Of a DNA stretch of 64,000 nucleotides, positions 1-64,000 are shown in pieces. The notes beneath the pieces were generated by a model that was not told the DNA's origin, did no database searches, and was given only the letters and a program-made list of their open reading frames with translations. The stretch spans positions 186,001 to 250,000 of the forward strand of contig NZ_KE387259.1 of the NCBI RefSeq assembly GCF_000430805.1, written 5' to 3'. Positions within the stretch are counted from its first letter, which is position 1. Every line of letters begins with the position of its first letter. Source of the DNA: Chitinilyticum aquatile DSM 21506. Lineage in GTDB: Bacteria > Pseudomonadota > Gammaproteobacteria > Burkholderiales > Chitinibacteraceae. Position numbers and translations under genes: made by a program.

Positions 1-213
1 GTGCTGCGCGAAGGCATGCGCGTCGTGACCGAGAACGGCGACGGCGTGATCACCAGCGGCACATTTTCTCCTACCCTGAAGCAGTCCATCGCCATTGCCC
101 GCATTCCGGCGGGCAGCAGCGGCCAGGTGTCGGTCGATGTGCGCGGCAAGCTGGAGCCGGCGCGCATCGTCAAGATGCCCTTCGTGCGTAACGGCAAGGC
201 CGTCTTTGCCTGA
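1..213 (+). CDS. gcvT: Aminomethyltransferase (glycine cleavage T protein), C-terminal end only
   Basis: The window opens inside this gene; only the last 70 codons are present. The residues (EGMRV, then GVITSG.FSPTLK.SIA.A and a final V.VRGK) fit the C-terminal barrel of GcvT, which transfers the methylene group from the H-protein aminomethyl arm to tetrahydrofolate. The position directly before gcvH and gcvP, on the same strand, supports the call. Any glycine riboswitch or promoter would lie upstream, outside the window. Confidence 0.9.
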   Translation: MLREGMRVVTENGDGVITSGTFSPTLKQSIAIARIPAGSSGQVSVDVRGKLEPARIVKMPFVRNGKAVFA

Positions 214-247
214 TACAGATGACCTGACGCAGTTAACGTCTGCATGG

Positions 248-294
248 GTATCACCATGCAGGCCAGCAAGACCAATACCTACAAAGCAATACCA
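248..294. repeat. 47-bp GTAT...ATACC(C) palindromic repeat, copy 1
   Basis: Lies between gcvT and gcvH. It starts GGGTATCACC and ends GCAATACCA. The outer GTAT/ATAC arms are kept but the inner stem is weak, so this is a degenerate copy. It ends about 13 bases before the gcvH ribosome binding site (GAGGAAAG). It has the same 47-bp length as ten other copies in the window. Confidence 0.6.
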
Positions 295-317
295 TTCAAC
301 CTATCTGAGGAAAGATC

Positions 318-704
318 ATGAGCAAGGCACCTGCTGAACTGAAATACGTTGAAACCCACGAATGGCTGCGTCTGGAAGCCGATGGCTCCGTCACCATCGG
401 CATTACCGACCACGCACAGGAGCTGCTGGGTGATGTCGTTTACGTTGAGCTGCCGGCAGTGGGCAGCGTACTGGCCAAGGATGCACAGGCCGGCGTGGTC
501 GAGTCGGTCAAGGCCGCCAGCGACGTGTACGCACCGATCGCCGGTGAAGTCGTGGCGATCAACGACGAACTGGTCGGCGCGCCGGAAACCGTCAATGCCG
601 ATCCGTATGGCGCGGCTTGGTTCTTCCGCATCAAGCCGGCCGATGCCTCGGTGCTCGACGGCCTGATGAGCGCCGACGACTACCTCGGCCAGATCGGCGC
701 CTGA
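318..704 (+). CDS. gcvH: Glycine cleavage system H protein
   Basis: The 128-aa lipoyl carrier shuttles the aminomethyl group between the P, T and L proteins. The lipoylated lysine is K65 in the motif ESVKAASD, and the length is normal for GcvH. The ATG is preceded by GAGGAAAGATC, a good Shine-Dalgarno site. It lies 104 bp after gcvT and 149 bp before gcvP on the same strand; both gaps contain a copy of the 47-bp repeat. The start is well supported because the family-conserved N-terminal region begins within a few residues of it. Confidence 0.97.
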
Positions 705-747
705 TCATCGCCTGACTGCGCACCGTCAGCACCCGCAGACACACAAG

Positions 748-794
748 GTATTGCCTTGCAGCCATTCAATAACAAAGGCCGCAGGGCAATACCC
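748..794. repeat. 47-bp GTAT...ATACCC palindromic repeat, copy 2
   Basis: Lies between gcvH and gcvP. The left arm GTATTGCCTTGCAGCC and the right arm GGCCGCAGGGCAATAC pair at 14 of 16 positions around an A/T-rich loop. This is one of the two best-paired copies and would fold into a strong RNA hairpin in the gcv transcript. Confidence 0.8.
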
Positions 795-853
795 ATACGA
801 TAACCACTGCGCGGTGCGGTGCGCGCCTGCCTCACGGATACAGAGATACACGC

Positions 854-3712
854 ATGAGCACGCTTACCCAACTGGAAGGCCACGACGCCTTCATTCATCG
901 CCACCTTGGCGTCTCCGCCGCGGAAGAAGCCGCGATGTGCGCGACGCTGAAGGTCGCCAGCCGCGCCGAGCTGGTCGCCCAAACCGTCCCCGCGCAGATT
1001 CGTCTGAATGCCCCGCTGGCGATTGGCGCACCGATGCGCGAAGAAGACGCGCTGGCCAAAATCCGCGGCTATGCCAGCCAGAACATCATCAAGAAGTCGC
1101 TGATCGGCCTGGGCTATTACGGCACCCACCTGCCGACCGTCATCCTGCGCAATGTGCTGGAAAACCCGGGCTGGTACACCGCCTACACACCGTATCAGGC
1201 CGAAATCGCGCAAGGCCGCCTGGAAGCCCTGCTGAACTACCAGCAGATGATCATCGACCTGACCGGTCTGGAGCTCGCCAACGCCTCGCTGCTGGATGAA
1301 GCCACCGCCGCCGCCGAGGCGATGGCGATGGCGCGCCGCATTTCCAAAGCCGCCAGCAATGCCTTCTACGTTGACGAAGGCGTGTTCCCGCAGACGCTGG
1401 ACGTGCTGAAAACCCGCGCGGAAGGCTTCGGCTTCACGCTGATCACCGGCCCCGCAATGGATGCCGCCAAACACGACGTGTTCGGCGCACTGTTCCAGAC
1501 GCCGAATGCCAGCGGCGAACTGACCGACTTCACCGCGCTGATCGGCGAGCTGAAGGCCAAGGGCGTGGTCACTGCCATCGCCTGCGACCTGCTGGCGCTG
1601 GTACTGGCCAAGGCGCCGGGCGAAATGGGCGCGGACATTGCCTTCGGCTCCGCCCAGCGTTTCGGCGTGCCGATGGGCTTTGGCGGCCCGCACGCAGCGT
1701 TTTTCGCCACCCGTGACGAGCACAAGCGCTCGGTTCCCGGTCGCATTATCGGCGTATCAGTGGACGCACGCGGCAAGACCGCACTGCGCATGGCGCTGCA
1801 AACCCGCGAGCAGCACATCCGCCGCGAAAAGGCCAACTCCAACATCTGCACCTCGCAGGTGCTGCTGGCCAATATCGCCGGCTTCTACGCCACCTATCAC
1901 GGTCCGGAAGGCCTCAAGCGCATCGCCAGCCGCGTGCACCGCAGCACCCAGATTTTCAAGGCCGCGCTGGTACAGCACGGTGTATCTGTCCAGAACGCGC
2001 AGTTCTTCGACACCCTGACCATTGCCAGCAGCGACGCGGGCAGCATCGCCGCCCGTGCACTGGCAGCAGGTTTCAATGTGCGCGTTGCCGCCAACGCCAT
2101 CAGCATGTCGTTCGACGAAACCACTACCCGCGCCGATCTGGCCGCCCTGCTGGCCGCCTTCGTGCCGGGCGCGACGCTCGACGTCGACGCCGTTGATGCG
2201 CAAGTCGCCTCTGCCAGCGAATTCGGCCCGGCGCGCTCTTCCGCCATCCTGACGCACCCGGTGTTCAACCGCTATCACACCGAACACGAAATGCTGCGCT
2301 ATCTGAAGCGTCTGGAAAACAAGGATCTGGCGCTGACGCACTCGATGATTCCGCTGGGCAGCTGCACCATGAAGCTCAACGCCACCAGCGAAATGATTCC
2401 GGTGACCTGGCCGGAATTCGGCAACATCCACCCGTTCGCCCCGGCGGATCAAACCCGTGGCTACGAGCTGCTCTTGAATGAGCTGACCGAGATGCTGAAA
2501 GCGGTTACTGGTTTTGCCGCGATCTGCATGCAGCCGAACTCCGGCGCGCAGGGCGAATACGCCGGTCTGGTGGCGATTCAGCGCTACCACGCCAGCCGTG
2601 GCGAAGGTCATCGGAAAATCTGCCTGATTCCGAAATCCGCGCACGGCACCAACCCGGCCACCGCGCAGATGTTGGGCCTGTCGGTGATCGTGGTGAACTG
2701 CGACGACAACGGCAATGTGGATGTCGAAGACCTGAAGGCCAAGATCGCGCAGCACGCCGCAAATCTCAGCTGCCTGATGATCACCTACCCGTCCACCCAC
2801 GGCGTGTTCGAGGAGGCGATCAAGGACATCTGCGCCCTGGTGCACGCCGCGGGTGGCCAGGTGTACATGGATGGCGCGAACCTCAATGCGCAGGTTGGCC
2901 TGACCAGCCCGGCAACCATTGGTGCCGATGTCAGCCACATGAACCTGCACAAGACCTTCTGCATTCCGCACGGTGGCGGCGGTCCCGGCATGGGCCCGAT
3001 CGGCCTGGCCGCGCATCTGGCACCGTTTGCGCCGAATCATTCTGTCAATGTGGTTTCCGGCCCGAATGTCGGCCAGAGTGCCGTATCCGCCGCGCCGTAC
3101 GGCTCGGCGTCGATTCTGCCGATTTCGTGGATGTATATCGCCATGATGGGCGGCAGCGGTCTCACCGCTGCAACCGAAGTCGCCCTATTGAACGCCAATT
3201 ATGTGGCCACAAGGCTTTCCGGGCATTACCCGGTACTGTATACCGGCAGCCAGGGCCGCGTGGCGCACGAGTGCATCATCGACATCCGCCCGATCAAGGC
3301 GGCGTGTGGCATCACGGAAGTCGACATCGCCAAGCGCCTGATGGACTACGGTTTCCACGCGCCGACGATGAGCTTCCCGGTGGCCGGCACCATCATGATC
3401 GAGCCGACCGAGTCGGAATCGAAGAGTGAACTCGATCGCCTGATCGACGCGCTGATCGCCATTCGCGGCGAAATCGCGCAGGTGGAAAGCGGCGCACTGC
3501 CGGCGGACAACAACCCGCTGAAAAACGCCCCGCACACGCAAGCCGACGTGATTGGTGAGTGGGATCGCCCGTATAGCCGCGAAGCCGCCGTGTTCCCGCT
3601 GGCGTGGGTGGCAGCCGCCAAGTACTGGCCGAGTGTGAACCGCATCGACGACGTGTACGGCGATCGCAATCTGTTCTGCGCCTGCGTCCCAATGGACGAG
3701 TATCAGGCCTGA
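854..3712 (+). CDS. gcvP: Glycine dehydrogenase (decarboxylating), P protein
   Basis: The 952-aa PLP enzyme decarboxylates glycine and passes the aminomethyl group to lipoyl-GcvH. It is the fused single-chain form (E. coli GcvP is of similar size), with an N-terminal catalytically silent half and an active C-terminal half. The PLP lysine is near residue 700 in the motif [16 protein letters not shown], and the glycine-rich loop follows. Start ATG at 854 gives the expected N terminus ([18 protein letters not shown]). Upstream SD is weak (AGAG). It is the last of the gcvT-H-P set. Confidence 0.97.
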
Positions 3713-3720
3713 CATGGTTA

Positions 3721-3755
3721 GCAAACCCCTGCCGGCGGCATTGCACAGGGGTTTG
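3721..3755 (+). terminator. Hairpin after gcvP
   Basis: GCAAACCCCTG (3721-3731) pairs with CAGGGGTTTG (3746-3755) over a 14-base loop, just after the gcvP stop. No clear U-run follows, so it may be a weak terminator or an mRNA stabiliser between gcvP and the GcvR-like gene. Confidence 0.5.
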
Positions 3756-3819
3756 TCATCCACGCCCAATAACATCCGGAGCTGCGGCCTGCTTGCCGCA
3801 CCCTGAAAAGGAACAAACC

Positions 3820-4335
3820 ATGAGCCAAACCCTGGTTCTTACCGTGCTGGGCGACGACCGCCCGGGTCTGGTCGGCGAACTCGCTTCTGTCATTGCCGCG
3901 CATGATGGCAACTGGCTGGAATCGTCGTTCTCGCAACTGGCCGGCAAGTTCGCCGGCATCGTCCGTGTCGATGTTGCTGACTCCAAGGCAGCCGGCCTGC
4001 AGGCCGCGCTGCTGGCGCTGAGCAATCTGCACATCGTCTGCGAAGTGGCCGGCAGCAGCGCGGTGCAGTACACCCGCGCGCTGTCACTGAGCCTGGTCGG
4101 CCACGACCGCATCGGCATCGTGAAGGAAGTCAGCCAGGTGCTGGCGCGCCACGCGGTGAATGTGGTCAGCCTCTCGACGCACACCGACAGCGCTCCGATG
4201 TCCTCGGAGCTGATGTTCCACGCCGACATCGCGCTGGAAGCGGGCTCCGCGCTCGATACGCGTGCGCTCAAGGCCGATCTGGAGCAGTTGTCGGACGACC
4301 TGATGGTCGACGTGCAGCTGGGCGAGCTGCTGTAA
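3820..4335 (+). CDS. gcvR: GcvR-like tandem ACT-domain regulator
   Basis: 171 aa made of two ACT domains (about residues 2-85 and 87-170). Each begins with the ligand-loop pattern typical of the family: GDDRPGLVGE and GHDRIGIVKE. In E. coli GcvR binds GcvA and represses gcvTHP when glycine is scarce. The position just after gcvP supports a role in glycine metabolism. No gcvA is visible in the window, so the partner is unknown. Start ATG at 3820 follows AAAAGGAACAAACC, a good SD, and removes a long unconserved N-terminal extension of the open frame. Confidence 0.8.
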   Translation: MSQTLVLTVLGDDRPGLVGELASVIAAHDGNWLESSFSQLAGKFAGIVRVDVADSKAAGLQAALLALSNLHIVCEVAGSSAVQYTRALSLSLVGHDRIGIVKEVSQVLARHAVNVVSLSTHTDSAPMSSELMFHADIALEAGSALDTRALKADLEQLSDDLMVDVQLGELL

Positions 4336-4349
4336 GCGGTGTTACTCCG

Positions 4350-4384
4350 AAAGAACAACCGGTCTGCAGGGCCGGTTGTTCTTT
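4350..4384. terminator. Bidirectional terminator between gcvR and the TRIC-family gene
   Basis: AAAGAACAACCGG (4350-4362) and CCGGTTGTTCTTT (4372-4384) form a perfect 13-bp stem with a 9-base loop. A-rich and T-rich ends on each side suit termination of the convergent genes. Confidence 0.8.
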
Positions 4385-4397
4385 ATAAAACTACAGG

Positions 4398-4444
4398 GTA
4401 TACGTGCGCAGCCCTTTTAATAAAATGGCTACCGCGCAATACCT
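4398..4444. repeat. 47-bp palindromic repeat, copy 3
   Basis: Starts GTATACGTGCGCAGCC and ends GGCTACCGCGCAATACCT, with an A/T-rich centre CTTTTAATAAAAT. The outer five and inner four pairs are kept; the middle of the stem is mismatched. It ends 2 bases before the stop codon of the minus-strand TRIC-family gene. Confidence 0.75.
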
Positions 4445-4446
4445 GA

Positions 4447-5076
4447 TCACGTTTTCTTCGGCAGCCGCAGCTCGCTCTTGTGTGCAACCAGCCGCAGTGC
4501 AAGGCCGCCGGCAAACAGCAGCCAGTTCACGCCATCCCCGGCCCAGCCGACCTGAAACAGCCCATAGAGCACCAGGGCCACCAGAATTGCCACTGTGCCG
4601 TAGAAATCCTCGTGCAGGATGAAGGGTACATCGTTGCAGAGCATGTCGCGCACCAGCCCGCCACCCACCGCCGTCACAAAACCCAGAAAGGCCACCGCAA
4701 AGGCATTCAACCCCAGCGCCAGCCCGAGCTGCGCACCGGCAATCGAAAACGCCACCAGGCCGATCGAATCGGCAACGATGAAGACGCGCTGCAGCATGCG
4801 GCTGTCCATGCGCTCAAGTTTCATAAGCCAGGCCAGCGCCAGCGTGGCAAAGATGGTGTACAGCGGCGAGGAATCGAGAAAGATGCGCGGCAGGCTATTG
4901 ACCAGCACATCGCGGATCATCCCCCCGCCGATGGCGGTGAGAAGCGCCAGAATGCACACGCCCAGCAGGTCGAAGCGCTTTTTCGCGCCGATCAGATAGC
5001 CGGTGATGGTGAACGAGACGGTACCGATAAAGTACAGCCAGTCGAATTCAAATGGAGCATCCGGAAGCAGCAGCAT
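4447..5076 (-). CDS. TRIC-channel/UPF0126 family inner membrane protein
   Basis: 209 aa, almost wholly hydrophobic, with about seven predicted membrane segments. It contains two copies of the UPF0126 repeat, each with the signature GGG.(I/V)RD.L (AIGGGMIRDVL and AVGGGLVRDML). This is the bacterial family related to trimeric intracellular cation channels (E. coli YadS/YicG type). Substrate cannot be told from sequence. It stands alone on the minus strand, convergent with gcvR. Confidence 0.9.
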   Translation of the reverse strand: MLLLPDAPFEFDWLYFIGTVSFTITGYLIGAKKRFDLLGVCILALLTAIGGGMIRDVLVNSLPRIFLDSSPLYTIFATLALAWLMKLERMDSRMLQRVFIVADSIGLVAFSIAGAQLGLALGLNAFAVAFLGFVTAVGGGLVRDMLCNDVPFILHEDFYGTVAILVALVLYGLFQVGWAGDGVNWLLFAGGLALRLVAHKSELRLPKKT

Positions 5077-5088
5077 GGCGTAGGCAGG

Positions 5089-5358
5089 TTAGGCTCTGTT
5101 GAGGTTTGATTGATTTTTACGCGATGGGCTATTTTGCCCCAGTGCAAGGCATTTGCCACGCCGCAGTACGCGTACTGTCAGTGGCAAATAACGCCGCAAT
5201 GGGGCAAAAGAGTCCATGCCCGCAGGGCAGCCTCGCCATTCTTGCCGGATGCTTTGTCGCCAATGCTCGAAAATGCTCGCATTCCCTTGTGCTTGGCTTC
5301 GCGCCCCGACAAGTTGGCGGGGCTGCGTAAAAACCAATCAAATCTCAGCAGAGCCTAA
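5089..5358. mobile_element. MITE-like element with 34-bp terminal inverted repeats
   Basis: TTAGGCTCTGTTGAGG... (5089-5122) is mirrored by ...CAGCAGAGCCTAA (5325-5358) with about 3 mismatches in 34. The 270-bp interior has no convincing gene but can fold: TTTTGCCCCA (5132-5141) with TGGGGCAAAA (5200-5209), ATTTGCCAC with GTGGCAAAT, and a central AGTACGCGTACT palindrome. This is the shape of a non-autonomous transposable element. The TTAG/CTAA ends recall IS5-type targets, but the palindromic ends hide the exact duplication. No related transposase is in the window. Confidence 0.6.
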
Positions 5359-5406
5359 TGGCAAGTCCGCCATTTTACCTGCGGGGGCTCCACTGCGGCA
5401 GCATTC

Positions 5407-5499
5407 AACCCGGATAATCCATTGGGACACGGGATGATGGCGAAGCGGCCGCCAGCGCCCGTGTAGGCTCGAAGAGCCGCCCAATGGATTATTCGGGTT
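5407..5499. repeat. Inverted repeat downstream of the hybrid histidine kinase
   Basis: AACCCGGATAATCCATTGGG (5407-5426) and CCCAATGGATTATTCGGGTT (5480-5499) form a 20-bp arm pair with one mismatch, 53 bases apart. The right arm reaches the first base of the kinase stop codon. It may act as a terminator or be a REP-like element. Confidence 0.55.
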
Positions 5500-8400
5500 C
5501 AGTCCAGTGCGGCAAGAAGGGCTTGTGCGAGATCAGACAGCCGGGTGAGATCGGCGTCGATGCTTTCCATCGGCAGGCCTTCGCGGGCGGCCACTTCGAT
5601 GCTGCGTGCCAGCGCAGCCAGCTGGGCGGCTCCCAGCTGGGCGGAGGCACCCTTGAGCTTGTGCGCATGATGCACCAGCGTATGCGGGTCGCTGGCGGCG
5701 CGCGCCTGCGCAAGACCATCGAGGCAATCACGCACGGTGGGCTTGAACAACGCGAGCAACTCGTCACGCATATCCAGACCGACCTGCTCGAGCAGCGAGG
5801 TAAACATGGCGTCGATCGAAGCGAGTTCTGCGGGAATATCCGGGCTCGTCATGGGGTTCGTATCCTCGTTGGCGAGCGCGTGGCTCGTTGTGCCGGAATT
5901 CGCCGGCATTCGCATGCTTGCAACCCAGTTTAGCAAGACTTTCTGCAGGTCCGCCTGCGTGACCGGTTTGGCCAGAAAATCGTCCATGCCGGCCTGCCGG
6001 CAACGCTCGACATCGGACTGGAAGGCATTGGCGGTCAGCGCAATGATCGGTACACCGGACTGCGGCAAGCCGGAGGCGCGGATCGCACCGGTGGCCTGAT
6101 AACCATCCATGACCGGCATCTGGCAATCCATCAGCACCAGATCATAGTTGTGGCATTCCACCGCAGCAACCGCTTCGCGGCCATCCGCCGCCACATCGAC
6201 CCGGCAGCCGAGCTTCTCCAGCATGATGGCGGCCAGCTTCTGGTTGACCGGATTATCGTCCACCAGCAGGACATAGGGCTTGAATGCGGCCAGCTGTTCG
6301 GCCTGCCGGTGCTGGGTAATCAGCGGGTGCGCGATTTCGCCACGTTCGTGCAGACGCAGTGATTCGGCAATCACGTACTGCAACTGGCTTTGTCGCAGAG
6401 GTTTGTTCAGGTAGCCGGCGAATCCTGCAGCGGCAGCCTGCTGCCCGCCGCCGGGCAGGCTGCTGGAACCAAGCAGGATCATCGGCAGGCCATCACCAAA
6501 TCGGGCGCGTACCGTACGGGCAAAGTCGATGCCATCCCTGTCGGGCATCTGCAGGTCGACCAGCGCCAGATCGAAGGCTGCACTCTCTTCCTGCAGACGC
6601 GCCAGCGCGGCATCGGCGGAGGCAAAGAGCTCGCAGCTCATCCCGAGCACGGCGAGCTGCTGCTGCAGAAGCAGCCGGTTGGCCGGCACATCATCGAGCA
6701 CCAGCGCATGCCTGCCACCCAGATCGACCTCCGCCGGCGCGTCAGCCACAACCTCGCCGGGCTGCAATGTGACTTCAAACCAGAACTGCGAGCCGACGCC
6801 GGGACGGCTTGCCACACCGATGCTTCCGCCCATGGCCTCGACGAGCTTCTTGCAGATCGACAAACCCAACCCTGTTCCGCCAAAACGGCGGGTAGTCGAT
6901 GCATCGGCTTGTGTGAATGGCGCAAACAGCGAACGGATCGTTGCTTCCGTCATGCCGATCCCGGTATCGCTGACCTCGATGCGCAGGCGAACCTGGCCGG
7001 CAGCCCCCGGCAATACCCGCACTCGCGTCACTACTTCGCCCTCTTCGGTGAACTTGATTGCGTTGTTCTGCAGATTCAACAGGATCTGGCGCAGCCGCCC
7101 CGGATCGCCCTTCACCATGCGCGGCACTTGCGGATCGATCAGGCAGGCCAGCGCCAGCCCCTTGCCTGCAGCTTTCTCGGACAGGATGTTGAGCGTGTCC
7201 TCACAGGTATTGCGCAAATCGAAATCAATGGCTTCCAGCTCGAGCTTGCCGGCCTCGATCTTGGAAAAATCGAGCAGATCGCTGATCAGTGTGAGCAGTG
7301 CATCGCCCGCAGTCTGGATGGAGCCGACATAATCGAGCTGGACGTCATCAAGATCGGTGTCGCGCAGCAGCATGGAAAATCCGAGCACCGCATTGAGCGG
7401 TGTGCGGATTTCATGGCTCATATTGGCCAGAAAATCCGTTTTGGCCTGACTGGCCTGCTCGGCATTCTGTCGCGCCTGCTGCAGGGCAAGTTCAACCGCC
7501 CGCTGCTGCGTGATGTCGGTTGCTATGCCGACAAAGCCGGCCAGCTGCTGACTCTCGTCATGTACGGCGGTAACAACCAGGCGCACGGTCAGCCTTGAGC
7601 CATCCTTGCGGATATAGGTCCAGTCGTTGCTGTCCGACTGCCCCTCCTGCGCACGGCAGACAAACACGTCAAAGCCGGAAATGTCACGCCCCAGCTCAAG
7701 CGAAAGCAGCTGACCACGCGCCTTTACTTCCGCCGGATCATGCAGAACGGCGGGCGTTAGCTGCCCCACCATTTCCGCCGCACTGTAACCTAGCATCAGC
7801 TCCGCGCCACGGCTGAATACACGGATCAAGCCATTGGTGTCCGTAGCAATGATCGAAAAGGCAGTCGCCGAATCCAGCACGCCGCGCAGCTGTGCCTGAC
7901 TGGCCTGCAATTGCTCGAGCAGCGCCAGGCGCTCGGCTTCATGCTGTTTTACTGCGGACAGATCACGAGCCACCGCAACAAAGAAGCGCTCGCCTTCCAG
8001 ATCGAAACGGTTGAGAACAATTTCCACCGGAAAGGTCTGCCCATCGGCGCGGCAGCCCTCCAGAGCACGGCCACGCCCCATGATGTGGCGGTTTTGCTCG
8101 GAAGAATCCTGCATCTGGATCTGGTGTGCGGCCCGCTGCGGGACGGGCATCAGCACGCCGACATTGCTGCCGATGGCTTCTTGCTGCGACAGGCCGAACA
8201 TTTCTTCTGCGGCCCGGTTGAAGGTCACGATCCGCCCCTGCCGGTCACTGGTGATGATCGCATCCGAAGTATTGTCGAGCACGGCTCCCAGCTGCATGCC
8301 ACGTTCACGAGCAGCCACGCTCATCTCTTCGGCCAGCCTGAGCGCCTGCTGGCGGGTACGCCCCAGCACCAGCACCAGCGAGCAGGAGGCCGCCGTCATC

Positions 8401-9404
8401 AGCAAGCTGCCCAGCAGGAAAATCTGTGGCAGGGGGTTGGCCATGCTGCGCTCGAATGCGCGATTGCCACTGATGGCCAGGGTCAGGCGCTGCCCGCCTG
8501 CTTCGAATACTTCGACACGGTGGAAACGGCGGGAGTCGAACACCTGGCGCCCCTGCGAGCGGATGTGATCGTCATGGTCATACAAGGGGAGGCCGTCCTT
8601 GCCGGGAAGACCAGACCACAGCTCGAAATCGAAATGATCGCCGGCAAGCTTCCCGACATTCTCGACTAATCCGGACACGGTAACCGGCGCATACGCCCAC
8701 CCCAGCAGCGCGGCTTCGCGCTCGGTATCGGTGCCAAGCGCCATCCCCGACTGGTAACACGGCAGCAGGAAAAGAAAGCCGGTATTGTTCGGCCCGCCTT
8801 GCTGCAGGGTAATCGGGGCGGTCATTCCCAGCTCGCCTGCATGCATCGAATAATCTGCGGCCGCACGCCGATGGGCTTCGGAGGCGATGTTCAGGCCGTG
8901 AGCGGGCCGATTGGCGTCCAGTGGCTCGATGCGTTCGATCACGAACAGATGACCGGAATACGGTGCCAGATTGTGGATGGCAAAACCCGGATCGCTCTTG
9001 CGCTGCTGGCGCACATAGGCATCCAGCCCTGCCTCCTCCACGTGCCGAATGAATCCGAAACCCAGGGCGCCGGGATAATTACGCCCGAGTTCCTGCGCTT
9101 CGACATAGCGCCGGAACTGCACGGAATCAATATTCCCCTGCTGAACCTGCAGCAGGCCACGCACACCGCGCAGACCATACTCATAATTGCGGATGCGCTG
9201 CTGCAGAGCCTGCGCCAGCGGATTGGAGAGTTGGGTAAAACGCTGCTGCGCCTCGCGCTCGTCGGCCTGACTGGTGAAATACCAGAGCAACACACTTGCC
9301 AGCACGCCCAGAATGGCGAAAATCAGAGCAATCAGGCGGCTTTGCTGCAGCAGACGCTGGATGAACGGCATCAGGGATCGGCTCATGGCGGAAAACTGCT
9401 TCAC
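5499..9404 (-). CDS. Hybrid sensor histidine kinase: CHASE-PAS-PAS-HisKA-HATPase-REC-REC-HPt
   Basis: About 1,300 aa, a phosphorelay sensor of BarA/BvgS type in the inner membrane. Order: a membrane segment near residues 24-44; a periplasmic CHASE domain to about 310; a second membrane segment; PAS near 380 and 520. The H box (NMSHEIRTPLN) is near 664, the N box (NNAIKFTEEGE) near 785, and the G boxes are DTGIGM and GTGLGLSI. The first receiver (LVDLQMPDRDG, near 950) lacks parts of the usual acidic pocket; the second (LMDCQMPVMDG, near 1090) looks complete. An HPt domain (AHKLKGASAQL, near 1247) ends the protein. No response regulator is adjacent. A GTG start is used here; ATG at 9386 is an alternative. 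Confidence 0.93.
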   Translation of the reverse strand: MKQFSAMSRSLMPFIQRLLQQSRLIALIFAILGVLASVLLWYFTSQADEREAQQRFTQLSNPLAQALQQRIRNYEYGLRGVRGLLQVQQGNIDSVQFRRYVEAQELGRNYPGALGFGFIRHVEEAGLDAYVRQQRKSDPGFAIHNLAPYSGHLFVIERIEPLDANRPAHGLNIASEAHRRAAADYSMHAGELGMTAPITLQQGGPNNTGFLFLLPCYQSGMALGTDTEREAALLGWAYAPVTVSGLVENVGKLAGDHFDFELWSGLPGKDGLPLYDHDDHIRSQGRQVFDSRRFHRVEVFEAGGQRLTLAISGNRAFERSMANPLPQIFLLGSLLMTAASCSLVLVLGRTRQQALRLAEEMSVAARERGMQLGAVLDNTSDAIITSDRQGRIVTFNRAAEEMFGLSQQEAIGSNVGVLMPVPQRAAHQIQMQDSSEQNRHIMGRGRALEGCRADGQTFPVEIVLNRFDLEGERFFVAVARDLSAVKQHEAERLALLEQLQASQAQLRGVLDSATAFSIIATDTNGLIRVFSRGAELMLGYSAAEMVGQLTPAVLHDPAEVKARGQLLSLELGRDISGFDVFVCRAQEGQSDSNDWTYIRKDGSRLTVRLVVTAVHDESQQLAGFVGIATDITQQRAVELALQQARQNAEQASQAKTDFLANMSHEIRTPLNAVLGFSMLLRDTDLDDVQLDYVGSIQTAGDALLTLISDLLDFSKIEAGKLELEAIDFDLRNTCEDTLNILSEKAAGKGLALACLIDPQVPRMVKGDPGRLRQILLNLQNNAIKFTEEGEVVTRVRVLPGAAGQVRLRIEVSDTGIGMTEATIRSLFAPFTQADASTTRRFGGTGLGLSICKKLVEAMGGSIGVASRPGVGSQFWFEVTLQPGEVVADAPAEVDLGGRHALVLDDVPANRLLLQQQLAVLGMSCELFASADAALARLQEESAAFDLALVDLQMPDRDGIDFARTVRARFGDGLPMILLGSSSLPGGGQQAAAAGFAGYLNKPLRQSQLQYVIAESLRLHERGEIAHPLITQHRQAEQLAAFKPYVLLVDDNPVNQKLAAIMLEKLGCRVDVAADGREAVAAVECHNYDLVLMDCQMPVMDGYQATGAIRASGLPQSGVPIIALTANAFQSDVERCRQAGMDDFLAKPVTQADLQKVLLNWVASMRMPANSGTTSHALANEDTNPMTSPDIPAELASIDAMFTSLLEQVGLDMRDELLALFKPTVRDCLDGLAQARAASDPHTLVHHAHKLKGASAQLGAAQLAALARSIEVAAREGLPMESIDADLTRLSDLAQALLAALD

Positions 9405-9490
9405 TATAGCCTGTATCCCCCGCTACCACCCGCCCCGCTCCGGCCCGAAAGGCGCGGCAACTCGACAATAAGCCTTGCAGCACTCTGCGG

Positions 9491-9496
9491 TATAAT
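9491..9496 (+). promoter_or_regulatory. Putative -10 box for metG
   Basis: A perfect TATAAT lies 33 bases before the metG start. I see no matching -35 box at normal spacing, so only the -10 is marked. Confidence 0.4.
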
Positions 9497-9529
9497 CGGC
9501 GGATTGTTTTTTCCAGACTGCCACGGCCC

Positions 9530-11575
9530 ATGTCCCGCAAAATCCTCGTCACCTCTGCCCTGCCGTATGCCAACGGCGCGATCCACCTCGGTCACCTGGT
9601 CGAGTACATCCAGACCGACGTCTGGGTGCGCTTCCAGAAAATGCGCGGCCACACCTGTCACTACGTGTGCGCCGACGACACCCACGGCACGCCGATCATG
9701 CTGCGCGCCGAGAAGGAAGGCATCACGCCCGAAGCACTGATCGAGCGCGTGCACGGCGAGCATCTGCGCGACTTCACCGGCTTCCACGTGGCGTTCGACA
9801 ACTATTACAGCACCAACAGTGCAGAAAACCGCCACTTTGCCTACGACATCTACGGCAAGCTGAAAGCCAATGGCAAGATCGTCAGCCGCACCATTTCGCA
9901 GCTGTACGACCCGGTGAAGAACATGTTCCTGCCGGACCGCTTCGTGAAGGGCGAATGCCCGAAGTGTGGTGCGAAAGATCAATATGGCGACAACTGTGAA
10001 AGCTGCGGCACCACCTACGCCCCGACCGATCTGAAGAACCCCTACTCGGCCGTGTCCGGCGCCACGCCGGAGCTGCGCGATTCCGAGCACTTCTTCTTCA
10101 AACTCGGCGACTGTGAAGACTTCCTGAAAAACTGGACCACGACTGAGGGCAAGCTGCAGGCCGAAGCATCGAACAAGATGCAGGAATGGTTCGAGGCCGG
10201 TTTGAGTGACTGGGACATCTCGCGCGACGCGCCCTACTTCGGCTTTGAAATACCCGATGCACCGGGCAAGTATTTCTATGTCTGGCTGGATGCGCCGGTC
10301 GGCTACATGGCCAGCCACAAGAACCTGTGCGACCGGCTTGGCATCGATTTCGACAGCTACTGGAACAAGGACAGCGACGCCGAGCTCTACCACTTCATCG
10401 GCAAGGACATTCTGTATTTCCACGCGCTGTTCTGGCCGGCGATGCTGGAGTTCTCCGGCTACCGCACGCCGACCGCGATCAACGCCCACGGCTTTTTGAC
10501 GGTCGATGGTGCCAAGATGAGCAAGTCGCGCGGCACCTTCATCACCGCCGAATCCTATCTGCGCCACCTGAACCCGGAATGGCTGCGTTACTACTTCGCC
10601 GCCAAGCTGTCCAACACGGTGGAAGACATCGACCTGAATCTGGAAGACTTCAGCGCACGCGTGAATTCGGACCTGATCGGCAAGTACGTCAATATCGCCA
10701 GCCGCGCCGCTGGCTTTATCAGCAAGCGTTTCGGTGGCGAACTGAGTGAAATGCGTGGTCTTGGCATTGACGCCTCATACATTGCGTATCACGGACTTCT
10801 TCATAATTTGCGGAGCAAGTCGGAGGCAATTGCATCACTCTATGATGCACGACTTTATGCACAAGCCATTCGGGAAATTATGGCTCTCGCAGATCAAATT
10901 AATCAGTTCGTTGACCAGCAAAAGCCTTGGGAACTAGCAAAACAAGAAGGGAAAGACACCGAGCTTCATTATGTGTGCAGCGTGTTGATCAACGCCTTCC
11001 GCATCCTCACCATTTACCTGAAGCCGGTGCTGCCCAAACTGGCGCAGGACGTGGAAGCCTTCCTGAATGTCGCGCCGCTGCAATGGGCCGACGCGCAGAA
11101 CCTGCTGCTGGCGCACTGCATCAATCCGTACAACCACCTGATGACCCGCATCGACCCCAAGCAGATCGAAGCCATGGTAGAAGAAAACAAGCAAAGCCTC
11201 GCACCAGTTGTCGAAGCGCCGAAACTCGATTACGAGGTGCCGCCGATTGCGGAGACCATCAGCATCGACGACTTCATGAAGATCGACCTGCGCGTCGCGC
11301 GCATCGTCGAGGCCAAGGCCGTCGAAGGTGCCGACAAGCTGGTGTCGCTGACACTCGACATCGGCACAGAAACCCGCCATGTGTTCGCCGGCATCAAGTC
11401 CGCCTACAAGCCGGAAGACCTGCAGGGGCGGCTCACCGTGATGGTCGCGAATCTGGCACCGCGCAAGATGAAGTTCGGCATGTCCGAAGGCATGGTGCTG
11501 GCCGCTGGCGGTGATGGTGGCCTCTACATCCTCAACCCCGATTCCGGTGCCAAGCCGGGCATGCGGATCAAGTAA
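9530..11575 (+). CDS. metG: Methionyl-tRNA synthetase
   Basis: 681 aa; charges tRNA-Met. The class I motifs are HLGH (residues 19-22) and KMSKS (near 329). A knuckle with two CxxC pairs (CPKCG...CESCG, near 143-160) binds zinc. The C-terminal 105 residues are the Trbp111/EMAP-like tRNA-binding and dimerisation domain ([12 protein letters not shown]). The stretch about 10,745-10,965 uses A/T-ending codons unlike the rest of the gene while the frame stays intact; this suggests a recombined patch. The SD is poor, but ATG at 9530 gives the conserved N terminus. Confidence 0.97.
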
Positions 11576-11584
11576 CGACCATGG

Positions 11585-11631
11585 GTATTACCCTGCAGCC
11601 TTTGCGTGCATTTGGCTGCAGGGCAATACCC
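11585..11631. repeat. 47-bp palindromic repeat, copy 4 (terminator-like)
   Basis: The left arm GTATTACCCTGCAGCC and the right arm GGCTGCAGGGCAATAC pair at 15 of 16 positions; this is the best-paired copy. It starts 10 bases after the metG stop and is followed by CTTTTCTTTT, so here it could serve as an intrinsic terminator before sua5. Confidence 0.85.
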
Positions 11632-11650
11632 TTTTCTTTTGGATTCAGCC

Positions 11651-12628
11651 ATGTCCACATCCAGCACTTCACTCGACCAGGCTCTCGCGCTGTTGCGCGC
11701 GGGCGAGCTCGTCGGCATTCCGACCGAGACGGTGTACGGGCTGGCTGCGGACGCGGGCAACCCGGAAGCCATTGCCAAAATCTTTGCCGCGAAAGGTCGC
11801 CCGGCTGACCACCCGGTGATCGTACATATTGCGGGTGCTGAACAACTGGCCGACTGGGCGACCGACATTCCCGCTGCAGCGTGGCAACTGGCGGAAGCGT
11901 TCTGGCCTGGCCCGCTGACGCTGATCCTGCCGCGCAAAGCCTCCACCCCGCTGGCGGTGACCGGCGGGCAGGATTCGGTTGGCGTGCGCGCGCCGGCACA
12001 CCCGTTGACGCACGAACTTTTAAAACAGTTCCGTGGCGGCTTGGCCGCGCCTTCGGCCAACCAGTTCGGCCACGTCAGCCCGACCACGGCACAACACGTG
12101 CGCGATGAATTCGATACCGCCACGCTGCAACTGGTGCTGGACGGCGGGCCGTGCGAAGTCGGCGTGGAATCGACCATTGTCAGCCTGATTGGCGCCCCCA
12201 AGCTGCTGCGCCCCGGCGGCGTGCCGCGCGAGGCCATCGAAACCCTACTGGGTATCGAGCTGGAGCACCATCAATCCGCCAGCTCCGCCAAGATACGCGC
12301 CTCGGGCCTGCTCGACAGCCACTACTCGCCGCGCACACCGCTGCTGACTGGTGCGCTCGATGTACTGCGCGCCGAAGCCGGTGAACGCGTGGAAGCTGGC
12401 CAGAAAGTGCTGCTGCTGTCCTTTGCCGGCACGGCACCACAAGGCGTGAGCGCCGCCGTGCTGCCCGACGATCCGGAACAGTTTGCCCGCGACATCTACG
12501 CCACGCTGCGCCATTACGACCGCAAGGGCTTTGCCGCGCTGCTGCTGGAAAACCCGCCGCAGTCCCCCGCCTGGCTGGCGGTGAACGACCGTCTGCGCCG
12601 CGCGGCACATCAGAAGCTCGGCGGCTGA
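11651..12628 (+). CDS. sua5: L-threonylcarbamoyladenylate synthase, long Sua5 form
   Basis: 325 aa. It makes threonylcarbamoyl-AMP for t6A37 of tRNA. The YrdC domain fills the first about 200 residues (PTETVYGLAADA, KGRP, SANQFGHVSPT, ESTIVS). A C-terminal Sua5 domain follows (SGLLDSHYSPRTPL onward), so this is Sua5 rather than short TsaC. ATG at 11651 is chosen because the family motif LRAGELVGIPTETVYGL starts about 15 residues in; the upstream part of the frame covers the repeat. Confidence 0.93.
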   Translation: MSTSSTSLDQALALLRAGELVGIPTETVYGLAADAGNPEAIAKIFAAKGRPADHPVIVHIAGAEQLADWATDIPAAAWQLAEAFWPGPLTLILPRKASTPLAVTGGQDSVGVRAPAHPLTHELLKQFRGGLAAPSANQFGHVSPTTAQHVRDEFDTATLQLVLDGGPCEVGVESTIVSLIGAPKLLRPGGVPREAIETLLGIELEHHQSASSAKIRASGLLDSHYSPRTPLLTGALDVLRAEAGERVEAGQKVLLLSFAGTAPQGVSAAVLPDDPEQFARDIYATLRHYDRKGFAALLLENPPQSPAWLAVNDRLRRAAHQKLGG

Positions 12629-12755
12629 TCTTCGGCGGCTGATCTTCATCAGCACGCCATCTACCGGTTTCCCACCACCATTGGGGCGATGCCTGATTGG
12701 CATTCGCTCCATTGTGCGCAATGCTGGATGTAAGCATTCAACTTACAGGCCAGCC

Positions 12756-13304
12756 ATGCGCGCCCGCCATTCCGGCTTCACGCTGATCGAGATGATGATA
12801 ACCGTGGGGATTCTCGGCATCGTTCTGGCAATTGCCGTACCGAACCTCTCGGCTTTCGTCGCGCGCACGCACCTGAAAGGCGTCGCCGACAACCTGGCGC
12901 AGGATCTGGTCTTCGCCCGCAGCGAAGCCGCGCGGCAGAACAAGTCCGTGCGTCTGACGCTGCAGGGCGGCACGTCGAGTTGCTATGGCCTGAGCATCAA
13001 AGCCACCCATTGCGACTGTGCGGTCAGCGATACCGGCAGCAGCAGTTATTGCGAGCTGCGACGGGCGGGTGAATTTCCCGCGGGCATTACGCTCGCCGGG
13101 GTCGACAATGCCTTCGACCAGCTGATTTTCGACTCCGCGCGCGGCCTGCCCGTCAGCAGCAGCCATGCCACGCTGAGCAGCAATCAGGAAGTGCAGATCA
13201 ACGGCCGCGACAACCGGCAGCTGATCGTAAAGATGAGTGTGCTTGGCAGCGTCTGCATCTATGCCCCCGGCAAAAATACAGCGGGGTATCCAAATGCATG
13301 CTAA
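12756..13304 (+). CDS. FimT/GspH-type minor pilin
   Basis: 182 aa. A short basic leader (MRARHSG) is followed by the type IV prepilin site G/FTLIEMMITVGILGIVLAIAVPN with conserved E5. The soluble part matches the FimT/GspH pseudopilin fold, with several Cys. It would be processed by PilD and prime the pilus. It is first of four minor pilin genes; the next gene overlaps its end by 11 bp. The ATG at 12756 places the processing site correctly. Confidence 0.9.
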   Translation: MRARHSGFTLIEMMITVGILGIVLAIAVPNLSAFVARTHLKGVADNLAQDLVFARSEAARQNKSVRLTLQGGTSSCYGLSIKATHCDCAVSDTGSSSYCELRRAGEFPAGITLAGVDNAFDQLIFDSARGLPVSSSHATLSSNQEVQINGRDNRQLIVKMSVLGSVCIYAPGKNTAGYPNAC

Positions 13305-13332
13305 ATCTCGCAATGGTCACAGCCATATACCC
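13286..13332. repeat. 47-bp palindromic repeat, copy 5, inside the fimT/pilW junction
   Basis: Starts GTATCCAAATGCATGC and ends GTCACAGCCATATACCC. Unlike the other copies it is coding: it supplies the last six codons and stop of fimT and the start plus most of the leader peptide of pilW. The length is again exactly 47 bp. Confidence 0.6.
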
Positions 13333-13929
13333 ATAAAGAATGGATTCACCCTGATCGAAATCCTGGTGGCACTCGCCATCGGCCTGCTGGTGATCGGCGC
13401 AGCGTATTCCTACTTCATCAGTACGCTGCGCACCAGCAATGCACTGGTGGCACAAAGCCGCCTGCAACAGGAAATCCGCTCGGCCGCCGACCTGATGCAG
13501 CGCGACCTGCGCCGGGCCGGCTATGTGCCCAATGGCGATACCACGAATGCGACGCTGGTCAATACGATCTGGATCGGCAAGACCGCCAGCAGCCTGCCCA
13601 ATGACAACTGTGTCATCTACCGCTATGTCGATGAGCGCGGTGCGCTGCGCAATGGCGGTTTTCTGCTGGGCCCGGACGGGCGGCTGTACATGAAGAATGC
13701 CGGAAGCAGCAACACCTGCCAGATCAGCAGTGACTGGATCGCCATCAGCGCCAGCAACTTCACGACGGTCAGCCGTTTCACGGTGGTCTACACCGGCGGC
13801 CCTCGCCCGCGCCTTGCCATCGGCCTGACGGGCACGCTGCAGAACGACAGCAAGGTCAGCTTCCCGCTTGACCAGACCATTACCCTGTTCAATGCGCCCG
13901 CCAAGGGTGCGGCCACCACCGGCAGCTGA
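13294..13929 (+). CDS. pilW: PilW-like minor pilin
   Basis: 211 aa. An unusually long leader of about 15 residues (MHAKSRNGHSHIPIKN) precedes the prepilin site G/FTLIEILVALAIGLLVIGAAYSYF. The rest matches PilW-type assembly proteins (RSAADLMQRDLRRAGY). The start overlaps the end of fimT, so the two genes are likely translationally coupled. Much of the leader is encoded by a 47-bp repeat copy, which may explain its odd composition. Confidence 0.85.
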   Translation: MHAKSRNGHSHIPIKNGFTLIEILVALAIGLLVIGAAYSYFISTLRTSNALVAQSRLQQEIRSAADLMQRDLRRAGYVPNGDTTNATLVNTIWIGKTASSLPNDNCVIYRYVDERGALRNGGFLLGPDGRLYMKNAGSSNTCQISSDWIAISASNFTTVSRFTVVYTGGPRPRLAIGLTGTLQNDSKVSFPLDQTITLFNAPAKGAATTGS

Positions 13930-13930
13930 C

Positions 13931-15166
13931 ATGAAAGCGCACCTTCATCCCCGTCACGCGCTGCACCGGCAGCAAGGCCTCGCCACCCTGCTGGTGGCCG
14001 TCGTCATGCTGATCGTGCTGGCCTTCATCACGCTTTACAGCAACCGTGCAGTCTTCATCGAGCAGCGCACCACCACCAACCAGTACAAGCGCACGCTGGC
14101 GCTTGAGGCGGCCCAGTCGGGCATTGACGGCTTTCTGGGAACGCTGGGCGGCACGGACACCGCCCAGAACTTCCAGAAGTACTTCCAGAAATCTGGCGGG
14201 GACTGGCAACTGAAGAACAATTATGACAACTCGGCCAAGCTGAACACAGCCGGTTATCTCAACACCAGCAATGCAGCCTACAACCACGACTTTACGCTCT
14301 CCGGCCTGCGGCAAGCCGCCAGTGGCACGCTCCCCCTCCCCCTGACCGAGGCGGGAGCCAACATCGCGGGGTTTGCGCAGACTTACGAAATCTACCTGGC
14401 TGTGCTCGGCACCAACCGCTTCCGCATGATCGGCCGTGGCTGTGCGGACAGTTGCGACTACTCAGAGGCGTTCGTGATGATCGATTTTTCGATATCGGGC
14501 GGGGCCATCTGCCCGCTGGACATCAACGGCGCGCTGACCGTCCAGAACAATGCCAGCATTCACGGCATAACCAATGGCGTGAACGGCTTCACCTGTGGCA
14601 TCAGCGTCGGCAGCATCGCGGGAACCACCGGTGATGTCGCGGGCTGCAAAGTCGGTAACTGTTCGTCGTCCGACAAATACGACCCACCCTACGAGGTGTC
14701 GGGAACGGTGGACAAGAATGCGCACTTCCAGAAATATTTCAGTGCCACACCAGCCGCCATCAAGGGCAGCAGCAGCACCTGCGTGATCAGCGGCAACGCC
14801 ACACCTGCGACCATTACCAGCCAGTGCAGCGGCAAGAATCAGGTCTGGATCACCGGCAACCTGACGGTCAGCAGTGCCACCGGCTGGCTCGGCGTGATTG
14901 CTGCTCCGGGGCAAACCCTGATCGTGGAGGGCAATCTGTCGCTCGGCAACACCCTGCAGATGATGGGTTTCCTCTACGTATTCGGCAACACCGCCGCGCC
15001 ATCGAGTGCGACTGGCGCATTCCATATCATCGGCGGAGCGGCATTTGCCGGAGATGTGACCGGCAACCTTTCCTTCAATGTAACTGCCGATACGGCCTAT
15101 TCGAAGATTCCGAGCGGCGGCAGTGCAAAACCGGCCGCCAGCGCCGGTTCGTGGAGGGATTTCTGA
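13931..15166 (+). CDS. pilX: PilX-like pilus assembly protein with a beta-rich C-terminal region
   Basis: 411 aa, long for a PilX. The N terminus has the PilX_N pattern (QQGLATLLVAVVMLIVLAFITLYS, then EQRTTTNQYKRTLALEAAQSGI). The C-terminal half is rich in short repeats of G, N, T, V and I (INGALTVQNNASIHG, ITGNLTVSS, VEGNLSLGNTLQMMG), suggesting a beta-helix or bactofilin-like fold. Four or more Cys could form disulphides. Begins 1 base after the pilW stop and shares the TGATG junction with pilV. Confidence 0.8.
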   Translation: MKAHLHPRHALHRQQGLATLLVAVVMLIVLAFITLYSNRAVFIEQRTTTNQYKRTLALEAAQSGIDGFLGTLGGTDTAQNFQKYFQKSGGDWQLKNNYDNSAKLNTAGYLNTSNAAYNHDFTLSGLRQAASGTLPLPLTEAGANIAGFAQTYEIYLAVLGTNRFRMIGRGCADSCDYSEAFVMIDFSISGGAICPLDINGALTVQNNASIHGITNGVNGFTCGISVGSIAGTTGDVAGCKVGNCSSSDKYDPPYEVSGTVDKNAHFQKYFSATPAAIKGSSSTCVISGNATPATITSQCSGKNQVWITGNLTVSSATGWLGVIAAPGQTLIVEGNLSLGNTLQMMGFLYVFGNTAAPSSATGAFHIIGGAAFAGDVTGNLSFNVTADTAYSKIPSGGSAKPAASAGSWRDF

Positions 15167-15750
15167 TGCCGGCCCGCCAGACCCAGCGCGGCATCAGCCT
15201 CATTGAGGTAATGATCGCGGTGGCCATTCTCGCCGTCGGGCTGATGATCCTTTCCCGCTTTACCGGCACGCTCTATCGCGATGTGGCCTATAGCGCGGAT
15301 CGCTCCAGGGCCCAGGCCATGGCGCAACAAAAAATCGACGAGTTGCGCGCTACCGGCGTCAGCAGCCTTGCCAATGGCGCGGATGGCGCTGCGGACTGCA
15401 GCACGTCGACATTCCGCCGTTACTGGCGCGTCGCGACCCCGGCCAATCCGCCGGGCGTGCGTGCGGTATCCATGAATGTCTGCTGGACGGACAGCCGGGG
15501 CCAGGCCCAGATCCTTGCGATCAGTACCTATATCGGCACCGGCGCGGCGGCACCGACAACGGCGCCGACGGTCTCCCCCAGCACAGCGCCCTCGGCGACG
15601 CCAACGCCGGCCTACCCCGCCTGGCAGGCCAATACGGCATATCCACAGGGAAGCATCGTCTCCTACAACGGCGCGAATTACCGGGCCGATTACCCCATAC
15701 CGGCTTCCGGCACGGCACCGGATGGCTGGAACTGGTGGAGCAAACTCTGA
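15166..15750 (+). CDS. pilV: PilV-type minor pilin fused to a CBM5/12-like chitin-binding domain
   Basis: 194 aa. Residues 1-125 are a minor pilin: leader MPARQTQRG, then ISLIEVMIAVAILAVGLMILSRF, and a PilV/GspI-like body. Residues 127-150 are a Pro/Thr/Ser/Ala linker of the kind joining chitinase modules. Residues 151-194 match a carbohydrate-binding module of family 5/12: W153, AY..G..VSYNG..Y.A, and a final WNWWSKL. Such modules bind chitin. The start shares bases with the pilX stop (TGATG). A pilin with a built-in CBM is unusual and suggests chitin attachment; the binding role is inferred. Confidence 0.85.
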   Translation: MPARQTQRGISLIEVMIAVAILAVGLMILSRFTGTLYRDVAYSADRSRAQAMAQQKIDELRATGVSSLANGADGAADCSTSTFRRYWRVATPANPPGVRAVSMNVCWTDSRGQAQILAISTYIGTGAAAPTTAPTVSPSTAPSATPTPAYPAWQANTAYPQGSIVSYNGANYRADYPIPASGTAPDGWNWWSKL

Positions 15751-15797
15751 GCCGCTGACGGGCGGCCCGGTCAATGGTAAGAATCGTCACACCCTTG

Positions 15798-15832
15798 ACC
15801 CGAAAACCCGCTAACATAGCGCGTTTTTCGGG
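15798..15832 (+). terminator. Terminator-like hairpin after the minor pilin operon
   Basis: CCCGAAAACCCGCTA pairs with TAGCGCGTTTTTCGGG with one bulge and a tiny loop. It lies about 50 bases after the pilV stop and before the decarboxylase gene. Confidence 0.55.
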
Positions 15833-15924
15833 ACGTCCAAGGCCGGTAACAGCCCGCGCTCATGCAGGTTGCCAGAGGTACCGCGCTCCCTTTCCACCCC
15901 AACATGTCTGGAAAGGACACGCCA

Positions 15925-18189
15925 ATGCGTTTTTACTTCCCCCTCGTCATCATCGACGAAGATTTCCGCTCTGAAAACACCAGCGGCTCCGGCATTCGCG
16001 AGCTGGCTGCGGCCATCGAGGCCGAGGGCATGGATGTGGTCGGCTACACCAGCTACGGTGACCTGACCTCGTTTGCCCAGCAGCAGAGCCGCGCAGCCGG
16101 TTTCATCCTGTCGATCGACGATGAGGAATTTGGTGGCGGATCTCCGGAAGAAACCAAGGATGCGCTAACCCACCTGCGCCACTTTGTCGAGGAAATCCGT
16201 CGCCGCAACCCGGACATTCCGATCTACCTGTATGGTGAAACCCGCACCGCGCGCCACATACCCAATGATGTATTGCGTGAGCTGCACGGCTTCATTCACA
16301 TGCATGAAGATACCCCCGAATTCGTGGCCCGCCACATCATCCGCGAGGCGAAGTCCTACCTCGACGGGCTGGCGCCGCCCTTCTTCCGCGCGCTGACCCA
16401 CTACGCCCAGGACGGCTCCTATTCCTGGCACTGCCCGGGTCACTCCGGCGGCGTGGCCTTCCTGAAATCCCCGGTCGGCCAGATGTTCCACCAGTTCTTC
16501 GGCGAAAACATGCTGCGCGCCGACGTGTGCAATGCGGTGGACGAGCTCGGCCAGCTGCTGGATCACACCGGCCCGGTGGCAGCAAGCGAGCGCAACGCCG
16601 CACGCATCTTCAATGCCGATCACCTGTTCTTCGTCACCAACGGCACGTCGACCTCCAACAAGATCGTGTGGAACTCGACCGTGGCACCGGGTGACATCGT
16701 GGTGGTGGACCGCAATTGCCACAAGTCCATCCTGCACGCGATCATGATGACCGGCGCAGTACCGATCTTCCTGATGCCCACCCGCAACCACTACGGCATC
16801 ATCGGCCCGATCCCGCGCAGCGAATTCGAACCGGAAGCGATCCGCAAGAAAATGCTGGCCAACCCCTTCTGCCGCGAAAAGCTGGCCGAAAACCCCGACA
16901 TCAAGCCGCGCGTGCTGACCATCACGCAGTCGACCTACGACGGCATTCTGTACAACGTCGAGGAAATCAAGGGGCTACTGGACGGTGAAATCGAGACGCT
17001 GCATTTCGACGAAGCCTGGCTGCCGCATGCGGCCTTCCACGACTTCTACGGCGACTATCACGCGATTGGCGAAGACCGCCCGCGCTGCAAGGATTCGATG
17101 ATCTTCTCGACGCAATCCACGCACAAGCTGCTGGCCGGCATTTCGCAGGCCTCGCAGATCCTGGTGCAGGATGCGATCGACAACAAGCTCGACCGCGACA
17201 TCTTCAACGAAGCCTACCTGATGCACACCTCCACCAGCCCGCAATACGCGATCATCGCATCCTGCGATGTGGCGGCGGCAATGATGGAAGCACCGGGCGG
17301 TACCGCGCTGGTGGAAGAATCACTGGCCGAGGCGCTGGAATTCCGCCGTGCGATGCGCAAGGTCGACGAGGAATACGGCCAGGACTGGTGGTTCCGCGTC
17401 TGGGGCCCGGATGACCTCACCGACGAGGGCCTGGATCACCGCGACGCGTGGATGCTGAAGGCCGGCGAAAACTGGCACGGCTTTGGCGATATCGCCGAAG
17501 GCTTCAACCTGCTCGACCCGATCAAGGCAACGATCTTGACCCCGGGGCTGAATGTCGACGGCAACTTTGCCGATAGCGGCATTCCGGCCGCCATCGTGGC
17601 CAAGTATCTGGCCGAGCATGGCGTGGTGATCGAGAAAACCGGCCTGTATTCCTTCTTCATCATGTTCACCATCGGCATCACCAAGGGCCGCTGGAACACC
17701 ATGGTGACTGCATTGCAGCAATTCAAGGACGATTACGACAAGAATGCCCCGCTGTGGCGCATCCTGCCGGAATTCATCGCCCAGTTCCCTCAGTACGAGC
17801 GCGTGGGCCTGCGCGACCTGTGCCAGCAGATTCACGGCATCTACCGCGACAACAACGTTGCCAAGCTGACGACCGAGATGTACCTGTCCGATCTGGTGCC
17901 GGCGATGAAACCGTCCAAGGCCTTTGCCAAAATGGCACACAAGGAAATCGAGCGCGTACCGCTGGACGAACTGGAAGGCCGCGTCACCGCCGTGATGCTG
18001 ACGCCCTACCCGCCGGGCATTCCGCTGCTGGTACCGGGAGAAGTGTTCAACAAGACCATCGTTGACTATCTGAAATTCGTCCGCGAGTTCAATGGTCGTT
18101 TCCCGGGCTTCGAGACATACACTCATGGCCTTGTGGCGGAGGACCACCCCGGTGGCAAGTGCTACTTTGTTGATTGTGTCGCCAATTGA
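15925..18189 (+). CDS. Orn/Lys/Arg decarboxylase family (AdiA/LdcI type)
   Basis: 754 aa, close to the size of E. coli AdiA (755). An N-terminal response-regulator-like wing domain (about 1-130) precedes the large PLP domain. The PLP lysine is near residue 401 in STQSTHKLLAGISQAS; other family landmarks are WHCPGHSGGVAF, DRNCHKS and LHFDEAW. Decarboxylates a basic amino acid to a polyamine (agmatine, cadaverine or putrescine). Sequence resembles arginine and lysine enzymes alike, so the substrate is left open. ATG at 15925 follows GGAAAGGACACGCC, a good SD; an in-frame ATG lies at 15904. Confidence 0.92.
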   Translation: MRFYFPLVIIDEDFRSENTSGSGIRELAAAIEAEGMDVVGYTSYGDLTSFAQQQSRAAGFILSIDDEEFGGGSPEETKDALTHLRHFVEEIRRRNPDIPIYLYGETRTARHIPNDVLRELHGFIHMHEDTPEFVARHIIREAKSYLDGLAPPFFRALTHYAQDGSYSWHCPGHSGGVAFLKSPVGQMFHQFFGENMLRADVCNAVDELGQLLDHTGPVAASERNAARIFNADHLFFVTNGTSTSNKIVWNSTVAPGDIVVVDRNCHKSILHAIMMTGAVPIFLMPTRNHYGIIGPIPRSEFEPEAIRKKMLANPFCREKLAENPDIKPRVLTITQSTYDGILYNVEEIKGLLDGEIETLHFDEAWLPHAAFHDFYGDYHAIGEDRPRCKDSMIFSTQSTHKLLAGISQASQILVQDAIDNKLDRDIFNEAYLMHTSTSPQYAIIASCDVAAAMMEAPGGTALVEESLAEALEFRRAMRKVDEEYGQDWWFRVWGPDDLTDEGLDHRDAWMLKAGENWHGFGDIAEGFNLLDPIKATILTPGLNVDGNFADSGIPAAIVAKYLAEHGVVIEKTGLYSFFIMFTIGITKGRWNTMVTALQQFKDDYDKNAPLWRILPEFIAQFPQYERVGLRDLCQQIHGIYRDNNVAKLTTEMYLSDLVPAMKPSKAFAKMAHKEIERVPLDELEGRVTAVMLTPYPPGIPLLVPGEVFNKTIVDYLKFVREFNGRFPGFETYTHGLVAEDHPGGKCYFVDCVAN

Positions 18190-18205
18190 TACACAGCAGT
18201 AACAG

Positions 18206-18238
18206 AAACGGCCCGGCAAGTTTGTCCGGGCCGTTTTC
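18206..18238 (+). terminator. Rho-independent terminator after the decarboxylase
   Basis: AAACGGCCCGG (from 18207) and CCGGGCCGTTTT form a strong GC stem, followed by TTTTCCTTCT. It lies 16 bases after the stop. Confidence 0.85.
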
Positions 18239-18242
18239 CTTC

Positions 18243-18248
18243 TATAAT
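18243..18248 (+). promoter_or_regulatory. Putative -10 box for the TPR-GGDEF gene pair
   Basis: TATAAT lies 30 bases before the start of the first TPR-GGDEF gene and just after the terminator of the previous gene. No clear -35 box was found. Confidence 0.4.
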
Positions 18249-18277
18249 CGGCAAGTACCGATCACGGATTTTCCTGC

Positions 18278-19828
18278 ATGCCCGCCGACGAGCGAGTCTA
18301 TCAACTGCTGCAGCAAGCCCGGTCTGAAACCCGCAACGGTTCAGCCAGAGCGGCAGCCTTGCTGGTCGATCAGGCAGAAGCATTGCTGAACCGTGTCAAT
18401 GACAGTGGGCTTGAGGCTGCGATACACCTCGAGCGGGCTCGTATTGCCTGGGGGCTGGTGCGCTACACGGAAGGGCTGCAGCACATCCGCAGGGTGCTCA
18501 GCCTCAGTGATGAAGCGCCCCTGCTGCGGGCTGAAGCACTCAGCCTGCAGGCCTTGCTGCAGAATGCGCAGGGGAATTACAGCAAGGCGCTGGAAGGCTG
18601 GATTCTCTGCCTGGAAGAAGCCGGCACCAGCGGCAACCCTGAACTATATATCGAAGCCTATCTCGGTATCGGGCACTACTATCTTTATGACAATCAGCCG
18701 GCGCGCGCACAGCTTTACCACCGCTACGCCTTCCACCTGGCCGAACAACACTCCGACCCGCAATTGCGGCTGAAGTCAGCCCTTTTCCTGCTTTTCGATC
18801 TGGTCCAGTCCGGGCAGGCCGAAGAAGGATTGCACGTACTCGCGGTTGCCCGGGAAAATATCGACGCAGTGCACACTGACCCGGCCTGGCAGGCAGAAAT
18901 CCATCACTATGCCGCAGCCATTCACCTTGAGCTCGGCCACATCGGCGAAGCAGAAGCAGCATTGCAGAGTTCCCTGCAGATCAACATGAGGGAAATGCTG
19001 CTCTGGGGAGAAACCCAGAACCGCATGCTTCTTGCCAAGCTCTATCAGGCACAGGGCAAGATCACCCAAGCCGGCACGACACTGGAAACAGCGATTGCCA
19101 TCGCCAGCAGTTTCGATCAGGGCTACCTGCTGCAGCAAATCTGCCTGCAGCTTGTCGCATTGCGCGAAGCTGCCGGTGATTTTGCGGCCGCCCTTTCTGC
19201 CCACGAATCGTATCACCGCTTTGCCGTCGGCCATCGCCGCCAGCTCAAACGCAACCAGCGCCAGCTCACGCCAGCACGCATGGCACAGCTTGAATTGCGC
19301 TTGCAATTGCTCAAGGCGCGCTACGACCTTGCCCTGCTGCAGCAAGCAGGCGTGCAAAAACCGGGCGAACAGACAGAAGACCCACTCACCGGCCTGCTGC
19401 GCCGCAGTGCTCTGGAAAGCCTGCTGCAACAATGGCAGCACGGCGGGCACAGCGACCGTATCACGCTACTGCTCTGGCAATTGCACGGTCTGCCTGTATT
19501 CAACGAGCTCTATGGCAGCACCGCCGGAGACCGGCTTATCCAGCGTTGCGCCAGCCTGGTACAGGAAGCCGCCCGCCAGTTCCATGGTGCAGCCATCCGC
19601 TTCAACGGCTCCGGTTTGCTGCTGATTGTCGACCGTGCCGTCAGCGGTGCAGCCTGCAGGCACCTGCAGGAATGGATACCCCAGTTGCGCTGGGAATACG
19701 AAAACGCCTTTTTGTCGCACAGCCTGACTCCGGTCGACTGGATTGCTGACGACAAGCCCGGCCCCCAGATTATTGCAGCCAGCCCGCAATGGCGCTGGCC
19801 GGCAACCGGCAACGAGGTGATCGCATGA
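18278..19828 (+). CDS. TPR protein with a degenerate GGDEF domain
   Basis: 516 aa. The first about 360 residues form helical tetratricopeptide-like repeats. The last about 150 residues begin with the GGDEF-family lead-in DPLTGLLRRSALESLL, but the active site GGDEF reads NGSGL (RFNGSGLLLIV). It should therefore lack diguanylate cyclase activity. It overlaps the next gene by 4 bp (ATGA); that gene has the same architecture with an intact site, so the pair looks like a duplication in which one copy became regulatory (inference). Confidence 0.85.
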   Translation: MPADERVYQLLQQARSETRNGSARAAALLVDQAEALLNRVNDSGLEAAIHLERARIAWGLVRYTEGLQHIRRVLSLSDEAPLLRAEALSLQALLQNAQGNYSKALEGWILCLEEAGTSGNPELYIEAYLGIGHYYLYDNQPARAQLYHRYAFHLAEQHSDPQLRLKSALFLLFDLVQSGQAEEGLHVLAVARENIDAVHTDPAWQAEIHHYAAAIHLELGHIGEAEAALQSSLQINMREMLLWGETQNRMLLAKLYQAQGKITQAGTTLETAIAIASSFDQGYLLQQICLQLVALREAAGDFAAALSAHESYHRFAVGHRRQLKRNQRQLTPARMAQLELRLQLLKARYDLALLQQAGVQKPGEQTEDPLTGLLRRSALESLLQQWQHGGHSDRITLLLWQLHGLPVFNELYGSTAGDRLIQRCASLVQEAARQFHGAAIRFNGSGLLLIVDRAVSGAACRHLQEWIPQLRWEYENAFLSHSLTPVDWIADDKPGPQIIAASPQWRWPATGNEVIA

Positions 19829-21429
19829 GCAGCACAGCCGGCGACCACAACCTGCCCTTCATTTTCCAGCTGCATGACCTGCTGATGCGCGACCCGGTGG
19901 CGGCCCAGGCCGAGGCGGCATCCCAGATCGCGACCCGGCACGACCCGGTCGAGCGTGTCGCACTCAATCTGCTGCATGCCATCTGCACAGCTCGCACTGG
20001 TGATTTCGTCAACGCCGAACACCAGCTGACCAGAGCGCTGCGCAACGCCAGGCAGCGCAACTTTCATTACCTGATCGCCGAAGCGCGCGATGAACTGGCC
20101 GGCATTCATCTCATCCGCGGACAGATCGACATCGCACTGCGGCAATGGCTGGACTGCTTCGAGGCCTCGCTGAAGGAAGACAGCCGCTATGGTCTTGTCC
20201 GTGCCCACCTCGGTATCGGCAAGGTGTTTTATGCCCTGGGCAAGTATGACGAGGCCAAGGAACAGCATCTGCGATCGGTCGAGCTTTCCTACTCGCTCAA
20301 GGATGTCAGCCTCAGCTCCTCCATCCATCTCTGCCTCGCCGCCGACTATCTCAAGCTGGCAGAATTCGACCGTGCCTTCGTGGCACTGGCCATCGCCGAA
20401 GACCACCTGGAGCATGCCACACAAGCGGAACACGCCCGCTGCGAGCTCCTGATCTACCGCGGCCAGATCTATGCCGCGCGCGGGCAGTGGCAGGACGCAC
20501 TGGCGCTGATGCAACAGGCATTGCAATTGAGCAAAATGCACAGGCTGATCTGGAACGAGGCACTGGCTGTACTGGAAACCGGGCGCATCCACTTTATCCT
20601 GAACAATCTGCCCGCCGCACGCGAGCAACTGGAAGTGGCACGGGGGCTCGCAGGCCAGATCACATCCACCCTGTTCGAGATGCAGGCCGAAGAACTGCTC
20701 TACAGCATCAGCAAGCAGGAACAGGATTATCCGGCAGCTCTGCATCACCATCGCCGCTACACAGAGCTGACCCTGGCGCTAATCGACACACAAAACCGGC
20801 ACCAGATCGATCCGACCACGCGCCGCCGCATGCGCCGCATGGAAAACGAGCTGGCCCTGGCTCAATCCGAAGAAGAAAACACCAGTCTGCTGGCGCGATT
20901 GCACCTGCACGAAGAACACATCCAGGCTCTCAAGGTCGAGGCTGAAACCGACCCGCTCACCGGCGTCTACAACCGCCGTGCGCTTGAAGAACGCCTGGAT
21001 CGCGAGCTTTACCGGGCCAGCCAGACTCACCGCCCCCTGAGCATCCTGATGCTCGATATCGACCACTTCAAGCAGGTCAACGACCTGCACTCGCACCTGA
21101 CCGGTGACGCCGTATTGCGCACGCTTGCCGGCATCGTCCAGACCTGCTGTCGGCAGGACGAATTCATCACGCGCTACGGCGGGGAAGAATTCACCATCCT
21201 GCTGCCAGGCGCGGCGGTCGAAACCGCGCGGCAGGTGGCCGAGCGGATCAGGCTATCGATTGCCCAGCATGACTGGACCAGCATCAAGCCGGAGCTCGGT
21301 ACCATCACGGTCAGTATTGGCGTCACGGAAAGGCACGAGGGTGACTCGGCGCACGATCTGCTGGCCCGCGTTGACCACTTCCTGTATCAGGCCAAAGAGC
21401 AGGGACGCAACCGCACCTGCGGAGAGTAA
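19825..21429 (+). CDS. TPR-GGDEF diguanylate cyclase
   Basis: 534 aa. TPR-like helical repeats fill about residues 1-350, a short coiled coil follows, then a complete GGDEF domain. That domain has DPLTGVYNRRALEERL, the metal-binding DIDHFKQVND, the active site RYGGEEF, and SIGVTE. It makes cyclic-di-GMP from two GTP. There is no membrane segment, so it is cytoplasmic and probably controlled through its TPR region. The start overlaps the previous stop (ATGA), so the two are probably co-translated. The open frame upstream of ATG 19825 is shadow. Confidence 0.93.
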   Translation: MSSTAGDHNLPFIFQLHDLLMRDPVAAQAEAASQIATRHDPVERVALNLLHAICTARTGDFVNAEHQLTRALRNARQRNFHYLIAEARDELAGIHLIRGQIDIALRQWLDCFEASLKEDSRYGLVRAHLGIGKVFYALGKYDEAKEQHLRSVELSYSLKDVSLSSSIHLCLAADYLKLAEFDRAFVALAIAEDHLEHATQAEHARCELLIYRGQIYAARGQWQDALALMQQALQLSKMHRLIWNEALAVLETGRIHFILNNLPAAREQLEVARGLAGQITSTLFEMQAEELLYSISKQEQDYPAALHHHRRYTELTLALIDTQNRHQIDPTTRRRMRRMENELALAQSEEENTSLLARLHLHEEHIQALKVEAETDPLTGVYNRRALEERLDRELYRASQTHRPLSILMLDIDHFKQVNDLHSHLTGDAVLRTLAGIVQTCCRQDEFITRYGGEEFTILLPGAAVETARQVAERIRLSIAQHDWTSIKPELGTITVSIGVTERHEGDSAHDLLARVDHFLYQAKEQGRNRTCGE

Positions 21430-21435
21430 GCACAG

Positions 21436-21482
21436 GTATTTGCACACAACCATTTCAAAAAATGCCTGCAGCAGCATATCCA
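21436..21482. repeat. 47-bp palindromic repeat, copy 6
   Basis: Starts GTATTTGCACACAACCATTT and ends GCAGCATATCCA. The inner CATTT/AAATG stem is kept and the right end is degenerate (ATATCC). It starts 6 bases after the diguanylate cyclase stop codon. Confidence 0.6.
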
Positions 21483-21529
21483 TCACCCGATATACCCCTG
21501 TCACCACATGTCATCTCTTCAGCCTGCCG

Positions 21530-21558
21530 CTTGAAATGCTCGCGGGAAAACCCATCTA
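21530..21558 (+). promoter_or_regulatory. Sigma-32 heat-shock promoter of clpB
   Basis: CTTGAAA (21530-21536), 14 bases, then CCCATCTA (21551-21558). This matches the sigma-32 consensus (CTTGAAA and CCCATNT with 13-15 spacing) and lies 34 bases before the clpB start. Confidence 0.85.
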
Positions 21559-21591
21559 AGCTATGACCATGAATTAAAGAGGGTTTTCACC

Positions 21592-24177
<2,586 letters not shown>

Positions 24178-24188
24178 TCAATCCGTCC

Positions 24189-24226
24189 AACAAGAAAAAA
24201 CCCGCCTAGGCGGGTTTTTTCTTGTT
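24189..24226 (+). terminator. Rho-independent terminator of clpB
   Basis: AACAAGAAAAAACCCGCC is mirrored by GCGGGTTTTTTCTTGTT around a small loop, ending in T6. Symmetry suggests it also works for the convergent hexosaminidase gene. Confidence 0.9.
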
Positions 24227-24262
24227 GCCGGACGACATCGGTACTGTCAAATACACAGTAAT

Positions 24263-24309
24263 GTATAACCATAAAACCCTTTAATTAAAAGGGCAGCACG
24301 GCCATACCC
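24263..24309. repeat. 47-bp palindromic repeat, copy 7
   Basis: Starts GTATAACCATAAAACCCTTT and ends GCAGCACGGCCATACCC. The core is CCCTTTAATTAAAAGGG. It lies 4 bases from the stop codon of the minus-strand hexosaminidase gene. Confidence 0.7.
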
Positions 24310-24313
24310 CGCA

Positions 24314-26833
24314 TCAAGCCACCTTTACAGTCCAGCTCTTGCGGTTGCTGCTGCTGAACGTCGCCAGCTTGACCGTGCCGGCCACTTCCACCGGTGCGAT
24401 ATAGCGCGGCGAGGTAGCGATCGGCTCGCTGCCATCGGTGGTGTAGCGGATGGTCAGGCCTGGCGCCGAGACATTGGCGTAGAGCTTGCCGTTCTCGATC
24501 TTCGCGCCCGGTTGCGGGATACGGTAACCGTAGCCGCCAAGGAAGCCGTCCAGACGCGGCAGTTCGCGCTGGCCAAGGCGGTTGGCAAACTCGTTCCAGT
24601 CCGTATCCATCTTCGCTTGCCGTGCAACCGCATCCTCGATTGACGTCCAGCCCGGATCAGCCGCCCAGGCACGCTCGGCCAGGGCAATGACGCGCGGCAT
24701 TGCCAGATATTCGAGACGGCCGGCGTTGCGGACGTTTTCCGACCACAGCTGCCCCTGGATGCCGAGGATGTTCTGGACGCCCTCTGCCGTCAGTCGCACC
24801 TTCTTGTCCAGTGCCTCGCGATCAAGCGGATGGCCGAAGAGGTTGACCGTGGCCGTGGTGAAGATGTCCAGCGGGCAGAATTCGTAGGCATAACGCGTTT
24901 CGATGAAACCGCCCCAGTAGTAGCCCGGTTCAGCAGGATCCTTGGCATAGGCCAGATCGAAGTAGAGGTTGGTTACGTTCGACAGCACCGTCTTGTAGCC
25001 GGCGTTGGCCAGCTGGTAGGCATAGTCTTCCTGGCCCCAGCCCCAGACGTTGTTCCAGACATAGGGCTGGAAGTTGGCGTTGACGAACTTCGGATTCGGC
25101 ACGTGATGCGTGGCACCGTCGTGAGTTTCCTTGACCAGTGCGATCTCTTCCCAGCCACCAAAGGTCAGGCCATGCTTTTTCAGCATGCCGCGATAGCGTT
25201 CCATGAAGTAATTCAGCAGATCCTGAATGGTGGCCAAGCCGTGCTCTTTCATGAAGGCCTGGCACAGTGGCGAACCTTCCCAGGCGCCGTGCGGCACTTC
25301 GTCACCACCGGTGTGCATGGTCTTGAACGGGGCTCCAGCTTCCTTGTACATCGCGTGCACTTCATCGAGCACCTTTTCGATGAAGGCATACGCGGAATCC
25401 AGTGCAATGCAGATGACGTTGTCGTGCCAGAGCTGGACCGATTCGTACTTGGATGCATCGTTGAAATCATTGAGCAGATACTGCTTGGCTTCCGCTTCGC
25501 GGCCTTCACTCATCAGGCGGTGATAGCGCGCTTCCATCGCCTTGATCGCCGAGCGGGCGTGGCCGGGAACGTCGATTTCCGGCACCACTTCGATATGGCG
25601 GGCGGTAGCAAAACGCAGGATTTCAAGGTAATCCGCACGGCTGTAATAGCCGGTGCCGGAGGAACCTTCTACCTCGGCGCCAGAGCCGAAACACGGCACC
25701 AGATTGTCACGCTCGTCGGCGGTATAGCCGCGCTTGCTGCCGATGTCGGTCAGTTCCGGCAGGCCCGGGATTTCCAGGCGCCAGCCTTCGTCATCGGTGA
25801 GGTGGAAATGGAATTTGTTGAGTTTGTAGAGCGCCATGCAATCGAGCAGGCGCAGGACCGACTCCTTGCTGGAGAAGTTGCGACCGACGTCAAGATGCAT
25901 GCCGCGATAGGCAAAGCGCGGCGAATCGACGACATGGCCGCAGGGCACCAGCAGCGCTTCCTGTGGATTGAGGAAGCTGTCTACCGGCAGCAGCTGGCGC
26001 AGGCTCTGGATGCCGTTGAAGACACCATGCGCGCTTTGACCTGTGATCGTGACACCGTCCACACCGATGTCGAGGCGGTACGCTTCATCTGTCGCGCCCT
26101 GTACGGCAACTTTGCCAAGCTGCAGCGTAATCGCAATGCGACCGGGTACCCTGATGGCCGAGCGCTGCAGTTCCACTCCACTGACATCGTGCAGTGCGCT
26201 GCGCAGGAAAGCCGCCTCGCAGGCAAGTGCGGCATCGTGCACGATCAGCGTATCGGCATCGATCACGCAGGCATGATCGTTGAACGCGGCATCAAGCGGA
26301 GTCGGCGTGATCTTGCCGACCTTGGCCGGGGCCATCACGCTCAGTCCGGCATTATCAGCGTAGCGGCTTTCAGCCGACCACTTCTGTGGTGTTTTGTCAT
26401 TCGCGTTGCGATCACGTGCAGCATCGGTCGCAAAAGGCAGGATGCGCGGGTCGCCGATGGCTTCGGCACGGGCGGCCGGGGTGCCTTCGTCATAAACGAT
26501 GTAGAAACCCAGCGGCGCATCGGTGTTTGAGATGGTCCAGAACATGCCTTCATAGGCAATCAGGCGAGTATCGCCACTGGCCAGCTTGCCGAATTCGGCG
26601 GTCGGCTGCATGCGCCAGAGGTCGCCATTGACCTGCTCGATCAGCACGCCCCCCGTCACGGTTTCCGGCTTGATCTTGCGGCAGGTATTGAAATAGATCG
26701 TCCAGCCCTTGCCGGCAAGATCCAGCTCGGACAGGTTGACAAGCTTCATCTCGGCCAGGAAATTGTCGCCATTATGGCCATTTCCCAGGCACTGCCAGGT
26801 GAATTGAAGATGAGATCCGGCGGGGTGTGTCAT
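24314..26833 (-). CDS. Beta-N-acetylhexosaminidase, GH20 chitobiase type
   Basis: 839 aa from the chosen ATG. An N-terminal CHB_HEX carbohydrate-binding domain (about 1-150) leads into the GH20b domain and the GH20 barrel with the catalytic pair D-E in HTGGDEVPHGAWEG (near 513-514). A C-terminal CHB_HEX_C domain closes the protein. This is the layout of chitobiases, which cleave chitobiose to GlcNAc. No signal peptide is seen, so it may work in the cytoplasm on imported disaccharide. The start at 26833 follows GCGGAGCCAATCACA; earlier in-frame starts give an unconserved extension. Confidence 0.92.
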   Translation of the reverse strand: MTHPAGSHLQFTWQCLGNGHNGDNFLAEMKLVNLSELDLAGKGWTIYFNTCRKIKPETVTGGVLIEQVNGDLWRMQPTAEFGKLASGDTRLIAYEGMFWTISNTDAPLGFYIVYDEGTPAARAEAIGDPRILPFATDAARDRNANDKTPQKWSAESRYADNAGLSVMAPAKVGKITPTPLDAAFNDHACVIDADTLIVHDAALACEAAFLRSALHDVSGVELQRSAIRVPGRIAITLQLGKVAVQGATDEAYRLDIGVDGVTITGQSAHGVFNGIQSLRQLLPVDSFLNPQEALLVPCGHVVDSPRFAYRGMHLDVGRNFSSKESVLRLLDCMALYKLNKFHFHLTDDEGWRLEIPGLPELTDIGSKRGYTADERDNLVPCFGSGAEVEGSSGTGYYSRADYLEILRFATARHIEVVPEIDVPGHARSAIKAMEARYHRLMSEGREAEAKQYLLNDFNDASKYESVQLWHDNVICIALDSAYAFIEKVLDEVHAMYKEAGAPFKTMHTGGDEVPHGAWEGSPLCQAFMKEHGLATIQDLLNYFMERYRGMLKKHGLTFGGWEEIALVKETHDGATHHVPNPKFVNANFQPYVWNNVWGWGQEDYAYQLANAGYKTVLSNVTNLYFDLAYAKDPAEPGYYWGGFIETRYAYEFCPLDIFTTATVNLFGHPLDREALDKKVRLTAEGVQNILGIQGQLWSENVRNAGRLEYLAMPRVIALAERAWAADPGWTSIEDAVARQAKMDTDWNEFANRLGQRELPRLDGFLGGYGYRIPQPGAKIENGKLYANVSAPGLTIRYTTDGSEPIATSPRYIAPVEVAGTVKLATFSSSNRKSWTVKVA

Positions 26834-27288
26834 TGTGATTGGCTCCGCATGTTTAATTGTTCGGGGCATCAGCCCCATTCCTCTCTGCTCCCTCAGCACG
26901 TCAGCGCTGAAGCGCTTGCGTCCCTGTCGGCAAACAGTGCGCACATCAGCAAGCGATCATACTCCAACTGACTGCTCCCCTCAGTCCGAGGCGCCTGTGT
27001 TGTATAGTCCGCCGCAACAGACTCAACAAGCCGGAGTACGCATACTGTCACCGAACAGTACCCTGTTGCATCCATCCGGTCTTTGCCCTGCTTGCCGAGT
27101 TTTGCCGCTCGCCACGCATCCGGTTGGCATAAGGGTAGCGGCAGTACCGGATGGCTCAATCCCAGTCTGCGATGACCGCAGACCGTCCTGACCATACAAC
27201 GGTTGCACACATTCACCTCATGCTACGTCGGGAAGCAGGCAAATCTCAGGCAGCTCATGCGGAAGGCTCAAGCTCACTGCTCTAGGAG
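26834..27288. other. 455-bp intergenic region upstream of the hexosaminidase gene
   Basis: No convincing gene. It holds an AAGCGCTT palindrome in TGAAGCGCTTGC (from 26908), resembling a LacI-family operator half-match. A longer inverted pair, CATCCGGT near 27070 with ACCGGATG near 27150, is also present. Both could regulate the GH20 gene; neither is proven. Confidence 0.35.
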
Positions 27289-28056
27289 CTAGCGGCCAAA
27301 ATACCGTTTCTGCAGGGCCGCAAGCTCCCCTCGCTGCTGCAAACGTCCAAAGGCTTGCTGCAGTGCCTGCAGTTTCTGGGGTTCCAGCGCTCGGTTCACG
27401 CCGATGTAGTAGTCGCTCTGACCATCCACCAGCAGCGCGGGAACGATTTCCGATCGTTGCCCGCCCGCCTTCTCGAGATTGAGGTAAGCCGATGCATCCA
27501 GCGCCAGCATGAGATCGATGCGCTCATGTCGGAGCTTTCTGACATTCATGAAATCATCATTGCCCGGCTCAAGCTGCTCCCCCTGCCGGAAACCGCTGGC
27601 CACTAGCTGCCGGGTGGCAGCAGATTCTCGTACCACACCGATGCGATACGCCTTGGCATCAGCAAGATCGTTCAGGCGAATATCGCTACGCTTGGCCAGC
27701 CGAAACAGATAGACCTGCCGCTTGGCAACCGGTCCGATCCAGAAAAACTGGTTTTCCCGCTCGGGAGTGCGGACCAGTGTAAACAGCAGCGAGTCACGAT
27801 CCGCCTGAGCGGTCTGGTAAGCCCTGATCCAGGGCATGACCTGGATATCAATCGTCATTCCCGACTCAGCCGCCATTTTCTGCAATAGTTCGACCGAAAA
27901 ACCGGCTGGCCGACCATTTTCCAGGTAATTCAGCGGGGGCAGATTTTCAGTGTAGGCCACCACATCGGCCGCAGCGGCTGGTCTGGGCAGCAGGCTGGCC
28001 AAGATGCATAAAAGCACGGCAAACCAGCAGATAAACGGGTTTTTCGGTATTATCAC
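27289..28056 (-). CDS. Periplasmic solute-binding protein, family 3 type
   Basis: 255 aa. Signal peptide of about 30 residues ([22 protein letters not shown]), then a mature part starting [13 protein letters not shown], typical of bacterial extracellular solute-binding family 3. Members bind amino acids or act as sensors; no permease or ATPase is adjacent, so transport is not shown. The open frame runs far upstream over purL; the GTG at 28056 is chosen since it places the signal peptide at the N terminus. It is divergent from purL with only 36 bp between the chosen starts. Confidence 0.8.
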
Positions 28057-28092
28057 GTCTTTGTTTCTCTTGGCATTGTGGACTTTCCAGAC

Positions 28093-31000
28093 ATGGCTGA
28101 AGTGCTCACACTGCGCGGTGGTACCGCGCTCTCCCCGTTCCGTATCGACAAACTGGCCAGCACACTGGCTGCCCAGGGTCTTGCTCTTCAGTTGTATGCT
28201 GAATACTGGCACTTTGTCGAGTTGTCTGCTCCGCTCTCGGAGGCCGAGCGCGACACGCTGGAACGCATTCTCAGCTATGGCGAGCCGGCACGTCCGGAAC
28301 TTGCCGCCGGCAGCATGCTGCTTGTGCTGCCACGCTTGGGCACCATCTCGCCCTGGTCCTCGAAAGCCACCGACATCGCGTTGCACTGCGGCCTGGCTGG
28401 CAAGGTCATCCGCATCGAGCGCGGCATGGTGATCCATGCCAGCAAGAATGGCCAGCCACTGTCCGCTGCCGAGCGCAACACCTTACAGCCTCTGGTTTAC
28501 GATCGCATGACCGAGCAGGTTTTCGATTCGCTCGATGCCGGCCGGGAGCTTTTCCGTCATTTCGAACCCAAGCCGCTGCTGTCGGTCGACATCCTTGGCG
28601 GTGGCAAGGCAGAGTTGGTCAAGGCCAACGGTGAATTTGGCTTCGCGCTGTCGGACGATGAAATCGACTATCTGGTTGAAAATTACCAGAAAATCGGCCG
28701 TAACCCGACCGATGTCGAACTGACCATGTTTGCACAGGCCAATTCCGAACACTGCCGCCACAAGATTTTCAATGCCAACTTCATCATCAATGGCGAAGCA
28801 CAGGATTACAGCCTGTTCGGCATGATCCGCGAATCGCACAAGGCCGCACCGGAAGGCACGGTTGTTGCCTACTCCGATAATTCCTCGGTCATCGAAGGCG
28901 CGGAAATCAACCGCTTTTACCCCGATGCAGTAACGAAGGAATATACGGGCCACGCGGAAAAAACCCACATCCTGATGAAGGTGGAAACACACAACCACCC
29001 GACCGCCATTTCGCCCTTTGCCGGTGCGGCCACCGGTAACGGCGGCGAAATCCGCGATGAAGGTGCCACCGGCCGCGGCTCCAAGCCGAAATCGGGCCTC
29101 ACCGGCTTTACCGTTTCCAACCTCAACATCCCTGGCGCCATCCAGCCCTGGGAAGATCCGGCTTACGGCAAGCCTGATCGCATCGCCTCGGCACTCGACA
29201 TCATGCTCGAAGGCCCGATCGGTGGTGCGGCATTCAACAACGAATTCGGCCGCCCCAACCTCACCGGCTATTTCCGTACCTTCGAGGAAACCGTCAACGG
29301 CGAGCGCCGTGGCTACCACAAGCCGATCATGATCGCCGGCGGCATGGGTAATATCCGCGACATCCACGTCGGCAAGAATGCATTACCCGATGGCGCGCTG
29401 CTGATCCAGCTCGGCGGCCCGGGCATGCTGATTGGCATGGGCGGCGGCGCCGCGTCCTCGATGGCGACCGGCGCGAACGCCGCTGATCTCGACTTTGATT
29501 CCGTTCAACGCGGCAACCCGGAAATCGAACGCCGTGCGCAGGAAGTCATCGACCGCTGCTGGCAACTGGGTGAGAAGAACCCGGTCGAGTCCATCCACGA
29601 CGTTGGCGCCGGCGGCATTTCCAACGCCTTCCCCGAGCTGGTGAACGATGCCGGCATGGGTGCCATCTTCGATCTGCGCAAGGTGCATATCGAAGAGCGC
29701 GGCATGGCACCGAAGGAAATCTGGTCGAACGAATCGCAGGAGCGCTATGTGCTGGCGATCAAGCCGGAAGCGCTGCTGACCTTCGAAGCGATTGCCGAGC
29801 GCGAGCGGTGCCCGTTTGCCGTTATCGGTCGTGTCACTTCTGATCGCCAGCTGGTGGTGGAAGATCCGCATTTCGGCAACAAGCCCGTTGACATGCCGAT
29901 GGATGTGCTGCTCGGCAAGCCGCCGAAAATGACGCGCGATGTGCAGCGCATCAAGCCGGAAATGCCGGTTTTTGACTCTTCCACGCTCAACCTGAAAGAC
30001 TCCCTCTACCGCGTGCTGCAGCTGCCGTCGGTTGCCGACAAGAAATTCCTGATCACCATCGGCGACCGCACCGTGGGTGGCTACACTGCGCGCGACCAGT
30101 TTGTCGGCCCCTGGCAGGTGCCGGTCGCCGACGTGGCCGTCACCGCCATGACTTACGACACCAATGTGGGCGAGGCCATGGCAATGGGCGAGCGCACGCC
30201 GCTGGCTCTGATTTCTGCACCGGCCTCTGGCCGCATGGCGGTCGGCGAAGCACTGACCAATATCGCCGCAGCCCCGATTGCCAAGCTGGGCGACGTGAAA
30301 CTCTCGGCCAACTGGATGGCTGCTGCCGGCCACCCGGGTGAAGACGCCAACCTGTACGACACCGTCGAGGCTGTCGGCCTGGAAATGTGCCGCGAACTGG
30401 GCGTGAGCATTCCGGTCGGCAAGGATTCGCTGTCGATGAAGACCGTATGGGAAGATCAGGGCGAGAAAAAGGCCGTGGTCGCCCCGCTCTCGCTGATCAT
30501 CTCTGCCTTCGCGCCAGTCACTGACGTGCGCAAGACGCTGACACCGCAACTGGTCAATGACCGAGACACCGATCTGTTGCTGATTGATCTGGGCTGCGGC
30601 AAATGCCGCCTGGGCGCCTCCGCACTGGCGCAAGTCAACAAGCAGGTCGGCAACTGGGCGCCGGACGTGGTCAGCGTTCCGCATCTGAAATCCTTCTTCA
30701 CGACGGTGCAGAGCCTCAATGCCCAGGGCAAGCTGCTGGCCTACCACGATCGCGGTGACGGTGGCCTGATTGCGACTGTCGCGGAAATGATGTTTGCCAG
30801 CCATGTCGGCGTCACGCTGGAAATTGACGAACTCTGTATTGACCGCCGCCGCCAGCAGCGCGCGCACGATGAAGTCACGCCGGAAGACGTGACCCGCGCC
30901 GAAAACGGCCGCGTGATGGGCGTGCTGTTCAACGAAGAATTGGGCGCTGTGCTGCAGGTAAAACGCAGCGACACGGCGGCAGTCATCGCCGCGTTCATGA

Positions 31001-32043
31001 ACGCGGGCCTGGCCAGCGAGTTGCACGTCATCGGCCACCTGAATGGCGATGACAAGCTGAAGATCAAGAAACGCAACCATGTCCTGCTCGACGAGACGCG
31101 CATCGACCTGCACAAGGCCTGGTCGTTCACCAGCTGGCAAATCCAGCGTCTGCGCGACAATCCGGCCTGCGCAGACAGCGAATATGCACTGCTGTCCGAC
31201 AGGAACGACAAGGGCCTGTTTGCCAAACTGAGCTTTGATCCGAGCGAGGACATCGCCGCGCCGTTTATTGCGACCGGTGCCAAGCCGCGCATCGCCATCC
31301 TGCGCGAACAGGGCGTCAATGGTCATGTCGAAATGGGCGCCGCCTTCACGCGCGCCGGTTTTGCCGCCACCGACGTGCACATGAGCGACATCATTGCCGG
31401 CCGCGTCAAGCTGGATGACTTCCAGGGTCTGGCGGCCTGCGGTGGCTTCTCCTACGGCGACGTACTGGGTGCTGGCGAAGGCTGGGCAAAGAGCATTCTG
31501 TTCAACCCGCAGGCCCGCGAGCAATTCGAAGCCTTCTTCGGCCGCAGCGACACCTTCGGCTTGGGCGTATGCAACGGCTGCCAGATGATGGCCAACCTGT
31601 CGGGCATCATCCCGGGCGCGGAAAACTGGCCAAAATTCACGCGCAACCAGTCGGAGCAGTTTGAAGCCCGCTTTGTGATGGTCGAGCTGCCGGAGTCGCC
31701 GTCGCTGTTCTTCGGCGGCATGACCGGCAGCCAGTTCCCGGTCGTGGTCAGCCACGGCGAAGGCTTTGCCAACTTCAGCCAGCAGGGCAACATCAGCCAG
31801 GCCATCGTTGCAATGCGCTATGTCGACAGCCACGGCAAGGTCACGCAGACCTACCCGCTCAACCCGAATGGCAGCCCGCAAGGCATCGCCGGTGTCACCA
31901 CGGCTGATGGACGCTTCAGCATCATGATGCCGCACCCGGAACGCGTCTTCAGAACAGCTCAGAACAGCTGGCACCCGGAATACTGGGGCGAGGACGGCGG
32001 CTGGATGCGCATGTTCCGCAACGCCCGCAAGTGGCTGGGCTAA
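28093..32043 (+). CDS. purL: Phosphoribosylformylglycinamidine synthase (PurL, large form)
   Basis: 1,316 aa. It catalyses the fourth step of purine synthesis, turning FGAR into FGAM with glutamine and ATP. It is the fused proteobacterial type: N-terminal PurS-like region, two AIR-synthase-like halves ([13 protein letters not shown], and [14 protein letters not shown]), and a C-terminal class I glutamine amidotransferase with the nucleophile in GVCNGCQMM (near 1160) and the His-Glu pair in MMPHPER. ATG at 28093 gives the usual N terminus (AEVLTLRGG); GTG at 28078 is possible. Neither has a clear SD. Confidence 0.97.
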
Positions 32044-32072
32044 GGAACAAGTTGCACTGAAGTAAATCCAAG

Positions 32073-32102
32073 CGAAGGCCGCTGCATGCGGCCTTCGTCT
32101 TT
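32073..32102 (+). terminator. Terminator of purL
   Basis: CGAAGGCCGC (32073-32082) and GCGGCCTTCG (32088-32097) form a 10-bp stem with a 5-base loop, followed by TCTTTCC. Confidence 0.7.
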
Positions 32103-32132
32103 CCCGGGAAACCGGTAAACATACACAACCAA

Positions 32133-32179
32133 GTATTGCTGCATACCCCTTGCAATAAAAGGGCTACATGGCAATACCC
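32133..32179. repeat. 47-bp palindromic repeat, copy 8
   Basis: Starts GTATTGCTGCATACCCCTT and ends GGGCTACATGGCAATACCC. The outer seven pairs (GTATTGC/GCAATAC) and the inner CCCTT/AAGGG are kept. It ends 2 bases before the GAGG ribosome binding site of the next gene. Confidence 0.8.
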
Positions 32180-32194
32180 ATGAGGTAATTGAAA

Positions 32195-32569
32195 GTGGCT
32201 TTTTATCTACGCCCTGACCAGGTTCCCGAACTGCAGGACTTGAGCAAAATGGAGCAGCGTATCCTTCTGCGCGGCACCTTCCTGAAAGAACGCGCCATCT
32301 CCACGGTATTCCTGCTTGTCATCATCGTCGCCAGCGTGCAGTTTGCGCTCAATCCGCTACTGCAACACTTCATGCCAACCCTGCGCAATGACAGCATGGT
32401 CTATGCCGGCATTCTGATTGCCTGGCTCTTCATTCTGATGAACGTTCGCGACATCATCCTGATGAATATGCTGCGCCCCAAGTTTGCAGCCAAGCGCGCC
32501 GAGGCGACCGCGCAGAAAGTTGCCGCACTGGAAGGCGCAAGACAGAACGAACAGCAGGACGGCAAGTAG
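32195..32569 (+). CDS. Small two-span membrane protein of unknown function
   Basis: 124 aa. Two hydrophobic spans (about residues 34-55 and 70-92) lie between a charged N terminus and a Lys/Ala/Glu-rich C-terminal tail. I do not recognise a family. GTG at 32195 is chosen because GAGG lies 9 bases upstream; a TTG six bases earlier would be too close. The amidase gene begins 4 bases after its stop, so the two are probably co-transcribed. Confidence 0.7.
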   Translation: MAFYLRPDQVPELQDLSKMEQRILLRGTFLKERAISTVFLLVIIVASVQFALNPLLQHFMPTLRNDSMVYAGILIAWLFILMNVRDIILMNMLRPKFAAKRAEATAQKVAALEGARQNEQQDGK

Positions 32570-32573
32570 CAGA

Positions 32574-33296
32574 ATGATGCGCCAGGCGAAACCCGCATTC
32601 CTGCAAACGCTGGTCATGGCCAGCGTTTTTTGTAGCGCCAGTGTGGCCAGCAGCCACGCGGCACGCATCGTGATCGACGTCGGCCACAACCTTGCCAACC
32701 CCGGCACGACCAGTGCTTATGGTGAAACCGAATTCAGCTACAACCAGGCCCTGGCGGATGTGGTCGTGAAGCAGTTGCAGGCGGCAGGGCATGTGGTGAA
32801 GGTCGTCGGCGCAGATGGCCTGATGAACGAACTGAAGCCACGCGCCGAAGCCGCAAGTGGCAGCGACCTGTTCATTTCGCTGCACCATGACTCGATGAAA
32901 CAGGAATATCTGGAAGAATGGCTGGTCAACGGTCAGTCACAATGGATGAGCGAGCGCTTTCGCGGCTATTCGCTTTACGTATTTTCCGACGGACCGGCTT
33001 ACGCACAAAGCCTGCATTGCGCAGGCATGATCTCGCAAGCCATGCAAAGCCGAGGCTTTCAGCCCACCCTGCATCACAGCGATGGCATTGCCGGCGAAAA
33101 TCGGCCACTACTGGATCGCCAGCTGGGCATTTATCAGGCCAATTTTGCCGTTCTCAAGCACAACAGCATCCCTGCCCTGCTGCTCGAAGCCGGAGTAATC
33201 CGGCACCCGGAAGAGGCAAAACAGCTGAAGCAGCACGCAGTACAGCAAAACATCGCCAAGGCCATCATCGCCGGGCTGGATTGCCTGCTGCGTTAA
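32574..33296 (+). CDS. N-acetylmuramoyl-L-alanine amidase (Amidase_3)
   Basis: 240 aa. A signal peptide (about 1-29, ending SVASSHAA) precedes an Amidase_3 domain. Zinc ligands and catalytic residues are visible: H38 (VIDVGH), E51 or E53 (GETEF), H104/H105 (ISLHHD) and E205 (LLLEAG). Such enzymes cut peptide stems from peptidoglycan in the periplasm. No LysM or AMIN domain is present, so this is a minimal form. Start codons ATG ATG at 32574 and 32577 cannot be told apart. Confidence 0.88.
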   Translation: MMRQAKPAFLQTLVMASVFCSASVASSHAARIVIDVGHNLANPGTTSAYGETEFSYNQALADVVVKQLQAAGHVVKVVGADGLMNELKPRAEAASGSDLFISLHHDSMKQEYLEEWLVNGQSQWMSERFRGYSLYVFSDGPAYAQSLHCAGMISQAMQSRGFQPTLHHSDGIAGENRPLLDRQLGIYQANFAVLKHNSIPALLLEAGVIRHPEEAKQLKQHAVQQNIAKAIIAGLDCLLR

Positions 33297-33436
33297 ACAA
33301 CCACCTTGCGGCATCGGCATCAGGGAATCTGCGTAGTCAGAATGCGCAGGCCATTACATTACCGCATCAGCGATTATCTGCAGCACAATCCACTCGCGCC
33401 CGCAGGCAAAAGGCCTTTCGCAGATCAAAGAGCAAT

Positions 33437-33464
33437 AAAAAAGGGCAGCTTGCGCTGCCCTTTT
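33437..33464. terminator. Bidirectional terminator between the amidase and porin genes
   Basis: AAAAAAGGGCAGC is mirrored by GCTGCCCTTTT with a 4-base loop. A-run on one side and T-run on the other suit both convergent genes. Confidence 0.85.
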
Positions 33465-33494
33465 CGTATCTAAGCGTTTGACTAGGTCAGACGA

Positions 33495-34589
33495 TTAGAA
33501 GCCAGTCCAAGTACCAACGGTCAGGCGGAAGCTGTTGTCTTTGCTTGCAACAGAACCGTCATAACGCGGGGAGTAGTTACCACCTACGTCGTTGGAAGTG
33601 CTGTCATACATGTGATAACGGCCTTGTACGAAGAACACGGAGTTCTTGGAGATGCTGTAGTTCCATTGACCAGCGATTTGCTGAGCACCGGAGTTACGGG
33701 AACCCGGGTTAGCGCCACCGCTTACATCAGCGTCCATCAGTTGCTGGTAGGAAACAGTGATGCTGTTCTTGCCGAAGCTGTAGCCACCACCGATCAACCA
33801 CTGATCAGCTTCAGCTTCAACGTTGTTCAGGGTAACGCTGTTGTGCTTGTACAGACCACGCAGGTTGAAGTCGCCGAAGTTGTAGCGAGCGCCAACGAAG
33901 TACAGTTCGGTTTCGTTTTGGCTGCCCTTAACATTCAGCCAGCTAGCAGTGTCGCCGCCGAAGGATTGTTGGGTGTGAGCGCGGTTGTTCAGGACTTGAT
34001 AACCAGCGTTCAGGTTGAAACCACCCCAGGAACCATTCAGGCCCAGATCCCAGCCGTCAGCATTGGAGCCGTCAGCTGCGTAGGAACCGATGATGTACTG
34101 AGCAGTCAGGCCAACACCGCTGAAGGACGGAGTAGCGTAGCGGATGGAACCGCCGAAGCCATCACGACCAGTCCAAACAGCCAGAGTACCTTGGTCAGCG
34201 GTCATGTTGCCCGAACCGTTAACACCGTACGGCCAGTCCAGAGTCAGGTAGGTGTCGGTGAACTGGTTACCAAAGCGCAGGTTACCCCAGCTGCCTTCGT
34301 AGCCGATCCAGGCTTCACGAGCACCCCAGGAATCGTATTTCCAGTCAGTAGCGACTTTCTGAGCCAGGCGCCAGGACAGGGTATCACCGTTGTCCAGCTT
34401 GTCCTTGCCATCAACGTTGATGGTGATTGCGATTTCTTCGTACAGTTGGGTACCGGAGCTGTTACCTTCAGCACGGTTAGTACCAACCATCAAATCCATT
34501 TCAGCGGAACCGCTGATTGCCACTTCGGCCATAGCCGGAACTGCGAATGCTGCTGCCAGGGCAGAAGCGATCAGAACACGCTTGAACAT
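33495..34589 (-). CDS. Outer membrane trimeric porin, Neisseria/Burkholderia type
   Basis: 364 aa. A clear signal peptide (MFKRVLIASALAAAFAVPAMA) precedes a beta-barrel sequence of alternating residues that ends in F, as outer membrane proteins do (TVGTWTGF). It has the porin motifs ...RLAQK...WGAREAWIGYEG.WGNLRFGNQ. Diffusion channel in the outer membrane. AGGAGA lies close before the ATG, and codons are strongly biased, both signs of high expression. It is related to but clearly distinct from the porin at 43368-44465. Confidence 0.95.
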   Translation of the reverse strand: MFKRVLIASALAAAFAVPAMAEVAISGSAEMDLMVGTNRAEGNSSGTQLYEEIAITINVDGKDKLDNGDTLSWRLAQKVATDWKYDSWGAREAWIGYEGSWGNLRFGNQFTDTYLTLDWPYGVNGSGNMTADQGTLAVWTGRDGFGGSIRYATPSFSGVGLTAQYIIGSYAADGSNADGWDLGLNGSWGGFNLNAGYQVLNNRAHTQQSFGGDTASWLNVKGSQNETELYFVGARYNFGDFNLRGLYKHNSVTLNNVEAEADQWLIGGGYSFGKNSITVSYQQLMDADVSGGANPGSRNSGAQQIAGQWNYSISKNSVFFVQGRYHMYDSTSNDVGGNYSPRYDGSVASKDNSFRLTVGTWTGF

Positions 34590-34673
34590 TTAGTTTTCTC
34601 CTAGACACGAGAGGTTTGTTAAAACCACCTGTATTAACATCAACCAGTTGAATGTTTGATGCCTACGAATCGG

Positions 34674-34702
34674 AGAATACGCAATCCTTCCCGAGCACGC
34701 AA
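34674..34702 (-). promoter_or_regulatory. Putative sigma-70 promoter of the porin gene
   Basis: On the minus strand TTGCGT, 17 bases, then TATTCT. The -10 lies about 85 bases before the porin start, leaving a leader of about 75 nt. The rest of the gap, to 34897, holds nothing I can name. Confidence 0.45.
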
Positions 34703-34897
34703 AACTACACTGCATCAGCAAGTCCTATTGTTGGATATCTGCAACATCAAGAGAGTGCCGCCACGGCAAAGTCAAGCAGGGCAAGGGTTTGCCGGCATTT
34801 TGCAGGCGCAGCGCCTCCCATTTCCCGGTTTATCAGGGTACTGAATCACAAGAATCGTTGCTGGTGGGCAAGTGCAGATGAGACGGCCTTCACAAAG

Positions 34898-34927
34898 GAC
34901 AAAGGGCGGGATTACCCGCCCTTTGTC
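34898..34927 (-). terminator. Terminator of the PilZ-domain gene
   Basis: GACAAAGGGCGGG and CCCGCCCTTTGTC form a perfect 13-bp stem with a 4-base loop, touching the stop codon of the minus-strand gene. Confidence 0.75.
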
Positions 34928-35684
34928 AGTCCAGCAAGGCCTTGCGATCCCGTTCGAGCTGCACCATCAGGCGCTGCAGACTGGCCTCGACAGTACGGGA
35001 AACTCCCAGAAATTTGGCACCGACAAAGCAGCGGGGCCCGGTGTTCAGCGTCATTGCACGCAGGGAACGAATTTCGAGACTGATTTTTACCTGCCCAAGC
35101 GGGCCTAGCTCGAACCATGCATCGCTGAATTGCTGTCCGACCTCGATCTGCGACATGACTTCGACGGGCAGCCACGCACCGAAGCCCCCCAGTGACAGGT
35201 CATGCAGCTCCAGTGTCAGGTTGGCACCACTTGCCAGCTTCAACTGACAGCGATAGGGGCTGGCCATCGGAGTGGTCAGCCGGAAATACTCCCGCCGCTG
35301 CAACTTGATCAGGCTGGGCGGAAATGCGGCAATAAAAGCCGGCTTTCCCTCAAAGGAGCAAGTGCGGGCGCCGCCAATCGCGAACTGGATTTTCACGCCT
35401 TCCGGCGCAGCCACCATCAGTATCTTGTCGGCCTTTTGCAGTGCATCATTGGTCGGCGGATGTCCCCCAAGATCAAAAATGAACTGCCGCGCCTTGCTGT
35501 CCACATCGAGAACCCGGGTCAGCATCATGCCCTGCCCCTGATTAAAATACACCGCCAGCGACGTCGCACGCTGGGCAAGCTGGCGCAATTCGTAGGCCAC
35601 GGCCATGGGAGAGTCGTGCACGAAGGGAGACAAATCCTGCTCATGCGCTATCGGTTGCTGCAAATGATCGGTTTGGTTGGTCAT
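34926..35684 (-). CDS. ycgR: YcgR-type cyclic-di-GMP flagellar brake protein
   Basis: 252 aa. An N-terminal YcgR domain (about 20-125) is followed by a PilZ domain. The c-di-GMP-binding motifs are present: RREYFR (after LQ) and DLSLGGFG. In enteric bacteria YcgR bound to c-di-GMP slows the flagellar motor. No flagellar genes are in the window. ATG at 35684 is chosen to drop an unconserved upstream extension; its SD is weak. The diguanylate cyclases in this window could feed it. Confidence 0.88.
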   Translation of the reverse strand: MTNQTDHLQQPIAHEQDLSPFVHDSPMAVAYELRQLAQRATSLAVYFNQGQGMMLTRVLDVDSKARQFIFDLGGHPPTNDALQKADKILMVAAPEGVKIQFAIGGARTCSFEGKPAFIAAFPPSLIKLQRREYFRLTTPMASPYRCQLKLASGANLTLELHDLSLGGFGAWLPVEVMSQIEVGQQFSDAWFELGPLGQVKISLEIRSLRAMTLNTGPRCFVGAKFLGVSRTVEASLQRLMVQLERDRKALLD

Positions 35685-35778
35685 TTCACGCTGCACAGCA
35701 TCTGTTATTTGAGCGATGTATATTTCACGACGGGATTGAATGATAGCTGTTTTGGGCCCACGAACTGGACAGACTGAA

Positions 35779-36366
35779 TTATCCGCCGCTCTTTTCCTGC
35801 AACAGCAAGCGCAGATCATGCACCAGCACAGCAGGGTCGCTGCCGTAATTGATCAGTACGCGACTCTTCCCCTGTCGATCCAGCAGATACATGCCCGCCG
35901 TATGGTCGACAGTGTAATCCTTGCCTTCACCCTGTTTGCGATAAACAACCTGGTACTTTCGGGCCACATCGGCAATCTGTTCGGCAGAGCCGGTCAGACC
36001 GACAAATGACGGGTGAAAGGCGGGAACATACTGCGCCAGCAGATCCGGCGTATCGCGCTCAGGGTCGACCGAAACAAAGAGCACCTGCACATCCCTGCCA
36101 GCGTCGCCTAGCTGCGGCAGTACATCGCGCATCTCGGCCAGCGTGGTCGGGCAGACGTCCGGGCAATGCGTGTAGCCAAAAAAGAGAGCCACCACCTTCC
36201 CGCGATAATCCGCCAGGCTGTGCGGTTTTCCTGCTGCATCGCGCAGCGAAAAATCGCCGCCAATCGCCTGGCCGGACAAATCCGCCCCCTGGAATTCGGG
36301 TGCAGGCTGGCAGGCCTGCAAGAGCAAGGCCATGAGCGCTACACCTATCATTCGCAAGCCACGCAT
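35779..36366 (-). CDS. SCO1/SenC family lipoprotein
   Basis: 195 aa. A lipobox (LLLQAC, Cys19) marks a lipoprotein. The thioredoxin-like fold carries the copper motif C68PDVC72 and His155 (VDHTAGM). Such proteins deliver copper to the CuA site of cytochrome oxidase or act as thiol reductases. GGAGGAGATCAGC precedes the ATG at 36366. It lies 17 bp after bioD, probably in the same transcript. Confidence 0.93.
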   Translation of the reverse strand: MRGLRMIGVALMALLLQACQPAPEFQGADLSGQAIGGDFSLRDAAGKPHSLADYRGKVVALFFGYTHCPDVCPTTLAEMRDVLPQLGDAGRDVQVLFVSVDPERDTPDLLAQYVPAFHPSFVGLTGSAEQIADVARKYQVVYRKQGEGKDYTVDHTAGMYLLDRQGKSRVLINYGSDPAVLVHDLRLLLQEKSGG

Positions 36367-36383
36367 GCTGATCTCCTCCGGTT

Positions 36384-37082
36384 TCATGACTGTCGCACGG
36401 GCAATTCCAGCGCGGCCAGCAGCCCAGAATCTACCGGTAATACCAGCTCGCCGGCATCGGGCCTGTGCTCCAGCTCCGCCAGCAAGGGGGCCGGCATGTG
36501 CGCGGTGAGGTAGGCGAGATTGTCTGCATAGCGATTCATGGCTGGCTCGAGCGGATTGGCGACCCACCCCAGCAAGCGACATGAACTGGCAAGAATCGCC
36601 GCCGCACTGAGCATGGCATGATTGATGCAGCCCAGCCGCATGCCGACGACCAGAATGACTGGCAGATCAAGCGCAGCCGCCAGATCGGCCATGGTCAATT
36701 CATCGCTCAGCGGTGCCAGCCAGCCACCCGCACCTTCAACCAGCACAACATCGGTCTGCTGCCGCAGCCCGGCCAGACAATGCTGCAGATGAGCCAGATC
36801 GATGCGGACACCGGCTTCGCGCGCGGCAATGTGTGGCGAGACGGGCGGCTCGAACAGATAAGGCGCGGCCAGCTCGCTTGCCACTGGCACCGTGCTCGCC
36901 GCGGCGTGCACGGCCACATCGGCACTCCACAGGCGGCCATCACGCCACTCGCAGCCGGACGCAACCGGCTTCATGCCGGCAACGCGCAAACCGGCACGCC
37001 CCAGACCGCGCAGCAGCTGGGCAGTGACCACGCTCTTGCCTGCGTCGGTGTCCGTTCCGGTAATAAAAACAGCTTTACCCAT
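36384..37082 (-). CDS. bioD: Dethiobiotin synthetase
   Basis: 232 aa. It closes the ureido ring of dethiobiotin from DAPA, CO2 and ATP. The P-loop is GTDTDAGKS (residues 9-17), followed by GMKPVASG; VEGAGGWLAPL is the family signature. It follows bioC on the same strand with 56 bp between, a gap filled by a 47-bp repeat copy. ATG at 37082 fits the family N terminus (MGKAVFITGTDT); GGGG lies 10 bases upstream. Confidence 0.95.
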   Translation of the reverse strand: MGKAVFITGTDTDAGKSVVTAQLLRGLGRAGLRVAGMKPVASGCEWRDGRLWSADVAVHAAASTVPVASELAAPYLFEPPVSPHIAAREAGVRIDLAHLQHCLAGLRQQTDVVLVEGAGGWLAPLSDELTMADLAAALDLPVILVVGMRLGCINHAMLSAAAILASSCRLLGWVANPLEPAMNRYADNLAYLTAHMPAPLLAELEHRPDAGELVLPVDSGLLAALELPVRQS

Positions 37083-37086
37083 TAAT

Positions 37087-37133
37087 GTATTACCCCACAA
37101 CCATTCAACCAGAATGGCTACAGAAGCATACCC
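37087..37133. repeat. 47-bp palindromic repeat, copy 9
   Basis: Starts GTATTACCCCACAACCATTC and ends GAATGGCTACAGAAGCATACCC. The inner CCATTC/GAATGG and outer GTAT/ATAC pairs are kept. It fills the bioC-bioD gap, 4 bases from the bioD start and 5 bases from the bioC stop, and includes the bioD SD. Confidence 0.75.
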
Positions 37134-37138
37134 TCCAT

Positions 37139-38032
37139 TTATCGCCGTGGCCGAAACTCAATGATCTGCGCCCCATCGGGAAGATGCCGCACAGGCCCGC
37201 TTTCCGGCTTCCACGCATGCCCATAAATCACTTCATAGGTACAGGGCAGCACCCCGTCACGCCGCAGGGTTTCGTACTGTGCCTGCACCTGCCGCCAGGC
37301 GGCCTTGCCCATCAACCCTTGCCGGCGCCCGTCAGTGTGGTTGCTGGCACCGATGTCCTTCAGGTCGCGCATGACACCACGGGCATCCTTGTAGGTCAGA
37401 GTCAGATATTCCATGTCCATCACCGGACCGGCAAAGCCCTGCTGCCCCAGCGCATCGCCCAGATCATGCATGTCGATGAAGCGATTGACATGGCTATAGC
37501 CATCAACGCCATCGAATGCCACACGCAACTCTTTCAGCGTATCCGGCCCAAGTGTGGCGAACATCAGCAGGCCGCCGGGCTTGAGCACGCGGAAAAACTC
37601 GGCGAAGACGGCATCGGGCGTATTGCACCACTGGATCGTCAGGCTTGACCAGATCAGGTCAAGCGAGGCATCGGCAAAGGGCAGCGCCTCGACATCGCCA
37701 CAGACGGGCATCGCCTTCTGCCGGTCGAGCAAACCGAAGAGCTTGCGCAAGCCGCCCGACTGCTTGCGGGCCACCACCTGCAACATTCCCGGCGCCAGAT
37801 CCAGCGCAAGCAACTGCGCAGTAGCAAAGCGCTCGCGCAAGGCCGGCAAAGCGTAGCCAGTTCCACAACCGGCATCCAGCACCCGCGCCGGATTGAGCTT
37901 CACCAGCGACAGGCGGTCGAGCATGCGGTCCGCCACTTCGCGCTGCAAAACCGCCGCCGCATCATAGCTCTCCGCTGCCTTGTCGAAGGCGGCGCGAACT
38001 GCGGCCTTGCCGGTGTAGAACGCCTCGCTCAT
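37139..38032 (-). CDS. bioC: Malonyl-ACP O-methyltransferase
   Basis: 297 aa. It is a SAM-dependent methyltransferase with the motif VLDAGCGTGYALP (near 50-62) and the BioC-type DIVSNL-like region written here as LIWSSLTIQWCN. BioC methylates malonyl-ACP so that fatty acid enzymes can build the pimeloyl chain of biotin. Its place directly before bioD supports the call. The ATG overlaps the dedA stop by 4 bp. Confidence 0.93.
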   Translation of the reverse strand: MSEAFYTGKAAVRAAFDKAAESYDAAAVLQREVADRMLDRLSLVKLNPARVLDAGCGTGYALPALRERFATAQLLALDLAPGMLQVVARKQSGGLRKLFGLLDRQKAMPVCGDVEALPFADASLDLIWSSLTIQWCNTPDAVFAEFFRVLKPGGLLMFATLGPDTLKELRVAFDGVDGYSHVNRFIDMHDLGDALGQQGFAGPVMDMEYLTLTYKDARGVMRDLKDIGASNHTDGRRQGLMGKAAWRQVQAQYETLRRDGVLPCTYEVIYGHAWKPESGPVRHLPDGAQIIEFRPRR

Positions 38033-38676
38033 GCCTGCACTTTCCGCTGCTGCCATTTATTGCGCAGGAAGTGGATCAGCATCGGCGCAAAGGAAATGCC
38101 GACGATCAGCAGTACCATCACGGTGAGATTCTTGCGAATGAACTCGACATTGCCGAAGTAATATCCCAGCGTCACCAGCCCGCCCACCCAGACCAGGGTG
38201 CCGAAGACACTGAACGCCAGAAAACGCAGATAAGGCATGCCACTCATGCCGGCCACAAACGGCGCGAAGGTACGCACGATCGGCACAAAGCGCGCCAGTG
38301 TGACGGTCTTGCCGCCATGGTGCGCATAGAAAGCCTTGGTCTGTTCCAGGTAATCGCGGCGGAAAATGCGCGAGTCGGGATTGCGGAAGAGGCGCTCGCC
38401 CGCCGTGCGTCCAATCACGTAGTTGGTGCTGTCGCCCAGAATTGCCGCCGCAATCAGCGTGGCACTCAGCACCACCGGATCCATCTTGCCCAGTGCCGCA
38501 ACCAGACCAGCGACGAACAGCAGGGAATCGCCCGGCAGGAAAGGCATCACCACCAGCCCGGTTTCGCAGAAAATGATCAGGAACAGCATCAGATAGATCT
38601 GCGTGCCATACAGCGTCGCCCACTGCTCCAGCACCAGATCCAGATGCAGGAAGAGATCAAGAAAATTGAATTCCAT
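38029..38676 (-). CDS. DedA family membrane protein
   Basis: 215 aa with about five membrane segments. Family marks are F.ETGLVV.PFLPGDSLLF, G...Y..G, and R.FVPIVRTFAPFVAG. DedA proteins are proposed flippases for undecaprenyl phosphate or phospholipids in the inner membrane. It overlaps bioC by 4 bp (ATGA). AAGGA lies about 10 bases before ATG 38676. Confidence 0.93.
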   Translation of the reverse strand: MEFNFLDLFLHLDLVLEQWATLYGTQIYLMLFLIIFCETGLVVMPFLPGDSLLFVAGLVAALGKMDPVVLSATLIAAAILGDSTNYVIGRTAGERLFRNPDSRIFRRDYLEQTKAFYAHHGGKTVTLARFVPIVRTFAPFVAGMSGMPYLRFLAFSVFGTLVWVGGLVTLGYYFGNVEFIRKNLTVMVLLIVGISFAPMLIHFLRNKWQQRKVQA

Positions 38677-38700
38677 GCTTGTCATTCCTTGGCAAGACAA

Positions 38701-38728
38701 AAACGCCGACGAACATGTCCGTCGGCGT
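38701..38728 (-). terminator. Terminator of the secD-secF unit
   Basis: ACGCCGAC pairs with GTCGGCGT around a short loop. On the minus strand the hairpin is followed by TTTTTG. It lies just after the secF stop. Confidence 0.75.
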
Positions 38729-38753
38729 ATCTGGCAGCTGCGCAGGCAGCTGC

Positions 38754-39692
38754 TTAAACTACGGCTTCTTCCTTGACGACGGTCTGCTTGACCATATTGT
38801 CACGGGAAACACCAAACATCAGCAGCAGCGGCGAGGCCACCAGCACCGACGAATAGATACCGAACACGATGCCGATCGTCAACGCCATCGAGAAGCCATG
38901 CAGTGCCGCACCACCAAACACCAGCATCGACAGCACCATGGCTTCGGTCGAAGCGTGCGTGATGATGGTCCGGCTCATGGTGGCCGTGATCGCGTTATCG
39001 ATCACTTCGGGAACAGTCTTGCCACGCATGGTCGGCTTGTGGAAGTTCTCGCGAATCCGGTCGAACACCACCACCGACTCGTTTACCGAGTAGCCCAGAA
39101 CTGCCAGCACACCGGCCAGCACCGCCAGCGAGAACTCCCACTGGAAGAAGGCAAAGCAGCCAAGGATGATGACCACATCGTGCATGTTGGCGATCACGGC
39201 GGAGACTGCGAAGCGCCATTCAAAGCGGACGGCCAGATACATGATGATGCCCAGGCAGACGACAGCCAGTGCAGTCAGGCCATGAGTGACCAGTTCGTCA
39301 CCGACCGAGGGGCCGATGAATTCGACCTTCATCACCTTCACATCCGGGCGCGACGATTTCAGCACATTGAATACTTCATCGGACAACTGCGCGCTGGTTT
39401 TGCCCTTGATGTTCGGCAGACGCACCATCACATCGCGCGCGGTGCCCAGTGACTGCACCTGCGCCTCGCCATATTTCAGGCTGTCGACGTGCTGGCGAAT
39501 CTGCTGGAAGTCGGCCGGCTGCTCGTAGCGCAGCTCAACGACTGTCCCACCGGTAAATTCGACGCCGAAGTTCAGTCCCTTGTGCACCAGGAAGAAAACA
39601 GCCACCACAAAAGTAAGCAGCGAAATCGCCGTGGTGAGCTTGCCATAGCTCATGAACGGGATATCGCGCTTGATATGGAAAAATTCGATCAT
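38754..39692 (-). CDS. secF: Protein translocase subunit SecF
   Basis: 312 aa, six membrane segments with a large periplasmic loop after the first. Marks: FGVEFTGGTVVELR near the start and the RND-like stretch GYSVNESVVVFDRIREN. With SecD it pulls preproteins out of SecYEG using the proton gradient. AAGGGG lies 9 bases before the ATG. It follows secD by 12 bp. Confidence 0.97.
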   Translation of the reverse strand: MIEFFHIKRDIPFMSYGKLTTAISLLTFVVAVFFLVHKGLNFGVEFTGGTVVELRYEQPADFQQIRQHVDSLKYGEAQVQSLGTARDVMVRLPNIKGKTSAQLSDEVFNVLKSSRPDVKVMKVEFIGPSVGDELVTHGLTALAVVCLGIIMYLAVRFEWRFAVSAVIANMHDVVIILGCFAFFQWEFSLAVLAGVLAVLGYSVNESVVVFDRIRENFHKPTMRGKTVPEVIDNAITATMSRTIITHASTEAMVLSMLVFGGAALHGFSMALTIGIVFGIYSSVLVASPLLLMFGVSRDNMVKQTVVKEEAVV

Positions 39693-39704
39693 GTGCTTAT
39701 CCCC

Positions 39705-41534
39705 TTAAACCGCAAGCGATGTCAGACGGCGACGATAGCCGTAGATCAGGTTGACCAGACCGCGCGAGAAGAATACTGCGCTGAACATGGACGTCAGAAT
39801 GCCGAGACAATGCACGACGGCAAAGCCCTTGACCGCACCGGAACCGAACAGGAACAGCGCCCCGCCAGCAATAAAGGTGGTGACGTTCGAATCCAGAATG
39901 GTGGCAAACGCATGGCGATAGCCCTCAGAAATCGCCATCTGCGGACTCATGCCATTCCGTATTTCTTCCCGGATCCGCTCGTTGATCAGCACGTTCGAGT
40001 CAATCGCCATACCGAGCGCCAGCGCAATCGCGGCAATGCCCGGCAGGGTCAGCGTTGCCTGCAACATGGACAGCAGAGCCAGCAGGAAAAGCACATTGAC
40101 CGCCAGCGCCACAGCCGAAACCACACCGAACATGCGGTAGTAGATCATCATGAATACTGCGATGGCGACAAAACCGTAGAGCGTGGAGTTGAAGCCCTTC
40201 TGGATGTTTTCCTTGCCGAGGCTCGGGCCGATGGTCCGCTCTTCAACGATATTCATCGGCGCAGCCAGCGAACCGGCACGCACCAGCAGGGAAATGTCGC
40301 TGGCTTCCTTGACCGTCATGCCACCGCCTTCGATGACAAAGCTGCCACCCAATTCGGCATTGATGCGCGGCGCGGTAATGACTTCGCCCTTGCCGCGCTC
40401 GACCAGAACGATGGCCATGTTCTTGCCCACATTTTCACGGGTCAGGTCGCGGAAGATGCTGGCCCCCAGCGAATCGAGCTCAATGCCGATAACCGGGTTG
40501 TTGTTCTGGTCGTAACGGGGCTCGGCCTTGACGATGTTGTCACCGGTCAGCTCGACTTCTTTCTTGATCAGGATGGTTTCAGTCTGGCCCTTGCGCACGC
40601 CGGCCATCGGCAGCAATTCATAACCGGCCGGAACATTGCCATTTTGTGCTTCCATGTGCTTGGCCGGATCGGTTTCCGCCATGCGGACTTCCAGCGACGC
40701 GGTGCGCCCCAGAATGTCCTTGGCCTTGGCCGTGTCCTGCACGCCCGGCAACTGGACAACGATACGTCCTTCGCCCTGCTGCTGGATAATCGGCTCGGCC
40801 ACACCCAGCTCATTCACGCGGTTGTGCAGCGTGGTGATGTTCTGCGCAACGGCATCGGTCTTCATCTGGCTGAGGCTGGCCTGGCTGAAGGAGGCCACAA
40901 CCCGGAAGTTGCCCTCGGTCTTGCTCGGCGTCAGGACGATATCCGGCATGGCCTTTTTCAGGACAGCCATAGTTTGGTCCACCGTTTCGGCATCGCGCAG
41001 CTGCACGCTGACACTGTCACGCTCCAATGAGACGCGACCGTAACGCACTTTCTTGTCTTTCAGTTCGCGCCGGATGCTGCTGCCCATTTTCTGCATCTGC
41101 TTGTCGACGGCGGCCTTCATGTCGACTTCAAGCAGGAAGTGCACGCCACCACGCAGATCGAGGCCGAGAAACATCGGCTTGGCGCCAATGCCGCTGAGCC
41201 ATTCCGGTGTATTGGAAAGCAGGTTCAGGGCAACGATGTAGTTCTCGCCCAGTGACTGCTGGATCACATCCTTGGCCTTGATCTGCTGCTCGACATCCTT
41301 GAAGCGCAGCTTCAGTGTATCGGTCCCCGGCAGTACGGCCGTGGGCACCAGGCCGGCCGCATTAAGCTGGCCCAGCACTTTGTCTTTTACTGCGGCATCG
41401 ACCTGCGCGGACGAGCGCGCTGCAGAAATCTGGACGGCGGGACTTTCGCCGTAGAAATTCGGAAGGGTGTACAGCAGACTGACGACCAGCGTCAGAGCCA
41501 TCAGGCCATACTTCCACAATGGATAGCGATTCAT
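39705..41534 (-). CDS. secD: Protein translocase subunit SecD
   Basis: 609 aa. Marks: LGLDLRGGVHFLLEVD, the P1 periplasmic region, and the C-terminal membrane domain with ALGMAIDSNVLINERIREE. It partners SecF. Gene order yajC-secD-secF is the usual one. ATG at 41534 gives the expected N terminus MNRYPLWKYGLMAL and has GGGGAAG upstream. Confidence 0.97.
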   Translation of the reverse strand: MNRYPLWKYGLMALTLVVSLLYTLPNFYGESPAVQISAARSSAQVDAAVKDKVLGQLNAAGLVPTAVLPGTDTLKLRFKDVEQQIKAKDVIQQSLGENYIVALNLLSNTPEWLSGIGAKPMFLGLDLRGGVHFLLEVDMKAAVDKQMQKMGSSIRRELKDKKVRYGRVSLERDSVSVQLRDAETVDQTMAVLKKAMPDIVLTPSKTEGNFRVVASFSQASLSQMKTDAVAQNITTLHNRVNELGVAEPIIQQQGEGRIVVQLPGVQDTAKAKDILGRTASLEVRMAETDPAKHMEAQNGNVPAGYELLPMAGVRKGQTETILIKKEVELTGDNIVKAEPRYDQNNNPVIGIELDSLGASIFRDLTRENVGKNMAIVLVERGKGEVITAPRINAELGGSFVIEGGGMTVKEASDISLLVRAGSLAAPMNIVEERTIGPSLGKENIQKGFNSTLYGFVAIAVFMMIYYRMFGVVSAVALAVNVLFLLALLSMLQATLTLPGIAAIALALGMAIDSNVLINERIREEIRNGMSPQMAISEGYRHAFATILDSNVTTFIAGGALFLFGSGAVKGFAVVHCLGILTSMFSAVFFSRGLVNLIYGYRRRLTSLAV

Positions 41535-41608
41535 GGGGCTTCCCCTGAGTGCGTGGCTTGCACGCAAAAGCAACGGCCGGTCATGCCGGCCGCATTGTTT
41601 TTATCGAC

Positions 41609-41935
41609 TTACCGGTTGCTTTTCAGTGTGCCCTTTTCGACCTTCTGGCCGATGGCACCGCGCTGAACCAGCATTTCAACGCCGTCAGCCACTTCTACAG
41701 TGACATAGACATCAGAGATTTTGACAATCTTGGCGATGGTGCCACCAACCACGACTTCATCACCCTTCTGCAGTTCCTGCAGCATTTTCTGGTGCTCTTT
41801 GGCTTTTTTCTGCTGCGGACGGATGATCAGCACCCAGAACAGGGCAAAAATCACAACGAGGGGCAGAATCTGTTGCACGAGACCCATCTGGGGCGCGGCA
41901 GCGGCCGTGTCGGCAAAGGCTGGAGCGATAAACAT
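41609..41935 (-). CDS. yajC: Preprotein translocase subunit YajC
   Basis: 108 aa, one membrane span (about 20-42) followed by the family motif IRPQQKKAKEHQKML and a small cytoplasmic domain. Associates with SecDF. It lies 74 bp before secD. The ATG at 41935 is preceded by CAGGGTATTTCC. Confidence 0.96.
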   Translation of the reverse strand: MFIAPAFADTAAAAPQMGLVQQILPLVVIFALFWVLIIRPQQKKAKEHQKMLQELQKGDEVVVGGTIAKIVKISDVYVTVEVADGVEMLVQRGAIGQKVEKGTLKSNR

Positions 41936-42084
41936 GGAAATACCCTGTAAGTAGGAAACTGACAAAACGGCCAATCATAGCCCTTGCAGACGGCAAAATC
42001 CACCGCAAAGGCCGGCACGGCCGCATTCTCTGACACAGGGCAGGAAAAAGGTTCCATTTCCGGAACACCGACAGGCGAACAGAT

Positions 42085-42124
42085 ACGACAACCCCCTGCC
42101 GGAAACCGGACAGGGGGTTGTCGT
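42085..42124 (-). terminator. Hairpin downstream of the tRNA-Ile gene
   Basis: ACGACAACCCCCTG and CAGGGGGTTGTCGT form a perfect 14-bp stem, 12 bases past the encoded CCA. No clear U-run follows on the minus strand, but its place suits termination or 3'-end processing of the tRNA. Confidence 0.65.
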
Positions 42125-42136
42125 TTGCTGCATGTC

Positions 42137-42471
42137 TGGTGGGCCCCCCGGGAGTCGAACCCGGCACCAACGGATTATGCTTACCAGCTACGGCTTTCGC
42201 CGCCCCTTTCGGGTTTGTGGTCTGGACTGTCTCTTGTCTTTACGACCCGCCCTTACAGTCTCTACACGTTCCCGGCACAACGCCGGGCTTCGCTCGGGAT
42301 TACCACGACCACTTGAAGCGGCCAGAGGCTTCCCCGAATTTGAGCAGTTCTACCATCAGGCAGAGCTAACTTGCCCCATGGCAACCCATATGTCTGCAAG
42401 CCATACCAGTAAAGGCTTAGGCCGGCATACCCTCAAGTCCGCTGCTCTAACCAAGCATGAGCTAGAGGCCC
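42137..42471 (-). tRNA. tRNA-Ile(CAU) interrupted by a group I intron
   Basis: Exon 1 is 42436-42471 (GGGCCTCTAGCTCA... ending GCGGACT). Exon 2 is 42137-42179 (CATAATCCG... ending GGGCCCACCA, CCA encoded). Joined, they give a full cloverleaf. The acceptor GGGCCTC pairs with GGGGCCC using one G-U. The D arm is GCTC/GAGC. The anticodon stem GCGGA/TCCGT holds the loop CTCATAA, and the T arm CCGGG closes TTCGACT. The GACTCATAATC loop is that of the minor tRNA-Ile whose C34 becomes lysidine, rather than tRNA-Met. Confidence 0.88.
42180..42435 (-). ncRNA. Group I intron in the tRNA-Ile anticodon loop
   Basis: 256 nt between U33 and C34 of the tRNA. It ends in the required G (position 42180). On the minus strand, GTGTAGAGACTG and later ACAGTCC supply the two strands of P7 (GACTG with CAGTC). 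TTCGGGGAAGCCT and GGTAATCCCGAGCGAAGCC resemble the core of the Azoarcus tRNA-Ile intron. GAAA-capped hairpins (CCCGAAAGGG, CGGCGAAAGCCG) sit near the 3' end as in P9-type stems. No homing endonuclease is encoded. Open frames across it are chance. Confidence 0.82.
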
Positions 42472-42634
42472 TGTTTTGCAGCTTGGGCGCCTGCGCACCT
42501 GCCTGCAAAGGTGGTCGATTGTAGTGGAAACCCCTGGCATCGCCAAGTACCGCGACTTCCCGGCCTACATGCCGCATAGCCAAGCCGGACAACTTTCCAT
42601 AAAATGCCATTTTGCAGCAAAGCGGCACACGTTC

Positions 42635-43090
42635 ATGGTCATTACCGATAATCGCAAGGCTTTTCACGAGTACTTCATCGAAGAACGCTATGAAGCCGGG
42701 CTTGTTCTGCAGGGGTGGGAGGTCAAGGCCATCCGCGCCGGGCGTATCCAGCTCAAGGAATCCTACGTCATCTACAAGAACGGCGATTTCTGGCTTTTTG
42801 GCGCGCACATCTCGCCACTCCCCACCGCATCCACCCACATCACTCCCGACCCGACCCGCACCCGCAAGCTGCTACTCAAGCAGCGTGAAATCGAGCGACT
42901 GGGTGGCAAGGTTGACCGCTCTGGCTATACGGTAGCCGCGCTGAACATGCACCTGACCCGTGGCTACATCAAGCTTGAAATCGGTCTCGCCAAGGGCAAG
43001 AAACAGCATGACAAGCGGGAAAGCGAGAAAGAGCGGGAATGGCAGCGCGAAAAGGCCCGACTGGTACGCAGCGAATCAAAGCGAGGCTAA
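42635..43090 (+). CDS. smpB: SsrA-binding protein SmpB
   Basis: 151 aa. It binds tmRNA and brings it to stalled ribosomes. Family marks: [34 protein letters not shown], and the basic C-terminal tail [20 protein letters not shown]. The ATG at 42635 gives the usual start ([11 protein letters not shown]); SD is weak. The tmRNA gene itself is not in this window. Confidence 0.97.
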
Positions 43091-43185
43091 GATTATAAAC
43101 AAATAGCCTTTCAGTATTTTTAGAGATATTCAAACCGCATTACATTCTCTCCCGTGGTCTGCAGATGCCGGAACTGCGATCGGTT

Positions 43186-43207
43186 TTTGTGGCTAATTTG
43201 CCACAAA
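43186..43207. repeat. Inverted repeat upstream of the second porin
   Basis: TTTGTGGC (43186-43193) and GCCACAAA (43200-43207) flank six A/T-rich bases. It lies in the 277-bp gap between smpB and the porin gene. It could be an operator or a weak terminator. Confidence 0.4.
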
Positions 43208-43367
43208 TGACCAGATCGAAAGCGCAATAACGAAACCTTGTCACATGGTTTTAATCTTGTTGCCACACAATCGGCCTGTTTCCAGAGCACAGCTATGGAC
43301 ATCGCACAGACCCAAAGCACACAAGGCTGCAAGGCTGCTGCCTAAAATCAATCGGAGAGTATAAGAA

Positions 43368-44465
43368 ATGCAAAAGATCATTGCCGCGGCCATTGCCGCC
43401 GCCTTCCTGGCACCGGTAGCCATGGCTGAAGTCACCATCGGTGGCTCGATCCGTACATCGGTTGACTATGTTGACCTGAAAGGAGCAACCGCAACCACCA
43501 TCGCCGACTCCCATGCTCAGCGTGTTGCCGATCAAAGCTCACGCATTTATGTACAGGGAACCGACAAGCTTGACGGTGGCGGCAAACTCGTCTGGCGCCT
43601 TGAAAGCGGTGTAATGGTGGGTGGCGTTGGCGGCGGTTCAGCTTCTGGCCTGTGGGGCTCACGTGAAGCCTGGATTGGCTACCAGGAAGACTCCCTCGGT
43701 AATCTGCGCTTCGGTAAGATGGACAACGCTTACAAGAATGCGGCCAAGTCCTTCATTCCGGCAATTGATGGTTACTTCAATGATGATTCCGGCTGGCAAG
43801 GCGGCTCCCAGATCCTCCGGCGTCTCGGTGGCCGTTCTGGCGAACAGATCAATTACATCAGCCCGAACTGGAGCGGCGTTCAAATCCAGGGTTCGTACGA
43901 CCTCGGCGCTTACAACACAGCAAATACAGGCCATACCGACAACTTCGATGCCGCTCTGACCTACAAGGCTGACATGTTTGCGCTCGGCGCTGTTTACGGC
44001 TATGCCAATGACCGCAAGATCAGCTTCGGCTCGGTTGATATCGGCACTGGTACTTCCAACACTGCACTGGGCACCAGCATCCAGGGTTATCAGCTGGGCG
44101 GCAGCTTCTTCTGGGGCAAGGATTTCAGCCTCAGCGCCGTTTACGAAAACGTCGAATGGGATGACGGCAAGATCAGCCGCGACCAAGACAGCTTTGGCGT
44201 AGCCGCAATGTACAAGATGGACAAGTTCACCTTCCACGGTGGCTATGTATGGGCAGGTGACGTGAGCGGCCTCGCCGACACTGGCGCGGATCAGTTCTCG
44301 ATCGGCGCCCGCTACAACCTGTCGAAGCAATCCAGCATCAACCTGAGCTACACCAATCTGAAGAACGACCGCAACGCCAAGTTCAAGTCAGAAGCTCCGG
44401 GCGTATCGATTGCAGCCGGTCAGGATCAGCAAGTGTTCACCCTGGGCTTCCGCAACGACTTCTAA
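43368..44465 (+). CDS. Outer membrane trimeric porin, second copy
   Basis: 365 aa. Signal peptide MQKIIAAAIAAAFLAPVAMA, then a Gram-negative porin barrel (GGSIRTSVDYVD, WGSREAWIGYQED.LGNLRFGKMD, ending NDF). It ends in F as needed for BAM-dependent insertion. GGAG lies about 10 bases before the ATG. It differs widely from the porin at 33495-34589, so the two probably differ in pore traits or regulation. Confidence 0.95.
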   Translation: MQKIIAAAIAAAFLAPVAMAEVTIGGSIRTSVDYVDLKGATATTIADSHAQRVADQSSRIYVQGTDKLDGGGKLVWRLESGVMVGGVGGGSASGLWGSREAWIGYQEDSLGNLRFGKMDNAYKNAAKSFIPAIDGYFNDDSGWQGGSQILRRLGGRSGEQINYISPNWSGVQIQGSYDLGAYNTANTGHTDNFDAALTYKADMFALGAVYGYANDRKISFGSVDIGTGTSNTALGTSIQGYQLGGSFFWGKDFSLSAVYENVEWDDGKISRDQDSFGVAAMYKMDKFTFHGGYVWAGDVSGLADTGADQFSIGARYNLSKQSSINLSYTNLKNDRNAKFKSEAPGVSIAAGQDQQVFTLGFRNDF

Positions 44466-44485
44466 TAGTCTTTCGCTCCCCAAAA

Positions 44486-44512
44486 CAAAAACCAGCCTCC
44501 GGCTGGTTTTTG
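44486..44512. terminator. Terminator after the second porin
   Basis: CAAAAACCAGCC and GGCTGGTTTTTG with a 3-base loop, plus T-rich flank. Suits both the porin and the convergent M61 peptidase gene. Confidence 0.88.
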
Positions 44513-44528
44513 TTTTAATGAAGACCAA

Positions 44529-46298
44529 TCATCCGCCAGTCATAAAATCAGGGGCTGAAATAGAGGGTTTAAGGCGCAAACCGACATGATTGGCCGGCAT
44601 AAAACACGGCTCCAGATGCGACTCGATCAGCTCATCCCGGCGAAATGCATGAAGATGCAGGGCCTCACCCTGGTTGGCAGCAAGCATGGCATCCAGCTTA
44701 TCCGGGGTAACACGCAACCCCGCAGCCGCAACCAACACATCACCCGCAGCAAGGCCAGCGCGCTCGGCGGGTGAAGCACTCAGAACATGGGTGATGCGCA
44801 CCCCTTCCGGAGCGGCTTCATATCTAGCCCCCATTCCACGCGAACCCGGAACAGGCAAGTCCAGCCAGCCCCCCTTGTCTTTCGCAGACGCGGCCGGGCG
44901 CTGCTGCCACTCAACCCCCTCACTTTCCAGCAGCTCTTGCAAAGGCAGCTCAGCTCCACTGCGCAGCGCCAGATCAAAAAAACCACTCAGATTGGCACTT
45001 GCCAGCTCTGTGGCCAAGCGTTCGAATTCGCCATCAGGCACCCCAAGCCCGGGTTTGCCGTAAAGTCGCCACAGGGCACGCATCACATCATCCAGCGATT
45101 GCCGCCCCTGACTGTGCTTGCGGATCAAGAGGTCAGTACACAGCGCCACCAGCGCCCCCTTGGCGTAATAGCTGGCCAATGCATTCGGACTGTTTTCATC
45201 CTGCCGGTAATACTTGACCCAGGCATCAAGGCTGGCCTCCTCCAGAGTCTGCACACGGCTGCCGGGATTGCGACGCACCGCTGTTATCGTCTGCGCCAGT
45301 TGATTGAGGTATTCCTGCACACTGAGCAAACCGGTTCGCACCAGCACCAGATCGTCGTAATACGAGGTTACCCCCTCAAACAGCCAGAGCTGGCGGGTGT
45401 AATTCTCCCTGTCCAGCCGGTAAGGAACAAACTCAGCCGGCTTGATGCGCTTGACCAGCCAGGTATGAAAATACTCATGACTGACCAGACCCAGAAATTG
45501 CCGGTAGCCCGCCTTCCGGGCAGTTTCATGCGCGAGCGGCAAATCATCACGACTGCAAAGCAGGGCCGTGGAATTGCGGTGCTCCAGCCCGCCATAACCA
45601 TCTCCGGTTGCCATGGTCAGGAAGTGATAATCTGCAAACGGTGCGGGCTCTCCCCAGAAGGCGATCTGGTACTCGCAGATTTTCCGCGCATCCTCGATCA
45701 GGCGGGATTCATCCACACGGTGGCGTCCGGCAAGAACAAAATGGTGCGGCACGCCTGCAGCAAGAAACTGCAGTCGCCTGAAGTCGCCAAGCTCAACGGG
45801 ATGATCGATCAGTGCATCATAGTTATCCGCCAGAAAGCGACTTCCATCTGCCGCAAGACGTGGCAAACCTGTCGCCACCCGCCAATGGGCGAGCACCGCA
45901 GGCAAGACGATATCCAGCTGACATGGAATGGATTCCTGCCCTTCTACCGCCAGAAACACGCTAGTGCCATTGAAAAAGCCGCGAAACTGATCCAGATAGG
46001 CCCCGCGCACCGAGAGATCAAACGCATACACGCGGTACACCACCCGCAGCGGCAAGCTGTCCGGCAAAGGCGCGACCTGCCAGCGGTGCTTGTCGAGCTT
46101 GGCGAGTACCACCGGCTCATCGCCAGCAAATGCCGCAATACTGACCACATGGCGAGCAAACTCGCGGATCAGGTAACTGCCGGGAATCCACACCGGCAAG
46201 ACCAGAATCTGGCCAGAGGGATCCGGATCGGGGATATTCAGTTCGACATCAAAGAGATGGGAATGCGGTTCTGAAATAGAGAGGGTGTATTGCAGCAT
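44529..46298 (-). CDS. M61 family metallopeptidase with a C-terminal PDZ domain
   Basis: 589 aa. The zinc motif is HEYFHTW (near residue 274) and the third ligand lies in LWLFEGVTSYYDD (near 310). A PDZ domain fills about residues 490-560 (ITHVLSASPAERAGLAAGDVL). The family is glycyl aminopeptidase-like. No signal peptide is seen, so it is probably cytoplasmic. It lies 18 bp after the response-regulator cyclase gene on the same strand. Confidence 0.92.
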   Translation of the reverse strand: MLQYTLSISEPHSHLFDVELNIPDPDPSGQILVLPVWIPGSYLIREFARHVVSIAAFAGDEPVVLAKLDKHRWQVAPLPDSLPLRVVYRVYAFDLSVRGAYLDQFRGFFNGTSVFLAVEGQESIPCQLDIVLPAVLAHWRVATGLPRLAADGSRFLADNYDALIDHPVELGDFRRLQFLAAGVPHHFVLAGRHRVDESRLIEDARKICEYQIAFWGEPAPFADYHFLTMATGDGYGGLEHRNSTALLCSRDDLPLAHETARKAGYRQFLGLVSHEYFHTWLVKRIKPAEFVPYRLDRENYTRQLWLFEGVTSYYDDLVLVRTGLLSVQEYLNQLAQTITAVRRNPGSRVQTLEEASLDAWVKYYRQDENSPNALASYYAKGALVALCTDLLIRKHSQGRQSLDDVMRALWRLYGKPGLGVPDGEFERLATELASANLSGFFDLALRSGAELPLQELLESEGVEWQQRPAASAKDKGGWLDLPVPGSRGMGARYEAAPEGVRITHVLSASPAERAGLAAGDVLVAAAGLRVTPDKLDAMLAANQGEALHLHAFRRDELIESHLEPCFMPANHVGLRLKPSISAPDFMTGG

Positions 46299-46316
46299 AA
46301 ACTCCAGCCATGAGAA

Positions 46317-47582
46317 TCAGCACATAGTGGCCATACCGATCTGGTTGCGCCCGGCTCGCTTGGCCTGATAGAGCGCCCGATCCGCCGCCTCGACCAGCTG
46401 GGATGCGCTCATGCCGTCCTCGAGCGCAGCAACACCGGCACTGAATGAAACTTGCAGAGTCACCTCACCCACCAGATGCCTGAGTTGGAAAAAGGCCATT
46501 CTGATCTCATCCATCCGCTGGGCGGCACGAATCTGGGACAGGCCGGGCATGATAATGGCAAATTCTTCGCCACCATAGCGTCCGATGAGATCCGACAAAG
46601 GCGCCATCTGCCGCAGCAGGCGCGCCAGGCTTTTAATCACACGATCACCTACGGCATGACCATGCAGATCATTCACCTGCTTGAAATGATCAATGTCGAT
46701 CATTGCATAACTAAGCGGATAGCTCTGCGCCCGTGCGGCCACGGTCTGGACTTCCAGCTGCTGAATCAGGTGCGTATGGTCAAGCAAACCGGTGAGGCTG
46801 TCGCGCGTCATCCACTGCCGCAAGCGACGATAACGCTCAGCCGTAATGCTCACCGACGCCAGCAATTCGTCGCTTTCCTGGTTTTTGATCAGGAAATCAT
46901 CCCCCCCCATGCTGCGCGCCTGCCACTGCCGGCCACGGCTGGTCTCGGTCGAGAGAAATACGATGGGAATACTGTCGAACTGCGGATGCTGCCGGATCAG
47001 TCGTGCCATTTCATCGCCGCCGCACTCGGGCATATAGACATCCATGAGCACGATTTCCGGCCGGAAACGATCCAGCGCCAGAAAAATGTCGAGCGGATTG
47101 TGCAGCGTACGCACCTGCATGCCAGCCTCTTGCAGAATGTGACTCACCCAGCGGGTGATCGTCTCCGAGTCATCCACCACCAGTACGCGATAGGGATTAC
47201 CCTTCCCCGCATCGGCAAGCTGATCAAGACGGTCAATCAGGCGCTGGGTATCGATCGGCCAAGACAGAAAACCGGTCACCCCCAAACGCATCAGTGCGAT
47301 CTGCCGGATGACAGGAACATCACTGGTGATGCAGAAAACCGTCCCCTTGTAAAGCCGGGTCAGCAAGGGCAGCACATCGTCCGTCGCCGCATCTTCCAGG
47401 CCGGCTTCATCGATCAGCACAGCCAGCGCCGGCTGTTCGTGCAAGGCTGCCAGCAAGGCGCTTTTGCGGCTAAAAACCAGCACGGGAACACCAAAGCTGA
47501 GCAGCTGGGCTTGCAACGATTCAACTGCGGCGCGCTGGGCTGTGCCAATCAGCAAAGGCAGGGCATTGGCTTGACTATTCAT
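46317..47582 (-). CDS. Response-regulator diguanylate cyclase (REC-REC-GGDEF)
   Basis: 421 aa. An N-terminal receiver-like domain (about 8-125) lacks the phosphoacceptor (VLIDEAG). A second receiver is complete (LVVDDSE, then VLMDVYMPECGG near 179). The GGDEF domain has DSLTGLLDHTHL, IDIDHFKQVND and the active site GRYGGEEF (near 336). It makes c-di-GMP, probably when the second receiver is phosphorylated. No adjacent kinase; the orphan hybrid kinase at 5499-9404 is a possible but unproven partner. Confidence 0.93.
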   Translation of the reverse strand: MNSQANALPLLIGTAQRAAVESLQAQLLSFGVPVLVFSRKSALLAALHEQPALAVLIDEAGLEDAATDDVLPLLTRLYKGTVFCITSDVPVIRQIALMRLGVTGFLSWPIDTQRLIDRLDQLADAGKGNPYRVLVVDDSETITRWVSHILQEAGMQVRTLHNPLDIFLALDRFRPEIVLMDVYMPECGGDEMARLIRQHPQFDSIPIVFLSTETSRGRQWQARSMGGDDFLIKNQESDELLASVSITAERYRRLRQWMTRDSLTGLLDHTHLIQQLEVQTVAARAQSYPLSYAMIDIDHFKQVNDLHGHAVGDRVIKSLARLLRQMAPLSDLIGRYGGEEFAIIMPGLSQIRAAQRMDEIRMAFFQLRHLVGEVTLQVSFSAGVAALEDGMSASQLVEAADRALYQAKRAGRNQIGMATMC

Positions 47583-47648
47583 GACGACCTGCGGAGAAAG
47601 GATTCAATCAAGACGATTTTTACTTGAGTCAGCATAGCAGTTTGTCAG

Positions 47649-48044
47649 CTAACTGCCCGAACCGAAGCGATCAATCTGGCGACGCAGCTTCTTGGTCGGG
47701 CGCCCCTTGACCACTGCCGGGTCAAGCTGCGGTGCCAGACTACGCTCAAAGGCCAGCGCTTCGCGTTTTCTGATACTTTCCTCGCCTTCCACGTAGAGCG
47801 TGCGCGCCACGTCTGCCGAGCCACGCCGCTCGGCCAGCGCCAGGACCGTCACGGTAAACTCGCCATGCTCAACCTGAACGCGCACCACATCACCAGGCTT
47901 GACCGTGCGCGCCGGTTTGGGTCGATCACCATTCAGGTGCACACGCCCACCCTCGACTGCATCGGTTGCCAGTGAGCGCGTCTTGAAAAAGCGCGCCGCC
48001 CACAACCATTTATCAATGCGTACCTTGTCCTGCGCATCCGCCAT
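47649..48044 (-). CDS. hslR: Hsp15-like S4-domain RNA-binding protein
   Basis: 131 aa. The S4 domain fills residues 5-70 (VRIDKWLWAARFFKTRSLA). A basic C-terminal tail (KGRPTKKLRRQIDRF) is typical of Hsp15, which binds nascent-chain-carrying 50S subunits released by heat stress. AGGTGAG lies 6 bases before the ATG at 48044. A 47-bp repeat copy starts 10 bases upstream of the start codon. Confidence 0.9.
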   Translation of the reverse strand: MADAQDKVRIDKWLWAARFFKTRSLATDAVEGGRVHLNGDRPKPARTVKPGDVVRVQVEHGEFTVTVLALAERRGSADVARTLYVEGEESIRKREALAFERSLAPQLDPAVVKGRPTKKLRRQIDRFGSGS

Positions 48045-48054
48045 ACACACTCAC

Positions 48055-48101
48055 CTATAGCGACAGAGCCATTCTTTAGAATGGGCTACAACCATATACC
48101 C
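48055..48101. repeat. 47-bp palindromic repeat, copy 10
   Basis: Starts CTATAGCGACAGAGCCATTC (first base C in place of G) and ends GGGCTACAACCATATACCC. The core CCATTCTTTAGAATGG is a near-perfect inner stem. It lies between hslR and the typA terminator and overlaps the hslR leader. Confidence 0.65.
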
Positions 48102-48107
48102 ATCAAA

Positions 48108-48132
48108 AAAGGGACAGCATGGCTGTCCCTTT
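48108..48132 (-). terminator. Terminator of typA
   Basis: AAAGGGACAGC and GCTGTCCCTTT form a perfect 11-bp stem with a 3-base loop. On the minus strand it is followed by a T-run. Confidence 0.85.
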
Positions 48133-48154
48133 CTTCATCCAGCCAGCCTCTGGC

Positions 48155-49969
48155 TCAGCTTTCTGCCTTGGCGGCACGGCGACGATCATGCTCCTGCAGA
48201 TGACGCTTGCGGATGCGGATGGTCTTCGGCGTAATTTCCACCAGTTCGTCATCGTCGATGAACTCGACGGCAGACTCCAGCGTCAGCTTGATCGGCGTGG
48301 TCAGGCGTACGGCTTCGTCGGTACCGGAAGCACGCACGTTGGTCAGCTTCTTGCCCTTGATCGGGTTCACCACCAGATCGTTGTCGCGGCTGTGGATACC
48401 GATGATCATGCCTTCGTACAGCTTGTCGCCCGGATGCACGAACATGCGACCGCGATCTTCCAGGTTCCACAGCGCATAGGCCACGGCTTCGCCGTTTTCC
48501 TGCGAGATCAGCACGCCATTGTGACGGCCCGGCATGTCCGGCTTGACCGGTGCATAGTCGTCGAACACGTGGCTCATCAGGCCGGTACCACGGGTCATGG
48601 TCATGAAATCACTCTGGAAGCCGATCAGGCCACGCGCCGGAATGTGGTATTCCAGACGGGTGCGGCCCTGGCCGTCAGATTCCATATTGGTCAGTTCACC
48701 ACGACGGCGACCGATTTCTTCCATCACACCGCCCTGGTGAGCATCTTCCAGATCGATGGTCAGGTTTTCGTACGGCTCGCACTTCTGGCCGTCGATTTCC
48801 TTGTAGACGACGCGCGGCTTGGCTACGGCCAGCTCGAAGCCTTCACGACGCATGTTTTCCAGCAGGATGGTCAGATGCAGTTCGCCACGGCCGGACACGC
48901 GGAACACGTCGGTGTCTTCGGTGTCTTCCACACGCAGCGCCACGTTGGTCAGCAATTCCTTGGTCAGGCGGTCGCGGATCTGGCGGCTGGTGACGAACTT
49001 GCCCTCGGTACCGGCCAGCGGCGAGGAGTTCACCATGAAGTCCATGGTCAGCGTCGGCTCGTCGACGGTCAGCATCGGCAGACCGACCGGCTGTTCCTTG
49101 TCACAGATAGTCACACCAATACCTATATCTTCGATACCGGAAATGATAATGATGTCGCCGGCTTCGGCTTCCGCCACTTCGACGCGGTCCAGCCCCTGGA
49201 AGCCCAGCACCTGGTTGATACGACCGGTCGCAACCTGATCTTCGTGGTTCATCACGACAACCTGCTGGCCCGGCTTGATGCGGCCATTCAGCACGCGGCC
49301 AACACCAAGGCGGCCGGTGTAGGTTGAGTAGTCCAGCGCAGCAATCTGCAGCTGCAGCGGCGCATCGGCCGACCCCGGGGGCGTCGGAACATGAGCCAGC
49401 ACGGTTTCGAACAGCGGACGCATATTGTCGGATTCAGCCGCCAGATCAAGCTTGGCAAAGCCGTTCAGGCCGGACGCGTAGATGATCGGGAAGTCGAGCT
49501 GCTCGTCGGTCGCGCCCAGCTTGTCGAACAGGTCGAAGGTCTGGTCAACGACCCAGTCCGGACGCGCGCCCGGACGGTCGACCTTGTTGATCACCACGAT
49601 CGGCTTCAGACCCAGCGCCAGCGCCTTCTTGGTCACGAAGCGCGTTTGCGGCATCGGACCTTCAACCGCGTCGACCAGCAGCAGCACACCGTCAACCATG
49701 CCGAGCACGCGCTCGACTTCACCACCGAAATCCGCGTGCCCCGGGGTGTCGACAATATTGATGTGAGTACCTTCAAAATCGATGGCGGTATTCTTGGCCA
49801 GAATCGTGATGCCGCGCTCTTTTTCGAGATCGTTGCTGTCCATCACGCGCTCGTCAACCTGCTGGTTGTCGCGGAAGGTGCCGGATTGGCGCAGAAGCTG
49901 GTCAACCAGCGTGGTTTTGCCGTGGTCGACGTGGGCAATGATGGCAATGTTGCGAAGGGCGCGTGACAT
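48155..49969 (-). CDS. typA: Translational GTPase TypA/BipA
   Basis: 604 aa. GTPase motifs: AHVDHGKTT (12-20), [21 protein letters not shown] and [10 protein letters not shown]. Then the EF-G-like domains and the TypA-specific C-terminal domain ([18 protein letters not shown]). It helps 50S assembly and stress adaptation. ATG at 49969 gives the family start ([20 protein letters not shown]); the longer open frame upstream is unsupported. Confidence 0.97.
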
Positions 49970-50434
49970 GTGATCCCGAAAAAGAGTCAATCTGATAAAC
50001 CGGGGATTGTAGCACGCGTTTGCAGCATTACCGTGACAATGCGTATCGCCTTGAGCGATCAAAATGGCTGGACGGTTAAACCGTCTCGCCATTCAAGCCA
50101 ATGGTGAATGAACCGCCTCGCGCTAGATCCTTTAGTCGCCAGTGGCAAACGCTGACTTTCATTGAATCGACCTGAACTTTCTATGACAAGCGAGAAGTTA
50201 AGAGCAATTCGCCGCTGGCGTTCAAGGGCAATAGCACGGTTGACGCATACAGGGAGAGGGTGAAGTGCGCGGTCTTGGAGACTTCATGCGGTAAACGCAC
50301 GCGAAAGATAGTAAGAAGAACCGGAGTGATGCAGGCGGGCAGGACGTGCCGGATTCCCTGCTGGTGTACGCACACGAATACGCACACATGATGGCCGAGC
50401 GGTATTTTTAGTCTCCGCAAGACCAGAGGAAGCT
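49970..50434. repeat. Left junction of the island: remnant of an older integrase-tRNA boundary
   Basis: From about 50148 this is a diverged direct copy of the stretch between the integrase start and the tRNA-Arg end at the other side of the island (59707-59992). It even includes an integrase-like start (ATG at 50162 on the minus strand, KVSV, then LKDLA against LKELA). After about 15 codons the likeness to the integrase stops. The stretch 49970-50147 is ordinary typA upstream sequence with a short hairpin (50063-50093). No live gene is seen. Confidence 0.6.
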
Positions 50435-50479
50435 TGGCGCACCCAGCAGGGATCGAACCTGCGACCTTCAGCTTCGGAA
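50435..50479. other. Attachment site copy (att), distal end of the tRNA-Arg island
   Basis: 45 bases identical to 59993-60037, which is the 3' part of tRNA-Arg(CCG) from CCA back into the anticodon loop. Beyond 50479 the sequence stops matching the tRNA. This is the expected tRNA-fragment footprint of an integrative element. Confidence 0.85.
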
Positions 50480-51065
50480 TTTTCCATAGTTTTTATCCCC
50501 ATGATTTGCTGAATAAACAGTGACTTACGGCGCATTCCGAGACATTTTACTTTCCCGGTTACTCGCACCATTTTTTGCCTCAGAAATGATTTTACCGCAA
50601 ATTTCTGAACGACCCCCTGACTAGTGGGCGCTGGGTCTTACCCCCCGGTGGGGGCCACCTCAAGCCGCCTCAGTGCCTCATCCCCAGCCTCGCCCGTTGC
50701 TTCACTCTGCTGCCACTCAATGCGGGAATGGTAGCCACAGCACCTAGCTCACAAGGTAATCCTTTTAAGCCATAGCTCAGGCCCCTAGCTCATTAGTGTT
50801 GATTCATGATTATTGGCTAGGCATGATGGGAACCTCTAGAACTTATGAGCCACCTGTGCAAATACCATATATTTTATGGAGTTTCGGGGAGACCTCCTTC
50901 CGTTACGGGCTTATGACCACGATAGGGAGACCGGCAGGAACGCCTACAGGGTGGCCTCTATAATACCCGACAAATCCACTCAGGTACTTCTGCCCATATC
51001 TGTTCTTTTTGGACTGACCTAGAGAACCACCAGCAGCACCCTGACCGACAGCCAAGGACCACACC
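50480..51065. other. 586-bp intergenic region at the island edge
   Basis: No supported gene. It holds a CCCCCCGGTGGGGG hairpin near 50640, three copies of TAGCTCA between about 50744 and 50790, and an A/T-rich patch ATACCATATATTTTATGG near 50860. The resolution site of the serine recombinase could lie here, but I cannot define it. Confidence 0.3.
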
Positions 51066-51632
51066 ATGACCACGATTGCTTATCTCCGAGTATCAACGGA
51101 CGACCAAACCACCGAGAACCAGCGCCAGCAGATTGCAGCCCGGTACAGCATCAGCAAGTGGTTCCGGGATGAGGCCATTAGCGGCACTGTGAGGGCCTCT
51201 GAGCGTCCCGCACTGAAGGAGTGCCTTGGGTATCTCCGGGAGGGCGATACGCTTGTAGTGGCTGCCATTGACCGGCTAGGTCGCAATACCGTGGACGTGC
51301 TGCATACCGTGGAAGCAATCCAAGCTAAGGGGGCCTCCGTGGTCAGTATGCGGGAGGGGTTCGACCTTGGGACACCTATAGGCAAGGCCCTGCTGACCAT
51401 GCTTGCGGCTGTTGCAGAGCTGGAGTTGTCCAACCTGAAGGCAAGGCAAATGGCTGGCATTGAGCGTGCCAAGGCAGCAGGAAAGGCTATGGGGAGACCG
51501 GCAAAGGTGGATGCTGCCGAGCTGGTGACGTGGAAGCAGGAGAACAAGGCCAGCATCAAGCAGACAGCGGTTCAGTTCGGGGTCTCAGAGGCGACCGTAA
51601 AGAGGGTATGTGCGGCGGCAAAAGCTGGCTGA
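51066..51632 (+). CDS. Serine recombinase, resolvase/invertase family
   Basis: 188 aa. The catalytic serine is S10 in YLRVSTDDQT; R and G marks follow (AIDRLGRN, GKALLTMLAAVAELE). A C-terminal helix-turn-helix (KQTAVQFGVSEATVKRV) binds DNA. The size fits Tn3-type resolvases and DNA invertases. AAGGA lies 7-8 bases before the ATG. No transposase is nearby, so it may resolve or invert part of the island. Confidence 0.93.
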   Translation: MTTIAYLRVSTDDQTTENQRQQIAARYSISKWFRDEAISGTVRASERPALKECLGYLREGDTLVVAAIDRLGRNTVDVLHTVEAIQAKGASVVSMREGFDLGTPIGKALLTMLAAVAELELSNLKARQMAGIERAKAAGKAMGRPAKVDAAELVTWKQENKASIKQTAVQFGVSEATVKRVCAAAKAG

Positions 51633-51658
51633 TGCAGGCAAAAATGGCATCCTGTACA

Positions 51659-51671
51659 TTGTGTTACACAA
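51659..51671. promoter_or_regulatory. Palindrome upstream of the KilA-N gene
   Basis: TTGTGTTACACAA is a perfect 6+1+6 palindrome in the 179-bp gap between the recombinase and KilA-N genes. A repressor operator is plausible. Confidence 0.35.
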
Positions 51672-51811
51672 GATAAATATCCTTTGTAAACAGTGTTATA
51701 GAAATGCCCCCACGTAAATACGCGGCAGAAATCGCAGCAAAAAGGGGCGCTGTTTTACCTGCTCCGCTGCTGTGGCATAGTCCGGCCTCAACTTGAACGG
51801 AGAGCCGCCAC

Positions 51812-52333
51812 ATGACTACTACCAACGCCCTGATTACCGCTAACACTCTGACCATTGCCAACGCCACAATTCGCCAAGATGCCGATGGCCGCTACTGCCT
51901 GAATGACTTGCATAAGGCAGCTATTGTATCTGGGCTTGCTGGAGAGTCGGTGCATCGGGACTGCAACGCCTATTTTGACAAGCGTTATGGTCGGGGGGCT
52001 GAAGTTGCAGCCGAAATCGACTTTCAAGCCCAACTTGCGGGAAATCACGCCTTTAAAAGTTTCATCCAGAAACGTGGTCGCTATGGTGGAACCTACGTCT
52101 GCAAGGAACTCGTTTACGCCTACGCAATGTGGATTTCTCCCAAGTTCCATGTGGAAGTCATCCGGGCCTATGACCGCTTGGCTACTGACGGTGTGGCTGT
52201 ACATCGCAATGCTGTCGAGGAGTTTCTTAGCGACCCCTTGAAGTTCATGGAGCCGCTCATGCAGCAGGCAAAAATCCTGAAGGCCGAACGGGACACACGG
52301 CTCCTTCATCAGCGCCAGCCAGCCCCACAATGA
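51812..52333 (+). CDS. KilA-N domain DNA-binding protein
   Basis: 173 aa. Residues about 15-120 match the KilA-N domain of phage regulators (YCLNDLHKAAIVSGLAGE, then GRYGGTYVCKELVYAYAMWISPKFHVEVIRAYD). In many phages KilA-N is joined to a larger antirepressor domain; here the protein stops soon after the domain (LKAERDTRLLHQRQPAPQ), so it may be a short form or truncated. GGAGA lies 8 bases before the ATG. Confidence 0.88.
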   Translation: MTTTNALITANTLTIANATIRQDADGRYCLNDLHKAAIVSGLAGESVHRDCNAYFDKRYGRGAEVAAEIDFQAQLAGNHAFKSFIQKRGRYGGTYVCKELVYAYAMWISPKFHVEVIRAYDRLATDGVAVHRNAVEEFLSDPLKFMEPLMQQAKILKAERDTRLLHQRQPAPQ

Positions 52334-52891
52334 CATCCAGACGATTATCTGAATAAGGCCAGTTGGCAAGGGATGCGGGGAGGTGTACAGAAGCGTATAT
52401 CACCCCGGTCTCCACCCCTAGAAGCAATCCCTGAGTTTCGGAAACAATATATAAGGGGGCCGGGAGAACACTGGAGAAGGCTGTGAGTGGTTCTCTGAGA
52501 CCAGTTCACCACCAAGCATCAATTCCACAGGTACGGGGACACCAAGACCAGCTAAAGCGGCTCAGACACTATCGCCTTGGTAGATTCCTTGGCTGATTGT
52601 GCGCTGATAGGCATGTGTCTTCTGACCACCGGGAGGCCTCTAGGAGGCTGGTTCAGAGTATCTATGCCTACGTCCTATGACATGAGATACCCCCACGTAA
52701 GGATATAAGGGAACGCTATCCCTTTGCTTGACTACTTCTGCTGTTTTCTCGGCTGTCTATGTAACTTTTTAATATCCCCACGCATAGCAGAAGGGAACCC
52801 ACTGCCCAGACTAATTTTCCGCTGCATGGCATTTACCCCCACGCTAGGGCAGAAAACGCTACCGACCAACCCACCATAGAAGGAGGCCAAC
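52334..52891. other. 558-bp region with repeated CCCCACG motifs
   Basis: No supported gene. CCCCACG occurs at 52691, 52776 and 52837. A further copy lies at 51707, before the KilA-N gene, and shares the 11-mer CCCCCACGTAA with the one at 52691. Spacing is uneven. They may be binding sites for an island regulator. Confidence 0.35.
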
Positions 52892-53245
52892 ATAGCACGA
52901 CCAGCGCGGACTATCCCCAACGCATACACTACTTTTATATTCGACCACATCGAATCCGGCGTTCGGCTTCCCTGTTATTGGGACGACCAAGTAAATGGAG
53001 CCGCCAACCTCACCACCAGCAGCACCCAAGCAAACCCCCTCAGCGTTAAACGCATCATCGGCATCCTTGCCAACCTCTCCCGCATTACCTCCGCAGACGT
53101 CGCTGAGTACCTCCAGCGCGTAACCGGAACGCCAGTATCAGACCGCCTTGCCCGGATGTACGTTGCAGCCTGTGGTGTGGTCCTGACAGGCATCACAGCG
53201 TATTACCTCAAGTACCCCCAGGACGACCCCTTGCAGTACCTATAA
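52892..53245 (+). CDS. Small protein with an apparent ATA start codon
   Basis: 117 codons if read from ATA at 52892. A strong SD (AAGGAGG at 52880-52886) stands 5 bases upstream, the ideal distance. No ATG, GTG or TTG lies in frame near it; the first in-frame Met is late (near codon 89). The translation looks like a folded protein (TTFIFDHIESGVRLPCYWDDQVNG, then IIGILANLSRITSADVAEYLQ..TGTPVSDRLARMYVAACGVVL). I do not recognise the family. Either ATA is used, or an ATG was mutated and the gene is dead. Confidence 0.5.
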   Translation: MARPARTIPNAYTTFIFDHIESGVRLPCYWDDQVNGAANLTTSSTQANPLSVKRIIGILANLSRITSADVAEYLQRVTGTPVSDRLARMYVAACGVVLTGITAYYLKYPQDDPLQYL

Positions 53246-53383
53246 CAGCATCCACGCTGCATTCAATCATTCCAGCCTGTTAAAGCAAGCCCGTTCGTTG
53301 CCGTGTCCGTTCCCCGTGGTGGGGAGCTGGATAGCGGATACGGAGTGGACTTCGCACGGGCTTACTTTAGGAGAAACACCACC

Positions 53384-54190
53384 ATGCAACACCGCAAACA
53401 CGCTCAAACCGGCAAGACTCTGACCGTCCTCTCTCGGAACATCACCAAGCGCCGATTCGTGCAGGAGGGCCTTGGGACCGCCGCCGATTGGGACAACCTC
53501 CGCAAGTACCGCTGCAAGCTGGCCTTTATGGATGATGCTCAAGACGGCTGCACAGTGTCCGCACGGGAGCTGCACAAGGCATTGGACAGCAAACGGAAGT
53601 TTACGGACTGGATTGCGTACCGTTTCGACCAGCTCAAGCCCGTGGAAGGCTCAGATTATTTGAATCACAAATTTGTGAAGCAAATCCGAAAGAAGGCCGG
53701 TAGTACCGGGAGCATCACGCTGGACGATTACCTGCTGACCCCTGAGCTGTCCAAGCACATCGCCATGATGGAAGGCACGGACGCCGGTATGGTCGTTCGT
53801 TCGTATTTCATCTGGTGCGAGAGAGTGGCCCGCAAGTTCCAGCCATACAACCTCATCCGTGCTGGCCGCTTCACCGAACTGGACAAGGAGCTGAAGCATG
53901 AACTTGCCAAGCGTGGATTCACCGGCAAAACCGAGCTGGTCCACCGGGAACTCTGCCAGATTGTCACCGGATTGACCCCTGCCGAATGGGAGCAGCACAC
54001 CGGCCAGCGTCCACGGGACGAAATGAGCCTGACCGACCAAGCACGCTATCAGGACGCCTACGCCTTTGTAGTGAACCTGATTCGCGCCGGTCTGAAGTGG
54101 TCAGTTGTAAAGAGCCTCCTGTCGCAGAACAAAAAGCTCCGTGTCGACTCCGGCCCGTATCTCGGACTGGCCCTTGCGGATGAGTTCTGA
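53384..54190 (+). CDS. AntA/AntB-type phage antirepressor
   Basis: 268 aa from the chosen ATG. Residues about 55-125 match the AntA/AntB domain (TVSARELHKALDSKRKFTDWIAYRFD... then DYLLTPELSKHIAMMEGT). A second helical region follows. Such proteins relieve phage repressors. AGGAG lies about 10 bases before ATG 53384; the open frame upstream is unsupported. With the KilA-N gene it gives the island two phage-type regulators but no visible CI-like repressor. Confidence 0.85.
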   Translation: MQHRKHAQTGKTLTVLSRNITKRRFVQEGLGTAADWDNLRKYRCKLAFMDDAQDGCTVSARELHKALDSKRKFTDWIAYRFDQLKPVEGSDYLNHKFVKQIRKKAGSTGSITLDDYLLTPELSKHIAMMEGTDAGMVVRSYFIWCERVARKFQPYNLIRAGRFTELDKELKHELAKRGFTGKTELVHRELCQIVTGLTPAEWEQHTGQRPRDEMSLTDQARYQDAYAFVVNLIRAGLKWSVVKSLLSQNKKLRVDSGPYLGLALADEF

Positions 54191-54201
54191 CCAGCACTGA
54201 G

Positions 54202-54223
54202 TTTTGGACAAAAATGTCCAAAA
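54202..54223. promoter_or_regulatory. Perfect inverted repeat after the antirepressor gene
   Basis: TTTTGGACA (54202-54210), AAAA, TGTCCAAAA (54215-54223). It may be an operator or part of a terminator for the gene that ends at 54190. The rest of the gap to 54497 has no gene I trust; one 89-codon frame there has unlikely composition. Confidence 0.45.
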
Positions 54224-54497
54224 GGTCCCGCCCGTAGTACCTCCCCATGGTTCCACAAGACCCCTATGCCATATCTCAGGCTGGCGTCATTACGTCCATT
54301 GCCCCGACAGAGTGGTAAATCTGAGGCCCCCGGCAAGTGTTTCTTCCGGGGTCTTCTTTATCCGCTGGGGGCATCTTGAGGGCGAAAACTACCTGACCCT
54401 AGCGACGGCATTCAAAGTTGGCCGAGGTGTTGTCCAGATGGCCTGTGTGGTCTTGGGAATGATGGGGTGTTAGCTGATGGAATTAAGTGGTATTTAC

Positions 54498-56309
54498 TTA
54501 CTTCATGGGGAAAAAACCTTGTCGGCCTTTAGAGTTACTCTTGCCGACAAATTCTGTATAACGTAATTTACTCAAGGTAGCAGAATTCGGTTCCTCGTTT
54601 TCGAGGATGATAATTTGTCCGGGTTCCGAACGTGTGGCTAACCAAGTATAGAAGCGGTCTTTGACACTTTCATCAAGCAGTTCATCCTTGTCACTGCCTT
54701 TGGCGTGCTTGGGGTCTTTGTAGGTAACCACTGGGGAATCGATGATGGTCACTCCCAGATGGGGGTAGTTATTACTAAGAGCTCTTTCCATCAGGGCAAC
54801 CATGTAAGCCGTCAGGAAAATGCCCCGTTTGCCCTTGCCGTACGATGTCCGCTTACGCTGGTTAATCTCAATATCTGACACGCCACCATCAAAGTAGACC
54901 GAGTCAACACCCGGCACCCCCCACTCACCTAAGAGCTGTTTGACTCGCGTACATAGACTTGTCGCACTATCAGACATGTCACGTTCAACGACCTGCGTTT
55001 TCCGCCTGCTTTTCTCCTTCATCTCAGTAAGTCGGACTTTGAGGCTATCCGCCCTTGTGAGATTGTTGATTGCAACTGCAAGCACAGTTTTCTTTTCAGA
55101 AAGAGCTACAAGTCCGTTTGTCGTATCAATATCCTTGTGGGCCAGAAGAGCGCTCTGCTTGTTGTCATTTTCGCGTGCTTTTTCTTCCGATTTTTTCAAC
55201 GCTTCAGTAACCTCTGCTAGCTCGCCAAGAACATCATCCAAGGCATCCTTCAAGCCATCCCGAAGACTTGAAATCTTCTCGATTTCTGCAAGCACAGCTT
55301 GACGTAGCATTGGTGCTTGCTCATTTTGCTCTTGATGCCGTACTTGGTGTTGAATGTCCGTTCGGCATAACGGGCACGGTCGAGTCTCAAAGCTTGATGC
55401 GACAGAGGCAGCCGTAGCAATTGCTTGCAGCCGTTGCTGGTCGCTTATGTATTTTTTATCGAGGAGTCGAAACCGATTCTCTGCTTCTTTGAAGGCGGAA
55501 AGTTGACGATATAAATACCTATTTTCTCTATCAATTTCTAGCCGTGCTTGTTTTAGCTCGGAAAGTTCCGATGAGTGAGTTTTTATGTACTGGTTGATTG
55601 AATCAATTTCAGCAGTAACTTTTGATAGCCCCTCTTGAGCATCCAGTAATGTCAGCCCCTCAGGAACATCAGCAAGCAAGCTGGTAATTTGCTCATTGAT
55701 GGCTTCTACATGGCCTTTTGCAACATTTCGCTCGCTAGTCGATGGAGGAAGGGGCATTTCGGAGTCATCGGAGCCCCGCAATATCACAGCCAGAGCGGAC
55801 TTGTTTCTAGTTTTATTGTTGGTATCTTTGCCTTCAAACGGGACGTTATCTAGCGTCTCGATTTCATCGAAAATACTGACCCGACGAAGGTCACCAGCGG
55901 TCAGATTCCCTAGTTGGCCGGTTTTTGCCAGTATTTTCATACCGACACTGCCACACCAGATTGGCAGTAGGTCGCTTATACCTTGCTCAAGAACCTTCGG
56001 GCCATTCTGAGGTGGGCGTGTGTGGAATCCCTCGTAGACCAGTTCAGACCCATCAGTCAGGTCTCGGAGCAATGTGAATTTGCGCCCGTTTTTGAGGATT
56101 AGTTGGAGCGCAGCAAGCGTATATCCTTCCGAGTATCCTACATCTTTGGGCTTCTGGTTACTGCCTAAGCAATACCGGAAACACTCAACAATATACGATT
56201 TACCAGTGTCGGTCGGGCCGAAAATAAGATGGGATTCGCCATTCAGCTTTAATTTGGCCTCCTGCTTGCCGGGGCCTGTAACCACCAATTCATGTAAACT
56301 AATTGTCAT
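54498..56309 (-). CDS. ABC-3C-type ATPase: SMC-like, DUF3732-related, with zinc-hook CPLC
   Basis: 603 aa. Walker A is GPTDTGKS (31-38), followed by YIVECFRYCLGS, the pattern of DUF3732 ATPases. Residues about 200-445 are coiled coil, broken near the middle by CPLC (312-315), a Rad50-like zinc hook. Then come GKGKRGIFLTAYMVALME (near 491-508) and Walker B VTIIDSP (near 520-526), where the usual catalytic Glu after Asp is replaced by Ser. This is the motor of a three-gene operon: its ATG overlaps the stop of the middle component by 4 bp. Base composition is more A/T-rich than the core. Confidence 0.87.
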   Translation of the reverse strand: MTISLHELVVTGPGKQEAKLKLNGESHLIFGPTDTGKSYIVECFRYCLGSNQKPKDVGYSEGYTLAALQLILKNGRKFTLLRDLTDGSELVYEGFHTRPPQNGPKVLEQGISDLLPIWCGSVGMKILAKTGQLGNLTAGDLRRVSIFDEIETLDNVPFEGKDTNNKTRNKSALAVILRGSDDSEMPLPPSTSERNVAKGHVEAINEQITSLLADVPEGLTLLDAQEGLSKVTAEIDSINQYIKTHSSELSELKQARLEIDRENRYLYRQLSAFKEAENRFRLLDKKYISDQQRLQAIATAASVASSFETRPCPLCRTDIQHQVRHQEQNEQAPMLRQAVLAEIEKISSLRDGLKDALDDVLGELAEVTEALKKSEEKARENDNKQSALLAHKDIDTTNGLVALSEKKTVLAVAINNLTRADSLKVRLTEMKEKSRRKTQVVERDMSDSATSLCTRVKQLLGEWGVPGVDSVYFDGGVSDIEINQRKRTSYGKGKRGIFLTAYMVALMERALSNNYPHLGVTIIDSPVVTYKDPKHAKGSDKDELLDESVKDRFYTWLATRSEPGQIIILENEEPNSATLSKLRYTEFVGKSNSKGRQGFFPMK

Positions 56310-56785
56310 TCGGATTCCTCTGTAAATTCAGAAGATACGAGCTCGGCGCCCCATAGCGCACCCCGGACGCCGAAAAGAGCTTCAAGAGCTTTGTCATCCT
56401 TGTCACCCAAGACAGATGTTACCCACTGGCAGCGTTTGTATAATTCGCGGGAATATTCGTTGCCAATGAGGCTGACCAATGTGGGTCCATTTTCACCCAG
56501 TTGAAAACTGATGCCGTTAGGGCCGGCTTCTACCTCAACAAAAGAGCGCTGTGCCATTAAATAAAGGCCTTCTTCAATCACTTGTCGGCGGCTGGCGTAT
56601 TCACCTCCCCGCAATGGAACAGGAGTATGCAGACTTTCTGGGCCATTAAGGTCGGCGGAGTATATGGCCGCATAGTCGAAATAAACCAAACGCTGAAGGT
56701 CGACCTTTCTCGGATAAAGTGCCATCAATAGGTATACCATCCGAATGCCGAGTTCGAATGACGTATTGAATACCTCACTCATCAT
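56306..56785 (-). CDS. ABC-3C middle component, MC2-like
   Basis: 159 aa. Small helical protein with N-terminal pattern FNTSFELGIRMVYLLMALYPR..DLQRLVYFDYA.IYSADL and then a winged-helix-like stretch (SRRQVIEEGLYLMAQRSFVEVE). This matches what I recall of the middle component 2 of ABC-three-component systems. It overlaps the nuclease gene by 11 bp upstream and the ATPase gene by 4 bp downstream, which argues for balanced co-translation. Exact role unknown; it may link effector and ATPase. Confidence 0.75.
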   Translation of the reverse strand: MMSEVFNTSFELGIRMVYLLMALYPRKVDLQRLVYFDYAAIYSADLNGPESLHTPVPLRGGEYASRRQVIEEGLYLMAQRSFVEVEAGPNGISFQLGENGPTLVSLIGNEYSRELYKRCQWVTSVLGDKDDKALEALFGVRGALWGAELVSSEFTEESE

Positions 56786-57806
56786 TATCTACCCATGTGG
56801 CTCGCCCCAAATTTGCTAGATGGTGGCAGGTTCCCCCAAGGTCGCCTGCTTGCAAGCGCGCGTGTAGCGGATTTGAGGACACCTGCAGAGCGTTTGCCGT
56901 GTCCAGCACTTTTGTAAGTCTGGTAAGTCCGTTCACGTCGGGGAGGCTGAGGTCGCTGCCTATGCCGACTTCGACCTGATTCACCAAGTCGTCGAAAGCC
57001 CCTGGGAGTTTGTCTCGACTGAATCGGTTAAGTCCTTCTGCACTGTAAAAAAGCATGCGCTGGGATTTGAAATGCTTTCTGTATTTTTGTGGCACTTCAG
57101 ATGCTTCAGATATTGCAACTTGTGTCATCTCTTGGTAAACATCCAGAAGGGCTCTGACATACTGATTTTCTTTTGCTTCCGGGTTTTCTGGCATTGTAGG
57201 ATTTGGTCCCCGGGCAGCTAATACGCCAAACAACTCCCAATGCTTGTTGGAACGAGAATGGATTTCGAGTAGGTCGGCACTAGTCTTGACCTTAATGACT
57301 GCGAATGGAAAATTAGTAACGAATGTTTCAAGTTCTGGTGTAAGGGATTTATTAAATGTCCCGAAATTGCCATTCTTGTTTTTCCATTCAGTAAGAATCC
57401 ATAGCTTTAATTTGTCAGGATTTAGAACTAAATCATAAAGTGCTGGGCCGATTTTTAGTGCGCAAATGTAGTAATTTTTAGGGCGTGTGTATTCTGAAGA
57501 AAAAACACACCAAAGAAACTTTGCAAGCTCAGGAGCAAAGCTACTTGGAGATAGAGTGCCGGAATAGTACTTGCCTTGGTAAAGGTCCCAAGAGTTTTCG
57601 GCAGGTAAATGCTCAGAATAGCCGCAAACATCCCTACCTTTGTCTCCCGCGCCACCAAGATGGATTACTTGGATGTACTGCTTCTCTTTCATGAGTTGCC
57701 GTACACATTGTTCGATAAATGCTTCCCACTTTTCATCATCCATTAAAAGTAGGCGCTCTTCAGGCGTAGGGTGCTCGGGGCCAGGATGGTAAGTGGGAGA
57801 GCTCAT
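56775..57806 (-). CDS. ABC-3C effector with an N-terminal restriction-endonuclease-like domain
   Basis: 343 aa. The N-terminal part has a PD-(D/E)xK nuclease signature of Mrr type: E28 (WEAF), then GGAGDKGRDV with D59, then Q77-x-K79 (YQGKYY). This points to DNA cleavage. Residues about 150-343 are an all-alpha domain I cannot name; it may be the ABC-3C-specific C-terminal domain. First gene of the operon. ATG at 57806 is preferred over a TTG at 57836, though neither has a good SD. Confidence 0.8.
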   Translation of the reverse strand: MSSPTYHPGPEHPTPEERLLLMDDEKWEAFIEQCVRQLMKEKQYIQVIHLGGAGDKGRDVCGYSEHLPAENSWDLYQGKYYSGTLSPSSFAPELAKFLWCVFSSEYTRPKNYYICALKIGPALYDLVLNPDKLKLWILTEWKNKNGNFGTFNKSLTPELETFVTNFPFAVIKVKTSADLLEIHSRSNKHWELFGVLAARGPNPTMPENPEAKENQYVRALLDVYQEMTQVAISEASEVPQKYRKHFKSQRMLFYSAEGLNRFSRDKLPGAFDDLVNQVEVGIGSDLSLPDVNGLTRLTKVLDTANALQVSSNPLHARLQAGDLGGTCHHLANLGRATWVDNDE

Positions 57807-58135
57807 GTTTGAGTTGTTTTGCGGTAGCTTGAACAAATTTAATAGGCAATAAGCTGCCAGCTAATCATACGAAGCGGGCAGAGATGCCTTAGCGATTGGT
57901 GGCTTGAACATGGCTTACGTGGCAACAATGTTGACACATGACGGACGACGAGCCACCGATGCAATTATATCTATGAGCAACTTCAGATTAGAGTGTGGCC
58001 ATTGCTTTTTGCTTGCGAGGCCTGTTTGAAAATAACACGATAAAATTACGCTAACCTTGTTGTTTAGGCTACATGGTTCTCCTGGAAATGCTTGGTCTCC
58101 TTCTTCGTAAGGCAGAAATGCAACACTCTGCGGAA
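57807..58135. promoter_or_regulatory. 329-bp leader region of the ABC-3C operon
   Basis: No gene. It holds a long imperfect inverted repeat, ATTGGTGGCTTG (57895-57906) with CGAGCCACCGAT (57949-57960). On the minus strand a TATAAT box lies in GATATAATTG near 57965, about 160 bases before the nuclease start. The inverted repeat lies between box and gene, so it could be an operator or a leader structure. Confidence 0.4.
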
Positions 58136-58381
58136 TCAGCAGGGCACCATACTGGCCGCATTCATCAGTTTGACTGGCTCGACCAGTCCCGCAACGTCTT
58201 CAAGCCTACTCGGAGCCTGTCGGTAGGTTTTACCTGACTCAGACTTGAAGCTGTGGCCCATGATGGGGGTGATGGTTGCCTCTGCGGTTTCCACCGGGAA
58301 CACCCGCCAGCATCGCGTAATGGCCGCGTGTCGGTGCGAATGGAAAACAAGCCGCTTGCCCTCTGCCCGAGAGGCGTTCAT
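58136..58381 (-). pseudogene. C-terminal fragment of a second tyrosine integrase
   Basis: About 75 codons match the end of the neighbouring integrase: HSHRHAAIT, MGHSFKSESGKTYRQAP. The ends differ (AGLVEPVKLMNAASMVPC here, QGLIEPVRLMNAAISGS there), so this is a remnant of a related but separate gene. The upstream part is lost. Another short open frame on the plus strand across 58367-58499 ends at the integrase tail and may be a fragment of a lost cargo gene. Confidence 0.8.
58200..58366. repeat. 167-bp perfect direct repeat between integrase remnant and integrase
   Basis: 58200-58366 is identical to 58547-58713 (offset 347). It covers the catalytic HxxR to Tyr part of the integrase. Identity far above the flanks suggests recent recombination or gene conversion between two integrase genes. 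Confidence 0.85.
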
Positions 58382-58485
58382 TCAGAACAACCAAGCGGCA
58401 ATCCGAATGGCCTGTCAGGGGCTGGCTAAGACCGGCTCTATAGCAATGGCTGACCGATTGGCTGAACAGTTCCGCAGGCAGTACG

Positions 58486-59721
58486 TTAGGAGCCGCTGAT
58501 AGCTGCGTTCATAAGCCGAACAGGCTCAATGAGCCCTTGCACATCCTCAAGCCTACTCGGAGCCTGTCGGTAGGTTTTACCTGACTCAGACTTGAAGCTG
58601 TGGCCCATGATGGGGGTGATGGTTGCCTCTGCGGTTTCCACCGGGAACACCCGCCAGCATCGCGTAATGGCCGCGTGTCGGTGCGAATGGAAAACAAGCC
58701 GCTTGCCCTCTGCGTCTGTCCTAAGGTGGGGCAAGTGTCGGTCAATATAGCGTTTGTATTCCGTGGAAAACTTGGAGGAATCCCCCCGGTAATCCGTCAT
58801 GGATTCAAACAGCGTCGTATTGGGCTGCCAGCCTTCAGGCCAAACTGGTGTAGGCACGACACGGGTTGAAAACTTGTTCTTGAGGGTCCGCCTGTCGGTA
58901 TCTCGGACAACAATTCCTTGTACCGACCCATCCTTCACGATGAAATCATCCGCCTTGAGGCCAATGACTTCATTCAGACGCATACCTGTATAGGCTGCAA
59001 TAATGATGGCCTGTTCCAGTTCGGGGAAGTTGCCCCGGCCTTCTTTGGCGTGCTTCACCAGTTCAATTGTCTGTTCTGGCGTGTAGGCTGTCCCGGCTTC
59101 TTCATCCTTCAGGTTTATCAGACGGGTTAGCTCGTTTTCTCCTGCCTGTTTCCCTGCGTGCTCAAGGATTGCCCGGCATTCGCTCATGTACTTGTTAATG
59201 GTCGCTGGCTTATTGCCGTTCTCTATGTAGGCCGTTTGCAACAGTTCCCAATCCGCAAGACTCCGTGAATAGCAGTCAGTGTTTCCCCAGGTATCAATCA
59301 TTACCTTGCTGACACTGGCAACGTATTGACGCTTGCCCTTGTGGGTTCCCTCGCTCCAGTTGCCTGCCCGTAGCTCGGCAGCCGCTTTCTGTTCAAAGAG
59401 TTGCTCAAGGGTTGCCGATGGCTTTTCCTGCTTGATGGCTGGCTCAGGAGGGGCGGCTACCTGATGCGGGGCGTCTGGCTTGGCAATCGCTGCAATCTCA
59501 TTAAGTGAGCCTGTGCGGTGGGCTTCAAGCTGTGCTTTGGAAATATCAAGGACGGCTTGCTGGGTCTCCCGGACCTCCCGGAGTGACTCCCCGGTGGCGT
59601 AGCGGATATATGCCTGTGCATTCAGTACGGCATTTTGCAACGCCTCAACGGATTGCAGACCATCTTGCAACACTTCCTGCGCCAGTTCCTTTAATCGCTT
59701 GCGGTAAACGCTGACTTCCAT
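58486..59721 (-). CDS. Tyrosine recombinase (island integrase)
   Basis: 411 aa. N-terminal helices and a SAM-like core-binding domain precede the catalytic domain: Arg near 247 (AYTGMRLNEVIGL), HSHRH near 346, GH, and Tyr near 383 (GKTYRQAP). It inserts the island at tRNA-Arg, whose 3' end lies 271 bp upstream of the start. ATG at 59721 follows TTGAGGTCGATTCA, a good SD. The open frame continues upstream through the tRNA gene, but that part is not coding. Confidence 0.9.
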   Translation of the reverse strand: MEVSVYRKRLKELAQEVLQDGLQSVEALQNAVLNAQAYIRYATGESLREVRETQQAVLDISKAQLEAHRTGSLNEIAAIAKPDAPHQVAAPPEPAIKQEKPSATLEQLFEQKAAAELRAGNWSEGTHKGKRQYVASVSKVMIDTWGNTDCYSRSLADWELLQTAYIENGNKPATINKYMSECRAILEHAGKQAGENELTRLINLKDEEAGTAYTPEQTIELVKHAKEGRGNFPELEQAIIIAAYTGMRLNEVIGLKADDFIVKDGSVQGIVVRDTDRRTLKNKFSTRVVPTPVWPEGWQPNTTLFESMTDYRGDSSKFSTEYKRYIDRHLPHLRTDAEGKRLVFHSHRHAAITRCWRVFPVETAEATITPIMGHSFKSESGKTYRQAPSRLEDVQGLIEPVRLMNAAISGS

Positions 59722-59992
59722 TGAATCGACCTCAACTTCTCTGACAAGTGAGAAGTGAAGCGCAATCCGTCGAAGTCGCTCAAGGGCAATAGTACGGTTT
59801 GACGTGCAGAGGGAGATGGTGAAGTGCGCGGTCTTGGAGACTTCATGCGGTAAACGCACGCGAAAGAAGTAAGAAGAACCGGAGTGATGCAGGCGGGCAG
59901 GACGTGCCGGATTTCCTGCTGGTGTACGCACAAGAATACGCACACATGATGGCCGAGCGGTATTTTTAGTCTCCGCAAGACCAGAAGAAGCT
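59707..59992. repeat. Right copy of the integrase-leader/tRNA boundary repeat
   Basis: Direct repeat partner of 50148-50434, with a few mismatches and small indels. It holds the integrase leader and, next to the tRNA, nearly identical sequence (ACGTGCCGGATT.CCTGCTGG, ATGATGGCCGAGCGG). Confidence 0.8.
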
Positions 59993-60037
59993 TGGCGCAC
60001 CCAGCAGGGATCGAACCTGCGACCTTCAGCTTCGGAA
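59993..60037. other. Attachment site copy (att) in tRNA-Arg
   Basis: 45 bases at the 3' part of tRNA-Arg(CCG), identical to 50435-50479. Its position next to the integrase marks it as the tRNA-restoring end of the island. Confidence 0.85.
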
Positions 60038-60069
60038 ACTGACACTCTATCCAACTGAGCTATGGGTGC
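59993..60069 (-). tRNA. tRNA-Arg(CCG)
   Basis: 77 nt with CCA encoded. Acceptor GCACCCA pairs with TGGGTGC, discriminator G. The anticodon stem TCAGT/GCTGA holds the loop TTCCGAA, anticodon CCG. The T arm is GCAGG/CCTGC with TTCGATC. It is the insertion target of the island and remains complete because the element carries an identical 3' end. Confidence 0.93.
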
Positions 60070-60155
60070 TTCTTAAACAGCAAGGTGGGCGATGTTAGCG
60101 TGTTTGCGGAGATACGTCCACCGCCTTGGCGGTTTGTACGCAACAGGATTACCAG

Positions 60156-60161
60156 TATAAT
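60156..60161 (+). promoter_or_regulatory. Putative -10 box for the cytochrome c gene
   Basis: TATAAT, with TTTGTA 17 bases upstream as a poor -35. A hairpin CGGGGG/CCCCCG (60176-60195) lies between it and the start codon at 60234. Confidence 0.45.
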
Positions 60162-60233
60162 TGCCCATTGCCACGCGGGGGTATTCATGCCCCCGTATAA
60201 CGAACGATTAATAAAGATATAAAGGGATGCAGC

Positions 60234-60989
60234 ATGAGCGGTTCCAGCGGAGCAGCAAGCAAGGGCCTGATGGGCTTGATTGTGGTACTGGTAGCAGGAT
60301 TGGTGGTTCTTGCTTACCTGCTTTTCAAGCTGTTTACCAGCGGGAGTGGCATTAATCCGGGTAGCCCGACGATGACGGCATCGGCGGTCACCGCGCGCAT
60401 CGCGCAAGTAGGCTCTGAAAAGGTGGTTGAAGGTGGCGCGCCCGGTACACGCAGCGGCAAGGCTGTTTACGACTCCCTGTGCTTCTCCTGTCATGCCACG
60501 GGCGCGCAGGGTTCGCCGAAATTCGGTGATGTCGCTGCCTGGGCTCCGCGTATCAGCAAGGGTTTCGAAACTCTGGTCAACCATGCGATCAATGGTTTCA
60601 ACGCCATGCCGGCGCGTGGTGGTGGTGCCGACCTCACTGACGATGAAGTGAAGCGTGCCGTTGCCTATATGGGTAATGCCGCAGGCGCCAAGTTTGAAGA
60701 GCCGAAGGCTGCTGGCGCCGCTTCCGGCGCGGCCGCTGCCGTTGATCCGGCTACCAGGGGCAAGGAAATCTATGAGCAACTGTGCGTTGCCTGTCATGCG
60801 ACAGGGCTCAGTGGTGCGCCGAAATTCGGTGACAAGGCTGCCTGGGCCCCACGCCTGAAGGATGGCGCGGATGCGGCGGTGGCAATCGGCATCAAGGGCT
60901 TGAATGCGATGCCTCCCAAGGGCGGTTTTGCTGGCTCTGACGAAGAATTCAAGGCGGCAGCTCTCTATATCATCAATGCCAGCAAATAA
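60234..60989 (+). CDS. Membrane-anchored dihaem cytochrome c5-type protein
   Basis: 251 aa. One N-terminal membrane span (about 12-34), then two homologous cytochrome c domains with haem sites CFSCH (83-87) and CVACH (184-188). Each is followed by P.FGD.AAW.PR and later NAMP, the methionine ligand. It faces the periplasm and probably carries electrons to a terminal oxidase. An Ala/Gly-rich linker (about 158-172) joins the domains. AAAGGGA precedes the ATG. Confidence 0.92.
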   Translation: MSGSSGAASKGLMGLIVVLVAGLVVLAYLLFKLFTSGSGINPGSPTMTASAVTARIAQVGSEKVVEGGAPGTRSGKAVYDSLCFSCHATGAQGSPKFGDVAAWAPRISKGFETLVNHAINGFNAMPARGGGADLTDDEVKRAVAYMGNAAGAKFEEPKAAGAASGAAAAVDPATRGKEIYEQLCVACHATGLSGAPKFGDKAAWAPRLKDGADAAVAIGIKGLNAMPPKGGFAGSDEEFKAAALYIINASK

Positions 60990-61003
60990 TGCGGCATCAA
61001 ATT

Positions 61004-61034
61004 AAAAAACGGCAGCCAAGGCTGCCGTTTTTTT
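61004..61034 (+). terminator. Rho-independent terminator of the cytochrome gene
   Basis: AAAAAACGGCAGCC and GGCTGCCGTTTTTTT with a 2-base loop and a T-run. Confidence 0.92.
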
Positions 61035-61168
61035 ATGACATTATCGCCGGCAACCGTGGCAATGTCGTTTGCACTTCCCGCCAGCGCCGAATCCAATGCA
61101 AAACGGATCAGACAGCTGAAATCCGTCATCATCAACCGCAATGTCGGCTACGCCCACCTATACGCGGC

Positions 61169-61394
61169 ATGAGCAGCAACACGATCAATGCCCTGCGCAA
61201 GGCCGTTACTGCGCAGGACACCCCGGCGCTGGAAGCCATGCTGCGTGACCCGGATCATGTCACCGTGCTCACCTGCATCGAACCCTGAGGCTGATGGGCA
61301 AACCGGCCGCCAGGCCTTGCTGCGCGCCAGTACGACCGACGATCTTTCTCCCGCCACGCAACAGGAAGTTCGCGACCGGCTAATCCCCCCCTGA
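61169..61394 (+). pseudogene. Small gene with a +1 frameshift
   Basis: From ATG 61169 the frame reads SSNTINALRKAVTAQDTPALEAM and stops at CCC TGA (61283-61288). One base on, the next frame continues smoothly (EADGQTGRQALLRASTTDD, then ending DRLIPP). Together they make about 74 residues. One extra C would explain the break. No SD is visible. The family is unknown. The rest of the gap from 61035 to 61487 holds only this and the last 47-bp repeat copy. Confidence 0.45.
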
Positions 61395-61439
61395 CCAAAC
61401 CAGCCATAGCCATGCACGGTCAAACCAGGCCCAGGCTAC

Positions 61440-61486
61440 GTATACAGCCACAACCCTTTTCAAACAATGGCTAAAGCCACATACCC
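61440..61486. repeat. 47-bp palindromic repeat, copy 11
   Basis: Starts GTATACAGCCACAACCCTTT and ends ATGGCTAAAGCCACATACCC. Outer GTAT/ATAC and parts of the inner stem are kept. It ends one base before the stop codon of the minus-strand acetyltransferase gene. Confidence 0.7.
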
Positions 61487-61487
61487 T

Positions 61488-64000
61488 TCAGACAAGCTGC
61501 TTCACCACCCACTTCAGCCCGTCGTCATCCGGGTGTTTCTGGATGCTGAAGCCGAGGTGTTTCATGAAGGCAAGCATGGTCTTGTTGCTCGAGAGCACTT
61601 CACCTTCGATGACGGTGAGGCGCATGTCGCGCGCGGCGGCGAACAAGGCTTCCATCAGGCGGCTGCCCAGCCCCTTGCCCTGCCACTGGTCGCTGGTGAC
61701 GACGGCGAACTCGCAGCTGGCCTTGTCCGGGTTGGCGGTAAAACGCGCGACACCGATGATTTCCTCGCCCTTTGCGCCCTCGACGGTAGCGACCAGCGCC
61801 ATCTCGCGGGCGTAGTCGATCTGCGTGAAGCGCGCGAGCATCGCCTGCGGCAGCGTTTTCAGCGTGTTCATGTAGCGGTTGTAGCGCGATTCTTCGGAGA
61901 GGCTGGCGACAAAGGCGGCCAGCATTTCGGCATCCTCGGGGCGGATCGGCCGCAGCGTGAGCGGCAGGCCGTTCTTCAGCGAGGTAACCTGCATCAGCTG
62001 TGCCGGATAGGGATGGATGGCCATATGGCCATAGCGGCGGGCTCCATCGGGCACCTTGCCGATAATGATGCGGGCATCTACCGCGATCACGCCACTTTCA
62101 TCGGCCACCAGCGGGTTGATGTCGAGCTGCTCGATCTGCGGCAGCTCGCATACCATCTCGGACACGCGCTGCAATACATGCTTGATGGCGTCGAGATCGA
62201 CTGGCGTCTGGTTGCGGAAGGCGCCGAGCATGTTTTTCACGCGCGTGCGGCGGATCAGCGCATCGGCCAGGTATTCGTTCAGCGGCGGCAGCGCCACTTT
62301 CACATCGTTGAACACTTCAACGGCAATGCCTCCCGAACCGAAGGTGATCACCGGACCAAACGCACGGTCAGTGGTCACGCCCACCATCAGCTCGCGGCCT
62401 GATTTTTTGCCGTGCATGGGTTGAACAGTAAGGCCACGCACCATGTTTTCGCCCAGCAGGTTGCGTGCGCGCGTGAGCATGCGGTTGGCTTCCGTCGCGA
62501 CATTGACAAGGCTGTTGAGCCCCAGTGACACACCATCAATGTCGGTCTTGTGCGTAATGCCGACGGCATCGATCTTGAGCGCCACAGGCAGGCCCATTCC
62601 CATTGCGGCATTCACGGCATCATCGGCCGAATTGGCGCGCATAGTCAGCGTCACCGGGATATGAAAGGCACGCAGCACGGCCTTGGATTCGAGTTCATCC
62701 AGCACCGTGCGCCCGCCGGCCACCGCACTGTCGATGATCATGCGGGCCGTTTCGATATCCGGAGCCTCCCATTCGCCCAGCGGGCTGGCGGTCTGCAGCA
62801 GCAATTGCTGGTTGTACTGCCAGGAGGCGAGTGAATAGAAGACCTCCACCGCGTGTTCTGGTGTGTGGAAATAGGCGGCGTGATTGGCGGCCAGCAGCTT
62901 GCGGCTGGCCTCCACCTTCTTGCCGCCGATCCAGGCCAGCAGGATGGGTTTCTCATTGGTCTTGCGCAACTCGATCATGGCCTGTGCGGTGCTCTGGTCG
63001 TCGGTGCCGGTCTGGGGGGTGAACACCACCAGCACACCATCGACGTTCGGGTCTTTCAAAACCAGCTCGGTGGCGGCACGGAAACGTTCGCTCGATGCAT
63101 CGCCCAGCACATCAACAGGGTTGGTCACCTCGGATTGCGGCGGCAGCAGGGCATGCAGTGCGGCCTGCGTGGTTTCGTCCAGCCGGGGCAGTTCGATGTG
63201 CAGATCGCGGGCACGGTCAACCGCCATCATGCCCGCGCCGATGCCGTTCGTAATGATGGCCAGCCGGCGACCCCTGGTCTTGTAGCTGCCATTGAGTACC
63301 TGCGCCGCAATGAAGAGCTGGTTGATCGACCTGAGCCGCAAGACGCCGGCACGCTTCAAGGCCACGTCGAACACATCGTCACGGCCGATCAGTCGCTCGG
63401 AATGCGTGCGCCCCAGCCGCGCACCCTCGTCATAGCGCCCGACCTTCAGCGCCATCACCGGTTTGGAGCGCGCGGCGGCGCGTACCGCCGACATGAAGAT
63501 GCGCGCGTCTTTCAGATCTTCGATATAAAGCAGGATGGATTTGGTTTTCGGATCGGCCACCAGATAGTCGAGCACCTCACCGACATCGACATCCGCCGCC
63601 GATCCCAGCGACACCACCGATGAAAAGCCGATGTCATGCGATTCGGCCCAGTCCATGATGGCGGAGGTCACCGACGACGATTGCGACACCAGCGCGAGGC
63701 CGCCAGCCTGGATCTTGCCCTGGAAATTGGCGGCAGCCAGCCGGCTGACCGGACGCGCCATGCCGAACACGCTGGGCCCGAGCAGGCGCATGCCGAACTG
63801 TCGCGCCAGCGCCACCAGGCGGTCCAGCAAAATGCGCGAGGCCGCATCGGTGCCGACAAAATCCTGCGACATGATGCACACGGCCTTCACGCCGGCACGA
63901 CCACAGGCTTCCACTTCGTGCGCCAGCGATTCAGTGGGCGTGGTGATGATGGCCAGATCGAGCGGGCCAGGTACATCGCCGATTGCCGCAAAGGACGGCA
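61488..64000 (-). CDS. Pat/YfiQ-type protein acetyltransferase: acyl-CoA synthetase (ADP-forming)-like plus GNAT, N terminus outside window
   Basis: At least 837 residues; the start lies beyond 64000. It begins inside the CoA-binding domain (LAIITTP), continues through succinyl-CoA-ligase-like and ATP-grasp domains (KIDAVGITHKTDIDGV), and ends with a GNAT domain (about the last 165 residues; DQWQGKGLGSRLM binds acetyl-CoA). The phosphohistidine His of active synthetases is not where expected, as in Pat enzymes, which acetylate lysines of acetyl-CoA synthetase and other proteins. Confidence 0.9.
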   Translation of the reverse strand, partial: PSFAAIGDVPGPLDLAIITTPTESLAHEVEACGRAGVKAVCIMSQDFVGTDAASRILLDRLVALARQFGMRLLGPSVFGMARPVSRLAAANFQGKIQAGGLALVSQSSSVTSAIMDWAESHDIGFSSVVSLGSAADVDVGEVLDYLVADPKTKSILLYIEDLKDARIFMSAVRAAARSKPVMALKVGRYDEGARLGRTHSERLIGRDDVFDVALKRAGVLRLRSINQLFIAAQVLNGSYKTRGRRLAIITNGIGAGMMAVDRARDLHIELPRLDETTQAALHALLPPQSEVTNPVDVLGDASSERFRAATELVLKDPNVDGVLVVFTPQTGTDDQSTAQAMIELRKTNEKPILLAWIGGKKVEASRKLLAANHAAYFHTPEHAVEVFYSLASWQYNQQLLLQTASPLGEWEAPDIETARMIIDSAVAGGRTVLDELESKAVLRAFHIPVTLTMRANSADDAVNAAMGMGLPVALKIDAVGITHKTDIDGVSLGLNSLVNVATEANRMLTRARNLLGENMVRGLTVQPMHGKKSGRELMVGVTTDRAFGPVITFGSGGIAVEVFNDVKVALPPLNEYLADALIRRTRVKNMLGAFRNQTPVDLDAIKHVLQRVSEMVCELPQIEQLDINPLVADESGVIAVDARIIIGKVPDGARRYGHMAIHPYPAQLMQVTSLKNGLPLTLRPIRPEDAEMLAAFVASLSEESRYNRYMNTLKTLPQAMLARFTQIDYAREMALVATVEGAKGEEIIGVARFTANPDKASCEFAVVTSDQWQGKGLGSRLMEALFAAARDMRLTVIEGEVLSSNKTMLAFMKHLGFSIQKHPDDDGLKWVVKQLV

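Follow-up and report, generated by a model that had tools for sequence, protein, structure and literature searches.

The window analysed here, a 64,000-nucleotide stretch of DNA from Chitinilyticum aquatile DSM 21506, carries on its minus strand an interrupted tRNA gene that lies upstream of yajC and is divergent from smpB (42635-43090, plus strand). The gene and its surroundings are arranged as follows:

42518-42546, minus strand: promoter-like site TTGGCG-17-TACAAT upstream of the tRNA, a consensus match only (9/12)
42436-42471, minus strand: exon 1 of tRNA-Ile2(CAU), with the 5′ strand of the acceptor stem, the D arm, the 5′ strand of the anticodon stem, C32 and U33
42180-42435, minus strand: group I intron of 256 nt between U33 and C34, its last base being G (42180)
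42137-42179, minus strand: exon 2, with the anticodon CAU, the remainder of the tRNA and an encoded CCA
42085-42124, minus strand: inverted repeat located 12 nt past the CCA, a probable terminator (weak terminator-like match)

Read on the minus strand, the exons measure 36 and 43 nt, and joining them (GGGCCTCTAGCTCATGCTTGGTTAGAGCAGCGGACT|CATAATCCGTTGGTGCCGGGTTCGACTCCCGGGGGGCCCACCA) gives a 79-nt tRNA-Ile2(CAU) with a full cloverleaf and an encoded CCA, the predicted exon junction being GACU|CAUAAUCC. This product agrees in every letter with a tRNA that has no interruption, at locus L009 of G037, which belongs to a different family, and when all split points were tried, only the one after 36 nt, that is, between positions 33 and 34, produced it. 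The initial annotation had proposed that these two segments form a tRNA-Ile(CAU) cut between U33 and C34 by a 256-nt insert ending in G, and this proposal is exact to the base. Other split points fail to give the tRNA, and G is the last intron base both in the window and in all seven homologues detected by DNA similarity (L002-L008), while in the 105 pattern-found introns discussed below the final G is built into the search pattern.

The joined tRNA combines a cloverleaf and a CAU anticodon with a closest resemblance to an annotated Ile2 tRNA, and the genome has separate genes for the initiator and elongator methionine tRNAs. Assignment to Ile2 by similarity suggests this identity with a modest margin, as 59 of 79 columns are equal to E. 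coli ileX, an annotated tRNA-Ile(CAU), versus 54 of 79 for the elongator tRNA-Met of G001 and 45 of 79 for the organism's own tRNA-fMet. Among 58 tRNA matches in the genome, the other tRNAs with a CAU anticodon are two fMet and one elongator Met, and a pattern search agrees. The initial annotation had advised looking for a second tRNA-Ile(CAU) gene; neither another Ile2 tRNA nor a UAU anticodon was seen in the tRNA matches or the pattern search of this draft assembly of 28 contigs. Neither tRNA-Ile(GAU) nor tRNA-Ala(UGC) appears in the outputs and one tRNA runs into masked bases; thus, the assembly has gaps, and a second Ile2 copy is possible. The gene for the lysidine-forming enzyme TilS is present in the genome (172 bits against a cut-off of 93.6). 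As a separate observation, the only elongator tRNA-Met seen in the genome (G000:C10:34638-34763; L073, L201) contains 19 additional nucleotides, TGGGAAGGAACTGGGTCAG, which separate the acceptor strand GGCTATG from TAGCTCAG. The stretch occurs once in the genome and is missing from five compared relatives, and ARAGORN labels the tRNA that contains it tRNA-Thr; it could be an assembly error, a strain-specific insertion or part of an unusual tRNA.

Annotation tools deal poorly with this locus. It had been anticipated that gene callers would miss the tRNA, and this was so for ARAGORN, the finder tried: by default it reported only a tRNA-Arg in the window, and with introns allowed it found the locus, called it tRNA-Ser(UGA) and began the 256-nt insert three bases late. 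Given the identical intact tRNA, ARAGORN finds it with anticodon CAT and labels it tRNA-Met. At the gathering score, Rfam reports no intron at the locus. The suggested scan with Rfam RF00028 (Intron_gpI) was borne out in part, since at a relaxed threshold there is a match at 42347-42247 (E 2.7e-4 in a 601-base search) that covers positions 50-157 of the 253 in the model and scores 25.1 bits, half the gathering cut-off of 50. That cut-off was also missed by all 14 Ile2-type loci tried (of 49, described below) and reached by one of two fMet loci; falling short of it is a matter of detection and not a biological feature. In this genome, the default tools that were tried overlook an essential tRNA gene.

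Working by hand from the intron in the window, we placed the helices P1, P2, P2.1, P3-P9.1, P9.0 and P10, and then counted their pairs across an alignment of 45 Ile2-type rows, 44 of them distinct and the window included. Five of these rows are the window's own, L002, L004, L006 and L007. The other 40 are drawn from the 42 Ile2 rows below 335 nt that the pattern search found, L182 and L190 being left out, as were L003, L005 and L008. The resulting elements of the intron are:

42391-42435, minus strand: variable segment that separates guide and splice site, the P1 loop or an extension
42383-42390, minus strand: internal guide UAUG-GGUU, with GGUU (42386-42383) for P1 and UAUG (42390-42387) for P10
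42349-42382, minus strand: P2 and P2.1, the weakest hairpins (76.7% and 81.7% paired)
42342-42347, minus strand: 5′ strand of P3, partner 42252-42247, with double changes in 6/6 pairs and 99.2% paired
42266-42337, minus strand: P4-P5-P6-P6a domain, from the Rfam alignment and covariation
42255-42260, minus strand: 5′ strand of P7, GACUGU, partner 42230-42225, with covariation
42247-42252, minus strand: 3′ strand of P3, with covariation
42236-42246, minus strand: P8 hairpin, with covariation
42225-42230, minus strand: 3′ strand of P7, ACAGUC, with covariation
42183-42221, minus strand: P9.0 (ACCA/UGGU) around the P9 and P9.1 GAAA hairpins, P9.0 being invariant and largely pattern-fixed

Over 61 pairs in the 44 distinct sequences, 92.1% of 2667 cells are paired, and 29 of the pairs show changes on both sides. 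Double changes occupy 288 cells, compared with a mean of 86.7 after shuffling; none of 500 shuffles was as high, and none matched the real alignment on any of five measures. Sliding the partner strand by one to three columns reduces pairing to 31.6-41.1%, a comparison in which the structure is favoured over its slid versions by having been drawn on a member of the set. In addition, 40 of the 45 aligned rows come from a pattern that fixes GUCCAGACCAC(A/G)AAC and GU(A/G)NGCAUAA. Because this pattern fixes part of the 3′ end, the constancy of P9.0, of exon 2 and of the 3′ letters of the first three pairs of P7 is partly built in; double changes outside the fixed letters are not built in by the search. 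Such changes occur in P3, P4, P6, P7 and P8, which, together with the Rfam alignment of the core and the P3/P7 pseudoknot, identify a group I core, which may be IC3-like. For instance, the third pair of P6 goes from G-C to C-G in 17 rows, and all four pairs of P9.1 have double changes. The P7-like strands GACUG/CAGUC noticed earlier are confirmed with covariation support, and the GAAA hairpins correspond to two GAAA tetraloops. The fold also has weak points, as 22 of the 44 rows do not form the last pair of P7, 27 of 44 do not form the first pair of P5, and just 8 of 43 form the outermost P10 pair. Folding of the single precursor sequence helped little, as it gave a z of only -2.3, by a method that is blind to the P3/P7 pseudoknot. 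In some homologues, open frames are found in the 5′ part of the intron, before P3.

The splice sites fit this architecture. The guide GGUU pairs with GACU of exon 1 (P1), and UAUG pairs with CAUA of exon 2 (P10). P1 is 100% paired in the 44 rows, two of which carry an A-U to G-C double change (A to G in the exon and U to C in the guide). A U.G pair stands at the 5′ splice site in all 44 distinct rows; both of its letters lie outside the search pattern, and the exon letter is required by the script that finds exon 1. P10 has four of four pairs in the window and 69.1% of its cells paired across rows. From these features, we infer that the locus is transcribed and that its transcript self-splices. 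In the folded precursor, GGUU would bind GACU of exon 1, and a guanosine held in P7, the guanosine-binding helix of group I introns, would attack after U33. The freed U33 would then attack after the terminal G, guided by the P10 pairing of UAUG with CAUA, and become joined to C34. After splicing, TilS would convert C34 to lysidine, so that the tRNA could read AUA as isoleucine. It is sound to infer that splicing precedes the action of TilS, because C34 of the precursor directly follows the last G of the intron and can pair in P10.

The insertion between U33 and C34 had been correctly recognised in the initial annotation; it is not new, as it is used by introns in many fMet and Ile2-type tRNAs. 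A pattern scan of named genomes found at least 114 loci with such an intron 3′ end beside CATAA. Exon 1 could be assigned by script score in 105 of them, giving 55 fMet, 49 Ile2-type and 1 unclassed locus (L194), a division that rests on acceptor and stem pairing and not on tRNAscan-SE. Four matches have no T-arm match, five have no exon 1, and the exon 1 is false in L194 and in three fMet rows (L091, L125, L195), while Ile2-type tRNAs with CATAACC (L087, L114, L122) could be elongator Met. Among the matches listed, the Ile2-type hosts comprise 36 Pseudomonadota, 6 Planctomycetota, 3 Acidobacteriota and one each of Chloroflexota, Bacillota, Saccharimonadota and Verrucomicrobiota, and the fMet-type hosts comprise 20 Cyanobacteriota, 8 Chloroflexota, 6 Rhodothermota and 21 others. 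Since U33/C34 introns occur in Ile2-type genes of seven phyla among the matches listed, genomes may be recorded in error as having no tRNA-Ile2. The window intron shares its site and 3′ end with the other fMet and Ile2 introns and belongs to this widespread set, which uses the anticodon loop CU|CAUAA common to Ile2 and fMet tRNAs. One further match (L156) is an fMet-type U33/C34 intron on a contig binned as a nanoarchaeote, where a binning error is possible; in the parts available, one source states that group I introns have not been discovered in archaea (PMC3984707) and another that they have been found there (PMC11835236).

In a quick tree of 115 rows that included long branches, the Ile2 label needed 7 changes. 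A more careful tree had 107 rows and 155 columns after dropping L012, L019, L154, L104, L122, L098, L021 and L022; L194 was never in, and L023 was excluded from the trees by the rule for finding the core. Here, 2 changes suffice for the Ile2 label, compared with 36.0 on average after shuffling, and the window intron lies within a supported set of 26 Ile2 rows (97/93). With 53 of 54 Ile2 rows, it stands apart from the fMet rows, though the deep branches of this tree are weak and its bootstrap is unsettled. A single Ile2 clade has a p-AU of 0.35 and is not rejected; the tree neither demonstrates one common origin nor rules it out.

As for mobility, the window intron lacks an endonuclease gene and is too short to hold one. 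Among the matches listed, ten fMet introns at U33/C34 contain a frame in which the word G(D/N)(I/V)(A/S)EQ(A/S) occurs, nine of these frames being 150-190 codons from stop to stop and that of L084 being cut to 67. The one tested, from a planctomycete fMet intron (L184), matches Pfam PDDEXK_5 at 1.9e-53 and PDB 2OST, which we take to be I-Ssp6803I, at 3.9e-66. I-Ssp6803I is described in the available part of PMC1995217 as located in a tRNA-fMet intron. The U33/C34 set was probably spread by endonuclease homing, with most Ile2 members presumably losing the gene later. Three Ile2-type introns from Saccharibacteria and Acidobacteria (L122, L167, L168) contain, on the antisense strand, an open frame with many Cys and His residues; that of L167 has an HNH match (E 0.0072, below the Pfam cut-off), that of L122 has two other zinc-type families below the cut-off and no HNH, and that of L168 has no Pfam match. 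An HNH identity is, thus, a lead only. Elsewhere, in Undibacterium (L131), Herminiimonas (L163) and Propionivibrio (L177), the intron-bearing gene is preceded by an incomplete copy of the tRNA-Ile2 5′ half that lacks an intron and lies 195, 212 and 220 bp upstream of it, respectively, from start to start. These copies inflated the recorded lengths of introns that really measure 250, 251 and 254 nt, and they may be what is left of an attachment site or of a once intact gene. An integrated element between the two tRNA copies of L131 was considered and set aside, as their starts are 195 bp apart and the next upstream frame is RpoD-like by eye.

Within the family, Chitinibacteraceae of the Neisseriales, 43 genomes were examined, and 34 have an intact anticodon region (the pattern shows this region and not the whole tRNA), 6 have the U33/C34 intron and 3 have an intron after CAU (G002, 245 nt; G012, 246 nt; G014, 202 nt). 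In a DNA search, full-length intron homologues with 76-91% identity were found in G001, G003, G013, G021, G029 and G046, of which G001 is Chitinilyticum piscinae, being identical to L165 over 1800 bases; the U33/C34 introns matched in full, whereas the genomes with introns after CAU gave exon matches only. In about 1.5 kb of flank per locus, smpB and yajC lie beside the tRNA in just 2 of 20 loci, both Chitinilyticum; therefore, the intact tRNAs elsewhere are homologues of the gene and not proven empty sites at the same locus. Two of the relatives, G002 (L021) and G012 (L022), carry two tRNA introns each: in addition to the tRNA-Ile2 intron after CAU, a group I intron interrupts their tRNA-Leu(UAA) at 34/35. 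A single bacterial family with intact, 33/34-split and 36/37-split forms of tRNA-Ile2 offers a natural test of the gain, loss and cost of such introns.

Other explanations of the locus can be weighed against these data. One is that this is a decayed tRNA with a dead intron and that AUA is read by another tRNA; the draft assembly has gaps and could indeed miss another copy. However, the 28 contigs show no other Ile2 or UAU tRNA, tilS is retained, the core helices are intact, as are both exons, homologues vary by compensatory pairs, and all 43 family genomes show one of the three forms of the anticodon region, which makes decay highly improbable. A more serious alternative, still unlikely in our judgement, is that the intron is a ribozyme that needs a protein partner in the cell and is not truly self-splicing. 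The introns of Azoarcus, tRNA-Leu and tRNA-fMet are known to self-splice, and this one is compact, with P9 and P9.1 capped by GAAA, which argues against such dependence; on the other hand, there are group I introns that depend on cofactors, CYT-18 for example, according to the available part of PMC3984707.

It is also conceivable that an intron of the Azoarcus type was shifted by three bases and that this is no member of the U33/C34 set. Words of its core are common, by eye, with the intron after CAU of G014. Nevertheless, the site, guide and exon pairing are all different, the after-CAU introns of G002, G012 and G014 gave no intron match in the DNA search, and the window intron sits within the 26 Ile2 rows of the tree, from which Azoarcus-type rows were left out as long branches. 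We regard such a shift as very improbable. Overall, the sequence evidence leaves us highly confident that this gene is the cell's tRNA-Ile2(CAU), split between U33 and C34 by a group I intron that lacks an endonuclease gene and is very probably self-splicing. Much more speculatively, an ancient intron lineage may have specialised on the CU|CAUAA loop of initiator and Ile2 tRNAs, moving between both tRNAs and across phyla, and in Ile2 its P10 might hide the anticodon before splicing so that ribozyme activity sets the supply of the AUA-reading tRNA.

Introns of this kind are already known, since the available part of the tRNAscan-SE 2.0 paper (PMC8450103) describes Burkholderia and Acidovorax tRNA-Ile2 genes that contain group I introns, with the same tRNA, the same kind of intron and the same failure of tRNA finders as in the window. 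At loci identified here in Burkholderia and Pseudacidovorax, the intron lies at U33/C34, as in the window, and no Acidovorax locus is among the at least 114 pattern matches listed; insertion site, structure and lineage are not given, and Chitinilyticum is not named, in the available part of that paper. In the literature searched, as far as its available parts go, no account of an intron at U33/C34 of tRNA-Ile2 was found, the primary papers on the fMet and Azoarcus introns being outside the search. Most bacterial tRNA group I introns lie directly after the anticodon, according to the available part of PMC4033280, from which the loci described here differ.

The tRNA-Leu(UAA) introns of L021 and L022 (225 and 229 nt) resemble the window intron in their 3′ part, with 73-75% identity over query positions 236-335, exon included, and differ in tRNA and site (34/35). 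The Azoarcus intron shares its host, tRNA-Ile(CAU), with the window intron and is reportedly about 205 nt long, versus 256 nt here. The initial annotation had likened the cores of the two; this likeness holds by eye, but the closest relatives are U33/C34 introns. Its statement that the sites differ stands, as the Azoarcus type sits after CAU: the guide of the Azoarcus intron binds the CAU anticodon triplet (PMC6274277, available part), so the Azoarcus cut falls after position 36, whereas the insertion in the window is at 33/34 only and not at 36/37. The cyanobacterial tRNA-fMet intron (including that of Synechocystis, with I-Ssp6803I) has the initiator as its host tRNA, whereas the window intron resides in Ile2 and is without an endonuclease gene, but both occupy the same site before CAU, next to a 3′ end that is part of the search pattern.
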